From positions 1,054,001 through 1,118,000 of the forward strand of contig NW_002476512.1 in the NCBI RefSeq assembly GCF_000189635.1: DNA of 64,000 nucleotides, in the 5' to 3' direction. The stretch is from Tetrahymena thermophila SB210. Its lineage: Eukaryota > Ciliophora > Oligohymenophorea > Hymenostomatida > Tetrahymenidae. Both the position numbers and the translations under genes were made by a program. Below, piece by piece: positions 1-64,000 of this stretch (its first letter is position 1; every line of letters starts with the position of its first letter). The notes beneath the pieces were generated by a model. The model had not been told where the DNA came from and did not search any database. It saw only the letters and a program-made list of their open reading frames with translations.

Positions 1-1
1 G

Positions 2-52
2 GAATAGTTCTTGTTCTGTTCCCAAGAATCCTCTCTTAGAAGAGACTCATGA
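2..52 (+). CDS. possible 3' end of an upstream gene (partial)
   Basis: From position 2 the frame reads 16 sense codons and then TGA, with one in-frame TAG as Gln, giving a Ser/Arg-rich tail. Local base composition is less AT-rich than the following spacer. That is the only support. The fragment is very short, and the opposite strand also reads open here, so it could be the start of a minus-strand gene instead. Confidence 0.22.
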
Positions 53-624
53 ACGTAAGCTTATAAAAGTAAATAAATAAATTTTGTTCATTTTTTATGA
101 GATTAAATCAGCAACCCAATTTGATAAATAGATAGAAAAATAAATAAATACTTTTGATTGGTAATAAATATTAAGTGTTAGTTATATATTAATTAATTTT
201 CTCAGTTTTTCTTTCCAAAATTTACTCTACAATAAGCAAAGATCAAACAAACAGTTTCCATTAAATCAAACACCTAAATGGGAAAATTATTTTTTTAAAT
301 AGATAGAATCGTGTGGAAGAATAATTTATTTTCCAAATACATTTCAGTTTGACATGTTTGAAAGGTTTTTTTAAAGGCATTGTGAGAAAAAAAGTAAAAA
401 TAGACATAAATAACACAAGAGAATCAATAAATCCTAATCCAAATACAAAATAAATGAAATAAATTATAAACTTTTACAGATAATTTTAATAAAAAAAAAA
501 TTCAAACAACTCTTATTAAGTTAGTAAGTGATTGATTGGATGGTTGATTATAACTAATTAGATAAATTAATATAATTTTATAGATCATTATTTGTTATTT
601 TGGTATTAATTCTCATCAGGATTT
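53..624. other. AT-rich spacer
   Basis: This stretch is A/T runs and TAAA/AATA tracts, and no convincing coding frame is seen. It separates the possible gene end at 52 from the 3' end of the small minus-strand gene at 625. Confidence 0.6.
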
Positions 625-789
625 TCAATTTTTTTTATCTTTCTCTTCATGAGCTTTTTGCTTAGCCCTCATGATTTCTGCGTGGGATTCTTTATTTTTA
701 TGATAATCAACATTGCCTTAGTTGTTTTTATCAGCGTTTCTTTTACGAGCTCTTTCTCTGTCAACGTCTCTTTGATTTCCTCTGCTCAT
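625..789 (-). CDS. SERF/4F5-like small basic protein
   Basis: A single exon of 54 codons runs from ATG at 789 to TGA at 625, with one internal TAA read as Gln. The protein starts MSRGNQRDVDRERARKRNAD and is almost entirely charged: Arg/Lys/Asp/Glu-rich with no hydrophobic core. The opening M-(S/A)-R-G-N-Q-R and the small, highly basic, disordered nature match the 4F5 (SERF, small EDRK-rich factor) family. Those are 50-70 residue proteins that in animals modulate protein aggregation; that role is family knowledge and nothing in this sequence tests it. The gene lies head-to-head with the gene at 1137. A possible 5'-UTR intron donor (GTAAGA, read on the minus strand) sits just upstream of the ATG. 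The local composition is clearly coding-like against very AT-rich flanks. Confidence 0.75.
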
Positions 790-1136
790 TTTAAATAATC
801 TCTGCTTCTTTTAAATCTTACCTGCTCTTTTTTACTAAAAAAGAGATTTAAGTGTTTTCAACCTATTTTGTTTTTTTTTTTTTTTTGATCAATGATTTTT
901 TATAAATCAAATTATGAACTATTTGATGAAATGATTTACTTTTTAAATTTTCGATAAATTTTTCTCAAAATTTATAATGCATTATAAGGACTTTCTATTC
1001 TTTTTTCTTCCAATCAATCATTTTATAAAATAAATCGATCTTTTTCACGCTTATTTCTAACTTATTAAAGACCAATAATTTCTAATTTACAAATCTATAA
1101 TTAAAATATATTAAACTTTTTACTTAAATAATATAG
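790..1136. other. intergenic region with a long T tract
   Basis: This is the shared upstream region of two divergent genes. It holds an uninterrupted T run at about 870-886 and otherwise A/T-rich DNA. The true first exon of the plus-strand gene at 1137 should lie here or in a tiny upstream exon. No ATG in this stretch is both in frame and joined by an obvious splice, so the start remains unresolved. Confidence 0.5.
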
Positions 1137-1966
1137 ATTAAATTAGGATTATACGATCGTCCGATACCTCCCTTGAAAGATAAAATCATAGAACTTGGAA
1201 CAGAGACAAGAAATGATTATACAGGCTGGAATGTTAGCACTTAATAAGATATAAAACAAAGAAGAACTCATCTTGATGACTTGTATGAATTTTATTAAAA
1301 ATTACTTAATAAATTAAGTAATATACCAATTTAAAAAGCACTATCAAATCCAAAGTAAAGAATAAAGAAAAAGAAGATGGACTTCTAATGGAATACAGAA
1401 AGCCACTAGAATAATAATTAGATTTAGTCAATCACTACAGAGAAGTAAAGAAAAAAGAAAAAGAATTTAGAGATGAAATAAGAAAAGAGTAATTAATTTA
1501 TTAAATTTATTTATGATAAATTAATTCTATTAATTCTTATTTAAAACTTTTATTCTTATTATTAATAATTAATTAATAGATTCTTGAGAAGTAACCCAAA
1601 ATCTACAAAAGAAAAGACTGATGCAGCTGTTTATAGATTAACATATGAGGCTAAGCTTAGAATAAATTAAATTTAACAAGTAAAAAATATTAACTTTTAT
1701 TAAAATGTACATGAATTATAATTATAATAATATAGGATCCTAAAGTTACCTTTAAACCTTAATTATATAAACCAGACGAAGATAAAAGAATTAAAGCAAC
1801 TCACTCAGGTGTTTATTAGAAATTTGGATTTGAGAAAGATGCAAACGGTCAATAAAAGGACCACTATGCATGGTCTTGTTGCATGAATTCTGAAAAGGAT
1901 AGTTAAGGATGTAACAGATAAGTAATAGATAAGAAAAAATGGATATATGCATCTTATGTTTCTTGA
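1137..1966 (+). CDS. hypothetical multi-exon protein with C-terminal WSCC...GC motif (5' end unresolved)
   Basis: The proposed exons are 1137-1317, 1356-1488, 1580-1679 and 1736-1966, ending at TGA. Introns follow GT..AG; the first is only 38 nt, the others are 91 and 56 nt. The reading phase is continuous across all junctions. The middle is a Lys/Glu-rich helix-forming stretch. The last exon has HSGVYQKFGFEKD, then WSCCMNSEKDSQGC, then a short tail ending WIYASYVS. The HxG(V)Y ... WSCC ... GC pattern looks like a small metal-binding knuckle, known to me from other protist proteins, but I cannot name the family. Several in-frame TAA/TAG codons read as Gln. The block before 1137 ends in an acceptor-like ATATAG, so a short 5' exon with the ATG is missing from this model. 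Function is unknown. Confidence 0.6.
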
Positions 1967-2172
1967 GTATATATAATAAATTGTAAAAAATCAGTAATTA
2001 ATAAATTTAATACAGTATAGTTTGTATCAAACCTACTTTACTTTGAGATGTTTTAAGTAAAACTTAATTTATTATTTACAAACCAAACATATGTTTTATT
2101 TTAATTACTTTTGATATAAAGTTTTAATTTTTTATTTCTTATTTTAGATCTCTAAAAAAAAACTCATAATTA

Positions 2173-2205
<33 letters not shown>

Positions 2206-2432
2206 CCTTTGTTAAGCTATTCTTATTTTTTTATTAAAATAAACTATAATAAATTATTATTTTTATTCAATTTAAAAATGGAAATAGATTAATTAATTAA
2301 TTTATCGGATAGAAATGTTTTGGTGTTGATTCAAATTTAATTAGAAAAATTATTTAATTGAAAATATGAAAGTAACAATGTAAAGTAAATAGTAAATATA
2401 TCACAGTAGTAGGGGTGTTTAGTCTTTTTAGA
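1967..2432. other. AT-rich spacer
   Basis: This is the downstream region of the WSCC gene. It contains a TAA trinucleotide tract (listed separately) and A/T runs. I see no gene here. Confidence 0.5.
2176..2203. repeat. (TAA)n microsatellite
   Basis: About nine uninterrupted TAA units lie in non-coding DNA. It is a simple repeat with no other inferred role. Confidence 0.9.
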
Positions 2433-2792
2433 ATGATATTCAAAAGAATATCAAAATTATTTTATCAAAACTTGCTCGGATTTCAAAATCCTAGTAAAAA
2501 TAGTCACTTCTTGGTAGAACAAAAACCACAGATGTCAAAATAAAAAGTACAATTAATTTCTCCCTAAAGTTTTAAATCATGGTATCTATCTAATTTAGGG
2601 GTTATAATTTGTAACCCCTCAAATACCTTAACATTATTGATGGATACAATTTAAGATTAAAATTTAACTGGGATATAAAAGCTTGGCATTTATATTATTT
2701 AATTTATAAGATATAATATAGCACTAAAAATTTCAAATGATTTAATAGTTTTTTTATTATTTAAAAATATTTATTAACTTATAAAAATGTGA
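2433..2792 (+). CDS. doubtful small ORF, 119 aa
   Basis: With UAA/UAG as Gln the frame stays open from ATG 2433 to TGA 2792. The stretch 2400-2690 is visibly richer in G+C than its surroundings, and the first ~80 residues look protein-like (basic, then mixed polar). The last ~35 residues degrade into Ile/Leu/Asn/Lys typical of random AT-rich sequence. In DNA this AT-rich, TGA occurs rarely, so a 120-codon frame can arise by chance. It also contains a hairpin (aggggtta/taacccct, 2597-2604 with 2612-2619), which could instead mark a structured non-coding element or a mobile-element remnant. No homology is recognised. Confidence 0.22.
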
Positions 2793-3081
2793 ATGATATT
2801 TATAAATATGTATATATATATTAATTTAAACACATAATATATAGATATACTCACAAAATAACATACAATTATATGACTCATCAATATTATTTAAATTTAG
2901 CTTAATTTGTCTTGTACAAGAGACTCTTTTATAAATATAAAAATAATAATAAAATATATCTATGTATCTATCTATATCTTTGGTGAAAAAAACTTTTAAA
3001 ATGTTATATAATAAAACATATGATATTCAATTATTCATGCATTTAATATTTATTTATCCTTTTTTTACCATTCGTTTATCA
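2793..3081. other. AT-rich spacer
   Basis: The sequence is dominated by TATA and AATA runs, with no supported gene. It borders the 3' end of the minus-strand LRR gene at 3082. Confidence 0.5.
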
Positions 3082-5200
3082 TCAGAAATTTTTTTCAAAA
3101 ATAACTAATCTTTTTGATTTAAGACACTTGTTTATTACTTTGAATTCTTATGATTCATTTATCTAGTTTAATCTTTAAAAATAAATTTGTGTAAATTTTA
3201 AATAAATATTAAAAAAATAAACTTTTAAAATAAAAATTATTTCTTAAATAAATAAATAAATAAAGTAATATTTGTGGAATAAAAAAGATAAAAAAAAAAA
3301 TAAATCAAATAAATAAATTCAAGGAGCTTTTTTGTTTTATATTCATTTTATAGTTAAAAATATCACAAACCAAAACAAATAAACTGTTTTTACTCAAGGT
3401 TAAGTGTCAAATTTGAGAGATTAATGCAATTTGCTAAATTAGAACCTAAGTCTGATGCCCCCATTGCCTAAATTTAATTTCCACTTTTTAAATATTGATG
3501 AAAAAATATATTATTAAATAGTTAATTAAAAGGAAAAAATGAAATAATAAGATTAATTAATTAATAATAAAATCAAAAGTTAAAAATAAAATGATGAGTG
3601 AGTTAAATTAACAAAGAAAGAAGAAAAAAAAGCAAACAAGCACAAAAATAAAAAATAAAAAAAAGAGCTTATTGTTTTAAATTTAGTTTTTATAATCAAA
3701 AATATATCAAACCAAAACAAATAAACTATTTTTACCAAAGATCAAGTGTCAAATTTGAAAGATTAATACATTTTGCTAAAGCAGAACCTAAGCATAATGC
3801 ACCCATTTCACCAATTTCGTTGTAACTTTTTAAATATCGAAGAAAAAATATATAATTAAATAATTAATTAAAAGGAAAAAAAAAAAATATGAAACAATAC
3901 GATTAATTAATAATAAAAGCAAAAGTTAAAAATAAAATGATTAGTGAGTTAAATTAACAAAAAAATAAGAAAAAAAAGTAAATAAGCACAATAAAAAGTA
4001 AAAGAAAAAAGAGCTTTATTATTTTAAATTAGTTTTTATAGTTAAAAATATCACAATCCAAAACTAATAAATTGTTTTTACTCAAGATTAAGTGCCAAAT
4101 TTGAGAGATTAATGCCTTTTGCTAAAGCAGAGCCTAAGCTTGATGCACCCATTGTACCAATTTAATTTTAACTTTTTAATTATTGAAGAAAAAATATTTT
4201 ATTAAATAGTTAATTAAAAGGAATAAATAAAAAAAATATAAATGAAATAATAAGATTAATTAATTAATATTAAACGCAAAAGTTGAAAATAAAATGATGA
4301 GTGAGTTAAATTAACAAAGAAAGAAGAAAAAAAAGCAAGTAAGCACAATAAAAGAAAAAAGAGCTTTATTGTTTTTAATTAATTTTTATAATTAAAAATT
4401 AAAAATATCACAATTCAAAACAAATAAACTGTTTTTACCTAAGATTAAGTGTCAAATTTGAGAGACTAATGCATTTTACTAAAGCAGAACCTAAGTCTTA
4501 TGCACCCATTCCACCAATTTAATTACAACTTTTTAAATATTGAAGAAAAAATATAATTAAATAGTTAATTAAAAGTAAAAAATGAAGAAAAATATGAAAT
4601 AATAAGATCAATTAATTTTGAAAGCAAAAATTGAAAATAAAATGATGAGTGAGTTAAATTAACAAAGAAAGAAGAAAAAAAGCAAGCAAGCACAATAAAA
4701 AGAAAAAGAAAAAAGAGCTTTATTGTTTTAAATTAGTTTTTTATAAATAAAAATATCACAATCCAAAACAAGTAAACTGTTTTACAAAAGGTCAAGTGTC
4801 AAATTTGAGAGATTAATGCATTTTGCTAAAGCAGAACCTAAGCCTGACGTACCTTCATCACCAATTTAATTTTAACTTTTTAAATATTTATTTAAATATT
4901 GAAGAAAAATATATACCGTAGATTCTCGTTAATTAAGGACCAATTTAATTAAGGACTTTTTTGAGTGGTATTTAAAAAAGGACTAAATTTTTACAAAAAT
5001 TTTGATTTGAAAAAGTCCTTAATTAACGAGAAACTACGGTAATTAAATAGTTTTAAATTAATTTTTATAATTAAAAATATCACAATCCAAAACAGATAAA
5101 ATGTTTTTACCTAAGATAAAGTGTCAAATTTTATAGATTAATGCATTTTGCTAAACCAGAACCTAAATCTGATGCACTTTCATTACCAATTTATTTATAA
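3082..5200 (-). CDS. leucine-rich repeat protein built from 90-nt single-LRR exons (5' end unresolved)
   Basis: On the minus strand, exons at 5111-5200, 4786-4875, 4439-4528, 4082-4171, 3736-3825 and 3394-3483 are each exactly 90 nt. Each is preceded by an AG and followed by GTAAAA, with identical phase. Each encodes one 30-residue repeat of the pattern NQIGDEGxSxLGSALAKCI followed by NLSNLTLxL, a ribonuclease-inhibitor-type LRR. The terminal exon 3082-3172 (91 nt) continues in phase, completing an (E)LNQI LRR start. It then leaves the repeat as INKCLKSKRLVIFEKNF and a TGA. Introns are 221-267 nt and are homologous to one another, so exon and intron were duplicated as a unit. TAA/TAG are used as Gln. 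LRRs of this kind form protein-binding solenoids; the partner is unknown. No start exon was found upstream of 5200, and an eroded seventh unit lies near 5399-5490. The gene may be truncated or a pseudogene. Confidence 0.6.
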
Positions 5201-5500
5201 CTTTTTAAATATTGAAGAAAAAATATAATTAAATTTTTAATTAAAAGGAAAAAATGAAAACAAAATATCAAATAATAAGATTAATTAATTAATAATAAAA
5301 GCAAAAGTTAAAAATAAAATAATGAGCTAAATTAATAAAAAATGAAAAAAAATCAAACAAAATAAAAAATAAATAAAAATAAATCAAATAAATTAAAAGG
5401 GCTATAATGTTTTAAATTAATTTTTATAATTAAAAATATTAGAATCAAAAACACATAAACTGTTTTTATCAAGTGTAAATTTTAATAGAAAAAATATAAA
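3324..5500. repeat. ~345-bp tandem repeat array (exon+intron units)
   Basis: Units begin with a GAGCTTTATTG-like sequence at about 3324, 3665, 4011, 4361 and 4715. A further unit near 5045 is altered at its start by an inserted element, and a degraded one starts at 5399. Successive spacing is 341, 346, 350 and 354 bp. The best-conserved core corresponds to the 90-nt LRR exon read on the minus strand. The intron portion is also clearly related between units, though it carries small indels in A-rich and AATT-rich tracts. Confidence 0.9.
4914..5041. mobile_element. 128-bp MITE-like element with terminal inverted repeats
   Basis: The left end taccgtagattctcgttaat and the right end attaacgagaaactacggta are inverted complements over 26+ bp with one mismatch. 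The element begins and ends with TA inside A/T flanks, consistent with TA target-site duplication. The interior is AT-rich and non-coding. The CTCGTTAAT core of the terminus resembles pogo/Tigger-type termini, which is established for that Tc1/mariner branch, but assignment to it here is an inference. It sits within an intron of the LRR exon array, in the unit between exons 5111-5200 and 4786-4875. It appears to have replaced part of the usual intron sequence. Confidence 0.7.
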
Positions 5501-6548
5501 ATGATTAAAAAAAATGAATGATAAATAATTAAAAATAGAAATTTAAATTAAGTTAAAATTGTTAAAAAATATTTTTTAAATAAAAATAAATCAATGAATA
5601 AATAATGATGATAATTTCTATTAGAAAAATTATTTTTACAAATAAATTGAAATTAATATTTTTAAAAAATATTAATAATATTTATAAATTAAATATACCT
5701 CAGATCAATATAGAGAACTTAATGAGATAAAAGTGAAGAGTTTAAAAACTTTTTTTATTAATATATATAAATTTAAAGGGTTTAATAAAAAAAAATAATT
5801 ACTTCTTCTAATTTTCTGAAATATTTAATCCATTATATCATTTAATTTTTTTCCAATAATATTGAATAGCAAATAATTTATGGAATTTAATTAATTATCA
5901 ATAGATAAAAAGAACAAATAAAATATAATAATTAATTATCAAATATATATTTATAAATTTGCTTTTAAGAAGATATGTCACAGAAAAATTAATTTAACAT
6001 TTATTATTTAGTCTTTGTATTTAAAATATATATTTAAAAATATAATAGGAATTAGAGAAGCAGTTACTTATATTTGAAATCATTCTAGTAATTAATTAAT
6101 GTTCTTAAATTTTATAAAAATAATCTTAATAAGTAGATTTTTACGTTTTAGCTCAGTAATTAATTATAGGAATATTTATAATATTTCTAATTCTTCCCTA
6201 ATCCCATAAAATAATTTAATTAAATTTTATGAATTTAAAACAATAAGAATTTTTTTGCATAAAAAATTAAAAATTCTCTACTTGGTTTTAAAGCAAATGT
6301 ATAAAATATATTTATGTAGATAAATTTTTTTAAAAAGAAAAAAAGCATCTCAACTGCCATTTAATCATTTTCTGTATAAATAAAGTAAGTAGGTAGATAA
6401 GTAATTAAGTAAATTAGTAAATAATTTATAGTAATTTCATTTATATGTAGGTGTACTTTTTTAATGTAGTAATAGTGAGTGTATTGTATAATTTAATATT
6501 TTCTTTAATATATGCTTTTTATTTTATCCAGTTTACTATTTAAGGAAT
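5201..6548. other. AT-rich spacer with eroded repeat unit
   Basis: The first ~300 bp contain the intron remainder and a decayed seventh unit of the LRR exon array. In that unit (5399-5490) the donor GT is lost and only a few codons of the LRR remain. Beyond 5500 there is only A/T-rich DNA. A start exon for the LRR gene should be sought here, but none could be supported. Confidence 0.5.
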
Positions 6549-9500
6549 TCAGAGTAACTCTTCGTCAGAGTATCCAAAAGAATCTTTGCTATTTACTTCT
6601 ATAAAAGATAAAGTAGAGCACTAGCACAGATTTAATGCTTTGTTTGTCTAATATACCAAATTGAGTGAAGGAATTAATGGTATTTAATCTTTTATTTCTT
6701 TTTGGTTATTAGCAGGCTATTTAACTTTTTTATCGTTTTTATGTTTAAGAGAGTATTTTAAATGCTCTAAAAATCTTTCTAATTTGTATCCTAAACTTAT
6801 TTTTTAAGCTTATTCTTTTTACAACTCATCAGTTTTTAAGCCAAGAGGCTCCATGCATTTTTTTTCAGCTATCCTTGCTAGGGCTTCAATAAATTCTATA
6901 AATTCCATATTTATGAACTTATCGTTATTAATCTCATCTATTTAGGTCATTATAGATAAATTAAATGTCACCTAAGCGTCTTTTTCAGTAAAAGACTCAT
7001 CAATTAACTTAAAATGCCTAAGCATATCTATAAATTCATTAATATTCATTGTTTTATGAGATTTTAAACTCCTTTTTTCTCCTTTTCTACAATCAGCCCA
7101 TTTTTACCATATTTCTTCAATCATAACATGATATTTATTAATAACAATTTCACATACTTCATTCCAATATCTTTGGTCTCTCCATTGTTGAGGATCTTCA
7201 ATTTCTTCAAACATTTATGAAACTGATTTCCTTGAGAAAAACTTATTCAAGGTTTTTTGAACATTTTTACAGTTTCCGTTTCTCATGTATTTATCACAAG
7301 CAATTCTAACAATTAGCTCTAAAAATTAGAATCTAATAACAGCCTTGTCTGGATTTCTGTAGTTTTATTATTTTGATGTACTTGAAAGAGCTGAAATAAA
7401 ATTGTAATCGACATCTGAAATTTTGCACAATTTACCGTCTGATATTTTCATTTTATTTGCTAAAGCAACAAATTAGCTTTAAGAGATAGCAGGTATGTCA
7501 CCAATCATTCCTAAAGACGAATGGTATTTGTAAAAGATTCTTATCATATTGTAATATGTTTTAAGCAATTACTTCACTTCAAATTTTTCTTCTGGAGATG
7601 TAGTATAAGAATTCAAAATTGTGTTTATTTTTGAGTTTTCCCAATCAAATTCAAAGCATTTGCTAATTAATTCTTTTGAATCTTTAGCAAATGTCGAGAA
7701 AATTGATTATTCAACTGACCACTTTTTTTAGCAATTAGAAATTGAAAAATATGTTTCTAATTTTCTAGGTCTGCACTCAATAGAAGGCTATTAATAAGAA
7801 GAAATGAGAGTTTAATTTTTATCAGTTACTATATAATTAACTACAAAAGGCTCTTCGTATGTAATCAAAGTAGAGTCAAGGTATTCTAGTTAAAAATTTT
7901 TTATTGGTGTCATATTAATTGAATTATTTTGGAGACGAGCTTATTTATTGTGTTAATGATTGTCAGAATCCTAAGGATTAGAAGATGATTCTGCTGCTTT
8001 CTGAAAACAGTAATTATTTGTTGATTAAGTAGAACTAAAGCTGGCTGTCTCATAATCTAAAGAATAATACAAAATTTTCTTTAAAGGATCACTAAAAAAG
8101 AATAGAATTTTTTTATTTGGAGGGCACATTCTTTTCACAAAAAATCTGTTTGGATTATTTGGATCAACATCCATATAATGAGGCCTGTAGTTTTCAAAAT
8201 CAAGATGCAAAAAAACAGGTTTATTACAAAAAGAGCTGCTCTGCTAAGAAAATATCTCAAAAGTGATTTCTTGCCATCCATCACATATCCAACAAATATC
8301 TTAGATTTTATTGGTATCTTCTTTACATCTTAATAAAAAATTTGTTTGTTTGAAATATTTAAGAGTTAAAAATATTACTTTCTTTCTACTTATAAAAGGC
8401 TATTAATTCTTTAGTGTTGGTTATCCTTTAATAAACCTTAGCCTTAACTTAAGTTTTCTTGAATCATAAAACCTCTGGAGTCAAAAAACCAATTTCCTTC
8501 ATTTCCATTATAATGTATTCCAAAGAGAGAGAAGTTTTCTTTCAAGTACAAAGAAATTTCTTAAGATTCTTGAAGAGGTATATTGTTATAGGAAAGATCT
8601 AAATGCTTCATTTAAGAATTATCTAAAGAACAACTCTTAATGATACTCAAACAGCTGCTCAAATTCTATGGATTTCCTAAGCCATTGTAGCTTAAGTCTA
8701 AGACCTAATTAAATAAACAAAAGTTTTTGATATTATAAATAAATTTATTTTTAATTACTTATAAACTATTATTTTATTCTAGTCCTTAGGCTATAGCTAA
8801 ACCGCCCTGAGAAGAAATGTTATTCCAGTGAAGATAAAGTTCCTGTAGTTATGAATTTTTCAAAAGTTCTGAAATACCTTCACAACTACTATCAGTAATA
8901 CCATTCTTAGAGATATTCAAAACTGCTATGCAAGATTCAATTAACGCTGGATAAATTTGATAAAAACCAAGATCATTTATTTTATTATTTTCCAAATTTA
9001 GTATTCTTAGTATTGGATATGTCAAGGTGCATAATAAAGGATTAATACCTAAGGAGAGATCTTAAGAGCCCAGGTTGTTAGATTCTAAGTTTATTTCTTG
9101 AATTTTTTAAGGTAGACATATGCTAATAATCTCCATTGACTTAGGTGTTAAGTTAGAGTTTTTTAACTTAACTATTTCAATTTACTCAAATTATGAATGA
9201 GATAACACTTTTTTTAACATTTAGGCGTATTTTTCTGTTATATTTTTGTTGGATATGTCTAAAATATTTTGATATTCTTTAAATTAGCAGTTACTGTCGC
9301 AGCCAATATAATTGAAAATGCCAAGCTTTTTAGGAATCACATTACAGTTTTTAGCCTCATTGAGCATTGCTATGTCGATTGGATTTTCAATTTAGTTGAA
9401 ATTATTACTATCAACTATTTTTTTAATATTTTTCAAGTTCTTATAAGAATTTATTTTTGATAATTTTTAATTAATTTTAGAATCACTTGGAGAGTCGAAA

Positions 9501-10051
9501 ATTAAACTCGGAGATTGAATTCCAGACAATGAAGTTATAGACCGACTGACAGTTCTCTAAGAATTTCTTTATTATTCTAATTTCAGATTCACATTCATGT
9601 TATCAATTAGAATATTATTTTTTTTCTGAATTTTGTTGTTTAGCACTAAACCATTTACGAATGATTATTTAAGTTTAGCTTTTATGCAAGGATTTAATTG
9701 TTTCACGTCAGAGCTTAGGTTTCTCTTCTAAAAAGCACTTTTTAAATTAATATTTGTAAAAATGCACTTCTATCTGTTTTAAGATTTGCTCTAAACATGG
9801 CGACTCATTGAGAATTTTCTTTCAAGTTAAGAAATTTCAGATTGATCTATTTACTTATTTTCAACAGAACCGTTAATGTTTAAAGTCTTTTATGAAGATG
9901 TGTAGTTAGTTAATTTCATTTTTGTTGGTGATTCAAAGCAATTTGTTTAAAATATCTTATGATTATTTAAAGATATTTGTTACTATCTTTTTGGGAGCTT
10001 TTATGGCTGTAAAATAGGAGAGTCTACTGTTAAAAAAGGCAGAGAAGCCAT
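6549..10051 (-). CDS. LRR / CWICDGW-module / EF-hand-like protein, paralogue A
   Basis: ATG is at 10051 and TGA at 6549. Exons are 8759-10051, 8379-8704 and 6549-8328, separated by GT..AG introns of 54 and 50 bp; total 3,399 nt, 1,132 aa. Domain order: a Ser/Asn/Gln-rich disordered N-terminus (~1-230), ribonuclease-inhibitor-type LRRs (~240-470, e.g. LRILNLENNKINDLGF), and a short GIHYNGNEGNWFFDSRGF segment (~490). Next comes the central module with CWICDGWQE (~550), LDFENYRPHYMDVDP and RMCPPNKKILFFFSDP (~600). The C-terminal half has CFEFDWENSKI (~765), GDIPAISQSQF, RFQFLELIVRIACDKY and a degenerate EF-hand-like pair ending FIEFIEALARIAEKK (~970-1030). The canonical DxDxDG loop is not evident, so Ca2+ binding is doubtful. 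A short QIPLIPS tail motif recurs in E and F. It is the most 3' copy of a six-gene same-strand array. Molecular role unknown; a scaffold is plausible. Confidence 0.85.
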
Positions 10052-10593
10052 TTAGAGTTACTTAGAGTTGAATTTTATTTTTCAGTTTGTATTTTATTTT
10101 TTGATCTTATTTTTTATAGCATTTAGCCTAGTATGGTCAGAATATAAAGGAGGAAAATTGATAAAATTTATACTAGGAAAACTTAAATGATTCTAAAAAT
10201 AGTTAAAAAATAATAACAACATTTATGTTTAATTAAGTTGAATGTAAATAAATTTACTATTAATTTCTGATTATTTTATTTTGTGTAAGATATATTTTAT
10301 AATATAATAATAAATGTAAATTCTGGCAAATAATAATTTAGTTATTGATTATAATTTATCAACCTTGAAAATTTAATAATTAATTAATTAGTTAATTAAT
10401 TAAATTCAAGAACTGCATTTAGGTTGTAAGGCACGTGAATTTATTTTAAATTTCAATTGTTTAAAAAAACTGGATTTTAATTAACTTTTAGCGTCTTAAT
10501 TTTTTACCAATAAATAATACTTGATTAAGATAAGAGAAAAAAACTATTCAACATCTATCTGATGTATTAATAAATTATTAAATATGTAAATAC

Positions 10594-10941
10594 ATGAATC
10601 AGTCTACTAACGCAGATTTAACAACATATTTAATCAATTTAGAATATATTCATGAAAGCGAAAAGATATTAATTTATATGTTAAGTAGTAACCAATTACA
10701 TCAATAACATTAAAATAATAATTAAATGACTTAATGTAATTTTGTTTGTTTAAAATACATTAGGTTGTAAGCCAATCATTTTATATTTATTATTATAAAC
10801 TTTTATTAATTCAAGCACTTTATACATGAATTATACTCATTACATTTAATACATCACTATATCATTAATTCATTCAATAAATAAATAATTTTATTCTTAT
10901 AAATCATAAAATCATAAATACTAAGCCATTCAATTAGTTGA
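10594..10941 (+). CDS. doubtful small ORF, 115 aa
   Basis: The frame opens at ATG 10594 and reads to TGA 10941 with UAA/UAG as Gln. The first ~38 residues (starting MNQSTNADLTTYLINLEYIH) have a credible amphipathic composition. After about residue 40 it becomes His/Ile/Asn/Phe-rich, as random AT-rich DNA would. No homologue is recognised. The front part could be a short exon, or the frame could be chance. Confidence 0.2.
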
Positions 10942-12403
10942 AGTTAGTTATTTATCTAACTCTTAAATTTATAACCAAAGCTATTTACTGTTGAAACTAT
11001 AAAAAATATATTTTTTATTAAAAATTCTTAATATTTATCTTTAGTATTTGTGACTTATAATGAAAGATAAACTGGTTAATTATTTTATTTAGACATTTAT
11101 TCTACGTATTATCAAATTCAAATTCAAGCTCCAGATTCAATTTTTATAAAAATTATTCAACCTTTTGTTTGTTTGGTTATTTAATTAATTTTTTTATTGC
11201 TCTCTCTGCAGTCATCAATCAAAACGTTTTAACTAAAAAACATAAAAACTAATTTTGAATAAGATTTATTTTTATATAAAATATTTTTAAAATTCTTAAT
11301 TTTCAAATACCTATAAAAAATAAATTACAGATAGAAGTAATTAATTGGATATCTTATATTTACTTTTTTGATATTTATGTAAAAACATGAAACCTAAATT
11401 TATATCTAGAATAATAAATTAATCCAGCAAAAATTAAATCTTCCATATTTAAATCTGGTAAAGTTATTAAAAATAAATTACTATTAAAACGCTTACACTT
11501 TTTATTTATTAATTAATTATTTTAATTTCAAAAAATAATCTAAATTGTTCAAGTAGTTAAATTGTAATGCTAACTATTTAGTCATATAAAATTTATACAT
11601 TTTCGTTTGATTATCTAAAAATCCATTCAAAATTTATTTAAGGAATTCTTAAAGGGATAAAGCTTTTAATTTATTAATAATTTAACATCAAAACCCAATT
11701 AATCTTTTCTGAAAAATATTTAAGGTGTTTATTTTTATTAACTAAATATTTCATTTTAAGAATAAAGATGCTGCAAAAAGAAATGTTTGCATTTTTTGTA
11801 ACAAAATAAAGTAGATTTATTGGGTTTAGATAATGAGAAAAATTAAAAGTATTTAGGCCATTAAGTTGAGAACTATTAATATGATTAAATTTAAATTATA
11901 TCACAATCTAAATTAAATTAAAGCAATATAATTAATCTCTTTTTTATTAAATAAAATTTAAAGTTGATTTTTTTATAAAAACTTGATTTTCTGCCATCTG
12001 AAAAATACCATTATTAAATCTTACATAAAAATGTAAGTTCATAAAATTAATTTTTTAAAAATTAGTCCAGTATCAAATAAAACTTTATACACAAATAAAT
12101 AAACAAGTTAAGGATTTATTAACTTTTTTTTCTTGAATTAAGCAATAAAGAATTTATAATGCTCTAAAAATAGCTTTAAATTTAAAAATGTTTTATCCTA
12201 AATATTCTTATTTAATATTTTTACTCTTTTAATTATAAATAAACAAATATATATCAATTATAATATTTATACTTAAAACAATGAATATCCTTTCATTAAA
12301 TCAATTTTCAAATAATTTTAATAAAGAAAAAAAATTACATTTAGTTTGTATAAATTACATTTTATGCTTTAGTAAATTATATTTTAATAAATTTACTAGG
12401 AGT

Positions 12404-12496
12404 ATTTAGTTAGTAGTTAGTTAGTTATTTAGTTAGATAGATAGATAATTAGTTAGTTAGTAAATTAATTAATAGTTAGTAGGTTAGATAGTAAGT
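12404..12496. repeat. (TTAG)n/(ATAG)n simple repeat
   Basis: Degenerate TTAG and ATAG tetranucleotide runs lie just downstream of gene B's stop codon. Shorter versions occur at the equivalent place after C (about 18490-18545) and D (about 24455-24510). The length therefore varies between otherwise homologous duplicate units. Confidence 0.85.
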
Positions 12497-12581
12497 CGTA
12501 TTTATGTATTTTTTTTTTTAATGCTATTTATCAATTAATTTTTTATTACTAGGGTTATGATTAATTTTCTACAAAAGAAGT

Positions 12582-15500
12582 TCATGAATCTCTGCTGCTA
12601 TACTCTAGTTAATATTAAATGAAATAATCCTAGAAGTTTTAATTAATTTTTTGGAACTATTTAGGAAGATCTTATCTTGAAAAAGTTGGTAAAATAAAAT
12701 TTGATATGCTTCTCCCTAATTTTAGTGTTCTTTCAGAAATTTTTTTATCAGTTCTCTTTTACATATTTTCTTTTAAGTGATTTAAGAGGAGTTCTAATTT
12801 GTATTCTAATTTTATTTGATCAGTTTCTCCAAAATTTTAGATGCTTTTAAGCATTTCTAAAGGTATGAGGATTTTTTTTTCTGCAACTCTGCCTAAGGCT
12901 TCAAGAAACTCTATAAATGACATGTTAATAAATTTATTATTATTGATTTCATCAATTTGAATCATAATTGAAAGATTAAACATAATTTAAACATCTTTTT
13001 CAGTAAAAGATTCACTTAACAATTTAAATTGCTTAACCATGTCAGTAAATTCATAAATACTCATAGATTTTTGGAATTTCAAGTTTCTTTTTTCTTCTTT
13101 TTTACTGTCAGCCCATCTATGCCATATTTCTTAGATGGTGTCCATGTAATTTTTAAGTACTTATTCACATCCTTCATTCCAGAATCTTTCATCTCTCCAT
13201 TTTTAAGGGTCTTCTATTTCTTCTATTACTGATTTGATAGATTTTTTATCAAAAAATTTTTAGATTGCCTTTTAAATACTTTTGCAATTTCCCTTTCTCA
13301 TATATTTATCACAGATGATTCTTACAATCAGTTCTAAAAATTAAAATCTTATAACTGCTTTCTCAGGATTTAAATAGTTGCGTTCCTTATCTGTATTTGA
13401 GATAGCTGAAATAAAGTTGTAATCAATGTCTACTGTTTTATATAATTTTCCATCTGTCAATTTCATTTTGTTTGCTAAAGCAAGAAATTAACTCTAAGAA
13501 ATTGTTGGTATATCACCAATCATTCCTATAGAAGAATGATATTTGTAGAAATTGATTAATAAATTATAATGGTTCTTAAAAAGTTCTTTTACTTCTTATT
13601 TTTCCTCAAGATTATTTAAGAAAGAGTTTAAAATAGTATTGATTTTTGAGTTTTCCCAATCGAATTCAAAGCATCTGTTAATTAAATGATCATAATCCCT
13701 AATGGAAGATAAGAATATTGAAGTTTTAATAGACCACGAATTATCTAAATTTAAATAATAAATTTTTTCTTCTTTCCTTGGTTTGCACATAATCAGAGAT
13801 TCGTATTTGTTAGAAAATAAGTTTGAGCTTTTAACAGTTTTTATCTTGTTAATAAACAAAGGAGTTTAGAATTACACATTTTTGCCAGAGTATTACAACT
13901 CGAAAAATTTGTTCGCACTTTTAGTTTTTTAAGGAGTTACTATAGAATTTGAATTATCCTGTAATTCCATTTTATCTCCATGTGAAAAGAAAATTATTTC
14001 AGGATGTTCATTTGCCAAAAACAAGATTTTTTGGTATTCTTTTGCATGATAAACAATTTTACTATCAATATTAGTAAAGAAAAATAAAATTTCTTTATTT
14101 GGTGGACACATTCTGGTTAAAAAAAATCTGGTAGGGTTATTAAGATCATGCTTCATTAAGCAGGGTTAGTAATTATCAAATTAAAAGTGTAAAAAAACAG
14201 GGTATTTACAAAAAGAACTACTTTATTAAGTAAATATTTCAAAAGTAAATTCAACCCATCCATCACATATCCAGCAAACACCATTTTTTAAATTGTTTTA
14301 TTGTGAGCTTTTAATAAATTAAAAATTTATTTTGAAAATTGTTTAAAAAATAATAAAATTTACTTTGTTCTTGTTTGAAGTCCTTCAATTCTTTAATGCT
14401 AAATATCTGGTTCTTATTCTTAAGATTATTCGTTTTACTTCATATATCCTTTGGAGTCAAAATACCAATTTCCTTCGTTACCCAAGTAGTGTATTCCAAA
14501 TAGAGTTTTATTTTTTTAAATAGATGTTGATATCTCTACAGATTCCTCAATAGAAATATTATTATAAGAAAGGTCTAAGTGCTTTAATTTAGAGTTTTTA
14601 TTTGAAATGCTATTAACAATGTTCAAGCAAGCATTTAGCCCTTGAGGAAATCCAATGTTATTTTTGCTTAAGTCTAAGACCTATTATATATTTTTATGAT
14701 TATTTATTAATTGAAAATTTTAATAAAAACAAATTAATACTTGTAAGCTGTTGTTGCCTTCTAAACCTTAGGCCAGACAAAGTGCACCTTCAGAAGTGAT
14801 ATTGTTTTGGCTAATGTATAATTCATTGAATTCAGTATTTTTCAAGAAATTAGAAAAACATTCCATGCAGCCATCAGTTAAACAGTTTTAAGATAGATTG
14901 AGAACAGATAAATTATATTCAAGAAGAGCTGAGTATATTTAATTGAAACCAATATCTCCTATGTTATTGTTCTCCAAATTTAGAATTTTTAAATTGGAAT
15001 AAAAAGATTTCTGTGAGAGTGGATTTAAGCATAGAGAAAGATCTTAACTTCCAAGGTTATTTGACTGTAGGTCTATTTCTTGAATTTGTTAAGGTAATTG
15101 CGAAAATAAAATCTCAAGAATTTAAGATGTTAGGTTATTATTTTTTAGCTTCAAAACAGTAAAATTACTCTTATTTGGTCTGTTAAGAATCTAAATGATT
15201 ATTTTAGCAAATTTTTCTGATATTGTTTTATATGATAAATCAATAACATTTTGGTTTTGATTTGATTCTATGCTATCCTCTTAAAAGAAAAAGGAGTCAA
15301 TTCCAAGCTTTTTTTGAATCAAATTAGAGTTTTCAGATTCTTTTAAAAAAGTAATATCTTCATCATTACTATTGCATTTGTTTGAGATATTAGAAATATT
15401 TAGTTGCTTTAAATTTCTGATTGAATGTTGACTTTTTTTAGAATCTTTATTTTTGAAATTAATATTAGGCATGCAATTTCTTGAGGAATCTAAATTCTAA

Positions 15501-16084
15501 GATGGAGATGATTAGAGATAGACTAGTGATTTTATAGATTGTCTCTAAACTGATTTATATGGACTCAACTTTATGCTATTTTTTATAATATCTCTATCAC
15601 TTATTTGTTCGAAATTTAACAAACTAGAAATATTTGCTTCTTTTGCAGCAGTCATCTTAGATTTAATTTATTTCTTCAAGCTAATCTTTATAGATTTTCC
15701 AAATATATCATATTAGCAGATACTATTCAAATCTCTCTTTTTTTATGTTTTGGATTAATTAATAGTAAAAGATTTAAAATCCTTCTAGTTTAGTTTCTGA
15801 TTTATCAAGGAATTTTCCCATCCTGGAGATTGACTCTTATATTTGGATTCTGCAATGCTTCTAATAGGAGTTTTTTTTACATCCACTGAATTCATGGTCG
15901 ATAAACTTGAGCTAAAGATCTATTTTATGGAGGATCTATTTTCTAGAGAACAAAATATAATTTTTTTACTTAGTCTTTAGCTACTAACAGATTTTTCAAG
16001 AAATTAGTTAATTCTTTTATCCATTAAAGGCTAGATTATAGGTGAGTAGCTTAGATCTCTCATAGCAGGAGGAAGTGAAGTCAT
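12582..16084 (-). CDS. LRR / CWICDGW-module / EF-hand-like protein, paralogue B
   Basis: ATG at 16084, TGA at 12582. Exons are 14741-16084, 14364-14680 and 12582-14307; introns of 60 and 56 bp are at the same positions as in A. Total coding 3,387 nt, 1,128 aa. The N-terminus MTSLPPAMRDLSYSPIIQPL leads a Ser/Lys/Gln-rich disordered region to about residue 260. LRRs follow (LKILNLENNNIGDIGF, LSVLNLSQNCLTDG). Then GIHYLGNEGNWYFDSKGY, CWICDGW, RMCPPNKEILFFFTN, CFEFDWENSKINTILNSF, and a C-terminal helical region with FIEFIEALGRVAEKK. Compared with A, acidic and aromatic residues of the central module are partly altered: the LDFENYRPHYM block reads as a shorter FxNYxPC form. It is the first unit of the three-copy duplication. 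No promoter is identified, but the upstream block conserved in B, C and D is the natural candidate. Confidence 0.85.
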
Positions 16085-18641
16085 TTTTAGTTTATAATTT
16101 ATATTTTTTGTTATTATTAATTGTTTATCATAGATCGATAATAAATATTTGGTTGGTTTTAAATCAGAATATAAACACTAAGCAGGATGCTACTTCTGCA
16201 AGTAAACATCAATCAAGAATCTCGAAGTTTAATTAGATAAGCGATTGTGCTATTTGAAATTAATTCAGATAACAACTTTTCTAATATTTATTAACCTCAA
16301 AACAAAAACCCATAATTTACTGATAAATTATGATCACTGCCACCTGAATTTTATTTTGTAAATAAATAAGATTGTTTAAATTTAGAAGCATTATTTAATC
16401 TATTAATAAATCAAAAAGAGAGACAGACAGACAAATAAATAGATAAAAAAATAGATAGGTAATGTATGAAGATATATTTAGGTGTTAATTAATTGGAAAG
16501 ATTAATATTCAAAATTCTTTGAGCTTTAAAATTTCATTTAGAGACTTAAAAATATTAAGCTGAAAAAATTAATAAATTGAAGATTTTTGAGGTTGGGAAT
16601 AAAAGGTAAGCAAGCAAGCATAGTAAATTATATAAAGTTTTGAATTTCCACCAGATTTAGTTTAATTTAAAAATTCAAGAAAATGAATTTTGAAAGCTAT
16701 TTAATAAATTAATTGTTATAATAATATTAATTTTAGTAAATGCGTACCTTAATTAAAAGAATAATCTAAGCTCCACTAATTTTTCCTTGAAAATTCTTCT
16801 TTAAACATAAATTTATGTAATTCAACTAAATGTTTGTTATATATTAAGCAAATATACATTCTTATTTTCATATAATGCCGATGTGTAAGTAAGTAATAAG
16901 AAATAAATATATTGACTAAATAATTTTTTCTACTAGAAATACCAGAGGAAAATATGCCTAAATTATTTTATTAATTTACATATTGACAAAAGAATAATCG
17001 AAACGCATAACTTTCATTAAGTTTTATTACTTTTCTAAAAAAATAAATGCTTGTTTATTCATTAAGAAATGCTACTTATAGTTTAAATACACTTAAATTC
17101 ATTAAATAAATGGTGAAAGATAGTAATTCAGAAAACTATCGATTAAAATATAAAATATTAATGTAGATTTAGTCTTTTAAATGCTGTTACAAAGATGATA
17201 TCCATTATTTAAAATGTATCTTTTACAAATTTAATTAATTTTTCTTCCTCTTAAATTGAGTGGTTAATTTACTTCAAAGCTAATAACATCTATCTTTTCT
17301 TGTTTTAGTGTAAGCAATTAATGAAAAATATAATAATATTTTATCTTATTTTCTTATTTAATAATTAATTCTATTTTTAATTACGTTTAATTCAGAGAAA
17401 AAATTGTTTTATTTCATATATATTTGTAATATTTTAAAATAATGAATTAAAAACACAGCTTTACAGCTTTGAATTTTTCTTTTATGCATTTTACTTTTTT
17501 TTACATTTTATTAGACAATGTTACAGTCAAACCAGATATATCGATTAATCTTATATGTTGGCAAATTATTTATTTGAGAAAATTTTTTACTTAAATGTTA
17601 CAGTCAAACCAGATATATTCATTAATCTTTTATGTTGGCAAATTATTATGTGAGAAAATTTTTTAATAGTGTAACTTTCAAGTAATACCATACATAAAAA
17701 AAGTATTTTTATTTCACATTTAATAAAGAGTGTAAATTTTTTAGACAAATAATGGCAACTAAAAACCTATTTTAAAGTTAGGAGTAGCATAAAATGTAAT
17801 TTTCTTTAACTCTTAATTCAGGTTAAAAATTAAGAGGTTACTATAATAAGTTTTTGTTGCAAATTCGAATAAATTTAATAATCTAAAAACTTACAATTAT
17901 AATAACTTTAAAAAGTCAGTGAGATTACACTTAATTCATGAGATTATATTTTATTATTACCATTTAAATTTAATATAGATTGATCAAATTGTGGTTAAAT
18001 TTAAATCTAATTTTCACAATGAATTTTAAAATCAAGAGATAATCAATCATCAATATATTCAATATTCGAATATTCTAAAATACATTTCGAAATTATTATT
18101 TTAAGTAATAAAAACCAGTTCATGAAGATATTTATCACACTTTTAATTATCTCTATCTGTAATAAATAATAAATATAAAATTATCAAAATCTTTTATCTT
18201 GACCCTCCAAAAAAAATGTAAATTTAGCCTTAAATCGAATCTTTAAGCCCTCCAAATTTCAAAAATTTAATCAAAATTATTACCGGCCTTAATTAAACCA
18301 CATTTTCAAATTTTTAAAAACCTGCCTTAATATATGAACCTTTACCGTATATATCAATAATAATTTTTTATTTAAAACAATAAAAATGCTTTTTAAATCA
18401 ATTTTCAAAATAAGTTTAACAAATTACATTTAGTTTATATAAATTACATATTATACTTTAATAAATTAAATTTAAAGAAATGTATTGGTAGTATTTAGTT
18501 AGTTAGTAGTTAGTTAGTAATTAGTTAGTAGGATAGCTAGTTAGTCGTATTTATGGTAAGATTGGTATATTTAGTTTTATATGCTATTTATCAATTAATT
18601 TTTTGTTACTAAGATTATGATTAATCTTCTAAAAATGAAGC
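16085..18641. other. spacer between paralogues B and C
   Basis: This is gene B's upstream region followed by gene C's 3' flank. It contains GACA and AAGC microsatellites (about 16420-16440, 16608-16622) and a 76-bp tandem doublet at 17519-17666. A stretch at about 18185-18290 has no counterpart in the other two spacers. No coding frame is supported. Confidence 0.6.
17519..17666. repeat. 76-bp direct tandem doublet in spacer
   Basis: Two adjacent copies start with ATGTTACAGTCAAACCAGAT at 17519 and 17595 and end in GAGAAAATTTTTTA. The equivalent doublet in the next spacer is at 23464-23611 (period 77). Only one diverged copy is seen in the D upstream spacer, about 29572-29655. It is non-coding as far as can be seen. 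Confidence 0.85.
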
Positions 18642-21600
18642 TCATGAATATCTGCTGTTATGGTCCATTTAATAATAAATTGATTAATCCTAGAAGTTTT
18701 GATTAATGTATTAGAACTATTAAGGTAGATCTTATCTTGGAATTGTTGGTAAAATAAAATTTGATTTGCATTTCCCTATTTTTAGTGTTCTTTCAGAATT
18801 TTTTTTATCAGTTCTCTTTTACATATTTTCTTTTAAGTGATTTAAGAGGAGTTCTAGTCTGTATTCTAATTTTATTTTATCAGTTTCTCCAGAATTTTAG
18901 ATACTTTTAAGCATATTTAAAGGTATGAGGATTTTTTTTTCTGCAACTCTGCCTAAAGCTTCAATAAACTCTATAAATGACATATTAATAAATTTATTAT
19001 TATTGATTTCATCAATTTGAATCATAATTGAAAGGTTAAACGCAATTTAAACATCTTTTTCAGTAAAAGATTCACTTAACAATTTAAAATGCTTAACCAT
19101 ATCAGTAAATTCATAAATACTCATAGATTTTTGGAATTTCAAGTTTCTTTTTTCTTCTTTTTTACTGTCAGCCCATCTATGCCATATTTCTTAGATGGTA
19201 TCAATGTGATTTTTTAGTACTTATTCACATCCTTCATTCCAGAATCTTTCATCTCTCCATTTTTAAGGGTCTTCTATTTCTTCTATTACTGATTTGATAG
19301 ATTTTTTATCAAAAAATTTTTAGATGGCTTTTTAAACATTTTTACAATTTCCCTTTCTCATATATTTGTCACAGATAATTCTTACTATTAGTTCTAAAAA
19401 TTAAAATCTTATAACTGCTTTCTCAGGATTTAAATAGTTGCGCTCCTTATCGGTATTTGAGATAGCTGAAATAAAGTTGTAATCAATGTCTACTATTTTA
19501 TATAATTTTCCATCTGTCAATTTCATTTTGTTTGCTAAAGCAAGAAATTAACTCTAAGAAATTGTTGGTATATCACCAATCATTCCTATAGAAGAATGGT
19601 ATTTGTAGAGATTCATTAATGAATTATAACGGTTCTTAAAAAGTTCTTTTACTTCTTATTTTTCCTCAAGAATATTTAAGAAAGAGTTTAAAATAGTATT
19701 GATTTTTGAGTTTTCCCAATCGAATTCAAAGCATTTATTAATTAAATCATCATAATCCCTAATGGAAGATAAGAATATTGATGTTTTAATAGACCAAGAA
19801 TTATCTAAAGTTATATCATAAATTTTTTCTTCTATCCTTGGTTTGCACTTAATCAGAGATTCGTATTTATTAGAAAATAAGTTTGAGCTTTTAACAGTTT
19901 GTATCTTGTTAATAAACAAAGGAGTTTAGAATTACACATTTGTGCCAGAGTATTACAACTCGAAAAATTTGTTCACACTTTTAGTTTTTTAAGGTGTTAC
20001 AATAGAATTTGAGTTATCCTGTAATTCCATTTTATCTTCTTTGGATAGGAAAATAATTTCAGGATACTCATTTGCCAAAAACAAGATTTTTTGGTATTCT
20101 TTTGCATGATAAACAATTTTACTATCAATATTAGTGAAGAAAAATAAAATTTCTTTATTTGGTGGACACATTTTGGTTAAAAAAAATCTGTTAGGGTTAT
20201 TAGGATCATGCTCCATTAAGCAGGGTTAGTAATTCTCAAATTATAAGTGCAAAAAAACAGGGTATTTGCAAAAAGAGCTACTTTATTAAGTAAATATTTC
20301 AAAAGTAAATTCAACCCATCCATCACATATCCAGCAAACACCATTTTTTAAGTTGTTTTATTGTGAGCTTTTAATAAATTAAAAATTTATTTTGAAAATT
20401 GTTTAAAAAAGTAATAAAATTTACTTTTTTCTTGATTGAAGTCCTTAAATTCTTTAATGCTAAATATCTGGTTCTTATTCTTCAGATTATTCGCTTTACT
20501 TCATATATCCTTTGGTGTCAAAATACCAATTTCCTTCGTTACCCAAGTAGTGTATTCCAAATAGGGTTTTATTTTTTTAAATAGATGTTGATATCTCTAC
20601 TGATTCCTCAAAAGAAATATTATTATAAGAAAGGTCTAAATGCTTTAATTTAGAGTTTGTATTTGAAATGCTATTAACTATGCTCAAGCAAGCATTTAGC
20701 CTTTGAGGAAATCCAATGTTATTTTTGCTTAAATCTAAGACCTATTATATATTTTATGATTATTTATTAAATGAAAATTTTAATAAAAACGAATTAATAC
20801 TTGTAAGCTGTTGTTGCCTTCTAAACCTTATGCCAGACAAAGCGCGCCTTCAGAAGTGATATTGTTTTGGCTAATGTATAATTCATTTAGTTCAGTATTT
20901 TTCAAGAAATTAGAAAAACATTCCATGCAGTCATCAGTTAAACAGTTTTAAGATAGATTGAGAACAGATAAATTATATTAAAGAAGATCTGAGTATATTT
21001 AATTGAAACCAATATCTCCAATGTTATTGTTCTCCAAATTTAGAATTTTTAAATTTGAATAAAAAGACTTCTGCGAGAGTGGATTTAAGCATAGAGAAAG
21101 ATCTTAACTTCCAAGGTTATTTGACTGTAGGTCTATTTCTTGAATTTGTTAAGGTAATTGCGAAAATAAAATCTCAAGAGTTTAAGATGTTAGGTTATTA
21201 TTTTTTAGTTTCAAAACTGTAAAATTGCTCTTATCTGGTCTGTTAAGAATCTAAATGATTATTTTAATAAATTTTTCTGATACTGTTTTATCTGAAAAAT
21301 CAATAACATTTTAGTTTTGATTTGATTCTATGCTATCCTCTTAAAAGAAAAAGGAGTCAATTCCAAGCTTTTTTTGAATCAAATTAGAGTTTTCAGATTC
21401 TTTTAAAAAAGTAATATCTTCATCATTACTATTGAATTTGTTTGAGATATTAGAAATATTTAGTTGCTTTAAATTTCTGATGGAATGTTGATTTTTTTGA
21501 GAAACTTTATTTTTAAAATTAATGCTAGGCATGAAATTTCTTGAGGAATCTAAATTCTGAGATGGAGACGATTAGAGATAGGCTAGAGATTTTATAGATT

Positions 21601-22144
21601 GTCTCTAAACTGATTTATTTGAACTCAACTTTATGCTATCTTTGATTATATCTCTATCACTTATTTGTTCGAAGTTTAACAAACTAGAAATATTTGCTTC
21701 TTTTGCAGCAGTCATCTTAGATTTGATTTATTTCTTCAAGCTAATCTTTATAGATTTTCCAGATATGTCATATTAGCAGATACTATTCAAATCTCTCTTT
21801 TTTTATGTTTTGGATTAATTTATAGTAAAAGAATTAAAATCCTTCAAGTTTAGTTTCTGATTTATCAAGGAATTTTCCCATACTGGAGATTGACTCTTAT
21901 ACTTAGATTCTGCGATGCTTCTAATAGGAGTTTTTTTTTCATCCACTGAATTCATTGTCGATAAACTTGAGTTAAAGATCTATTTTAGGGAGGATCTACT
22001 TTCTGGAGAACAAAAAATAATCTTTTTACTTAGTTTTTAGTTACTAACAGATTTTTCAAGAAATAAGTTAGTTCTTTTATCAATTTAAGACTAGATTATA
22101 GGTGAGTAGCTTAGATCTCTTATAGCAGGAGGAAGTGAAGTCAT
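18642..22144 (-). CDS. LRR / CWICDGW-module / EF-hand-like protein, paralogue C
   Basis: ATG at 22144, TGA at 18642. Exons are 20801-22144, 20425-20741 and 18642-20367, with introns of 59 and 57 bp. Coding 3,387 nt, 1,128 aa, the same as B. The domain string matches B throughout: disordered Ser/Gln-rich N-terminus, LRRs around the first intron, GNEGNWYFD segment, CWICDGW, RMCPPN as KMCPPNKEILFFFTN (the Arg is Lys here), CFEFDWENSKI, and a degenerate EF-hand-like C-terminus. Differences from B are scattered single substitutions with no frameshift, so both copies are under selection or very recently split. It is the middle unit of the triplication, on the same strand as its neighbours. Function is unknown. 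Confidence 0.85.
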
Positions 22145-24609
22145 TTTTAATTTATAATTTATTTTTTTTGTTATTATTAATTATTTATTATAGATCAATA
22201 ATAAATATTTGGTTGGTTTTAAATCAGAATAAAAACACTAAGCAGGATGCTACTTCTGCAAGTAAACATAAATCAAGAATCTCGAAGTTTAATTAAATTA
22301 GTGATCATACTACTTGAAATTAATTCAGATAACAACTTTTCTAATATTTATTAACCTGAAAACAAAAACCCCATAATTTACTGATAAATTATGATCACTG
22401 CCACCTGAATTATATTTTGTAAATAAATAAGATTGTTTAATTTAGAAAAATTATTGAATCTATTAACAAATCAATTAGATAGACAGACAGACAATTAAAT
22501 AGATAAACAAATAGATAAGTATGCATGAATGTATGTATATGTATGTAGATATATTTAGGTGCTAATTAATTGGAAAGAAGCTATTTAAAATATTTAAAAA
22601 TTATTTTCCTATTCAAAATTTTTTGAGCTTTAAAATTTCATTTAGAGACTTAAAAATATTTAGCTGAAAAAATTAATAAATTGAAGATTTTTGAGGTTGG
22701 GAATAAAAGTTAAGCAAGCATAGTAAATTATATAAAGTTTTGAATTTCCACCAGATTTAGTTTAATTTAGAAATTCAAGAAAATGAATTTTGCAAGCTAT
22801 TTAGTAAATTAATTATTATAATAATAGTAATTTTTGTAAACGTGTACCTTAATTAAAAGAATAATCTAAACTCCACTAATTTTTCTTTGAATAGGCTTCT
22901 TTAAACATAAATTTATGTAATTCAACTAAGTGTTATATATTAAGAAAATATATTATGTTATTTTCAAAAATGCTGACGTGTAAGTAATAAATAAGAAATA
23001 AATATATTAACTAAATAGTTTTTTCTACTAGAAATACCAGAGGAAAATATATCTAAATTATTTTATTAATTTACATATTGACAAAAGAATAATGGAAATG
23101 TATAACTTTCCTTAAGTTTTATTAATTTTCTAAAAAAAATGCTTGTTTATTCATTAAGAAATGCTACTTATAGTTTAAATACACTTAAATTCATGAAATA
23201 AATGGCGAAAGTTTGTAATTCAGAAAACTATCGATTAAAATATAAAATATTAGAGTAAAACTAATCTTTTAAATTCTGTTAAAAAGAGGATATCCATTTT
23301 TAAAAATGTATCTTTTACAAATTTAATTAATTTTTCTTCTTCTTAAATTGAGTTGTTAATTTATTTCAAAACTAATAACATCTATCTTTTCTTATTTTAG
23401 TGTAAACAATTAATCGAAAATATAATATTATGCTTTTTACTTTTTTTTTCATTTTATTAGGCAATGTTACAGTCAAACCGGATATATCGATTAATCTAAT
23501 ATTAAGGCAAATTATTTATTTGAGAAAATTTTTTACTTAAATGTTACAGCCAAACCAGATATATTCATTAATCTTATATGTTGGCAAATCATTTATTTGA
23601 GAAAGTTTTTTACTAGTCTAGTCTTTCAAGTCATACCATACATAAAAAAAAGTATTTCTATTTAATATTTAATAAAGAGTGTAAATTTTTTAGAGAAATA
23701 ATGGCAACTAAAAACCTATTTTAAAGTGAGGCATAAGCATAAAATGTAATTTTCATTAACTCTTAATTCAGGTTAAAAATTAAGAGGTTACTATTATAAG
23801 ATTTTTTCGCAAATTCGAATAAATTTAATAATCTAAAAACTTATAATTATAATAACTTTAAAAAGTCAGTGAGATTACACTTAATTTATGAGATTATATT
23901 TGATTATTACCATTTAATTCAATATAGATTAATCAAACTGTGGTTAAATTTAAATCTAATTTTCGCAATGAATTTTAAAATCAAGTGTTAATCAATCATC
24001 AATATTAGATATTCGAATATTCTTAAATACATTTCGAAATTAGTATTTTAAGTAATAAAAAACAGTTCATTTAGATTTTTATCACACTTTTAATTATCTC
24101 TAGTTCTAATAATTAATAAATATAAAATTCTTGTAATCATTTTAATACTTGATTAAACACAAAATAATCATATATTATATATTATCAAATGTTACACATA
24201 TTCAAGTTCCAATAATGTTTAAAATCATATATAATATAAGCCTTAATTAAACCATATTTTCTAATTTTTAAAAACCTGCCTTAATATATGAACCTTTACA
24301 GTATATATCAATAATAATATTTTTTCTTAAAACAATAAAAATGCTTTTATTAAATCAATTAATTTTCAAAATTAGTTTAAAAAATTACATTTAGTTTTTA
24401 TAAATTACATATTATACTTTAATAAATTATATTTAAAGAAATTTATTGGTAGTATTTAGTTATTAAGTAGTAAGTTAGTGTAATTAGTTAGTAGGCTAGC
24501 TAATTAGTTGTATTTATGGTAAGACTGGTATATTTTATTTATTTTTATATGCTATTTATTAATTAATTTTTTGTTACTAGGATTATGATTAATCTTCTAA
24601 AAAAGAAAC
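22145..24609. other. spacer between paralogues C and D
   Basis: It is homologous to the B-C spacer along almost its entire length. It includes the ~77-bp doublet at 23464-23611, a GACA repeat near 22482-22492 and GTAT repeats near 22525-22550. It ends with gene D's 3' flank, which carries short TTAG tracts. No gene is supported. Confidence 0.6.
23464..23611. repeat. 77-bp direct tandem doublet in spacer
   Basis: Two copies start with ATGTTACAG at 23464 and 23541, matching the doublet at 17519 in the preceding unit. This shows the doublet predates the B/C split. The first copy has lost a few bases in its middle. Confidence 0.8.
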
Positions 24610-27600
24610 TCATGAATATCTGCTGTTATGGTCCAGTTAATAATAAATTGATTAATCCTAGAAATTTTGATTAATGTATTGGAACTATTAAGGAAGATCT
24701 TATCTTGAAATTGTTGGTAAAATAAAATTTGATTTGCATCTCCCTATTTTTAGTGTTCTTTCAGAAATTTTTTTATCAGTTCTCTTTTACATATTTTCTT
24801 TTAAGTGATTTAAGAGGAGTTCTAGCTTGTATTCTAATTTTATTTGATCAGTTTCTACATAATTTTAGATGCTTTTAAGCATTTCTAAAGGTAAGAGGAT
24901 TTTTTTTTCTGCAACTCTGCCTAAAGCTTCAATAAATTCTATAAATGACATATTAATAAATTTATTATTATTGATTTCATCAATTTGAATCATCATTGAA
25001 AGATTAAACGCAATTTAAACATCTTTTTCAGTAAAAGATTCATTTAACAATTAAAAATGCTTAACCATGTCAGTAAATTCATAAATATTCATAGATTTTT
25101 GGAATTTCAAGCTTCTTTTTTCTGCTTTTTTACTGTCAGCCCATCTATGCCATATTTCTTAGATGGTATCAATATGATTTTTAAGTACTTATTCACATCC
25201 TTCATTCCAGAATCTTTCATCTCTCCATTTTTAAGGGTCTTCTATTTCTTCTATTACTGATTTGATAGATTTTTTATCAAAAAATTTGTTGAAGGCTTTT
25301 ACAACATTTTTGCAATTTCCCTTTCTCATATATTTGTCACAGATAATTCTTACTATTAGTTCTAAAAATTAAAATCTTATAACTGCTTTCTCAGGATTTA
25401 AATAGTTGCGCTCCTTATCGGTATTTGAGATAGCTGAAATAAAGTTGTAATCAATGTCTACTATTTTATATAATTTTCCATCTGACAATTTCATTTTGTT
25501 TGCTAAAGCAAGAAATTAACTCTAAGAAATTGTTGGTATATCACCAATCATTCCTATAGAAGAATGGTATTTGTAGAGATTCATTAATGAATTATAACGG
25601 TTCTTAAAAATTTCTTTTACTCCTTATTTTTCCTCAAGGTTAGTTATGAAAGAGTTTAAAATAGTATTGATTTTTGAGTTTTCCCAATCGAATTCAAAAC
25701 ATTTATTAATTAATTCATTGTAATCTCTGACGAAAGATAAGAATATTGATGTTTTGATAGACCAAGAATTATCTAATGTTATGTCACAAATTTTTTCTTC
25801 TTTCCTTGGTTTGCACTTAATAAGAATTTCGTATTTATTAGAAAATAAGTTTGAGCTTTTAACAGTTTTTATCTTGTTAATAAACAAAGGAGTTTAGAAT
25901 TATACATTTGTTCCTGAGTATTACAACTCGAAAAATTTGTTCGCACTTTTAGTTTTTAAAGGAGTTATTATGAAATTTTAATTATTTTATAATTCCATTT
26001 TATCTTCTTTGGAAAAGAAAATTATTTCAGGATGCTCATTTGCCTAAAACAAGATTTTTTAGTATTCCTTTGTATGATAAACAATTTTACTATCAATATT
26101 AGTAAAGAAAAATAAAATATCTTTATTTGGTGGACACATTCTGGTTAAAAAATATCTTGTAGGGTTATTAGGATCAAGCTCCATTAAGCAAGGTTAGTAA
26201 TTCTCAAATTATAAGTGCAAAAAAACAGGGTATTTGCAAAAAGAACTACTTTATTAAGTAAATATTTCAAAAGTAAATTCAACCCATCCGTCACATATCC
26301 AGCAATCACCATTTTTAAAATTGTTTTATTATTAGCTTTTTATAAATTAAAAATATATTTTGAAAATTGTTTAAAAAAATAATAAAATTTACTTTTTTCT
26401 TGATTGAAGTCCTTCAATTCTTTAATGCTAAATATCTGGTTCTTATTCTTAAGATTATTCTTTTTGTTTCATATATCCTTTGGAGTCAAAATACCAACTT
26501 CCTTCGTTACCCAAGTAGTGTATACCGAATAGGGTTTTATTTTTTTAAATAGATTTTGATATCTCTACTGATTCCTCAAAAGAAATATTATTATAAGAAA
26601 GATCTAAATGCTTTAATTTAGAGTTTTTATTTGAAATGCTATTAACAATGCTCAAACAAGCATTTAGCCCTTAAGGTAATCCAATGTTATTTTTGCTTAA
26701 ATCTAAAACCTATTAATATTTTATGATTATTTATTAAATGAAAATTTTAATAAAACGAATTAATACTTGTAAGCTGTTGTTGCCTTCTAAACCTTATGTC
26801 AGGCAAAGTGCACCTTCAGAAGTGATATTGTTTTGGCTAATGTATAATTCATTGAGTTCAGTATTTTCCAATAAGTTTGAAATAGATTCCATGCAGTGAT
26901 CAGTTAAACTATTTTAAGATAGATTAAGGACAGATAGATTATATTCAAGAAGAGCTGAGTATATTTAATTGAAACCAATATCTCCTATATTATTATTCTC
27001 CAAATTTAAAATTTTTAAATTGGAATAAAAAGATTTCTGCGAAAGTGGATTTAAGCATAGAGAAAGATCTTAACTTCCTAGGTTGTTTGACTCTAGGTCT
27101 ATTTCTTGAATTTGTTAAGGTAATTGCGAAAATAAAATCTCAAGAATTTAAGATGTTAAATTATTATTTTTTAGTTTCAAAACTCTAAAATTACTTTTAT
27201 CTGGTCTGTTAAGAATCTAAACAATTATTTTCGCAAATTTTTCTGATATTGTTTTATCTGAAAAATCAATAACACTTTGGTTTTGATTTGATTCTATACT
27301 ATCCTCTTAAAGGAAAAATGAGTAAATTCCAAGCTCTTTTTGAATCAAATTAGAGTTTTCAGGTTCTTTTAAAAAAGTAATATCCTCATTATTATTACAT
27401 TAGTTTAAGATATTAGAAATATTTGCTTGCTTTAAATTTCTAATGGAACTTAAACTTTTTTGAGAATCTTTATTTTTAAAGTTAACACTAGGCATACAAT
27501 TTCTTGAGGAATCTAAATTCTGAGGTGGAGACGATTAGAGATAGACTAGAGATTTGATAGATTGTCTCTAAACTGATTTATTTGAATTAAACTTTTTTTA

Positions 27601-28110
27601 ATCTTTGATCATATCTCTATCACTTATTTGTTCGAAATTTAACAAACTAGAAATATTTGCTTCTTTTGCAGCAGTCATCTTAGATTTGATTTATTTCTTC
27701 AAGCTCATCTTTATAGATTTTCCAGATGAGTTATATTAGCAGATACTATTCAAATCTCTCTTTTTTTATGTCTTTGATTAATTTATAGTAGTAGTAGAGT
27801 TTAAATCCTTCAAGTGTAGTTGCTGATTAATAAACGAATTTTCCCACACTGGAGATTGACTTTTATATTTGAATTCTGCAATGCTCCTAATAGGATTTTT
27901 TTTTTCATCCACTGAATTCATGGTCGACTAACTTGAGCTAAATATCTATTTTAGGGAGGATCTAGTTTCTGGAGAACAAAATATAATCTTTTTACTTACT
28001 TTTTTGCTACCAAAAGGTTTTTGAAGAAATTAATTAGTTCTTTTATCCATTTAAGGCTATAGTATAGGTGAATAGCTTAGATCTCTGATAGGAGGTTGAA
28101 GTGAAGCCAT
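24610..28110 (-). CDS. LRR / CWICDGW-module / EF-hand-like protein, paralogue D
   Basis: ATG at 28110, TGA at 24610. Exons are 26767-28110, 26393-26709 and 24610-26335, with introns of 57 bp each. Coding 3,387 nt, 1,128 aa. The architecture is identical to B and C. The N-terminus opens with MASLQPPIRDLSYSPILQPQ. Third member of the triplication and visibly more diverged: several substitutions in the central module, e.g. a Tyr replacing Asn after the RMCPPN-containing strand. Small compensating codon gains and losses occur in the disordered N-terminus. Reading frame and both splice sites are intact, so it is not a pseudogene by sequence. The 3' end lies about 2.5 kb from gene C's start. Confidence 0.85.
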
Positions 28111-30605
28111 TTTTAGTTTATAAATTATTTTTTTTATTATTAGTAATTATTTATCATAAATCAATAATAAATATTTGATTGGTCTTGAATCAGAATAAAC
28201 ACTAAGCAGGATGCTACTTCTGATATTAAATATCAATCACTCATCTCTAAGTTTAATTAAATTACACTACTTGAAAATAATTCAGATAACAACTTTACTA
28301 ATATTTGTAAACAAGATAACAAATATCCATAATTTTCTGATAAATTATGGTTACATCACTACATTGTTTAATTTTAGAAAAATTATTTAATTTATTAATA
28401 AAACAAAAAGAAAGAAAAACAGACAGACAGACACACAAATAAATTAATAAATAAAAAAATACTTATGTATTTATTGATTTATGTAAGTAAGTGTATGAAG
28501 ATATATTTAGGTTTTATAAATTGGAAAAAAGTGTTCAAACTATTGAAAGATTATTTGAATATTGGAACTTCTTTGCTCATTAAAATTTCATTAAGAGACT
28601 TAAAAAATATTTGATTTAAAAATTAATGAATTGAATGAAGATTATTGATGATAGAAATGAAAGGCAACAAAGCATATTAATTTATGTAAAGTTTTAAATT
28701 TCCACTAGAATTTAATTTAATTTAGAAATTCAAGAAAATGAATTTTGCAAACTATTTAATAAATCAAGTATTATAATAATTGTAATTTTTGTAAATTCAT
28801 TCCTTAATTAAAAGAATAATCTAAACTCCACTAATTTTTCTTGAATAGACATGGTTAAGCATAAATTTTTGTAATTCAACTAAGTGTTATTTTTAAAGCA
28901 AAAATTTATTGTTAATTTCAAATAATGCTGATATGTAAGTATTGAGAAATCAATATATCGACTAAATAGTTTTTTCTACTAAAAATATGAGAGTAAAACA
29001 TGTCGAAATTATTTTATTCATTTATATTGATTAATATTGAGAAAAGAACAATTTAAACTTATTACTTTTCTTAAGCATTTATTAATTTATAAAAATATGT
29101 TTGTTTATTCATTAAGAAAAATATTTCTTATTGTTAAAATAAACTTAAATTCATTAAATAGATTGAGAAAATTTTAAATTCAAAAAATTTTAGATTAAAA
29201 TGTAATAAATTAGTTGGGATCTAATCTTTTAAATGTTATTAGAGAGATATCCATTTTTAATAATTTATGCTTCATAAATTTAATTAACTTTTCTCTTTCT
29301 TAAATTGAGTGGTTAATTAATTAACTTTAAAACTAAAAACATTAATCTTTTTATTTTAGTGTAAATAATAAATGGAAAAAATTACAATCTTTTATATTAT
29401 TTTCTTATTTAAAAGTCAATTTTATTATTTAAATATATTTAGCGAGAGAAAAAATAATTTTATTTCATATATATATTTGTAATAATTAATTTTTAAAAAT
29501 GAATAAAATACACATCTTTTAATTTTTATTTTATTTATTTTACTTTTACTTTAATTTTATTAGTTAATTAATGTTACTGTAAAACCAAACAAACTAAACC
29601 AGATATATTAACATATCTTCTTTTTTGTCAGATTATTTATTCGAGAAAGTATTTTAATAGTCCAGTTTTTAATTGTAATATCATACATAAAGTATTCCTA
29701 TTTCATATTTTTTTCAAAAGAAGCTAAATTTTAATTATGGCAACAAAAAAAAAACCTAGTTTAGAGTTAGCATAAAATGTAATTTTCATTAACACTTCAT
29801 TCAGGTTAAAAATTAAGAGGTTACTATTATAAGTTTTTTTGCGAATTCAAGTAAATTTAAAAACCTAAAAATTTATAATTATAATAACTTCAAAGAGTCA
29901 GTGAGATTACACTTAATTAATTGATTAATAAGATTAGGTTAGATTATTACCATTTAAATTTAATATAGATTGATTAAATCGTGGTTAAATTTTAAATCTA
30001 ATTTTCACTATGAATTTTAAAATCAAGTCATCGATAATCAATCATCAATATTCTATATTCGAATATTCTTAAATATATTTTGAGAATGGTATTTTAACTA
30101 ATAAAAACCAGTTCATTAAGATTTTTACCACACTTTTAATTATCTCTATTTATATTAAATAATAAATATACAGTACTTGTAACTATTTTAATACTTGATT
30201 AAACACTAGATAATCATATATATTATCAAGATGTTAGATATAAAGGGGGGGCTCAAAATCAAATGGATCGATAAAAATCTATGATAACTCTTAAACCATT
30301 TTTTATCATAATTTTCTAAAAATGAGAAAAACCTTTTTTAAATCACTTTAAGATGTTTGATATATTTGTTGTTTGTCATTAAGGTTTTTAATATTTGAAT
30401 TAATAAAAAATCTATTATTACATTTTTTGTATGTTTTTAATTTGAATTAATTGAAAAATAATTACACAAATAGAAATATTGATAATAATACAAAATAATA
30501 TAAAGACTCAAAATTAGAATTGGAAATTTGTTAAGATATTTTTAATATTTTAAAGATTTTAGTTTTAGTCAAATATTTAATATAATTTATTATAGCTTTT
30601 ATTGC
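28111..30605. other. spacer between paralogues D and E
   Basis: Homology to the other two upstream spacers continues to about 30235 and then stops, marking the edge of the duplicated unit. Just past the edge is an isolated run of seven G at about 30245-30251, unusual in this composition. The remaining ~350 bp belong to gene E's 3' flank. No gene is supported. Confidence 0.6.
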
Positions 30606-33600
30606 TCAAAAATCATTTGATATTGATTCTTAAGAAAATTGTAAAGAAGAATTTATATATTTTAAAGAATCTTAGTTTTTTCTAGATGAATTAATAATTC
30701 CTAATTATTTTTATTATATGTTTTGTAGTTAAACTGAAGGAACTAGAGGAGTGTGTACTATTTCTTATTCTTCATTTTATTATTTTTCTTTTATATTTAT
30801 ACTTTATTTTTGTTTATCTTTATTTTATTGAATGATTCTTTGCTTAATGAGATCCAGTAAAGACTCTAATTTGAACTCTAATCTGACTTACTATCTTTCT
30901 TATAAATTATAAGATCCATCTACTGTACCTAAAGGAAGCATGCATTTTTTATCAGCCAATCTTGCTATTGCTTCTAAGAACTCTACAAATGTCATTTAGA
31001 TAAAGCGGTCATTATTGAGCTCATCAACTTAAGTCATCATAGCTAAGTTGAAAGCCAAAAGAATATCTCTCTCAGTCAAAAAATCATCTAATAGATTATA
31101 ATTCTTTACCATATCAATGAATTCGTTTATGCTCATTGTTTAAGTAGTTTAAAATCCTCTTTTTTCAGATTTCTTGCTGTTTGCCCATTTATTCCAAAGA
31201 CCTTAAATCATTTCTAAATTGTTTTGAATAATTATATCGCATTCTTCTATCCAATACCTATTTTTAAATAAATAAATTTTTTACTAAATATTCATGAAAC
31301 ATTTTGTTATATAAAAAATTTCAAAAAATTTTAAATTACTTTGTATCTCTCCATGCTTAAGGGTCTTCGATCTCTTCAAATTTTTCTCTCACTTGCTTGT
31401 TGCTAAAGAAATTACATAGACTCTCCTGAGCATTTTTGCAAGCACCAGATCTAATATATTTGTCTATGGCGATTCTTGCTATTACTTCTAAAAACTCAAA
31501 ACGAATCATAGCTTTATCAGGGTTTCTATAATTCTTTTCTTTATTTTTAGATGAGTTTACAGTGATAAAATTATAATCTAAATCACTAATCTTGAAATTT
31601 TTTCCATCGGTTAGCTTCATCTTTAAAGCAATATTTGAAAATTAGTTTTAAGAGATGCATGGGATATCACCAACAATACCCAAAGAGGCATAATACTTAT
31701 ATACACAACGTATTAAATTGTATTCTTTTTTAAGAATTTCTTTGCAATCATCTTTCATTTATTAGTTAATACAATATTAGCTCAAAATCTTATCAAGTCT
31801 TGAGTTTTCCCAATCAAATTCAAAGCACTCACTAATTATATTGTCAGAATCTCTAATATAAGTTGAAAAAATGGATTTTTCAAAAGTCCATTCGTTGGTG
31901 AAGTTTATTTTGAAGAATGTCTCAGGCCAACGAGGTTTGCACTCAAACAAAGCATCATACTAGCTTGTAAAAAGCTTACTATTATTTGAAGTCTCAATCC
32001 AGTTCACTAAAAATGGTTCTTAATACTCAATCACAGTGGTATCTAAATATTACAACTTAAAGAATTTCTTTTAAAAAAAATTAGCATATTTATTATTGGC
32101 TGAGACTTATGGAGAAGAATAAATTGATTTTTATTTGTTCAATTCCTTGTTGTAAAACTATATTCCAAGTAATTAATTCTTCATAAAGCCCATTGAGGGA
32201 TAATCGTGAGAGTAATAAAGCACCTTTTAAGTAGGATCGCTAAAGAAAAATTGAATTCTCCTATTAGGTGGACACATTCTTTTTAATATAAATTTGTTTG
32301 GATTTTCAGGATCAGGATCCATATAGTGAGGTCTATAATTTTCAAAGTCTAAATGTAAAAAGACAGGGTGTTTTGCGAAAGTGCTGCTTGATTCTGCAGT
32401 GATTTCGAATTTGATCTCTTACCATCCATCACAAATCCAGCAAATATCTGTGTTGAGGATGTCACTAGTTAGTTTTTATCTATGAGTTATTAATAATAAG
32501 TTAAATGTAAGTCTTCATAACTGAAAATAAGTTAAAACTCGAAATTGATTTCATTTATAAACAGAAATTAATTTAAAACTAATCATGTGCGTTAAGAGAT
32601 TGAATGATAAAATTAAAATAGACAAATGATTGATCGATTAATTAATTAATTATTTTCAAGAGCAGTTTTAAATATTGCAAAAAAAAATCAATATTACTTT
32701 TGTTTAACGCATTTAAGACCCTAAATTCTTTATTTGCTATAGTGAAGTTATTCAGCTCTTGCGTTTTCTACGGAGTTTATTTAAACTAAAAATCCTCTAG
32801 AATCCACTATCCAATCTCCTTAGTTTCCTAAATAATGAAGACCTATTTAAAAATTGCTTTTTGACAAAAAATTAGATATTTCAACAGTCTCTTCTTTAGT
32901 TAACATGTTAAATGATAAATCTAAATGCTTTATTTATCCAAATTGATGAGAGCAAGATTTTATTATCTTAAGTCCGCTTTTAACTCCTTTGGGATTTCCT
33001 AAACCGTTGTAGCTCATATCAAGAACCTATTTATTTTAATTAAAAACGCTTAAGAATTCGTATTTTAAATAAATGTCTATTCTAATAACATTCTCGTTAT
33101 AATTAATATAAGAAGAATTAATTAATTGATTGATTGATTGATTGATTGTATGATCAAGAAATACTTCTGCTTTGTTAAATAATAAATAATTTTACTTGGA
33201 GACTGATGTTTTTTTCCAATCCTTTTGCTATTGCGATGCCACCTTAAGAAGAGAATTTATTCCAATGAAGATATAACTCATTAATTTCTTATGATTCTCT
33301 TAGAAACAAGGAAATACCTTCGGAACTTGCATCAGTTAAATTATTATTAGATATATTTAGAATTGACAAAGAGCTTTTTTACAGACTGCTTAAAATAGAG
33401 TGAAAGCCTAAATCACCAATTTTATTGTTCTCTATATTCAATGATTTCAGAAAAGGATAATTTCTTGATTATAAAAGAGGTGTAAGAGCAAAGCTTAAAT
33501 CATGACTTCCCAAACGATTTTACTCTAGATTAATTTCTTAAATTGATATAGGTAAATGTGTAGCAATTTATACAAGGGATCTAGCTGTCAAGCTACTATT

Positions 33601-34575
33601 TTTCAAACTCAATAATCTTAATTTGCTAACTGAAGGATGTTGGAGAACTGATTAAACCATTTTAGATTGACCTTCATTAATATTTTAATTTGACAAATCT
33701 AATTCATATTTATAATTATTTTTATTCAAATCAAAATCTTCGATAGAGCATAAAGAGTCTTTGATTATATTCATCCTTTTGGGAATTATGTTATTATTTT
33801 CAATGGCTGATAGCATGGCAACTTCCAATGTATTTTCTAGATGGAAATAAGAATTTGAATCAACTATTTTACCTATTTTTTTGTAGTTTGTATTAAATTT
33901 TTGTAACTTTTAATCAATCTCAATAAATTTTTTTTAGCCAGCTGTTTCATTTTAATTTTTTTGAGAGACTATTTATGGTAAAATTACTTGCTGAGATTAT
34001 TAATTAGTATATAATTTATTAGGAAATGCTGTAGTTTCGTCAAAAGGTGTATTCATTTTTAGAAGTTTCTATCTTATTTTATCTTCTTTCGCTTATATCT
34101 TTTTTTTTTGCTATTAAGCCATATATTCCTTAAAATTTATTTTTTTTTATTCATCTATTTAGTCAAGCTGCACTTGTTGTTAATTCTATACTTTTTTTGC
34201 GCCTTAGCCTGCGCAGCTGTTCAATAAAATTTAGCTCTATGATAAATCTTTACTTCTTCTATTTAAAAAAATATTAGTGAGTGATGATGGGGTTTTAAGT
34301 GTAGATTTTCTAGAATGTGTTATATCAGAATTGCTATTCAACTTTTTTTCTTCAATTGAATCATTAGTAGATTGACTGGAATTACGGAATTTAGTTAATG
34401 AGTTTAAGTCTACTTTGTAAAACACTCTGTCAACTTTAGGAGAGTAAAATTTATTGAATGAAGTGTTATAGAGCTAATGGCTTTCCTCTTAATTATATAA
34501 TGCAATATCCTAACTCTATTGGTTATTCTTCTAAAGTGTAATGAGAATGTTATCTAGTTTAGGTAGAGATTTCAT
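30606..34575 (-). CDS. LRR / CWICDGW-module / EF-hand-like protein, paralogue E
   Basis: ATG at 34575, TGA at 30606. Exons are 33196-34575, 32698-33026, 31340-32479 and 30606-31257; coding 3,501 nt, 1,166 aa. The first two introns (169 and 218 bp) are at the positions used in A-D but much longer. The third (82 bp) is extra, splitting the DTK/YWIEEC codons of the C-terminal region. Domain order matches A: LRRs, a GLHYLGNQGDW...DSRGF segment, CWICDGWQEIKFEI, LDFENYRPHYMDPDPENP, RMCPPNRRIQFFFSDP, CFEFDWENSRL, RFEFLEVIARIAIDKY, and MTQVDELNNDRFIQMTFVEF of the EF-hand-like end. After that it has a longer Gln/Asn/Lys-rich tail with HTPLVPS. It is closer to A and F in the central module than to B-D. 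Intron 1 holds an ATTG simple repeat. Confidence 0.85.
33119..33149. repeat. (ATTG)n microsatellite in intron of gene E
   Basis: About seven ATTG units lie within the first intron of paralogue E (33027-33195). This contributes to the intron being roughly three times the length of its counterparts in A-D. Confidence 0.85.
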
Positions 34576-35907
34576 TTTATTTCTATTTTTAATTTTATCT
34601 TAAATAATAAAGTTTGATTGATTTTTTATTAGTATTTTATTATTATAAATAATAATCTTTCCAATTTAAATAAGCTTGAAAAAAAATTTGTATTGAATCT
34701 TATGAAATAATAAAAAATTTACACTTTCTATAATTTTTTTTACATTAATATAGACTAAAGTTTTAACGCACAAACGTAAGGAAATTGATGTAAATCTAAA
34801 AACTTTTTAGATGAAAAATATAAGGAAATTAAACATATTAACTTCATTCAAAAGATTTAAAACTCTAATAGCTTATTTTCTTTTTATTCTTTATTTCCAT
34901 TTTTTAAAATTTTTATAAATCTTTATATTAAAATATAAATTTTTTTAAACTATCTATGTCATCTAAAGAACTAAAATAATTGAGTTAAACTCGAAATTAG
35001 TTTTAAATATTTTAAATGAACGCTGGTTCATATTTTATAACTAGTCTTATTAATTATGTTATAAAATTTAAATTTTCTTTAACTGAAAAATTTATAAAAT
35101 GGCTATCCTTATTAAACCTTACCATTAGTAGATATTTTAAAAATCAATTTAAAAAAATAATTATTTATGTTTCTAAAATATATTTTTATTTATTAAAATA
35201 ATTTGATTTCTTTTATTAAAATGTAAATGCGTTAGAATGAATATATACATTCAAATAGATCTAATAAAATTGAAAAGTCTCTGATTTTAAAAGTATCTAT
35301 CTATCAATATATATATGTATATATATTACTATCTTGCTAATTATCTATCTATTTTGATTTACATTAAAAACTTAATAGAAAAATTTTCATAACTTTAATG
35401 AAGATCTTAATTAAAAATATTATGAAGTAACTAATTTAAAAAATAAAACAATACCTAACGCCTTTATATTTTACTTATTTACTAATTCATTATGAGCTAT
35501 AATTAAAGTAAGTACTAGAAGTTAAAAATTAAGAATAAAAAATATACTAATATGAACTGCTATAATGTAATAATTAAATATTTCATTATGTTTTTTTATA
35601 AACTATTGTAAAAAATTTATTAACATATATATTTGTAGAAAAAGTATTTTTTTGAGCTGGTGTTAGTTAGTTAAGGATGATTTACATAATATATTTGATC
35701 ACCTTTTTTTTAAGTATGTATTGTTATAAATTAAATTCATTTAAAATAATAATTTTATTTACTACATGTATTTATAGATCACATAAAGAATCTTCTATTA
35801 AGTTATAATTTATTTAAAAATAGTATTTATTTGTAATGTAAATAGAATTTAGCAATTTTATTGGTTAGAGGTAATAGTTTGTTAGTTTTTTTGTTAATTT
35901 TGATTAA
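34576..35907. other. spacer between paralogues E and F
   Basis: AT-rich DNA with TATG/TATC microsatellite patches near 35295-35350. Open stretches in the ciliate code occur, such as 35016-35243, but their Ile/Phe/Lys/Tyr composition is what chance predicts here. No similarity to the B-D spacers is seen. Confidence 0.5.
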
Positions 35908-38900
35908 TCACAACAAAGAATCATCTATTTCATCAAGAGAATTAATTGGAAAGTAATATTAATTTGTAAATAGATTTTATTATTAATTAGAGGAAGTACT
36001 CCTTTTTTTTGTTAGCTTTTAAGGGTTTTATTCAGAATATTATTAATTAGAACAAGATTAAAATGATGCCTAAGTAGGTTAGAAAAAGTTATTAGAACTA
36101 ATGTTTAATTTTTCTTACTATCCAGATTTATTAGGATCATCTCTTGAAGTTTACAAATTGCTTTATGATATTATTCTAAAAGTTGCTTTCGCATCTGGTA
36201 CTAGAGGAGTTAATTTTACTTATTATTTAATTACGAATTATTTTTCTTTTTTCTACTTTTGTTCGCCTCTTTTAGCCAATTAAATATTTTCATACTTTGT
36301 TTTCATTTATTCTAACAAACTTGATAGCTTATAGCTAAGATTTAGATTCTTTCTTTCCTAATCTGTATAGTCTTCGGGATTCTCACCGACTGGCACCATG
36401 CTCTTTTTTTCTGCCAAACGAGCTAAGCATTCTAAAAATTCAACGAAATTCATTTGTATGTATTTATCACAACTTAGCTCATTCTCCTAAGTCATCATAG
36501 CTAAATTAAAGGAAAGTAAAACATCTCTTTCAGTTAAAAAATCATCTAGCAGATCATATTGCTTAATCATTTCTTACAGTTCATATACATTCATTGTTTT
36601 GTAGTTTAAAAAGTATCTCTTTTCTACTTTCTTTGAGTCTGCAATGCTTTCCCACAAAATTTTTATAAATCCTAAGTACTATTTCAAAACATTATCGCAT
36701 TCCTCATTCCAATATCTATTTTATTTATTAAATATTTAAATTTAATAGCTTTATTTATCAAATTATTTTTTAAATACCTTGTGTCTCTCCATTCTTGTGG
36801 ATCTCCTACTTCTAAAAATTTCTCTATTAGTAGAGGGTCATCTAGGAATAAATTTAAGGAATCTTATGATGTACTAGCATAGTTATTTCTATAATACTTA
36901 TCTAATGCTAATCTTGCTATTGCTTCCATAAATTAGTGTCTAACTATTTGTTTGTCAGGATTACGGTGCTAATGGTCAGCATTCTTCTCAAGACTAGCAT
37001 TAGTAGTAATAAAGCAAATATCTCCGTCACTTATTTTTAGAAGTTTACCATCAGCCACCTTGCATTTGAGTAACAAATTTGAAAATTAGTTTTGAGCTAT
37101 ACCTGGAACGTCACCAACCATCGAAACTGAAGAGAAAAATTTATAGCAATTTTTGATCATTCTATACTTTTTTCTTAAAATTTGTTTGCATAAAAGAGCG
37201 TCTCCCGACTGGCTAAGCACTCTTTCACATCTACTATTATTCCAATCAAATTCAAAGCATTTATTAAGTAAATCTTCTGAATCCCTAATATATGTTCTGA
37301 AAAGAGATATCTCAAAGCACCATTTATCTGTTTTAGTTATTTAGAAGAATGTCTCAGGCTCCCTAGGTAAACACTTAATATGAGGTTCTGATTCGTGCTT
37401 CTAAAATATTCTTTATTCCATTTTAGTTTCTAAGCAATTTATAAAGCTTGGCTATATATACTCGACAATAGTGCTATCTAAATATTACAATTAGAAAAAG
37501 CTCTTAGCAGAATCTCTAGTGCAAGCTTAAAATTTCCATGTTGGAGTAAAATAATCAACAGGTTTCTATTTTTCTTAAGTTTCCTTCACTGACTCAGAGT
37601 AGAATTTTAACTCTATCTCGCTATTCTATTTAAAAGCTGTGTAAGGATAGTGCTTAGAATAGTATATTATTGGTTAAGTTGGGTCACTAAAAAAGAAATA
37701 AATTTTTCTGTTAGGTGGACACATGCGGTATAACACAAACTTTTCTGGGTCCTCTGGATCAGGAGTCATGTAGTGTGGTCTGTAATTCTCAAAGTCAAGA
37801 TGTAAAAAGACAGGATTTCCTAAAAAACTATCACTGCATCCAGCTTTAATTTCGAATTTGACTTCTTACCACCCATCACAAATCCAGCAGTTATCTATAA
37901 AGCTGCAATTGTAATTTTACAGTCTGAATGTTAATAAAAATAAAAATAATTAATAATTTACACTTAATAAAAAAAATATTTTATACTTGTTTTAACCTAA
38001 GCATTTTAATCCTTTTATTCTTCTCTTCTCAATCATTCCTTGATGAATCTTTTCATCCTAGGCTTGGTTTCTATTGAATTTAAGGAATCCTCTTGAATCA
38101 AAAACACCCTATCCCAAATTACCCTCAAAATGAATACCAAAAAGATTTCTATTATTTTCTTATAAAAATTAAGCGATATCTTGGGACTCATCATTTTAAA
38201 ACATGTTAAATGATAAATCCAAATGTCTCATAGATGATCCTTAGATGCTGCAATTCTTTACTATTTACAATCCACATCTCAATTTTTTTAAAGCTCCCAA
38301 TCCATTATGACTGAGATCCAAAACCTATTTAAATTAAAATATGAATTTATTTAGAATAATGACGACAATCAATCCATAGTGTATATTAATTTTCTATTAA
38401 ATGTAAGAAACAAAAGTTGATTATTAAAATAATAAAAAACAAAACTTCTTTAAATATTAAATTAATTAATTATATTTGTAAGTAAGTAAATTTATGTTTT
38501 GTATTTTATTTTGAATGTCTTTCCTAAAATAGATAGATAGATCTCAAATCTAAAACTAAATTAATTATTTAATTTAAAAAATATTTACAGTAAGCGTTAT
38601 GTTATCTTCAAGTCCTTCAGCAATAGCAAGACCACCTTGTGAAGAGATTTTGTTCCAATGGAGATAGAGTTCTTGTAGATAAGAACTGTTTTTTAGAAGT
38701 TGCCTTATAATGTCTCCTGAGCCGTCAGTTAATTTGTTGTGAGATAAGTTAAGTGAATAAATTGATCTATTTTGAATGAGGGCATCCACCATTTAAGAAA
38801 AACCAAAGTCTGAAATGTTATTGTTTTCTAAATTTAAGATTCTTAATCTTCTGAAAATGGTTGTATTTAGTAGAGGATTAACTCCAAGAGCACAATTAGC

Positions 38901-40223
38901 TCCAAGGTTATTTTATTCTAAGTTTATTTTCTCTATACTATCAGGGAGATTTCTTGTAATAATTTTCAAAGACTCTCCTGTTAAATTGTTACTTGCTAAA
39001 TTAATGCTGTAAAGTGTTTACATTTCATCGTGCCTCATGGCGGATGAAATCATCTCATGATATCTTGATGAAATATTCTAGTTCGATAGATCTAATTTAT
39101 GTTTTTAATCTGGTTTTGGGAATGTGAACTAATGCTAAGAATCCTTAACTATTCCTAATTTACGAGGTAAAATGTTCTTGCCAATAGTTTGCTCTAACAA
39201 GGCAACATTTAAGCTATTCTCTGCATTGAAATGATCATTAACCTAAACTATTCTCTCAAGTTATTTATAATTTTTGTTAAATTTTAATAAAGGATTGTCA
39301 TTCAATGCTTCATCTCCATATAACCTGTTATCATTGAAATTAAATATACTCTTCTTGGGATTTATAAATTATTCATATTGTTTTGGGGTTGGAGAAATAG
39401 GGGACATTAATTATAAAATATTAGGTGATTTCTCTGAGCTTTATAAATCCTCCTTAATAATCTCTAAAACAATATCTTACTAATGTCTACAGCTTCCAGG
39501 ATATTTAATATCACTTAAGGCATTTTATTATAATTTTGGTTAGTTATTATTTAGATTAATCTTTAAATCCAATCCTACTTTAGCTTGCTTTTTAACATCT
39601 CTAATTTACTGCATCTTACAAGGACTTTCGTCATAGACTACTTCTTCCTTGTGTGAGACATTTAAAAATAAATCTGAAACGTTGCTTTTGATTTCTGTTT
39701 TACAAGCATCCTGCTTTGCTTAAATTTTTTGTGATTTTGGAACTGCTAAATTTTATTTACTAAAAAAATGGCTTACAGTATTCGAAGGAATTTGTAGCGT
39801 TTACTTTCCTTATTAGCTCTATTTTTATTTCTATTGTAAAACAGTTGCTAAGCTATCTTTCGAAATCATTCTTGGTGAGTCATTTATAAATCTGCTCGGT
39901 GAAGCATGAATGTTTTTAGTAGATGAAGAATTAAATTTAGCTGAAACTGAATTACTTCTATTAGAAGTAATTGCACTAATTGTATTAGTAAAACTACCAC
40001 GTTTTTCATTTTTTGCAGGGCCTTCTTGAGGTTTACTAACTATGACTTTAAATTTATTAAGTGTTTTTGGTGTATTTTATAAAGATGAAGCTATATTTTT
40101 ATGTTAAAAAAATTAAGGTCTATTTAAGGTCTATGTGAATATCTATTTTTAAGAAGACTTAGGATCAATATTTGGAAGAAAGCTATTGTTCTCCTAAAGA
40201 TTAGACTTTGATGTAGAGCTCAT
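35908..40223 (-). CDS. LRR / CWICDGW-module / EF-hand-like protein, paralogue F
   Basis: ATG at 40223, TGA at 35908. Exons are 38589-40223, 37987-38324, 36778-37923 and 35908-36715, with introns of 264, 63 and 62 bp; coding 3,927 nt, 1,308 aa. This is the longest copy. The extra length is in the disordered Ser/Lys/Gln-rich N-terminus (~1-380) and in a ~130-residue Gln/Asn/Ser-rich tail after an LTPLVP motif. LRRs include LRILNLENNNISDFGF and LQELYLHWNKISSQGG. The central module has CWICDGWQEVKFEI, LDFENYRPHYMTPDPEDP and RMCPPNRKIYFFFSDP. The C-terminal region carries the third intron at the same place as in E. For intron 2 an alternative in-frame acceptor exists 27 bp downstream (CAATTGCAG); the upstream one was chosen because it gives the same spacer length as in E. 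It is the first gene of the array in transcriptional order. Confidence 0.85.
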
Positions 40224-42349
40224 ATAAATGGTAGTAGCTAAATAATTGATTTTTTTAAGTTTTTGTTAATTTAAATAAGAAAATATTGATTATTAAATAT
40301 ATGAATCAAGTTTGCAAATAAATATAAGTAAGTAGTAATATTACATAAAACGAATTGGAAATATACTTAATAGTGTTAAATGATCTTTATCTCTTAATAG
40401 ACTTAAATTTAATAAATGGATGGATATTAAATTCTAACAAGATCAGATAAGTAAAAATTATTTATACTTTTTAAAAGTTATCAAAAAACTGGTTTGATAA
40501 ATCATAATAAAGTAAAGTTTTATAAAATTTTCATTACTCTCAATGAAAAAGCTTTGGCTTGCTTTTCGTTATATATTACATATACAATCTAAAATATCTT
40601 AAGATTATTCTTATTCATGGTAATAACGCAATGAGCATCATACAAATTTATTAATTTGGCGTTAATACTCTATTTTGAATATTTATTAGCATAAATTGTT
40701 TTTCTTCTATCTTATATTTTTCATTTTAAACTGTAAAAAAAGCTACCATTAAAGTAGAAAAATGAATTCATGCATAGCTTGAACCTCTAGTCATGTAAAT
40801 ATGTTTAAATACTTTTATGAATATTTTAAATATACTTTTGACTAATCTTTCTCTCATCAGAATATAGAAAAAAATTTAATTTTTTGCTAAAATAAATAAA
40901 GTATTAAGATTAAATTTTGAAGCTATGACCATTAACAAGTAAATTAATTCTTTGATTAAAATAAACATTTTTTTAGTTCAGTCTAGTTTTTTAAGATGTG
41001 ATGATTTTTTCTTTGACATCATAGTAATTTATTTAAAATAATTTACTACTTAGACAAAGAAAGCTATTAATTTATTACAAAAAGTGACAATAATTAAAAT
41101 TTGATTATTTTTAAGCATGCATTCTTTCAAATTAGTTTCTGTAAGTGTTAAATTAATTTAATTATTTCTTTATTGAAAAATGTTAGTTCTAGCAAATTGA
41201 AAAATAAAAAAATTTAATATAGAAACAAATTTTCTAAAATCATAAGTGCAAAAGGCGATATCTGCAACCATTAATTGAAAAAGGGGTTGATAAATAAATT
41301 TTGCAAAATATTATCAAATAAAAATTACTTGAAAAATTAATAAAATTTTAATTATTAATAATTTAATATTGTTGTATTTTATTTAATCTTGCTCCTTTTT
41401 TCTTTTTTGAAACTTTTCATTAAATGTAAACAATCAATTATAATTCTTTATTCATTTTATATATTTATGAACTTTTTTAACATGTTAATTAAGGAAAATT
41501 TTTTAATTAAGCTTTAAGAGGATGAAATTGATAAGTGTATATTTAAAATAGGATAAGTTTTAATTTACTCAATTTACTTCCAAGTTTAAATATAAAAATT
41601 TAATCTATTGTTTAATATTGTTTAACTAATAACTGTATATTAAAATAATTTCATTATATTTAAAATAAACTGAATCAACATTACATTAAAAGATTTACAA
41701 CTAAATTTTATTTTTTCCTTTACATTTTAATTGTTTTTATTAAAAGAATTTATTTACCCAATAATCAGCTTTGATTCCTATAATTCTTTCTTTAAATATT
41801 CTTTATATTTTTATTAAACTAATTTTCTTTGCTGATTATTAATTTGTATTATAAAAAATATAAAAATAAGAAAAATTCATATTACAGTATTTCCTCCAAA
41901 AAAACACCAAATCACCTTTTGAGGTAAAAAGTTTTTATGTCTTTTTATAAGTAAAAAAATATGTTTAAAAAATGATTGATAATTTAATAAAATTGAGTTT
42001 TTACAATGTGTATTTATTGTAAATGACTCTATCTTAAAATTAAAATTTTATTAAATTTATCTTTTTGAATCAACTATAAAATTGCATTTTCGATTGAAAT
42101 ATAATTGATATAGATGAAAGAATTACAAAAGTACAATCACAAAATATATAATAAAATTTCTTTTATAAAAGGATCAAATTATAAATAAATAAATAAGGAT
42201 ATTGAATCCCACAAGGTTTTAAGATAAATTTAGATTAGCATCAAATTGGCAAAATCCAATCAAAGATATCAGAAATCAAATAAAAATCCTTTAAATAATC
42301 TCATGAACGGCTTAATACAGATAATTATTAATTACCCACAACAAAATTA
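40224..42349. other. AT-rich spacer
   Basis: This is the divergent upstream region between paralogue F (-) and the secreted-protein gene (+). I see A/T runs and no supported gene or RNA. Confidence 0.5.
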
Positions 42350-43372
42350 TTGGAAAATCAAATGAATAAAAAATTAGTAAGTATTATTTTACTTTTTTCT
42401 CTAGGAGGTTTAGTACTTCTTAATAAGTTAAGCTCAAAAAATTTAAAATCCAATTTTAAATCATCTGATGAGTTAGTAATGAAATCTATTGGTGTTCCTG
42501 AAAGAGTTTATTCAGTGCATAATTATGTATATTAAGATAAGTACCTGAATGCTAAGTTACAAAGTGGTGTATCTGACTGGATTCTTCAATCCTCTAATAT
42601 GCTTATATTAGAATACTTAAACCCTGAATCTGTAATCAAGGGAGAAGATATTCCTTAATAAATATTAGAAACTATGGAGATCGTAAAAGAAAAATAGGAC
42701 TACTATGTCATGCTCTCAGTTGGTGGATTTGTCAGCAGCCCTTAATTCAGAATGATTGACTGTGAACTTCTTGCTAAAAATTTAGCTAAAATTGCAATAA
42801 AGTATAATGTTGGTATAGAGATTAGTATAAATTAAGGAGATGATTCATAATATGCCTAAAACATAGAAAGACTTATTAAGGAATATAGAAAGATAATCCC
42901 TTATGGTACCACTAAAATGAGCTAAGTATTGACTGCAGTCACTTTTAAGAAAAGTACATTCGTTTAAAATTCTTTAATCTAGTTAAAAGATAGTCTTAAT
43001 TGGATTACTTTAGAGCCTGAGTTTGATTAAGAAGATTATGCTAATAGAGCTAATAACTATTGGGACAATATTGATGAATAAATTGTAGACAATTAAACAT
43101 CTAAAATAGTTGTTGGAAACTTTGTAAAAGCTTCTTGCTCAAACTAAACTGATGTTGACATAGCCTTAAACTACAAATTTAAAGGAAATTACAGTACAAA
43201 AGGTGTTTCTTTCTTTTTTGCTATTTCACCTAAAACATGTTAGCTTTATGGAAAGATTGCTTATTGTGGACTCTACATGTACAGTTATATGACATCAGGA
43301 GATGGCTCTTACAGTAATCCCTAATGCGATGCTATAAATTAAGCATTTTATTTAAGCAATGACTAACATTGA
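42350..43372 (+). CDS. secreted protein, possible degenerate GH18-like (chitinase-fold) domain
   Basis: Single exon, 340 aa, ATG 42350 to TGA 43372, with many in-frame TAA/TAG as Gln. A second Met at 42362 (residue 5) directly precedes the signal-like stretch KKLVSIILLFSLGGLVLL, so either could be the start. The first ~25 residues are a signal peptide or signal anchor. In the mature part, YYVMLSVGGF resembles the SxGG strand of GH18 chitinase-type barrels. The later NVGIEISIN falls where GH18 enzymes have DxxDxDxE, so the acidic catalytic residues are absent. Further barrel-like strands are WITLEPEFD, SKIVVGNF and GVSFFFAISP. Several Cys (CELL, ASCSN, KTCQLYGKIAYC, NPQC) suggest disulfides. 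The fold assignment is an inference from motif spacing. An inactive lectin-like or unrelated secreted protein is equally possible. Confidence 0.7.
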
Positions 43373-46300
43373 AACCTAAATAAATTTATCTTTGCTTATT
43401 AAATAATAATTTTATATAAAAATAATTTAAAATGCTTGTTTTTTTGATGTAAATTTTTATTTTCAGATAAAAAAATTTTTAATTTAAAATTTTAACTTTT
43501 TATTAATCAAAGAATAAATTTTATATTTTTTAGCATAAAACCATGCTTATATTTTTAAAAAGATTCAAATTTATTGATATTATTTTATTTAAATTTAGAA
43601 AAAGTAACTAATAAATAACTAAAATTACTTTAACTTTAAGTAATAAATATTTTGAGCGAGCAATTAAATTTTAACTTTTTCATACATAACAGAGTAAATA
43701 TTTATTTTACATTAAAAAATTGATTGTTCAATAAATTTAATCTTTCTATGTGTGTTTTAAATTTCACAAAATTCTTTATATATTTTAAGTTTTAAGAAAA
43801 ATAATTTTAAAGTATTATTTTTTTACTAAGCAAGATTGTTTATTTTCTTAATTAGGATTATACTAATAAACTTTAAACTATTGAAAAATTTTAACTTTTT
43901 GATTTTATCTTTTTTAGCCAATTTAATCTACGTTTTTTTAAGTATACTTTTAATCCTTTAGAAAAAAATACTTTAAAAATAAAATTTTAATTTTATCACT
44001 CTTTTAAGAACTAATGGCTTTTTTATATATTTATAATTATACTAAAAACAAATTTATTGTTGAATATTTTATTTTTTTTTCTATTACTTGTTTAAAAAAA
44101 TTAACCTGCTTTTAAAAATATGAAATATATTTTAAATCTTTCATAAAAATAAAAGAATATTTTTCAATTAAATTTTAATTATTCATTTATTACATAAAGA
44201 AAGAAGTGCTATCTTCTTTTATTAAATTATGAGTACTGTTAAATGAAAAAATTGTTGGCTATTAAATATTTTTTATTTTTTTATTTTAAAAAGTTTAATA
44301 AGAAATAATTAAGCAAATGATTAAAACCTATCAACAGAATCAACCCTCTGATTAATATTTTTTTATAAAGCTATTTTCTGATTATCTGTATTATTATAAA
44401 TTGAAGATTTAAAAAAGTAAATATTAATATGATAAATAAATTAATATTCGTTAAGTCAAATAATATTTTTTTAAAATTAAAAATAGTAAACAAACTTTTG
44501 TTAATTATTTAAATGAGAGAATTTAATAATGAATGAACAAGGAGATAAATAAGTTTGTTTATCTTTTAAAGAGTGATTACAAAAGTTATTTGTATTTGTA
44601 ATAGGATTATTTAAAAGAATTAGTAATATTACATATGGCCTTAATTGAAATACTTAAAAAGAAAAAGACAAAGAGCAATCAATTTTTAATTATAAAAACA
44701 TAAAATTTTTAAATTATTTTTTATTAAGTGGAATAATTCTGATAACTAATTAATAATAATAATTACAAAGATTTAAATATTAAAAATACATTCCTTAGTT
44801 AGTAATATAAGAATATAACTGATATTTTATTAATTGCTTTAACAGGTAGTTACGTTAATTAATTAATTAATAAGTTTAAAAATGAAACTTAAATAATATG
44901 AAGTATCCACATAGAATAGTAACTTATTAAAGAAAATAGAAAAAAGTAGCTGGAATAATATAATCTAAAACAGAGAGTGTTATAATTAGTAAATATCGAT
45001 TTAAAAAGAGATATAAATTTATAAAATAGATTGAGATATAAATTATTTGGGGATAGATAAATAGAATCTAGTTAATTTAAAATAATCACTTAATCTGATT
45101 TCAATTATTTAGAAAATTTACTAATTCTTAATCTTTGTTAGTTTGTTTCGTAGAATATTAAAAGTAGAAACAAAATCTATATTCTATTATTCTAGAAAAA
45201 TGGAAATTCTTTCTTATTATAACATTTATTTACAACAGATAAACATATTTTTTTTAATTTTATTTTACTCTGTGTATTCCTAGTCTTACTTTGTCAATTC
45301 CTACTTAGCAAACTCAATAGCATAACAAATTCTAATATAATTAGTATAGAGAAAAGCTCGTTTTGCTTTGAATTTGAAAAACAAAAGGGAGGGAGTTAAG
45401 AAAGTTAAGAGAAGTTTTAAAAGTAACAAAAATTCTTGAAATAAATGTTTTAGTTCAAGTTTAACAAATAAATGAAAAAAAATTCGAATAATACAAGAGA
45501 TATTTCAATAAATGGCTTGTTATATTTTGGAACATTCCCAAAAGCCATCATTTATTTTCTTTTGTATTAGTTGAAATCTTCAAGCCTCATTTATAAATTT
45601 CAAAAAATTTACTTATAAATATTGAAAAGAAATAAAACTATTCACATTTAAATAGCAGCCAAATAAATTGACTTTTTAAAGCATAAATTTAACCATGAAA
45701 CTTGAATTTTTTTGATAAAATTTCAAAGGAAATTTCTTCAAATTAACTTTTCGCTACTAAGAATGAATTTTTTTTAACTTTTATGTTTTGTTTGTGCACC
45801 ATGTAGTGGTTTTTTAGTTTTTTTCAACAAATTTTAGTGGGCTTTATATTTTAGTAATGATGAAATTTTACTTGCAATAAGTTGAATCAAAAATAAATTG
45901 GTTTTAAATTATATTTTATCTAGCTATCTCCTAGGGACATATAGAAAAGAGGATTTTCGTTTCTAATAAATTTTTTGTCAGAATTTACACATGAAAAATT
46001 GGAATTAACCAATCATTTTATAAAATTTATAGAAAAATTGTTTCGCTATTTGAATGAAAGCTAGATTTTATGAGGAAGCAATTTTAGTGTTGATATATTG
46101 ATAGAGTAAGAATAATTGTCAAATCAAAAATTTAAAGATGAAGACTAAATTTTCTTATTTTTAAAAAAAGATATTGAAAATATTAGCGGTAATAACTCTT
46201 TTTTAGAAGAAAAATAATCAATTAAAATCCAATCAATATAGGGTTTGAATGAAGAGCACATAAAACAAAAGTATAAAAAGAAGGAAAATGACAAGCAAAT

Positions 46301-46975
46301 AGAAGCGAAAAAATATTTATTTAGTAGATCACAGTGCTTATTAAGTTATTTTCAGTAAAAAAAAGAAAAGAAGACAATTAGTTCACTTTGATAATTATTG
46401 AATTATAAAGAAATAGATGATATTAAAAGTTAGCTTGATTAATAAATACATGCAAGCATACATTCATACATATATTTATTGATAAGTTGATTAATTGATT
46501 AAATAATTGGTAAACAAGAAAGAAACAAATATCTAAAATCAAAAAAGAAACAAAACAAACAAACACATATTTATTATAACAAAATAATTATTTAAAAATA
46601 AGAAAAAAAAGTAAGGTAGCAAAGTAGATTCACGCTAAAGCCATTCGAGCTAGTCTGCTATTTATAAATTTTATTAGGGTTCAAACAGCTATTATTTCAA
46701 TTCAAATACAAACTTAAAATATTCTTCTAATAGCAAATACCAAATTTTTCTCTCTACAAATTTTGTATATAAATTTCTGCATACAAGATTATTTAGACTT
46801 CTATACAAAAATCACTAGTCTTTAAGAGGAAAGGAGAAGCAGCAATACACTACAAAAATTAAAAAAAGCAAGCTTAGCGCATAAGACATTGAGCATTGTT
46901 TGAAGGGAAAAATATCTTTAAAAATTAAATATCTTTAGTAAAAGTATCTGCAAATATATTTATAGTTAATATTAA
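43373..46975. other. long AT-rich spacer
   Basis: About 3.6 kb without a supported gene. Several frames stay open for 50-115 codons in the ciliate code (e.g. 45864-46391, interrupted by a TGA at about 46069) but lack a good start or a recognisable product. They could be decayed gene fragments. CATA repeats occur near 46451-46475. The last ~350 bp are probably leader and promoter of the CXC gene. Confidence 0.5.
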
Positions 46976-49900
46976 ATGAACAGAGGGAGCTAAAATCATC
47001 ACCACCATCACCATAATCATCATTTATAGGATTAAAATGAATCTTAAGCTTAAAATAATAATAGCTTTTAAGATTACTTGCAAAACAGCGCTCATAATTT
47101 GTCATTCACAAATTTACACTAAAATACAAGCTTTGATATGGATCAGGAGAATAATCACAACCACAACCATATACCTGCTCACAACATGCCTCTTTCTCCA
47201 GCTCATAGAAGCACAAACTATATTCCTCAAAGCTTTTTATCCAAGTAATTTTTTCATAATTTATATATAAGCCATACAAGATCAATAAAGATATCTAATA
47301 GCATAAGGAAAAAGCAAACAAATTGAGTAGAATTTCCTTTAAACAAAGATTTCAAATATTAAAATAGAATAAAAAAGAATTCAGGCCATTTCTTGACATT
47401 TTAAATTACTCAAATTCAACACAACTATTTTAAATATTTTGCCATTTAGATCAGATAAATATTATATATACAATTTTGCAATAGTAGCGATTATTTTAAA
47501 AAAAGTCTTACTTACTTAAGAAATCAAATTTTAAAAATCTTATCTCCGAATCATTCATAAATTATTAAAAATATTTAAAAGACCCTTTGAAGATAACACT
47601 TATGACGATGTTGAATAAAGGTCTCAGCAATGGAAGCTGAATTGGACTTAGTAACACAACAGCAACAACAATCCTAATACTCCTATAGCTAGCAACACAG
47701 CTCAACTTTAAAATTTTGATATTGCTCCAGCTGGCGCTTAAAATTAATAGGCTAAAGACTCTTTATGGGATAGTAATTATATTGGTGATCACCATGCAAA
47801 TAATGCTTTAAATCCTGATTTAGAATTAGCATCTAGTGCTGTAATTAACAATTTCAGTGGAGTTTTGAATGATAATGCCTTATTTAATGATGCAAAAGAT
47901 ACTCCTATGCACAATCGTCATTCATACAGATAAAATAGTCTTCATGAAAATTTTGGTATGGACATGGAAGAAGATTTCCACCCTAGCCATAATAGATTTA
48001 ATCAAAACTAAATGGATATTGAAGCTTTCGATTAGAATGGAACTCCTAATTTATTTAAAAAGAATGCAGCAAATATTATTATGAATTATGATAATTATTA
48101 ATAATCTATTAAGGTCAGTGATATAGTAAAAACTCCTTATAAAAACTCCTCTTCTATAAATAATAACAATAACAACCACCTCATAGATTCAATAACTAAT
48201 AAAATACAACAAAGCAAACCTTTTAATTATTTATTTAACCACGCTGGCGATCACCTTAATAATGATTTTAGATTTAGTCCTATTAAATCAACAAAAAATA
48301 TCCCTTTTGTAACTCCAAGCTACTTCGCTGATAAATATGAATCAGGATACAATCATTTTGGTGATCTGGCTGCTGCATCTGATGACTTCCCATCTCCTAA
48401 GATGGAAGAGTTATAATAAGCTTAAAAATAAAATAATAATCAATCAGGAAATAGTAATCCTTAAAGCACAAATACTAATTAAAATAATACTGCTAATCCT
48501 TAGCAATCAGCTTAACCTTGTGTCTGTAATTGTAAAAAGACAAAATGTTTAAAGCTATATTGTGAATGCTTTGCTAAACTTGGATATTGTGGTGAAGGAT
48601 GTCATTGCCATGAATGCAAAAATAGACCTGAAAATGAAGATGAAAGGTAAAACGCTATACAGGAAGCTAAATCAAGAAATAATGACGCTTTCTAGCCAAA
48701 AACAGAATCGGAGCAAGAGAGAAAAAATAAAGCAAATAATGAACAGATGAAAAAGGGATGCAATTGCAGAAAAACTAAGTGCTTAAAGAAATATTGCGAA
48801 TGCTTTAATGCTGGTACATATTGCAACAATATGTGCAAGTGCGATAGTTGCGAAAATCATCCTAGAAATGCTGCTCTCATCCTTTAAAAGAAGAATGGTT
48901 CGTGCGGTCCTTAAATGGCTTCTAATATTATACAACACCACCCAACTGAAACTGTTCCTCCTGGTTTGGTAGTTTCACAATATAATTAGGGTGGCTATTT
49001 CTAAAATGCTTATGGCTAATTAAATCTTCATTAGCATGTTTAGTCACAGCACAGCAGAAACTAATAAGATTCTCATTACTTGCATCCAAGTTAATTATAT
49101 AAGTCAAACAAGCTATAAGGCAGAATCCTATTTGATGATAATAACGAAGAATCAGATCCAAATAATGTTTACAATAAGCAAAGCAAAGAAGTCAGTAGGT
49201 ATTTGCTTAATAAAATGAGAAAATAAAAGAAGCCTATAATAAAGAACAGAAGAGAAGGACTTGAAAACTCAGATGAAGAGATTGAGAACCAGTCATAAGA
49301 TTTGTCTTCTTAATAATCATTCACTCTCTTAAGAGCAAGCAAGCGTGCAAGTAACAACGATCAAAATATAATATCAAAGGATTTGGACATTTCTGATGAG
49401 GAGTATTAGTAGTAAAAGTAAATAGAGGATATGGAAAAAAAGCTCAAACAGATATAGTAGATGTAGCTTTTGCTATAGTAGTAGTAGTAGCTCCTTAAAT
49501 AAGAGTAAGAGAAAATCTTAAATTCTAACTAAAATATCAATAAAGACTAATAAGAGAATCATAAGTTAAACAATGGTTAAAGTTCTCCTCATTAAATCTT
49601 AGACAGCAAATTAAAGAAGTAGAAGGAAGAACTAGAATAATAATTCAATGCTAACGGCTGGATTAATAATGACTCATCTCAGCAAAGATTTATATCTCCT
49701 CCTTCAAGCAATTTTAATAATAAGGATGAAGATATAGACGAAGAGGAATGCTGTGGAGATAAAGACAAAGAGGAATAAGAGCAAGTAAAGGCACACTAAA
49801 TTCTCAATGGCATAAAGAAAAACAAAAAGAAGCATTTAAAGAAAAAAGAATAGCTCTCAGAAGAAAAAAAGCATCAATAAAAAGAGAAAGTGGTTGCATT

Positions 49901-50249
49901 TGCCAAAGAAAAGTATACTTCTTACGATGAAGACCAAGAAAGTTCTGTCTCCTACTCAAATTATAGCACTTTAACTTAATTTAATTAGCAGAATAGCAAT
50001 CAATAATAAGCTAACTCTCAATTCAGAAGCAGATTAAACTCAGAAAATTACGAATAAATTCGCCAAAAAAGCATTTAGTATAACTGTCAATTCTCTTTAC
50101 TCAGCTCAAATCCTACTAAGTGTTCTTCTAATTTATTTGACCCTTCATCCTATTCCAGATAAAACGAAGAACTGTACAATAAAGAATTTTTCCCCTTTTA
50201 ATCCTAGAGAATCAAAAAGAATTCAGCTCACATAATAAAAGCTCCATGA
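46976..50249 (+). CDS. CXC/CRC-domain (TSO1/LIN54/tesmin-type) DNA-binding protein
   Basis: Exons 46976-47244 and 47582-50249 join in phase (TCC AA|A CCC) across a 337-bp GT..AG intron; 978 aa, TGA stop. The start was chosen because this frame runs unbroken from ATG 46976 through a His/Gln/Asn-rich region (six consecutive His near residue 7). Two cysteine-rich CXC motifs follow: [20 protein letters not shown] ... CHCHEC at ~403-430 and [16 protein letters not shown] ... CKCDSC at ~482-515. The linker carries NDAFQPK, matching the conserved RNPxAFxPK between the two CXC halves of the CRC domain. In plants and animals CRC proteins are nuclear, bind CHR-type promoter elements through these zinc-cysteine clusters, and LIN54 is part of the MuvB/DREAM cell-cycle complex. 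A nuclear transcription regulator is therefore likely here. The C-terminal ~450 residues are disordered, with a poly-Gln coiled coil (~620-660) and Lys/Glu clusters. Confidence 0.92.
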
Positions 50250-52305
50250 AAAGAAATGAATAGTTTTATCTGATAAATTTGAAATGATATCAGCTAACAA
50301 AGGATTCTATCAACAAACACCAACTTAAACATCTAATATAAATATTAAAAAATAAACATTTTTAATGAAGAAAATAAAATTTTCTTCTTCTTTATCATAT
50401 TCTGATTAATAAATAAATAAACTATAAAATCATATTTCAAAAATAATTTATTTGCTTTTAATAAGTAAAATAAGTAAAAAAATGAATAAATAAATAAGAA
50501 AAAAAAAATATTTTTCATTTAATTATAATATCTTAAAATTAATCAACTAACTATAATAATTATTTTAAATAATTCAAATTATAATATTATAATGTTAGTA
50601 TTTAAGTTTTGCTTTACTAACATTCTCTTCTTTTTGTTTTTCATTTGTTGCATTAAATTATAAAAATTAATACTGCCAATAGATAGATAAATAGATTGAT
50701 AGATAAATACTAAAATTAAATCATTTTAAATTATTAAATTCTATAATTATTTGATTCTTTTATTTTCTATTTAATAAATTTTACATTTCTTTTTTTATTA
50801 TTTAGTAACTTAACTTTTAAAATTTTTAATACACTAAAATGTTAGTAGTAGAAGAAGTATTTTTTTCTCTTCTACACTATTAGCGCATATTATTTTCAAG
50901 GTAATAAATGATAAAACAATTTTATCTATTTTTCTAAACATAAATTTAGTATAGGCAGAGTGGGATTTTAAGGTAAATTGGAAAATTCTTTTCAGTTTTG
51001 AGTATAAATTATTAAATCATTATAATTGGAGAGATAAATAAATAAATTATAATATTAATTATTTAGTTAAATACTTTTTGTAATAAGGACTAGATAGAGA
51101 TTAATCATGGTTTACAATGAACATAAGCTCTACTAAATATATTAAATATCTCAGCTTGAATTAACTGCATTATCTGCATTGCCACTTTACTAGAAAAACA
51201 AATAATACTTTGGTATTTTCTATTGCTTTCTTGTTAGAGCAATAAGTATTCAATTAGCAATATCTACTTTTTTTAAATTAAATATTATGCTGTTTTTTGC
51301 AGTTTCAAACTAAAATAAAAAATTATTTAATTAACTAAAAAGGAAATATAATTTATTTGAAATTTAAAATAAATTGGATATAATAGATTCTTTTTTAAAT
51401 ATCCAAATTAATTATGTTCAACTTAAAATTATTTTTATGAAAATAAATAAGAGATAATTTTTTGTTATTAGTATAATTATAAATTTTTTATTTTTAAATT
51501 TAGTCAGTAAAAAAATGTTCTTTTCATTTTTTTTTTGTATTTGATAAATTCTTTTGGAAATACCGCTAATTTTTTATTGAAATTTTAAAAATTAATTGAA
51601 TTCAAATGAAAATATTTTGTATGAACTTAAATTAAATTGTAAAAATTTAATCGAAATAAGAAAACTAATGCTTGAAATGCATATTAATTCTATTTTTTTA
51701 TTTATTAAAATAGATCTAAATTATACTAGCTATTTTATGGAAGGATTTAATATTTTAATTTTAAAAAAGGGCTGCTTTTGTTTATATTATTCATGAGTTG
51801 GATATTATGGAGATTTCCAATTAGTTAAAAATAGGTTCAATAAAATTTAATAGATAAATCATTTAATGCAAATAAAAGATTCTTTTTATTAATTTTTAAA
51901 AAATTTATATTGTTTAAATAGAATTTATATTGTTATTAACTCATTATTAATGAACAAATAGATAAAGAGATAGATAGATAGATATTATTGAACATTGAAT
52001 GAAGCAGAAAATCAGATATGCTTTTTGATAATAGTATTAATTTTAATATAGTTAACTTTCTGTGCTAAATAAATAAATAAAAGATCTTTATGCTGACTAA
52101 ATTGATTGAACTATTTTCAATCACAATTTGAAAGTTTTCATTAAGAAAATTAAATAAAGTTTATTAAACCAACAAGATAACGAGAAGAAATAAAAAAATC
52201 TTAATAAAAAAGCTTTATCAAGAAAAATTAAATAGAAGACTATAGAGATAGAAAATTAATTTATTTCATTAGTAGATACAGTAAAACAGCAATCAATAAC
52301 TACCT
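50250..52305. other. AT-rich spacer
   Basis: Contains GATA/TAGA repeat patches (about 50680-50710 and 51960-51985). No gene is supported. A short frame near 51596-51796 starts only at TTG and has chance-like composition. Confidence 0.5.
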
Positions 52306-55077
52306 ATGAGTTTCGCACCTTAAGGACTAGGACAGTAGACAGGATTATCTTAAGCATATCAATCTGGGGACAGAGCGAGAATAGATTAGATGAATATCGC
52401 ACTTTTAGGGTTAGGCGGCGCTAATAATATTTAAAGCACTAATTAAAATAATAACTTAAATTTATATGTCAGCCCTTCTCAAAATCTATTGCAATCTACC
52501 AGTTCAGTTGGATATTCTGGTAATGTCGATTAATATTAGAATTAATACATCACTTAATTAAATAATTAAAATTCACACCATAGTGGCGCTGTTGCTAGCA
52601 GTGCCATTTCTTATTCATCAAAAAATTATAATTATGGTGATTATGGCAATATTGCTGCATAAAATCCTTCATAAAATGCTATTCCCTCCAATAATTACTC
52701 CAATTAAGGCTATTAAAGATCTTATGAAAATATGACACCTCTTAGTCAAGCATCTAATTAAGCTAATTTTAACTAAGCGATTAGTACTGCTCCTGCATAA
52801 CAAACAGCATCAACATATGGAGGTCACAATATAGGAGTTCAACAAATTAACTTAACAAATAATACTGCTTCGATAAATCTTGCAGGACAATTTGATAGAG
52901 AATAAAAAGAGAAAAAAGAGAGAGATCAATTGATCCAATAAATCAGAGACTCTTAGTAGATTAAATAAAAGGAATAATAAGAGGAACATGATGCTGCTAG
53001 AGGATAGATTCTCCTTATGGAGGAAATGAAACGCTAGATGCAGGAGTAAGAAAAAGAAAAATAAAGGTAACTAAAATAATAGTAAGAATAAGAGGCGATC
53101 ACTTAAGCTTAACTTAAGCAATATGAAGACCTCAAACGCTAAACCCAAAGAGAAAAGGAAGCTAAATTGAAATAACAAAAAGAATAAGAATTGCAACAAA
53201 AGAAGTTATAACAGTAGTAGCAATAGCAGCTTTAGGAAGAGCAGGAGGAGAAGAGGAAGAGAAGTAAAATGTAATAATAGCAGGAATAGCTTTAGCAATA
53301 GTAAATTGATTTAGAAGAACAAAAGAGATAATAGAGAGAACAAGAAGAAATTTTGTAAAGATAATACGAATAGCAAAAACAATAAGAAGAATACTATTAG
53401 CAACAGTTGGAAATCTAATAAAATAAGATCATGGAGTAAAATCATCTATTAGAATAAATGAAGTAAGCACTTTCCCAAAATTAACAAAATACTAAATAAT
53501 CCACATCTCGTGAACCTCCTTCTTCTGTCAAGAGAGCACACAATCACAAAACATCTTCAGGACATAAAGATAAATCAAATGTTAATACAGTCAATTAATT
53601 GGATGCTAATCTCGAAAGAAGATTGGAAATTATTGAAACAAGCTTGAATAGAGTGTGCAACTAGCATGATGCTCTTATGCCCTTGTTACAATTATTAGAG
53701 ACAGTTCCTTCATTGCAGAGATCAGAACAATAAGTTAAGAATCTTAGTAAGAAATACTCAGATGTGGAAAAGAGGCTCAAGGAAATTGAAACTAGTGAAA
53801 AGAAAGACTCATAATACTAGCATATTTTCAGTAATATTGATAGAAATTTCAAAAATACTGCAAATTAGATTTCTCAATTGAAGAAAGAAATTTCAACCCT
53901 TGAAAATAATATCTAGTAAATATAGTCTATACCTGAAGCAAAGTTGAAAGAAGATACACTTCACTTGTACAGACAAGTTGATGCAAAACTCGATAGAAAT
54001 ATGAGAGATGTTAAGAGTCTTTTGGCAGACTTCAAGAACTAGGTTCAATTAAATATGAAAAGAGGAGAAATAGTCCATTCTCATAGCCAAGAGCGCACAA
54101 TAAAACCTCGATAATAACAACAAGACGATGGAGGGGAAGGAGGAGAAGAAATTGGATAGTCTCCTGTCAGAATTTACAACGATTTGAATAACAGAATAGA
54201 TTCTTAGATGAATGCAATCAATGGACAGCTTGCTTCTCATCAAAGATATCTTTCAACTCAAAGTACCTCTTCAAAATAACAAATTGATATTGATATCGCT
54301 AATATTTACAGAGAAATTGGCATGTTAAGAAGTGAAATGGAATTATTGATTAACAAAGCTCGTAATGAATTTATTCATGAATAGCTATCCAATATTAGAA
54401 ATCCTACTGAAATTGAAAAGTAATTATTTATTGCTGGACTTGAACAAAACTTGTTCTTGCAAGAAATAGAATCATTTGATCAAATCAACTATAATAGAAT
54501 ATTCAATGAGCTAGAGCTATTAGAAGATAAGCTGTAGCTGCTGAATACGGATATTTTACAAATGCAGGATCATAACACTATGTATAATAATGTGAACTAG
54601 ATCCATGAAGTAGATTCTGAGAGAGCAGAGACTACTTCATAGCATTTGCTAATAGATTAATATCGAGACTAGGAAGGAATAGGAAGCAGTGGTGGCCAAA
54701 ATTTCAAGTAAAATCCAAATATAACAAACATTGATGTCGTAGGATATGAATTGAAGTTTATTGGAGATAGAATATTCAGCTACAAGCAACAAACTCATGG
54801 AACGAAAAAGAAATATCTTTGCGATAGTAGAAGATTAGAAGATCGCCTCTAAACTTTAGAATATCTTTCAACTAAAGCTGAAGAGGAAGGAACTGACAAT
54901 GAAGTCATACAATAAATTTGCTAGATAGATAAATTTAAAGAAAGAGTAGATTCAATCAATAACTCAATTGGAACTCATGTCTCCTCTCTCAATGACAAAC
55001 TTAAATAAGTGGAAGATTCGTTTAACAAAACCAAAAACACTTTCAAAAAAGCCAAAGGAGTTTTTTCCAGTCCTTGA
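52306..55077 (+). CDS. Gln-rich coiled-coil protein
   Basis: Single exon of 924 codons, ATG 52306 to TGA 55077. The first ~185 residues are low-complexity Ser/Asn/Gln/Tyr/Gly. Residues ~190-390 are a dense Gln/Glu/Lys coiled coil (QxQEEQEEKRKRSK style) in which most Gln codons are TAA or TAG. Then comes a basic Ser/Lys linker with SVKRAHNHKTSSGHKDKS and several heptad-rich segments (~430-570 and ~640-880), with a Gly/Asp/Glu insertion near residue 610 (DDGGEGGEE). The C-terminus is Lys-rich (FNKTKNTFKKAKGVFSS). There are no membrane segments or enzymatic motifs. Long cytoskeletal-type coiled coils of this sort are common in ciliate cortex and basal-body proteomes, but no specific family is recognised. 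It lies between the CXC gene and the tRNA cluster on the same strand. Confidence 0.85.
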
Positions 55078-55650
55078 GTTTATTCTATTTTCCCTCAAAT
55101 TTTAAAACAAAATTTTAATATTATGTAAAGTATTTTTGAGTTTTGATTTCTATTATATACATAGATACATACATACACACCCACACATAAATATATATAT
55201 AAATATATAAATAATTTTAAGTATTCATAAAATATAATATATGCTTATTGCTTAAAAATCAATATTTTTCGTATTGTCTTATTACTATATTTCTTATTTT
55301 TAAAAAGTTAGGATCTGCTTTTAATACATACATACATACATATTTACTTTCAATAATATAAATATGAGACAAGTCAAAATTCAAAAAATAAATTAATTTA
55401 TTTAGTTTATTTGTATTTCTTTTCCAAACTTACAAAAATGAAAACAATTTGTTATTGAAGATTAATACTAAAAATTTTATTTTGCAATTAATAAAAGAAA
55501 AACTTACTGAAATTTTTATGGTTAACAAAATAATTATTTTACATTTAGAAATTTAGAAAAATATAAATTAATGAAATAAAAATAGCTTTTTACATGAAAA
55601 GTTAAGAAATTTATTATAATTTAATATTAATATTCACAAATATCGAGAAA
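55078..55650. other. AT-rich spacer with CATA microsatellites
   Basis: ATAC/CATA tetranucleotide patches occur near 55158-55190 and 55324-55342. The rest is A/T-rich. This separates the coiled-coil gene from the first tRNA gene. No gene is seen. Confidence 0.6.
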
Positions 55651-55722
55651 GGGGCTTTAGCTCAGTGGCAGAGCGGAGGACTGCAAATCCTTAGGTCGCC
55701 GGTTCAATCCTGGCAGGTCCCT
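55651..55722 (+). tRNA. tRNA-Cys (GCA)
   Basis: A 72-nt cloverleaf. Acceptor GGGGCTT pairs with AGGTCCC, D-stem GCTC/GAGC, anticodon stem GAGGA/TCCTT with loop CTGCAAA (anticodon GCA, Cys), variable loop AGGTC, T-stem GCCGG/CTGGC with TTCAATC loop. There is no encoded CCA. A T run directly downstream serves as the Pol III terminator. Its acceptor stem and D-arm differ from the three tandem copies downstream. Confidence 0.95.
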
Positions 55723-56131
55723 TTTTTATTAATTTTTATAAATTAATTTATAAATTTAAACAAAACTTATTTCTTAAAATTAAATAAAGTTTTGACATTA
55801 AATATTGATAAAGTAATATAAATACATTTTACATGGCATAAATTTTTTAAATGTTTATTAATTTCCCAAGATTAATTTAGATATAACTTAGTTTAATTAA
55901 TTTTTGTATAACCATTTTTGAATATTAAAATTTATTGAAAAGACTAAAAAAATCATAATTTTTTCTAATAATTCATTATTTTTTATTTAAAGCGAGCTTC
56001 TTTAATAAATGAGAATTAAATACTAAACTTGTTATTATAACTAATATTAATTAATCTACTTCTAATATTTTTCTTCCAAAATTTTTATTTGTTTAAAAGG
56101 GTTAATTTTATTTTTTTGTATTTGTTATATT

Positions 56132-56202
56132 GGAACCTTAGCTTAGTGGTATAGCGTAGGACTGCAAAGCCTGAGTCGCCGGTTCGATCCCGGCAGGTTC
56201 CT
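56132..56202 (+). tRNA. tRNA-Cys (GCA), structurally degenerate copy
   Basis: 71 nt. Acceptor GGAACCT/AGGTTCC is fully paired, better than its two sisters, which have GGAGCCT. But the anticodon stem TAGGA now faces GCCTG, giving an A-G mismatch next to the loop, and the variable loop has lost one G (AGTC instead of AGGTC). Anticodon GCA and the T-arm are intact. It may be a non-functional or weakly functional gene; an acceptor change plus two damaging changes suggests decay. Confidence 0.8.
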
Positions 56203-56360
56203 TTTTAATTTTAGTTAGCTAACTATGTAGAAATATTTATTTATTTTGTTTTATTTTTCATAATTTATTTCAAAATTAATAATTTATCTTTTAAAGTATA
56301 TTTTATAAAAGTTTTATTTGTTTAAAAGGGTTAATTTTATTTTTTTGTATTTGTTATATT

Positions 56361-56432
56361 GGAGCCTTAGCTTAGTGGTATAGCGTAGGACTGCAAATCC
56401 TGAGGTCGCCGGTTCGATCCCGGCAGGTTCCT
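56361..56432 (+). tRNA. tRNA-Cys (GCA)
   Basis: 72-nt cloverleaf. Acceptor GGAGCCT with AGGTTCC (one G-U), anticodon stem TAGGA/TCCTG, loop CTGCAAA giving GCA, variable loop AGGTC, T-stem GCCGG/CCGGC. Followed by T5, a Pol III terminator. Identical in sequence to the copy at 56586. Confidence 0.95.
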
Positions 56433-56585
56433 TTTTAATTTTAGTTAGCTAACTATGTAGAAATATTTATTTATTTTGTTTTTCATAATTTATTTCAAAA
56501 TTAATGATTTATCTTTTAAAGTATATTTTATAAAAGTTTTATTTGTTTAAAAGGGTTAATTTTATTTTTTTATATTTGTTATATT

Positions 56586-56657
56586 GGAGCCTTAGCTTAG
56601 TGGTATAGCGTAGGACTGCAAATCCTGAGGTCGCCGGTTCGATCCCGGCAGGTTCCT
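56586..56657 (+). tRNA. tRNA-Cys (GCA)
   Basis: Identical to the gene at 56361 over its 72 nt, with the same leader and a T-run terminator. It is the last unit of the tandem array; sequence similarity between units ends shortly after this gene. Confidence 0.95.
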
Positions 56658-57027
56658 TTTTTAAGCATATTAATAGATAAATAAATTATGATTTTTGAAA
56701 TTGTAAGTTCAGTAAAAAAGGTAAAATATTATTTTAAAAAAAATAATTTTCTCTTATTAAATAAAAAATTAATGAGAGATATATTTAAAAGAAATGAATT
56801 TATCGATTTTATGTTATATTTTTAGTTTAAAATTAAAATCTTTTAAAATTTAGAGGGTTTTTAGAGCAAAGTAGGTAAAATATATTAATATATCTGATAT
56901 TAAAATGCAAATACATACACTTATACAAACATTTTATGCTTTTCTAAAAATATTTTTTTATTTTTAGTTAATAATTATTGTTATATTGCAAAAAAAGAAG
57001 ATAAGATTATATATTTTATTTGAAAAC
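56658..57027. other. AT-rich spacer
   Basis: Lies between the last tRNA gene and the 3' end of the minus-strand hemoglobin gene. A/T-rich with no supported feature. Confidence 0.6.
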
Positions 57028-57608
57028 TCATTAAAAGCAAATATCTTTTCTTAAAGGTTCACATATGGCAGCAATTTCACCAATAACATCTTAAGGAACA
57101 CCCATTTCAGTAAGTGTTTAAGCAAGAAGTTCTACAATTGCATTGAATTGACTATCATCGATGTTCATACCTTTATGTCCATCTTTCATATTCTTACCAA
57201 CGTAGCTATATTAACAAAATAAATTTTGTAAATAAACAAAGAATAGCTTGAAAATAAATTGAAAATTTACTTGTTTGGACCACCAAAAGCAAAGCACAAG
57301 AAATTAGTTTGTTGCTTAGTTTAGTGCTTCATATCAGTGTGCTTAAAGAAGTGCTTAACTCTATCATCCTTGAGAACCTTGTCATAAAACTTAGTAACTG
57401 CAAGAGCAATGTTTTCTTTACCTCCAAGCTTATCATAAACGGACTAAACTTTTTTTGCAGAATGAGGGCAAAGTTTCTATACTTCATCTGAACCTCTTTC
57501 ATCTCTATGTTTATTAAAGAAATAATAAGCTAATCCACCAGCAGCTAATAAGCCACCAAAAGCTAATGACAAGCCTTTGTTTTATTGGATCTTATCTGCA
57601 AAACTCAT
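57028..57608 (-). CDS. truncated (2-on-2) hemoglobin with N-terminal membrane segment
   Basis: ATG 57608, TGA 57028. Exons 57271-57608 and 57028-57205 with a 65-bp intron joining AAC across the splice; 171 aa. Residues 12-31 (GLSLAFGGLLAAGGLAYYFF) are a Gly/Ala/Leu transmembrane segment. Residues 55-171 match group I (TrHbN-like) globins: YDKLGGKENIALAVTKFYD with Phe74-Tyr75 at B9-B10, Gln at 99/100 in helix E, FCFxFGGP-type turn as FLCFAFGGPNNYVGKNM, proximal His123 in KDGHKGMNI, and a C-terminal GVPQDVIGEI helix. Heme binding and O2/NO chemistry are expected from conserved Tyr(B10), Gln(E) and His(F8). Soluble truncated globins are known in Tetrahymena and Paramecium; an N-terminal anchor would place this one on a membrane, possibly mitochondrial. 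TAA/TAG encode Gln at several sites. Confidence 0.93.
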
Positions 57609-60306
57609 AATATTTTTATTGTTAATTTGATAATTTAATTTATTTATAAATAATTTTTTTGGTTTAAAAATTATATCAAAAATTGCTCTCTAAGATCTCC
57701 TTTTTAAATCTTATGGGATCTAATGCAGTTGATGATCTATCTATCAATCAATCAATTAATCATAAATAAATAAATAAAATCCTAATTGACTGAGTAGGTA
57801 CGTATTCTTTTATTTATTAACTTTTTTATTGTTGATCAATAAGAATTTTCTTTAGACATAATTAAATTTCCATTGCATTTCATATTTTTGTTTATTTTAA
57901 ACAATTAAATGCATGAATAAAATAAATACTGGTAGATTTCTATTCTTTTCATGAATAATCTGAATAAGAAATTGTATTGTTACATTAGCATGCTGAAAAT
58001 AAACGTGCTAAATAGATACCAACCTAAAGTAAAAAATAAATAAAATAATTTTTGATTCTCAGTATTTTCAACACTTTTTAATCATTATTTAATATCTATC
58101 TTGATTTGAATTTCATTTAAATTTCTACATTTTAAAGATTTCTCACAACGATTTAATAGAGCATTTTACTGTAATTTATAATCATTGTTTTGATTTCTCA
58201 AACGAAGGAATAAATTTGAAATAAGTTTTTATGTTTTGAAGCTATTACTGACTTTATATTAATTATATTGGTATTTGTATGAATTTTTGTTGATTGTTAG
58301 CATTATTTATATACTTTTATCTTTATAGATTTAAGTTGTATTTTTAAACCATTTTTGCAAATATGCCTAGGATTTAATTTATAAATTAATTAAGCCAGAA
58401 GATAAATTTCTAAACAAACAAAACTTGATGTAAGAATTTGATGTAAGATTCTATTTTGAAATAAAAATTAATTAATCTAGATAGATAGATTGTTATTCAT
58501 GTAAAATACTAAAAATGCAAAGATTTTAAAAATTTAAATAATCCAAAAGAATTTATTTGTTTATTTGAAGCTCTTTACACTTAATTATAAATTTTACATT
58601 TAAAGTAAAGTAATATATATATTTATAAAAAAATATTTCCATTAATTTAGTTCTATTTTTATAAAAAGCATAAACTAAATTCCAATAATTCAATCATTAT
58701 TTTTAAAATTATCCATTAAAATAAAAATTTTAAGAATTATAAGGAATATCCATTGCAGATAATCTGCATATCAATAGTAAATTATTATTTTATTGTTTAT
58801 TATACGCTTATATTAAAGGGCTAATTTTATGAATATCCAAACTATTTAGTTAATTAATTAATTATTAATTTTTTTATTTGATTTTCAAGCACACTAATTA
58901 TATTATGAATATAAATTATAGTTTACTTATTAAAGTTTTTATAAATCAATTTTTGGTTAAAAAGAATTTGTAAATAAAATATTTTGTCTGCTAAAAAAAA
59001 GAATAAGCAATTAACATACAAACTCTAAACTCTATTTCTTTATTTAGATTTTTTTTCTTTTTTTCTTTTTAATAATTGTATTCTTTATATTAATGCTATT
59101 AATATAGAAATCATTAAAAATAGATTTAAAAATTTTATTTTACATAACAAGGGAAAGTGACAAAAAGTCGAAATTTCTCACATAAAAACACAATTTTTTA
59201 CTATAAAATGAGGAAGATGATTATTTAGTAGATCTAAAATATCAATATAATTTAACAATTTCCCGCTTCGTGTACTTAATCTTATTTATATAAAAAATTC
59301 ATTTAATTTTGCATAACTGACATAATTAATTAGATTTTAAAATTTGATATTTATCTTTTTTGATTATTAAATCTGTAAAAAAAACTAATCTCCCATCTAA
59401 ATTAAAATTTAGATTTCTTTCATTTGTACTATTTTTATATTAATAGCTAAAATCAAAAGCAAAATATAATATAAAAAATATTATTTTAATTATAAAAATT
59501 ATATATTAGACAAATTATTAAAACTCTTTAATAAGTCTTTCAAGAATTCAATTTTTAAAAAATCTATTTTATTTATGAAATATTTGTAATAGATAAAAAA
59601 TCAAAATAATTTCTTTAATTAAATTTTATTATTTTTTAAGACTGAAAGGAATTATTATTTTTCATTTCTTACACATTTAATATTAAAATAATGTTATTTA
59701 TATTTTTATATAGAGATTAAATGTATTTCAAATGTATAATATTTTATTTAAATCACTTCTTTCCTTCAAAAAGATCGAGTTTATATTTTTAAATTCAAAA
59801 ATAAAATAAGGTTAACTTTTTATAAATTTTAAAAATAAAAAATTATTTTTATTGATTACTGTGGTTATAAATAAAATGCTTTATAGAAAAGCAAATCAAA
59901 TATAGAAAAATATGTTCATATTCTATAATTTATCCTTCCTGTTTAAATCATTGTTTTTAGGTAACTTTTTTTCAAAAAAATATTTATTAATGAAAATTTA
60001 TTTTGGGGTAAATAAGAGGGTTTATGGTAAAATTATGTTGTAAAAATAAATTTAAAAAAACCATTTATAATTTTTAAAATAATATATAAAAAAATGTGAT
60101 ATTTATGAAGGTCTATTTAAAATTTTAATAGATTAAAAAAGAAACTTAATTTTTTAAATTTTTGTTTGATATTACACAAATAAATTAAATTTCGAGTTGT
60201 TTGATTAGTCATAAAGCGAAAAATTAATAAATAAATTGCAAGTATGTATTTTTGATTATGAAGTATAAATTCAGATGAGTGTAATATAAAAGAATAAGTC
60301 TATGCT

Positions 60307-60355
60307 TACAAAGTATGAATTATAAAAGCTTTAATAAGTTTCATTATACTTTGTA
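60307..60355. other. inverted repeat (potential hairpin)
   Basis: TACAAAGTAT at 60307-60316 is perfectly complementary to ATACTTTGTA at 60346-60355, with an A/T-rich loop. It lies about 370 bp upstream of the C2-domain gene. It may be a structured element or a tiny transposon remnant; role unknown. Confidence 0.6.
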
Positions 60356-60370
60356 TTTATGAGTAATATA

Positions 60371-60437
60371 AATCACACAATTAATAATAATATAATCAAA
60401 TAATGCGCATTAGGATTAATGATTATAATGTGTGATT
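60371..60437. other. inverted repeat (potential hairpin)
   Basis: AATCACACA at 60371-60379 is the inverted complement of TGTGTGATT at 60429-60437; the loop includes the palindrome ATGCGCAT. It is directly adjacent to another inverted repeat at 60307-60355. Confidence 0.55.
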
Positions 60438-60721
60438 GATTGATCCATCGATTATATTTATATGGTTTTGGAAAAATAATTAAATTACATCGAAATTGAG
60501 AAAAGTATAATTTATTAGTATTAGATTCTTATATAATTAAATAACACCTTCCATGAAATTTTGTATTTATATTTTTATTTCCAATGAAATTGTTTGTAAA
60601 GATATTCTTTAATCTAATAACCATTAAATCAATCTAAAAAAATAAACAATATAAGATTAATAATAACTAATCATAATATATAATAATAATTAACACATAA
60701 TAAAATATAATTACTATAAAT

Positions 60722-63700
60722 ATGAGCTATTCAGCGAACCAGGTTAAAAACCCTAATGGAAAACTTACTGTTTGGATTACTAAAGCAGATATTTACAATA
60801 CATCACAATCCTATGAGGTATCTATCTATCTTTCATTTCAGTTTATTTTTTTCGTTAATTTGGAAATCTGATTTCTTTGGTTTATTATAATTAGAATATC
60901 ATAGTCAAAATTTAGATTGGTAATGATGTCAAAATTACTCCTGCTTGTCCTTACAATTAGAAAAATATTTAATGGGTCGATGGCTTTGAGGTTGTTAGAA
61001 AGGAAAATGAGGACAACTTTCTTATAACTTTGATAAACCAAAGCAAAAAGGGAGATGAAGTTTTAGGATCAGCTTCAATAGAAATAAATTAATTTTTACA
61101 AAGAGCAAGAAAGACAGATTTTTAGGCTGACCTACAACTAAATGGTAAAAATACTAGCAGCTTGCAGACAAAAATATAATTTGTAAAATTTACCGACGCA
61201 GAAAATTTGGCTTTAGAAGCTTAAAAGCAAGCTCAAAGTGGAAAAAAGGTAGATGGCTCAAAGATTTAAGAGACTGCAATCAATGAAGCAAGCAAAAAGC
61301 TTAGAGAAAATGAAATTCTAACAAATTACTCTAACAATCCATATGCTTAGAGCTATAAGTATTTGATCACAATCACAAATATTAAGGCAAATTTCAAAAG
61401 AGACACTGATTTGTTTAGCAAAATGGTGATTTTTTTTATCAATAAATTTGCATTTATTAGAATTTTTTTTGTAAATAGGATCCTTTTGTGAGAATAAAAG
61501 TAAGCGAAGATATAAACTTTAAAACTTCAATTATTAAAGGTATTATAAATTATATTAAATTAAAATTTTATGTCTAATTATTTCATCAATTAGGAGGTGG
61601 AAAAACACCAGAATGGAAAGAGTAGGTTTAGGTTTATGTGGGACTTGAAGAAGTCATCATGTTTTTGGCATTTGACTAAGAGGTTCATAAAGATTAATTA
61701 ATCGGATTTGGGTCTGTTCTTATGCAGAACTTCAAATTAGGTGAAGAGACAAAAGTTATTCCTCTGGAGTACCATAAATAGAGTGCAGGTGAATTGACTA
61801 TCACTGTGAATTGTAAACTAGTTGGCTCTTATGAAAAATCTAATAACTTGTTAGGAAAAGTTGTATTGAGAAATGTCTCTAGTGTTCTAAAAAAAGGATA
61901 ATCAAATCATTAATTAAAATTTTCTCTTGGAACAGAAAACAAGTGTACACATTTAATAACAAAAAGTGAACCTAATAATAAATATAGAGATATCATTGTC
62001 TTCCCAATTAAAGACAAAAATTTAACAAATTTAACTGTAATTTTATTTAATTCTAAAAAATTTAATTGATAAGGATAATTTTATAAAAATCTAGATAAAT
62101 TTTCAAACTGTAAGTAGTAAAAATGTTGATCTTGTTGGTAGCACTTTGTTTGATTTAAAACCTGTTATTGAAAATGAAAAATGGTATATTTAAGAAGAAA
62201 TTATAATGATAGGTAAAGATAAAAAAGAAATTGGTAAAATATATGCCGATGTGTAATATGTTGACTTGGCTGAGCATGATGACGAAAAGTTGTACAAATT
62301 ATAATAAAATTAAGGAAAAGTAACTCTTAAAAATATGAGAGGTTACTTAACAAGGGACACTGAAATGTTTGGTAAGATGGATCCATACTGCATATTAAAA
62401 TACAATGGAATCTAATTAAAAACTAGTGTCCATTAATCAGGTGGCAAAGAACCAGTTTGGAAAGATAATATTTTTGAATTACCTTAATTCACTTATTAAA
62501 AAGATAAAAAGCTCTTTTTCGAAGTTTTTGATGAAGATACATCAAAAGATGATTTAATTGGAAAAGGATATATAGATCTAACTTAGTTTATTCAAAAAAA
62601 GGGTAAGTATCTTGGCTAAAAAGTAAATATTGAGTATGAAGGCAAATAGGCAGGTTAAGTTAATTTCGATTTAGAATACGAAGAAAACTAAGAGCTCATT
62701 GCCTATATCGAAAAAAAAAAGAAGGAAAAAGAGTTAGAGGAGCTCTAGAAAAAGAAAGCAGAAGAAGAAATGAAAGCATTAAAAGCTAAGTAAGATGCAG
62801 AAAAGAAAAAAAAAGAAGATGAAGAAAAAAAGTAAAAGGAGGAAGAGGAAAAAAAGAGGAAGCTTCTTGAGGAGTAAGAGTTGAAAAAAAAGCAAGAAGA
62901 AGAAGAAAAAAAAAAGAAGCTACAGGAAGAGTAAGAGTTGAAAAAAAAATAAGAGGAAGAAGAGAAAAAAAAGAAGCTTTTGGAAGAGTAGGAGCTGAAA
63001 AAAAAACAGGAAGAAGAGTAAAAGAAGAAGAAGCTTTAAGAGGAGCAAGAACTTAAAAAAAAGTAAGAGGAAGAGGAGAAAAAGAAGAAGCTTTAAGAGG
63101 AGTAAGAGTTGAAAAAAAAATAAGAGGAAGAGGAGAAAAAAAAGAAGCTTTTGGAAGAGTAAGAGTAGAAAAAAAAGCAGGAAGAGGAGTAGAAGAAGAA
63201 ACTTTAATAGGAGCAAGAATTAAAAAAAAAGTAAGAGGAAGATGATAAAAAGAAGAAGCTTTAAGAGGAGTAGGAACTGAAAAAGAAACAAGAAGAAGAT
63301 GAAAAGAAGAAAAAACTTTTAGAGGAGCAGGAATTGAAAAAAAAGAAAGATGAAGATGAAAAATAAAAAAAGAAGCTTTAAGAGGAGTAAGAATTGAAAA
63401 AGAAGCAAGAAGAAGAGGAAAGATAAAAGAAAGAAGCTGAAGAAAAAAAGAAATAAGAAGCTTTACAGAAAGAGATGGAACTTAAAAAGTAAAATGAAGA
63501 ACTAGAAAGAGCTAGGGTTTAACAAGAAAATGAGGAGAAAAGAAAATAATAAGAGTAAGAATAGAAAAGGCTGTAAGAGAATTAAAACAAAAGCAGAGAA
63601 TAATCTCCTTAAGGTTCTTAGTATTCTTAAAATTATGCTGAATATAAAGTTGCTAAATAAAATTTGGAATAAGGCCACGGTTTTGGCATGTCAGAGTATT

Positions 63701-63949
63701 AATCTGCTACCTCATTATAAAAATCTATTCCTGCTTTTTCTATGCCCAGATCTTAAAGATTCAAACCTTCCTCAAGTGTTAAAAGAGAATAATCCAAAGG
63801 ACCTGATTATGTATAACTTCCTAGTATTTTTGAACAAAATTAGAAAAAAGGTGTTTCGTTTGGGCATGGTCAAAGAGGCTAGAGAGAAAACAGCAACAGT
63901 CCTGGTCCTGGAGCATATTAAAAAGAAATCTCACTAAGAACTGTCAAAG
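60722..63949 (+). CDS. multi-C2-domain protein with K/E/Q coiled-coil repeat and PG-rich tail (3' truncated by window)
   Basis: Exons 60722-60817, 60895-61425, 61479-61539, 61594-62036 and 62074-63949 join in phase; introns 77, 53, 54 and 37 bp. The last exon ends AAAG|GTAAAT and continues beyond the window. About 1,002 residues are visible. Residues ~10-130 form a C2-like sandwich. A clear C2 (~195-305) has RDTDLFSKMDPFVRIKV ... GGGKTPEWKE ... KDQLIGFGSV. A third divergent one follows. A fourth (~460-565) has RDTEMFGKMDPYCILKY ... GGKEPVWKDN ... EVFDEDTSKDDLIGKG. The Asp residues (MDP, FDEDTSKDD) suggest Ca2+-dependent lipid binding for the fourth, less so for the second. Residues ~588-880 are a Lys/Glu/Gln repeat. 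After that come GPDYVQLPSIF and SPGPGAYQKE, matching sperm-tail PG-rich (SHIPPO) repeats typical of axonemal microtubule-associated proteins. A ciliary membrane-microtubule linker is plausible but inferred. Confidence 0.88.
62700..63540 (+). repeat. 57-bp (19-codon) K/E/Q coding repeat
   Basis: About eleven imperfect units of 57 nt encode a 19-residue motif like EEQELKKKQEEEEKKKKLQ, best preserved at about 62850-63430. Gln codons vary freely among TAA, TAG, CAA and CAG. Residue periodicity suits a long single alpha-helix or coiled coil. On the opposite strand the same DNA gives a Leu/Phe-rich frame that is only a shadow. Confidence 0.9.
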
Positions 63950-64000
63950 GTAAATTATAAATAATTTTATTTATCAATTTAAATTCAAAGCTCAATTACT
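63950..64000 (+). other. start of an intron truncated by the window end
   Basis: Donor GTAAAT at 63950 follows an in-phase AAA G. The rest of the sequence is A/T-rich with no acceptor before the window ends, so the next exon of the C2/PG-rich gene lies outside. Confidence 0.7.

Follow-up and report, generated by a model that had tools for sequence, protein, structure and literature searches.

Predicted outward-facing hypervariable codons in the near-constant exon-intron units of a 90-bp-exon LRR gene family of Tetrahymena thermophila

A tandem array with a period of 346 bp (4.5 copies, 83% matches by TRF) occupies positions 3324-4888 of the window, a 64,000-nt stretch of the Tetrahymena thermophila genome (C60:1054001-1118000; GC content 23.4%) in which genes are read in the ciliate code. 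Is this array a decaying satellite or a gene built of duplicated units and, in the latter case, which parts of the unit stay alike and which diverge? An earlier note on this DNA had described a repeat of ~345 bp, a value matched by the TRF period, and had read it as a leucine-rich repeat (LRR) gene on the minus strand, each unit consisting of one exon and its intron. The array was re-examined at the level of the window and of the 101.0-Mb, 445-contig assembly to which the window belongs.

On the minus strand, all six of the proposed blocks are exactly 90 nt long, are preceded by AG and followed by GTAAAA, share one phase and contain no TGA, as had been claimed; the remaining two frames hold eight and five TGA, respectively. 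These blocks, numbered here as LRR exons 2 to 7, lie at 5111-5200 (AG/GT bounded, open and in phase 2), 4786-4875, 4439-4528, 4082-4171, 3736-3825 and 3394-3483, and the junctions predicted beforehand (3394/3172, 3736/3483 and 4082/3825) were recovered from the sequence at the same boundaries. The four introns at 4785-4529, 4438-4172, 4081-3826 and 3735-3484 (257, 267, 256 and 252 nt) share a mean identity of 89.6%, the intron having been copied along with the exon. While the 15 exon pairs show no gap event over 1350 aligned nt, the six pairs formed by these introns show 32 over 1483 aligned nt. As for substitutions, the exons are less alike than the four introns (80.7% vs. 89.6% identity). 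The last intron (3173-3393, 221 nt) leads to a terminal exon 8 at 3172-3082, which carries the C-cap LNQINESQEFKVINKCLKSKRLVIFEKNF and closes with a TGA at 3084-3082, as the earlier note had it. The LRR identity was also borne out, since PF13516 (LRR_6) matches the predicted product with E=1.1e-7, above the curated cut-off. As a whole, the reading of an LRR gene in the ciliate code, composed of exon-intron units that were duplicated, is supported, being consistent both with these sequence tests and with the main text of PMC6564038.

The extent first given to the gene, 3082-5500, stood at its 3' end only; at the 5' end, a further exon was found at 5841-5699. This exon 1 (minus strand, 5699-5841) has a start codon and an N-cap, MIQWIKYFRKLEEVIIFFYQTLQIYIYQQKKFLNSSLLSHQVLYIDL, and ends in phase 2 before GTATAT. 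It is followed by intron 1 (5201-5698, 498 nt), delimited from alignments of 5' regions, the 3' half of which (~5201-5475) resembles the intron of the repeat unit without its exon, a feature common to family members. With 40 of 652 candidates scored, the 5' flank of the gene has at least 41 other genomic matches that reach 566 bits. When 33 family 5' segments were aligned, namely the window's own and those in the loci fetched for the family analysis below, they revealed a conserved coding exon with a phase-2 end before GTAT, represented in the window by 5841-5699. A broken or truncated 5' end had been considered on account of the exon-less stretch at ~5201-5475, where the would-be donor is AT instead of GT; it was dropped because the alignment of the 33 segments showed the arrangement to be shared among family members, with the conserved coding exon upstream. 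By one fixed rule, exon 1 could be read in 21 of the 33 segments, the window among them, and 18 of these 21 have the 143- or 146-nt form. In the other 12, either no open phase-2 frame (eight segments) or no anchor (four) was found, so that some relatives may be dead copies.

Concerning the 3' end, the stretch at ~2930-3260, which includes the terminal exon, has at least 38 other occurrences above 300 bits (40 of 543 candidates scored), and C-caps related to that of exon 8 are also present in the fetched loci. Joined together, the eight exons make 774 nt, i.e. 257 codons and a TGA, while the alternative frames contain 7 and 11 TGA. Phase 2 is kept at each of the seven predicted junctions, from that of exon 1 to that of the terminal exon. 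No domain besides LRR was found in the predicted product in Pfam at E up to 0.001. Over its LRR part, it resembles in sequence LRR chains of solved structure (14 distinct sequences, E up to 0.001), among them those of RanGAP, of dynein regulatory complex subunit 5 and of NOD2 (chain 5irm). The array thus has the look of an intact eight-exon gene, with an N-cap exon, six exons of 30 LRR residues each and a C-cap exon, which is presumably spliced and expressed.

Two putative insertions were observed in or near this gene. Intron 2 (4876-5110, 235 nt) is devoid of part of the unit's intron and holds a MITE-like element of 124 bp (4916-5039), whose inverted ends, once compared, differ at one base over 25 and are flanked on both sides by TA (4914-4915 and 5040-5041). 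The stretch 4913-5043 is represented by 49 matches genome-wide, its own two counted, in an assembly that is probably that of the somatic genome. Downstream of the gene, positions 2810-2928 make up ~119 bp that are extra relative to homologous 3' flanks matching on both sides, as exemplified by C60:1384312-1384583 and 1384573-1384863, where the two matches overlap by 11 bases. With similar short sequences (ttataaata) at each end, this segment has the appearance of an inserted sequence or of an eliminated segment that was retained.

Other repeated features were noticed elsewhere in the window. About six tandem minus-strand paralogues (6549-40442, ciliate-code frames) combine an LRR-like part with a common C-terminal region bearing motifs such as QSQFLALANKMKLTDGKL and WICDGW. 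Two separate tandem pairs of a nearly identical 77-bp unit (AATGTTACAG...), at 17517-17665 and 23463-23614, are located one each in two gaps between neighbouring gene copies. Four tRNA-Cys(GCA) genes lie at 55650-56657, the last three on a ~225-bp tandem repeat, and a degenerate 57/171-bp repeat rich in GAAGAA/AAAGAA (62824-63431) perhaps encodes a charged coiled-coil. A subtelomeric position was also considered but found no support, C4A2 repeats being absent from the ten contig termini inspected (five starts, five ends).

Genes of this kind, with tandem 90-bp LRR exons, are already known in Tetrahymena. In their main text, Xiong et al. 2019 (PMC6564038) describe thousands of young LRR genes with tandem exons of exactly 90 bp and phase-2 introns, the 90-bp exon being found in 1,500 of 1,874 T. 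thermophila LRR genes. The T. thermophila unit is given there as about 347 bp, with an intron length peak at ~257 bp (~232 bp in T. malaccensis). Growth by unequal crossing over, possibly together with retrotransposition, is proposed in that text, unequal crossing over being argued from the variation between genes, which have from 1 to 51 90-bp exons in T. thermophila. The window array shares with these group III genes a repeat visible at the nucleotide level, tandem exons of exactly 90 bp, phase-2 introns and a variable copy number, while its 346-bp unit and the 256-nt median intron length found here (see below) fit T. thermophila and not T. malaccensis. Judged by these features, the predicted window gene belongs to the young, group III type family of 90-bp-exon LRR genes, and such arrays probably lengthen by unequal crossing over.

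The array repeat was found genome-wide, with at least 152 matches (150 of 5995 candidates scored). A 29-residue LRR profile was run over the window and 45 fetched loci, picked for their dense matches rather than at random, and gave 312 matches. AG and GT exactly 90 nt apart bound 284 of them, whereas at control offsets from -9 to +9 only 0 to 11 of the 312 matched, save for AG at +3 (28) and GT at +9 (231), the latter being a second GT within the conserved intron start. A TGA in the LRR frame was met in one of the 284 exons, as compared to 237 and 240 exons when either of the other two frames is read, a count slightly biased by the profile itself, which deducts 8 bits per stop. The median intron length was 256 nt (215 introns).

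The variation among codons was then analysed in the 283 stop-free 90-nt exons. Residue entropy is highest at codon 1 (3.73 bits), at the junction codon (3.41 bits) and at codon 28 (3.07 bits), followed by codons 7, 3, 6, 26 and 15 (2.4 to 1.6 bits), whereas the scaffold residues L22, L25, L27, L29 and N2 reach only 0.16-0.57 bits. The most variable codons sit chiefly at the exon edges, with codons 6 and 7 varying inside the exon. Except for codon 15, they all correspond to x positions of the motif LxLxLxxNxIGxxG. The x positions of the LRR strand point to the concave surface, and the hypervariable codons are therefore predicted, from the motif, to encode outward, solvent-facing residues.

To compare the codons with their neutral surroundings, close pairs were defined as units with introns less than 3% apart (179 of 20300 unit pairs, mean 1.4%), bearing in mind that unit pairs are non-independent. 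In these pairs, the core codons (1, 28 and junction) differ at 47% of their first and second positions vs. 4.7% for the other codons and 1.9% for fourfold sites. When reduced to 56 disjoint close pairs, 80/168 positions differ at codon 1, 58/168 at codon 28 and 47/112 at the junction, vs. 141/3920 over the remaining exon positions, codons 3, 6, 7 and 26 being left out, and 322/13683 in the introns. The excess over both introns and fourfold sites was observed in all 22 loci having at least three pairs, and the five usable units of the window itself gave 0.45 for the core codons vs. 0.11 for fourfold sites and 0.18 for introns. In a split-half analysis, 12 positions chosen on half of the loci differed at 50% in the close pairs of the other half, the background being 5.8% at the remaining exon positions and 3.4% in introns. 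In none of the 284 exons does codon 1 read TGA, where 11.8 cases are expected from base frequencies, and none of 2000 shuffles gave a count as low. Mutual information between variable blocks is weak (z from 0.2 to 7.2) and comes partly from relatedness.

These figures are partly driven by one group of 13 units, spread over four loci and differing by 0.5% in their introns, which supplies 78 of the 179 closest pairs. Without any unit of this cluster (92 pairs, 17 loci), the core codons still differ at 44%, vs. 5.0% for other codons, 3.2% for fourfold sites and 2.1% for introns; at introns below 2% (27 pairs, 9 loci), the corresponding values are 29% for the core, 1.4% for fourfold sites and 1.0% for introns. 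When both flanking introns are less than 1% apart (12 pairs), 5.83 of the 19 variable positions differ on average and none of the 70 others, ten of these pairs belonging to the cluster (6.7/19) and two lying outside (1.5/19). Outside the cluster, pairs with both introns below 2% (four pairs) differ at only 1.0 of the 19. The codon excess is general; its most extreme form is confined to the 13-unit cluster. The cluster is also distinguished by the nature of its changes: all five bases are changed in 40 of the 44 pairs differing at nt 18-22, and all four in 29 of the 55 differing at nt 1-4, as compared to 0/8 and 4/17, respectively, outside. A codon 28 change involves one base in 44/44 cases inside and 5/13 outside. 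Both common forms of nt 18-22 are found alongside near-identical introns in the cluster, from which the evidence for a possible exchange of whole blocks between units mainly comes.

Regarding selection on the rest of the gene, exon 1 has a pN/pS of 0.84, calculated on 16 copies of the 146-nt form, to which the window copy does not belong. In the 90-nt exons, codons that are not hypervariable have a pN/pS of 0.9-1.0. Judging from these ratios, there is apparently little purifying selection except possibly at the variable codons. Within codons 1 and 28, the closest class of pairs gave a pS of 0.47 and a pN of 0.43; with synonymous change as high as nonsynonymous change, selection on single bases would not give the full account.

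Several explanations of the array and of its codon pattern were weighed. Were the array a decaying tandem repeat, with its open blocks left over from a dead gene, one could understand its matches across the genome (at least 152, with 150 of 5995 candidates scored), the unreadable exon 1 of some relatives, the MITE-like element within intron 2 and the near-neutral pN/pS outside the hypervariable codons. We consider this unlikely, given six blocks out of six of exactly 90 nt without a gap event vs. 32 in the introns, the presence of both caps, and eight exons that join in frame and are free of internal TGA (as opposed to 7 and 11 in the other two frames). The chance is slimmer still that the variable codons are unconstrained and have merely drifted. 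The LRR fold is generally expected to tolerate change at these positions, but drift cannot outrun the neutral rate, and the core codons do (47% vs. 1.9% at fourfold sites, 44% vs. 3.2% without the dominant cluster), a contradiction that would vanish only if introns and fourfold sites were homogenised by a process sparing the variable codons; the absence of TGA from codon 1 also speaks against drift. A regional hypermutation at exon edges, acting instead of selection, would account for the location of the most variable codons at both edges and for the abundant synonymous differences inside codons 1 and 28. It is nonetheless most improbable, because the silent third positions adjoining these codons are conserved: among the 56 disjoint pairs, only 2/56 differ at L27, 3/56 at L29 and 0/56 at N2, to be contrasted with 80/168 at codon 1 and 58/168 at codon 28. 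Moreover, codons 6 and 7 vary although they are inside the exon, and entropy is only 0-0.32 in the first six bases of the following intron and 0 in the last two of the preceding one, splice constraint contributing to these values.

A more serious competitor is old variation held by selection, with gene conversion homogenising introns and exon interiors and little new mutation at the variable codons, an idea that comes from MHC introns. In the 13-unit cluster, whole-block differences (40/44 at nt 18-22 and 29/55 at nt 1-4) and the occurrence of both common nt 18-22 forms with near-identical introns point to ready-made blocks. Outside the cluster, however, such whole-block changes are not seen at nt 18-22 (0/8) and are few at nt 1-4 (4/17), and conversion tracts would have to end only a few bases away from the variable codons, on either side; we hold this explanation to be possible but rather doubtful. 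Exon-wide conversion from a random donor is at odds with the 12 closest pairs, which differ at 5.83/19 variable positions and 0/70 others. In the 129 pairs less than 5% apart, variable and other differences are weakly correlated (Spearman 0.248, p 0.005); taken with the fact that 10 of the 12 closest pairs come from one cluster, this suggests that some exon-wide exchange may occur. An adenine-targeted, DGR-like mutation was set aside, since N2 (AAT) is conserved and the changing bases appear to be of mixed kinds. There is, finally, a very small chance of a programmed diversification in a single-celled eukaryote, by templated micro-exchange or targeted editing of the codons of the predicted binding face, several of which adjoin splice junctions. 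Their replacement, much quicker than at any other site, would take place either in the germline or as the macronucleus develops, partly in short blocks (nt 1-4 and 18-22 in the most recent cluster), with introns and scaffold kept uniform.

Diversifying selection is the likeliest cause of the codon pattern, and its combination with an intact-looking eight-exon gene of the 90-bp-exon LRR kind is, as a joint reading, highly probable. It would act on the putative binding surface of the LRR solenoid, the scaffold residues and introns staying alike while the outward codons 1, 28 and junction and, more weakly, codons 3, 6, 7 and 26 diverge. The variation would be supplied by new substitutions, to which very short exchanges between units may add, at any rate within the one cluster that has lately expanded. 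For T. thermophila, a mutation rate of 7.61e-12 per site per division and an effective size of 1.12e8 are given in the text of PMC5585995; with so low a rate and so large an effective size, very strong site-specific selection would be plausible without any new mechanism.

Hypervariable LRR residues predicted to be exposed, as known from VLR and NLR immune receptors, are thus a feature also present here. According to the text of PMC3900441, lamprey VLRs have LRR modules between caps, as does the predicted window gene, and their variable residues are mainly on the concave face, with gene-conversion-like diversification; the pattern described here is similar. Lamprey VLRs, for their part, are assembled during lymphocyte development (PMC3900441). 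In the highly variable plant NLRs discussed in PMC8226289, high-entropy residues likewise occupy the x positions of LxxLxLxx, and the x positions of the LRR strand are stated to face the concave surface. In contrast to these NLRs, the product predicted here has no NB-ARC or other signalling domain in Pfam at E up to 0.001.

The window array itself is one more member of the published family. For this family, purifying selection was deduced in the main text of PMC6564038 from Ka/Ks at the gene level, a ratio that is higher (about 0.4) in young LRR genes, whereas the present analysis concerns hypervariability at the codon level in the family exons. The words hypervariable, diversifying, positive selection, concave and solvent do not occur in that main text, and no report of hypervariable codons in Tetrahymena or ciliate LRR genes was found in the open literature searched; the observation of hypervariable, predicted outward codons amid a near-constant unit may therefore be new. 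If the codon pattern holds, these 90-bp-exon LRR genes would form a repertoire with diversified contact residues, beyond mere expansion, and what they recognise would become directly testable.
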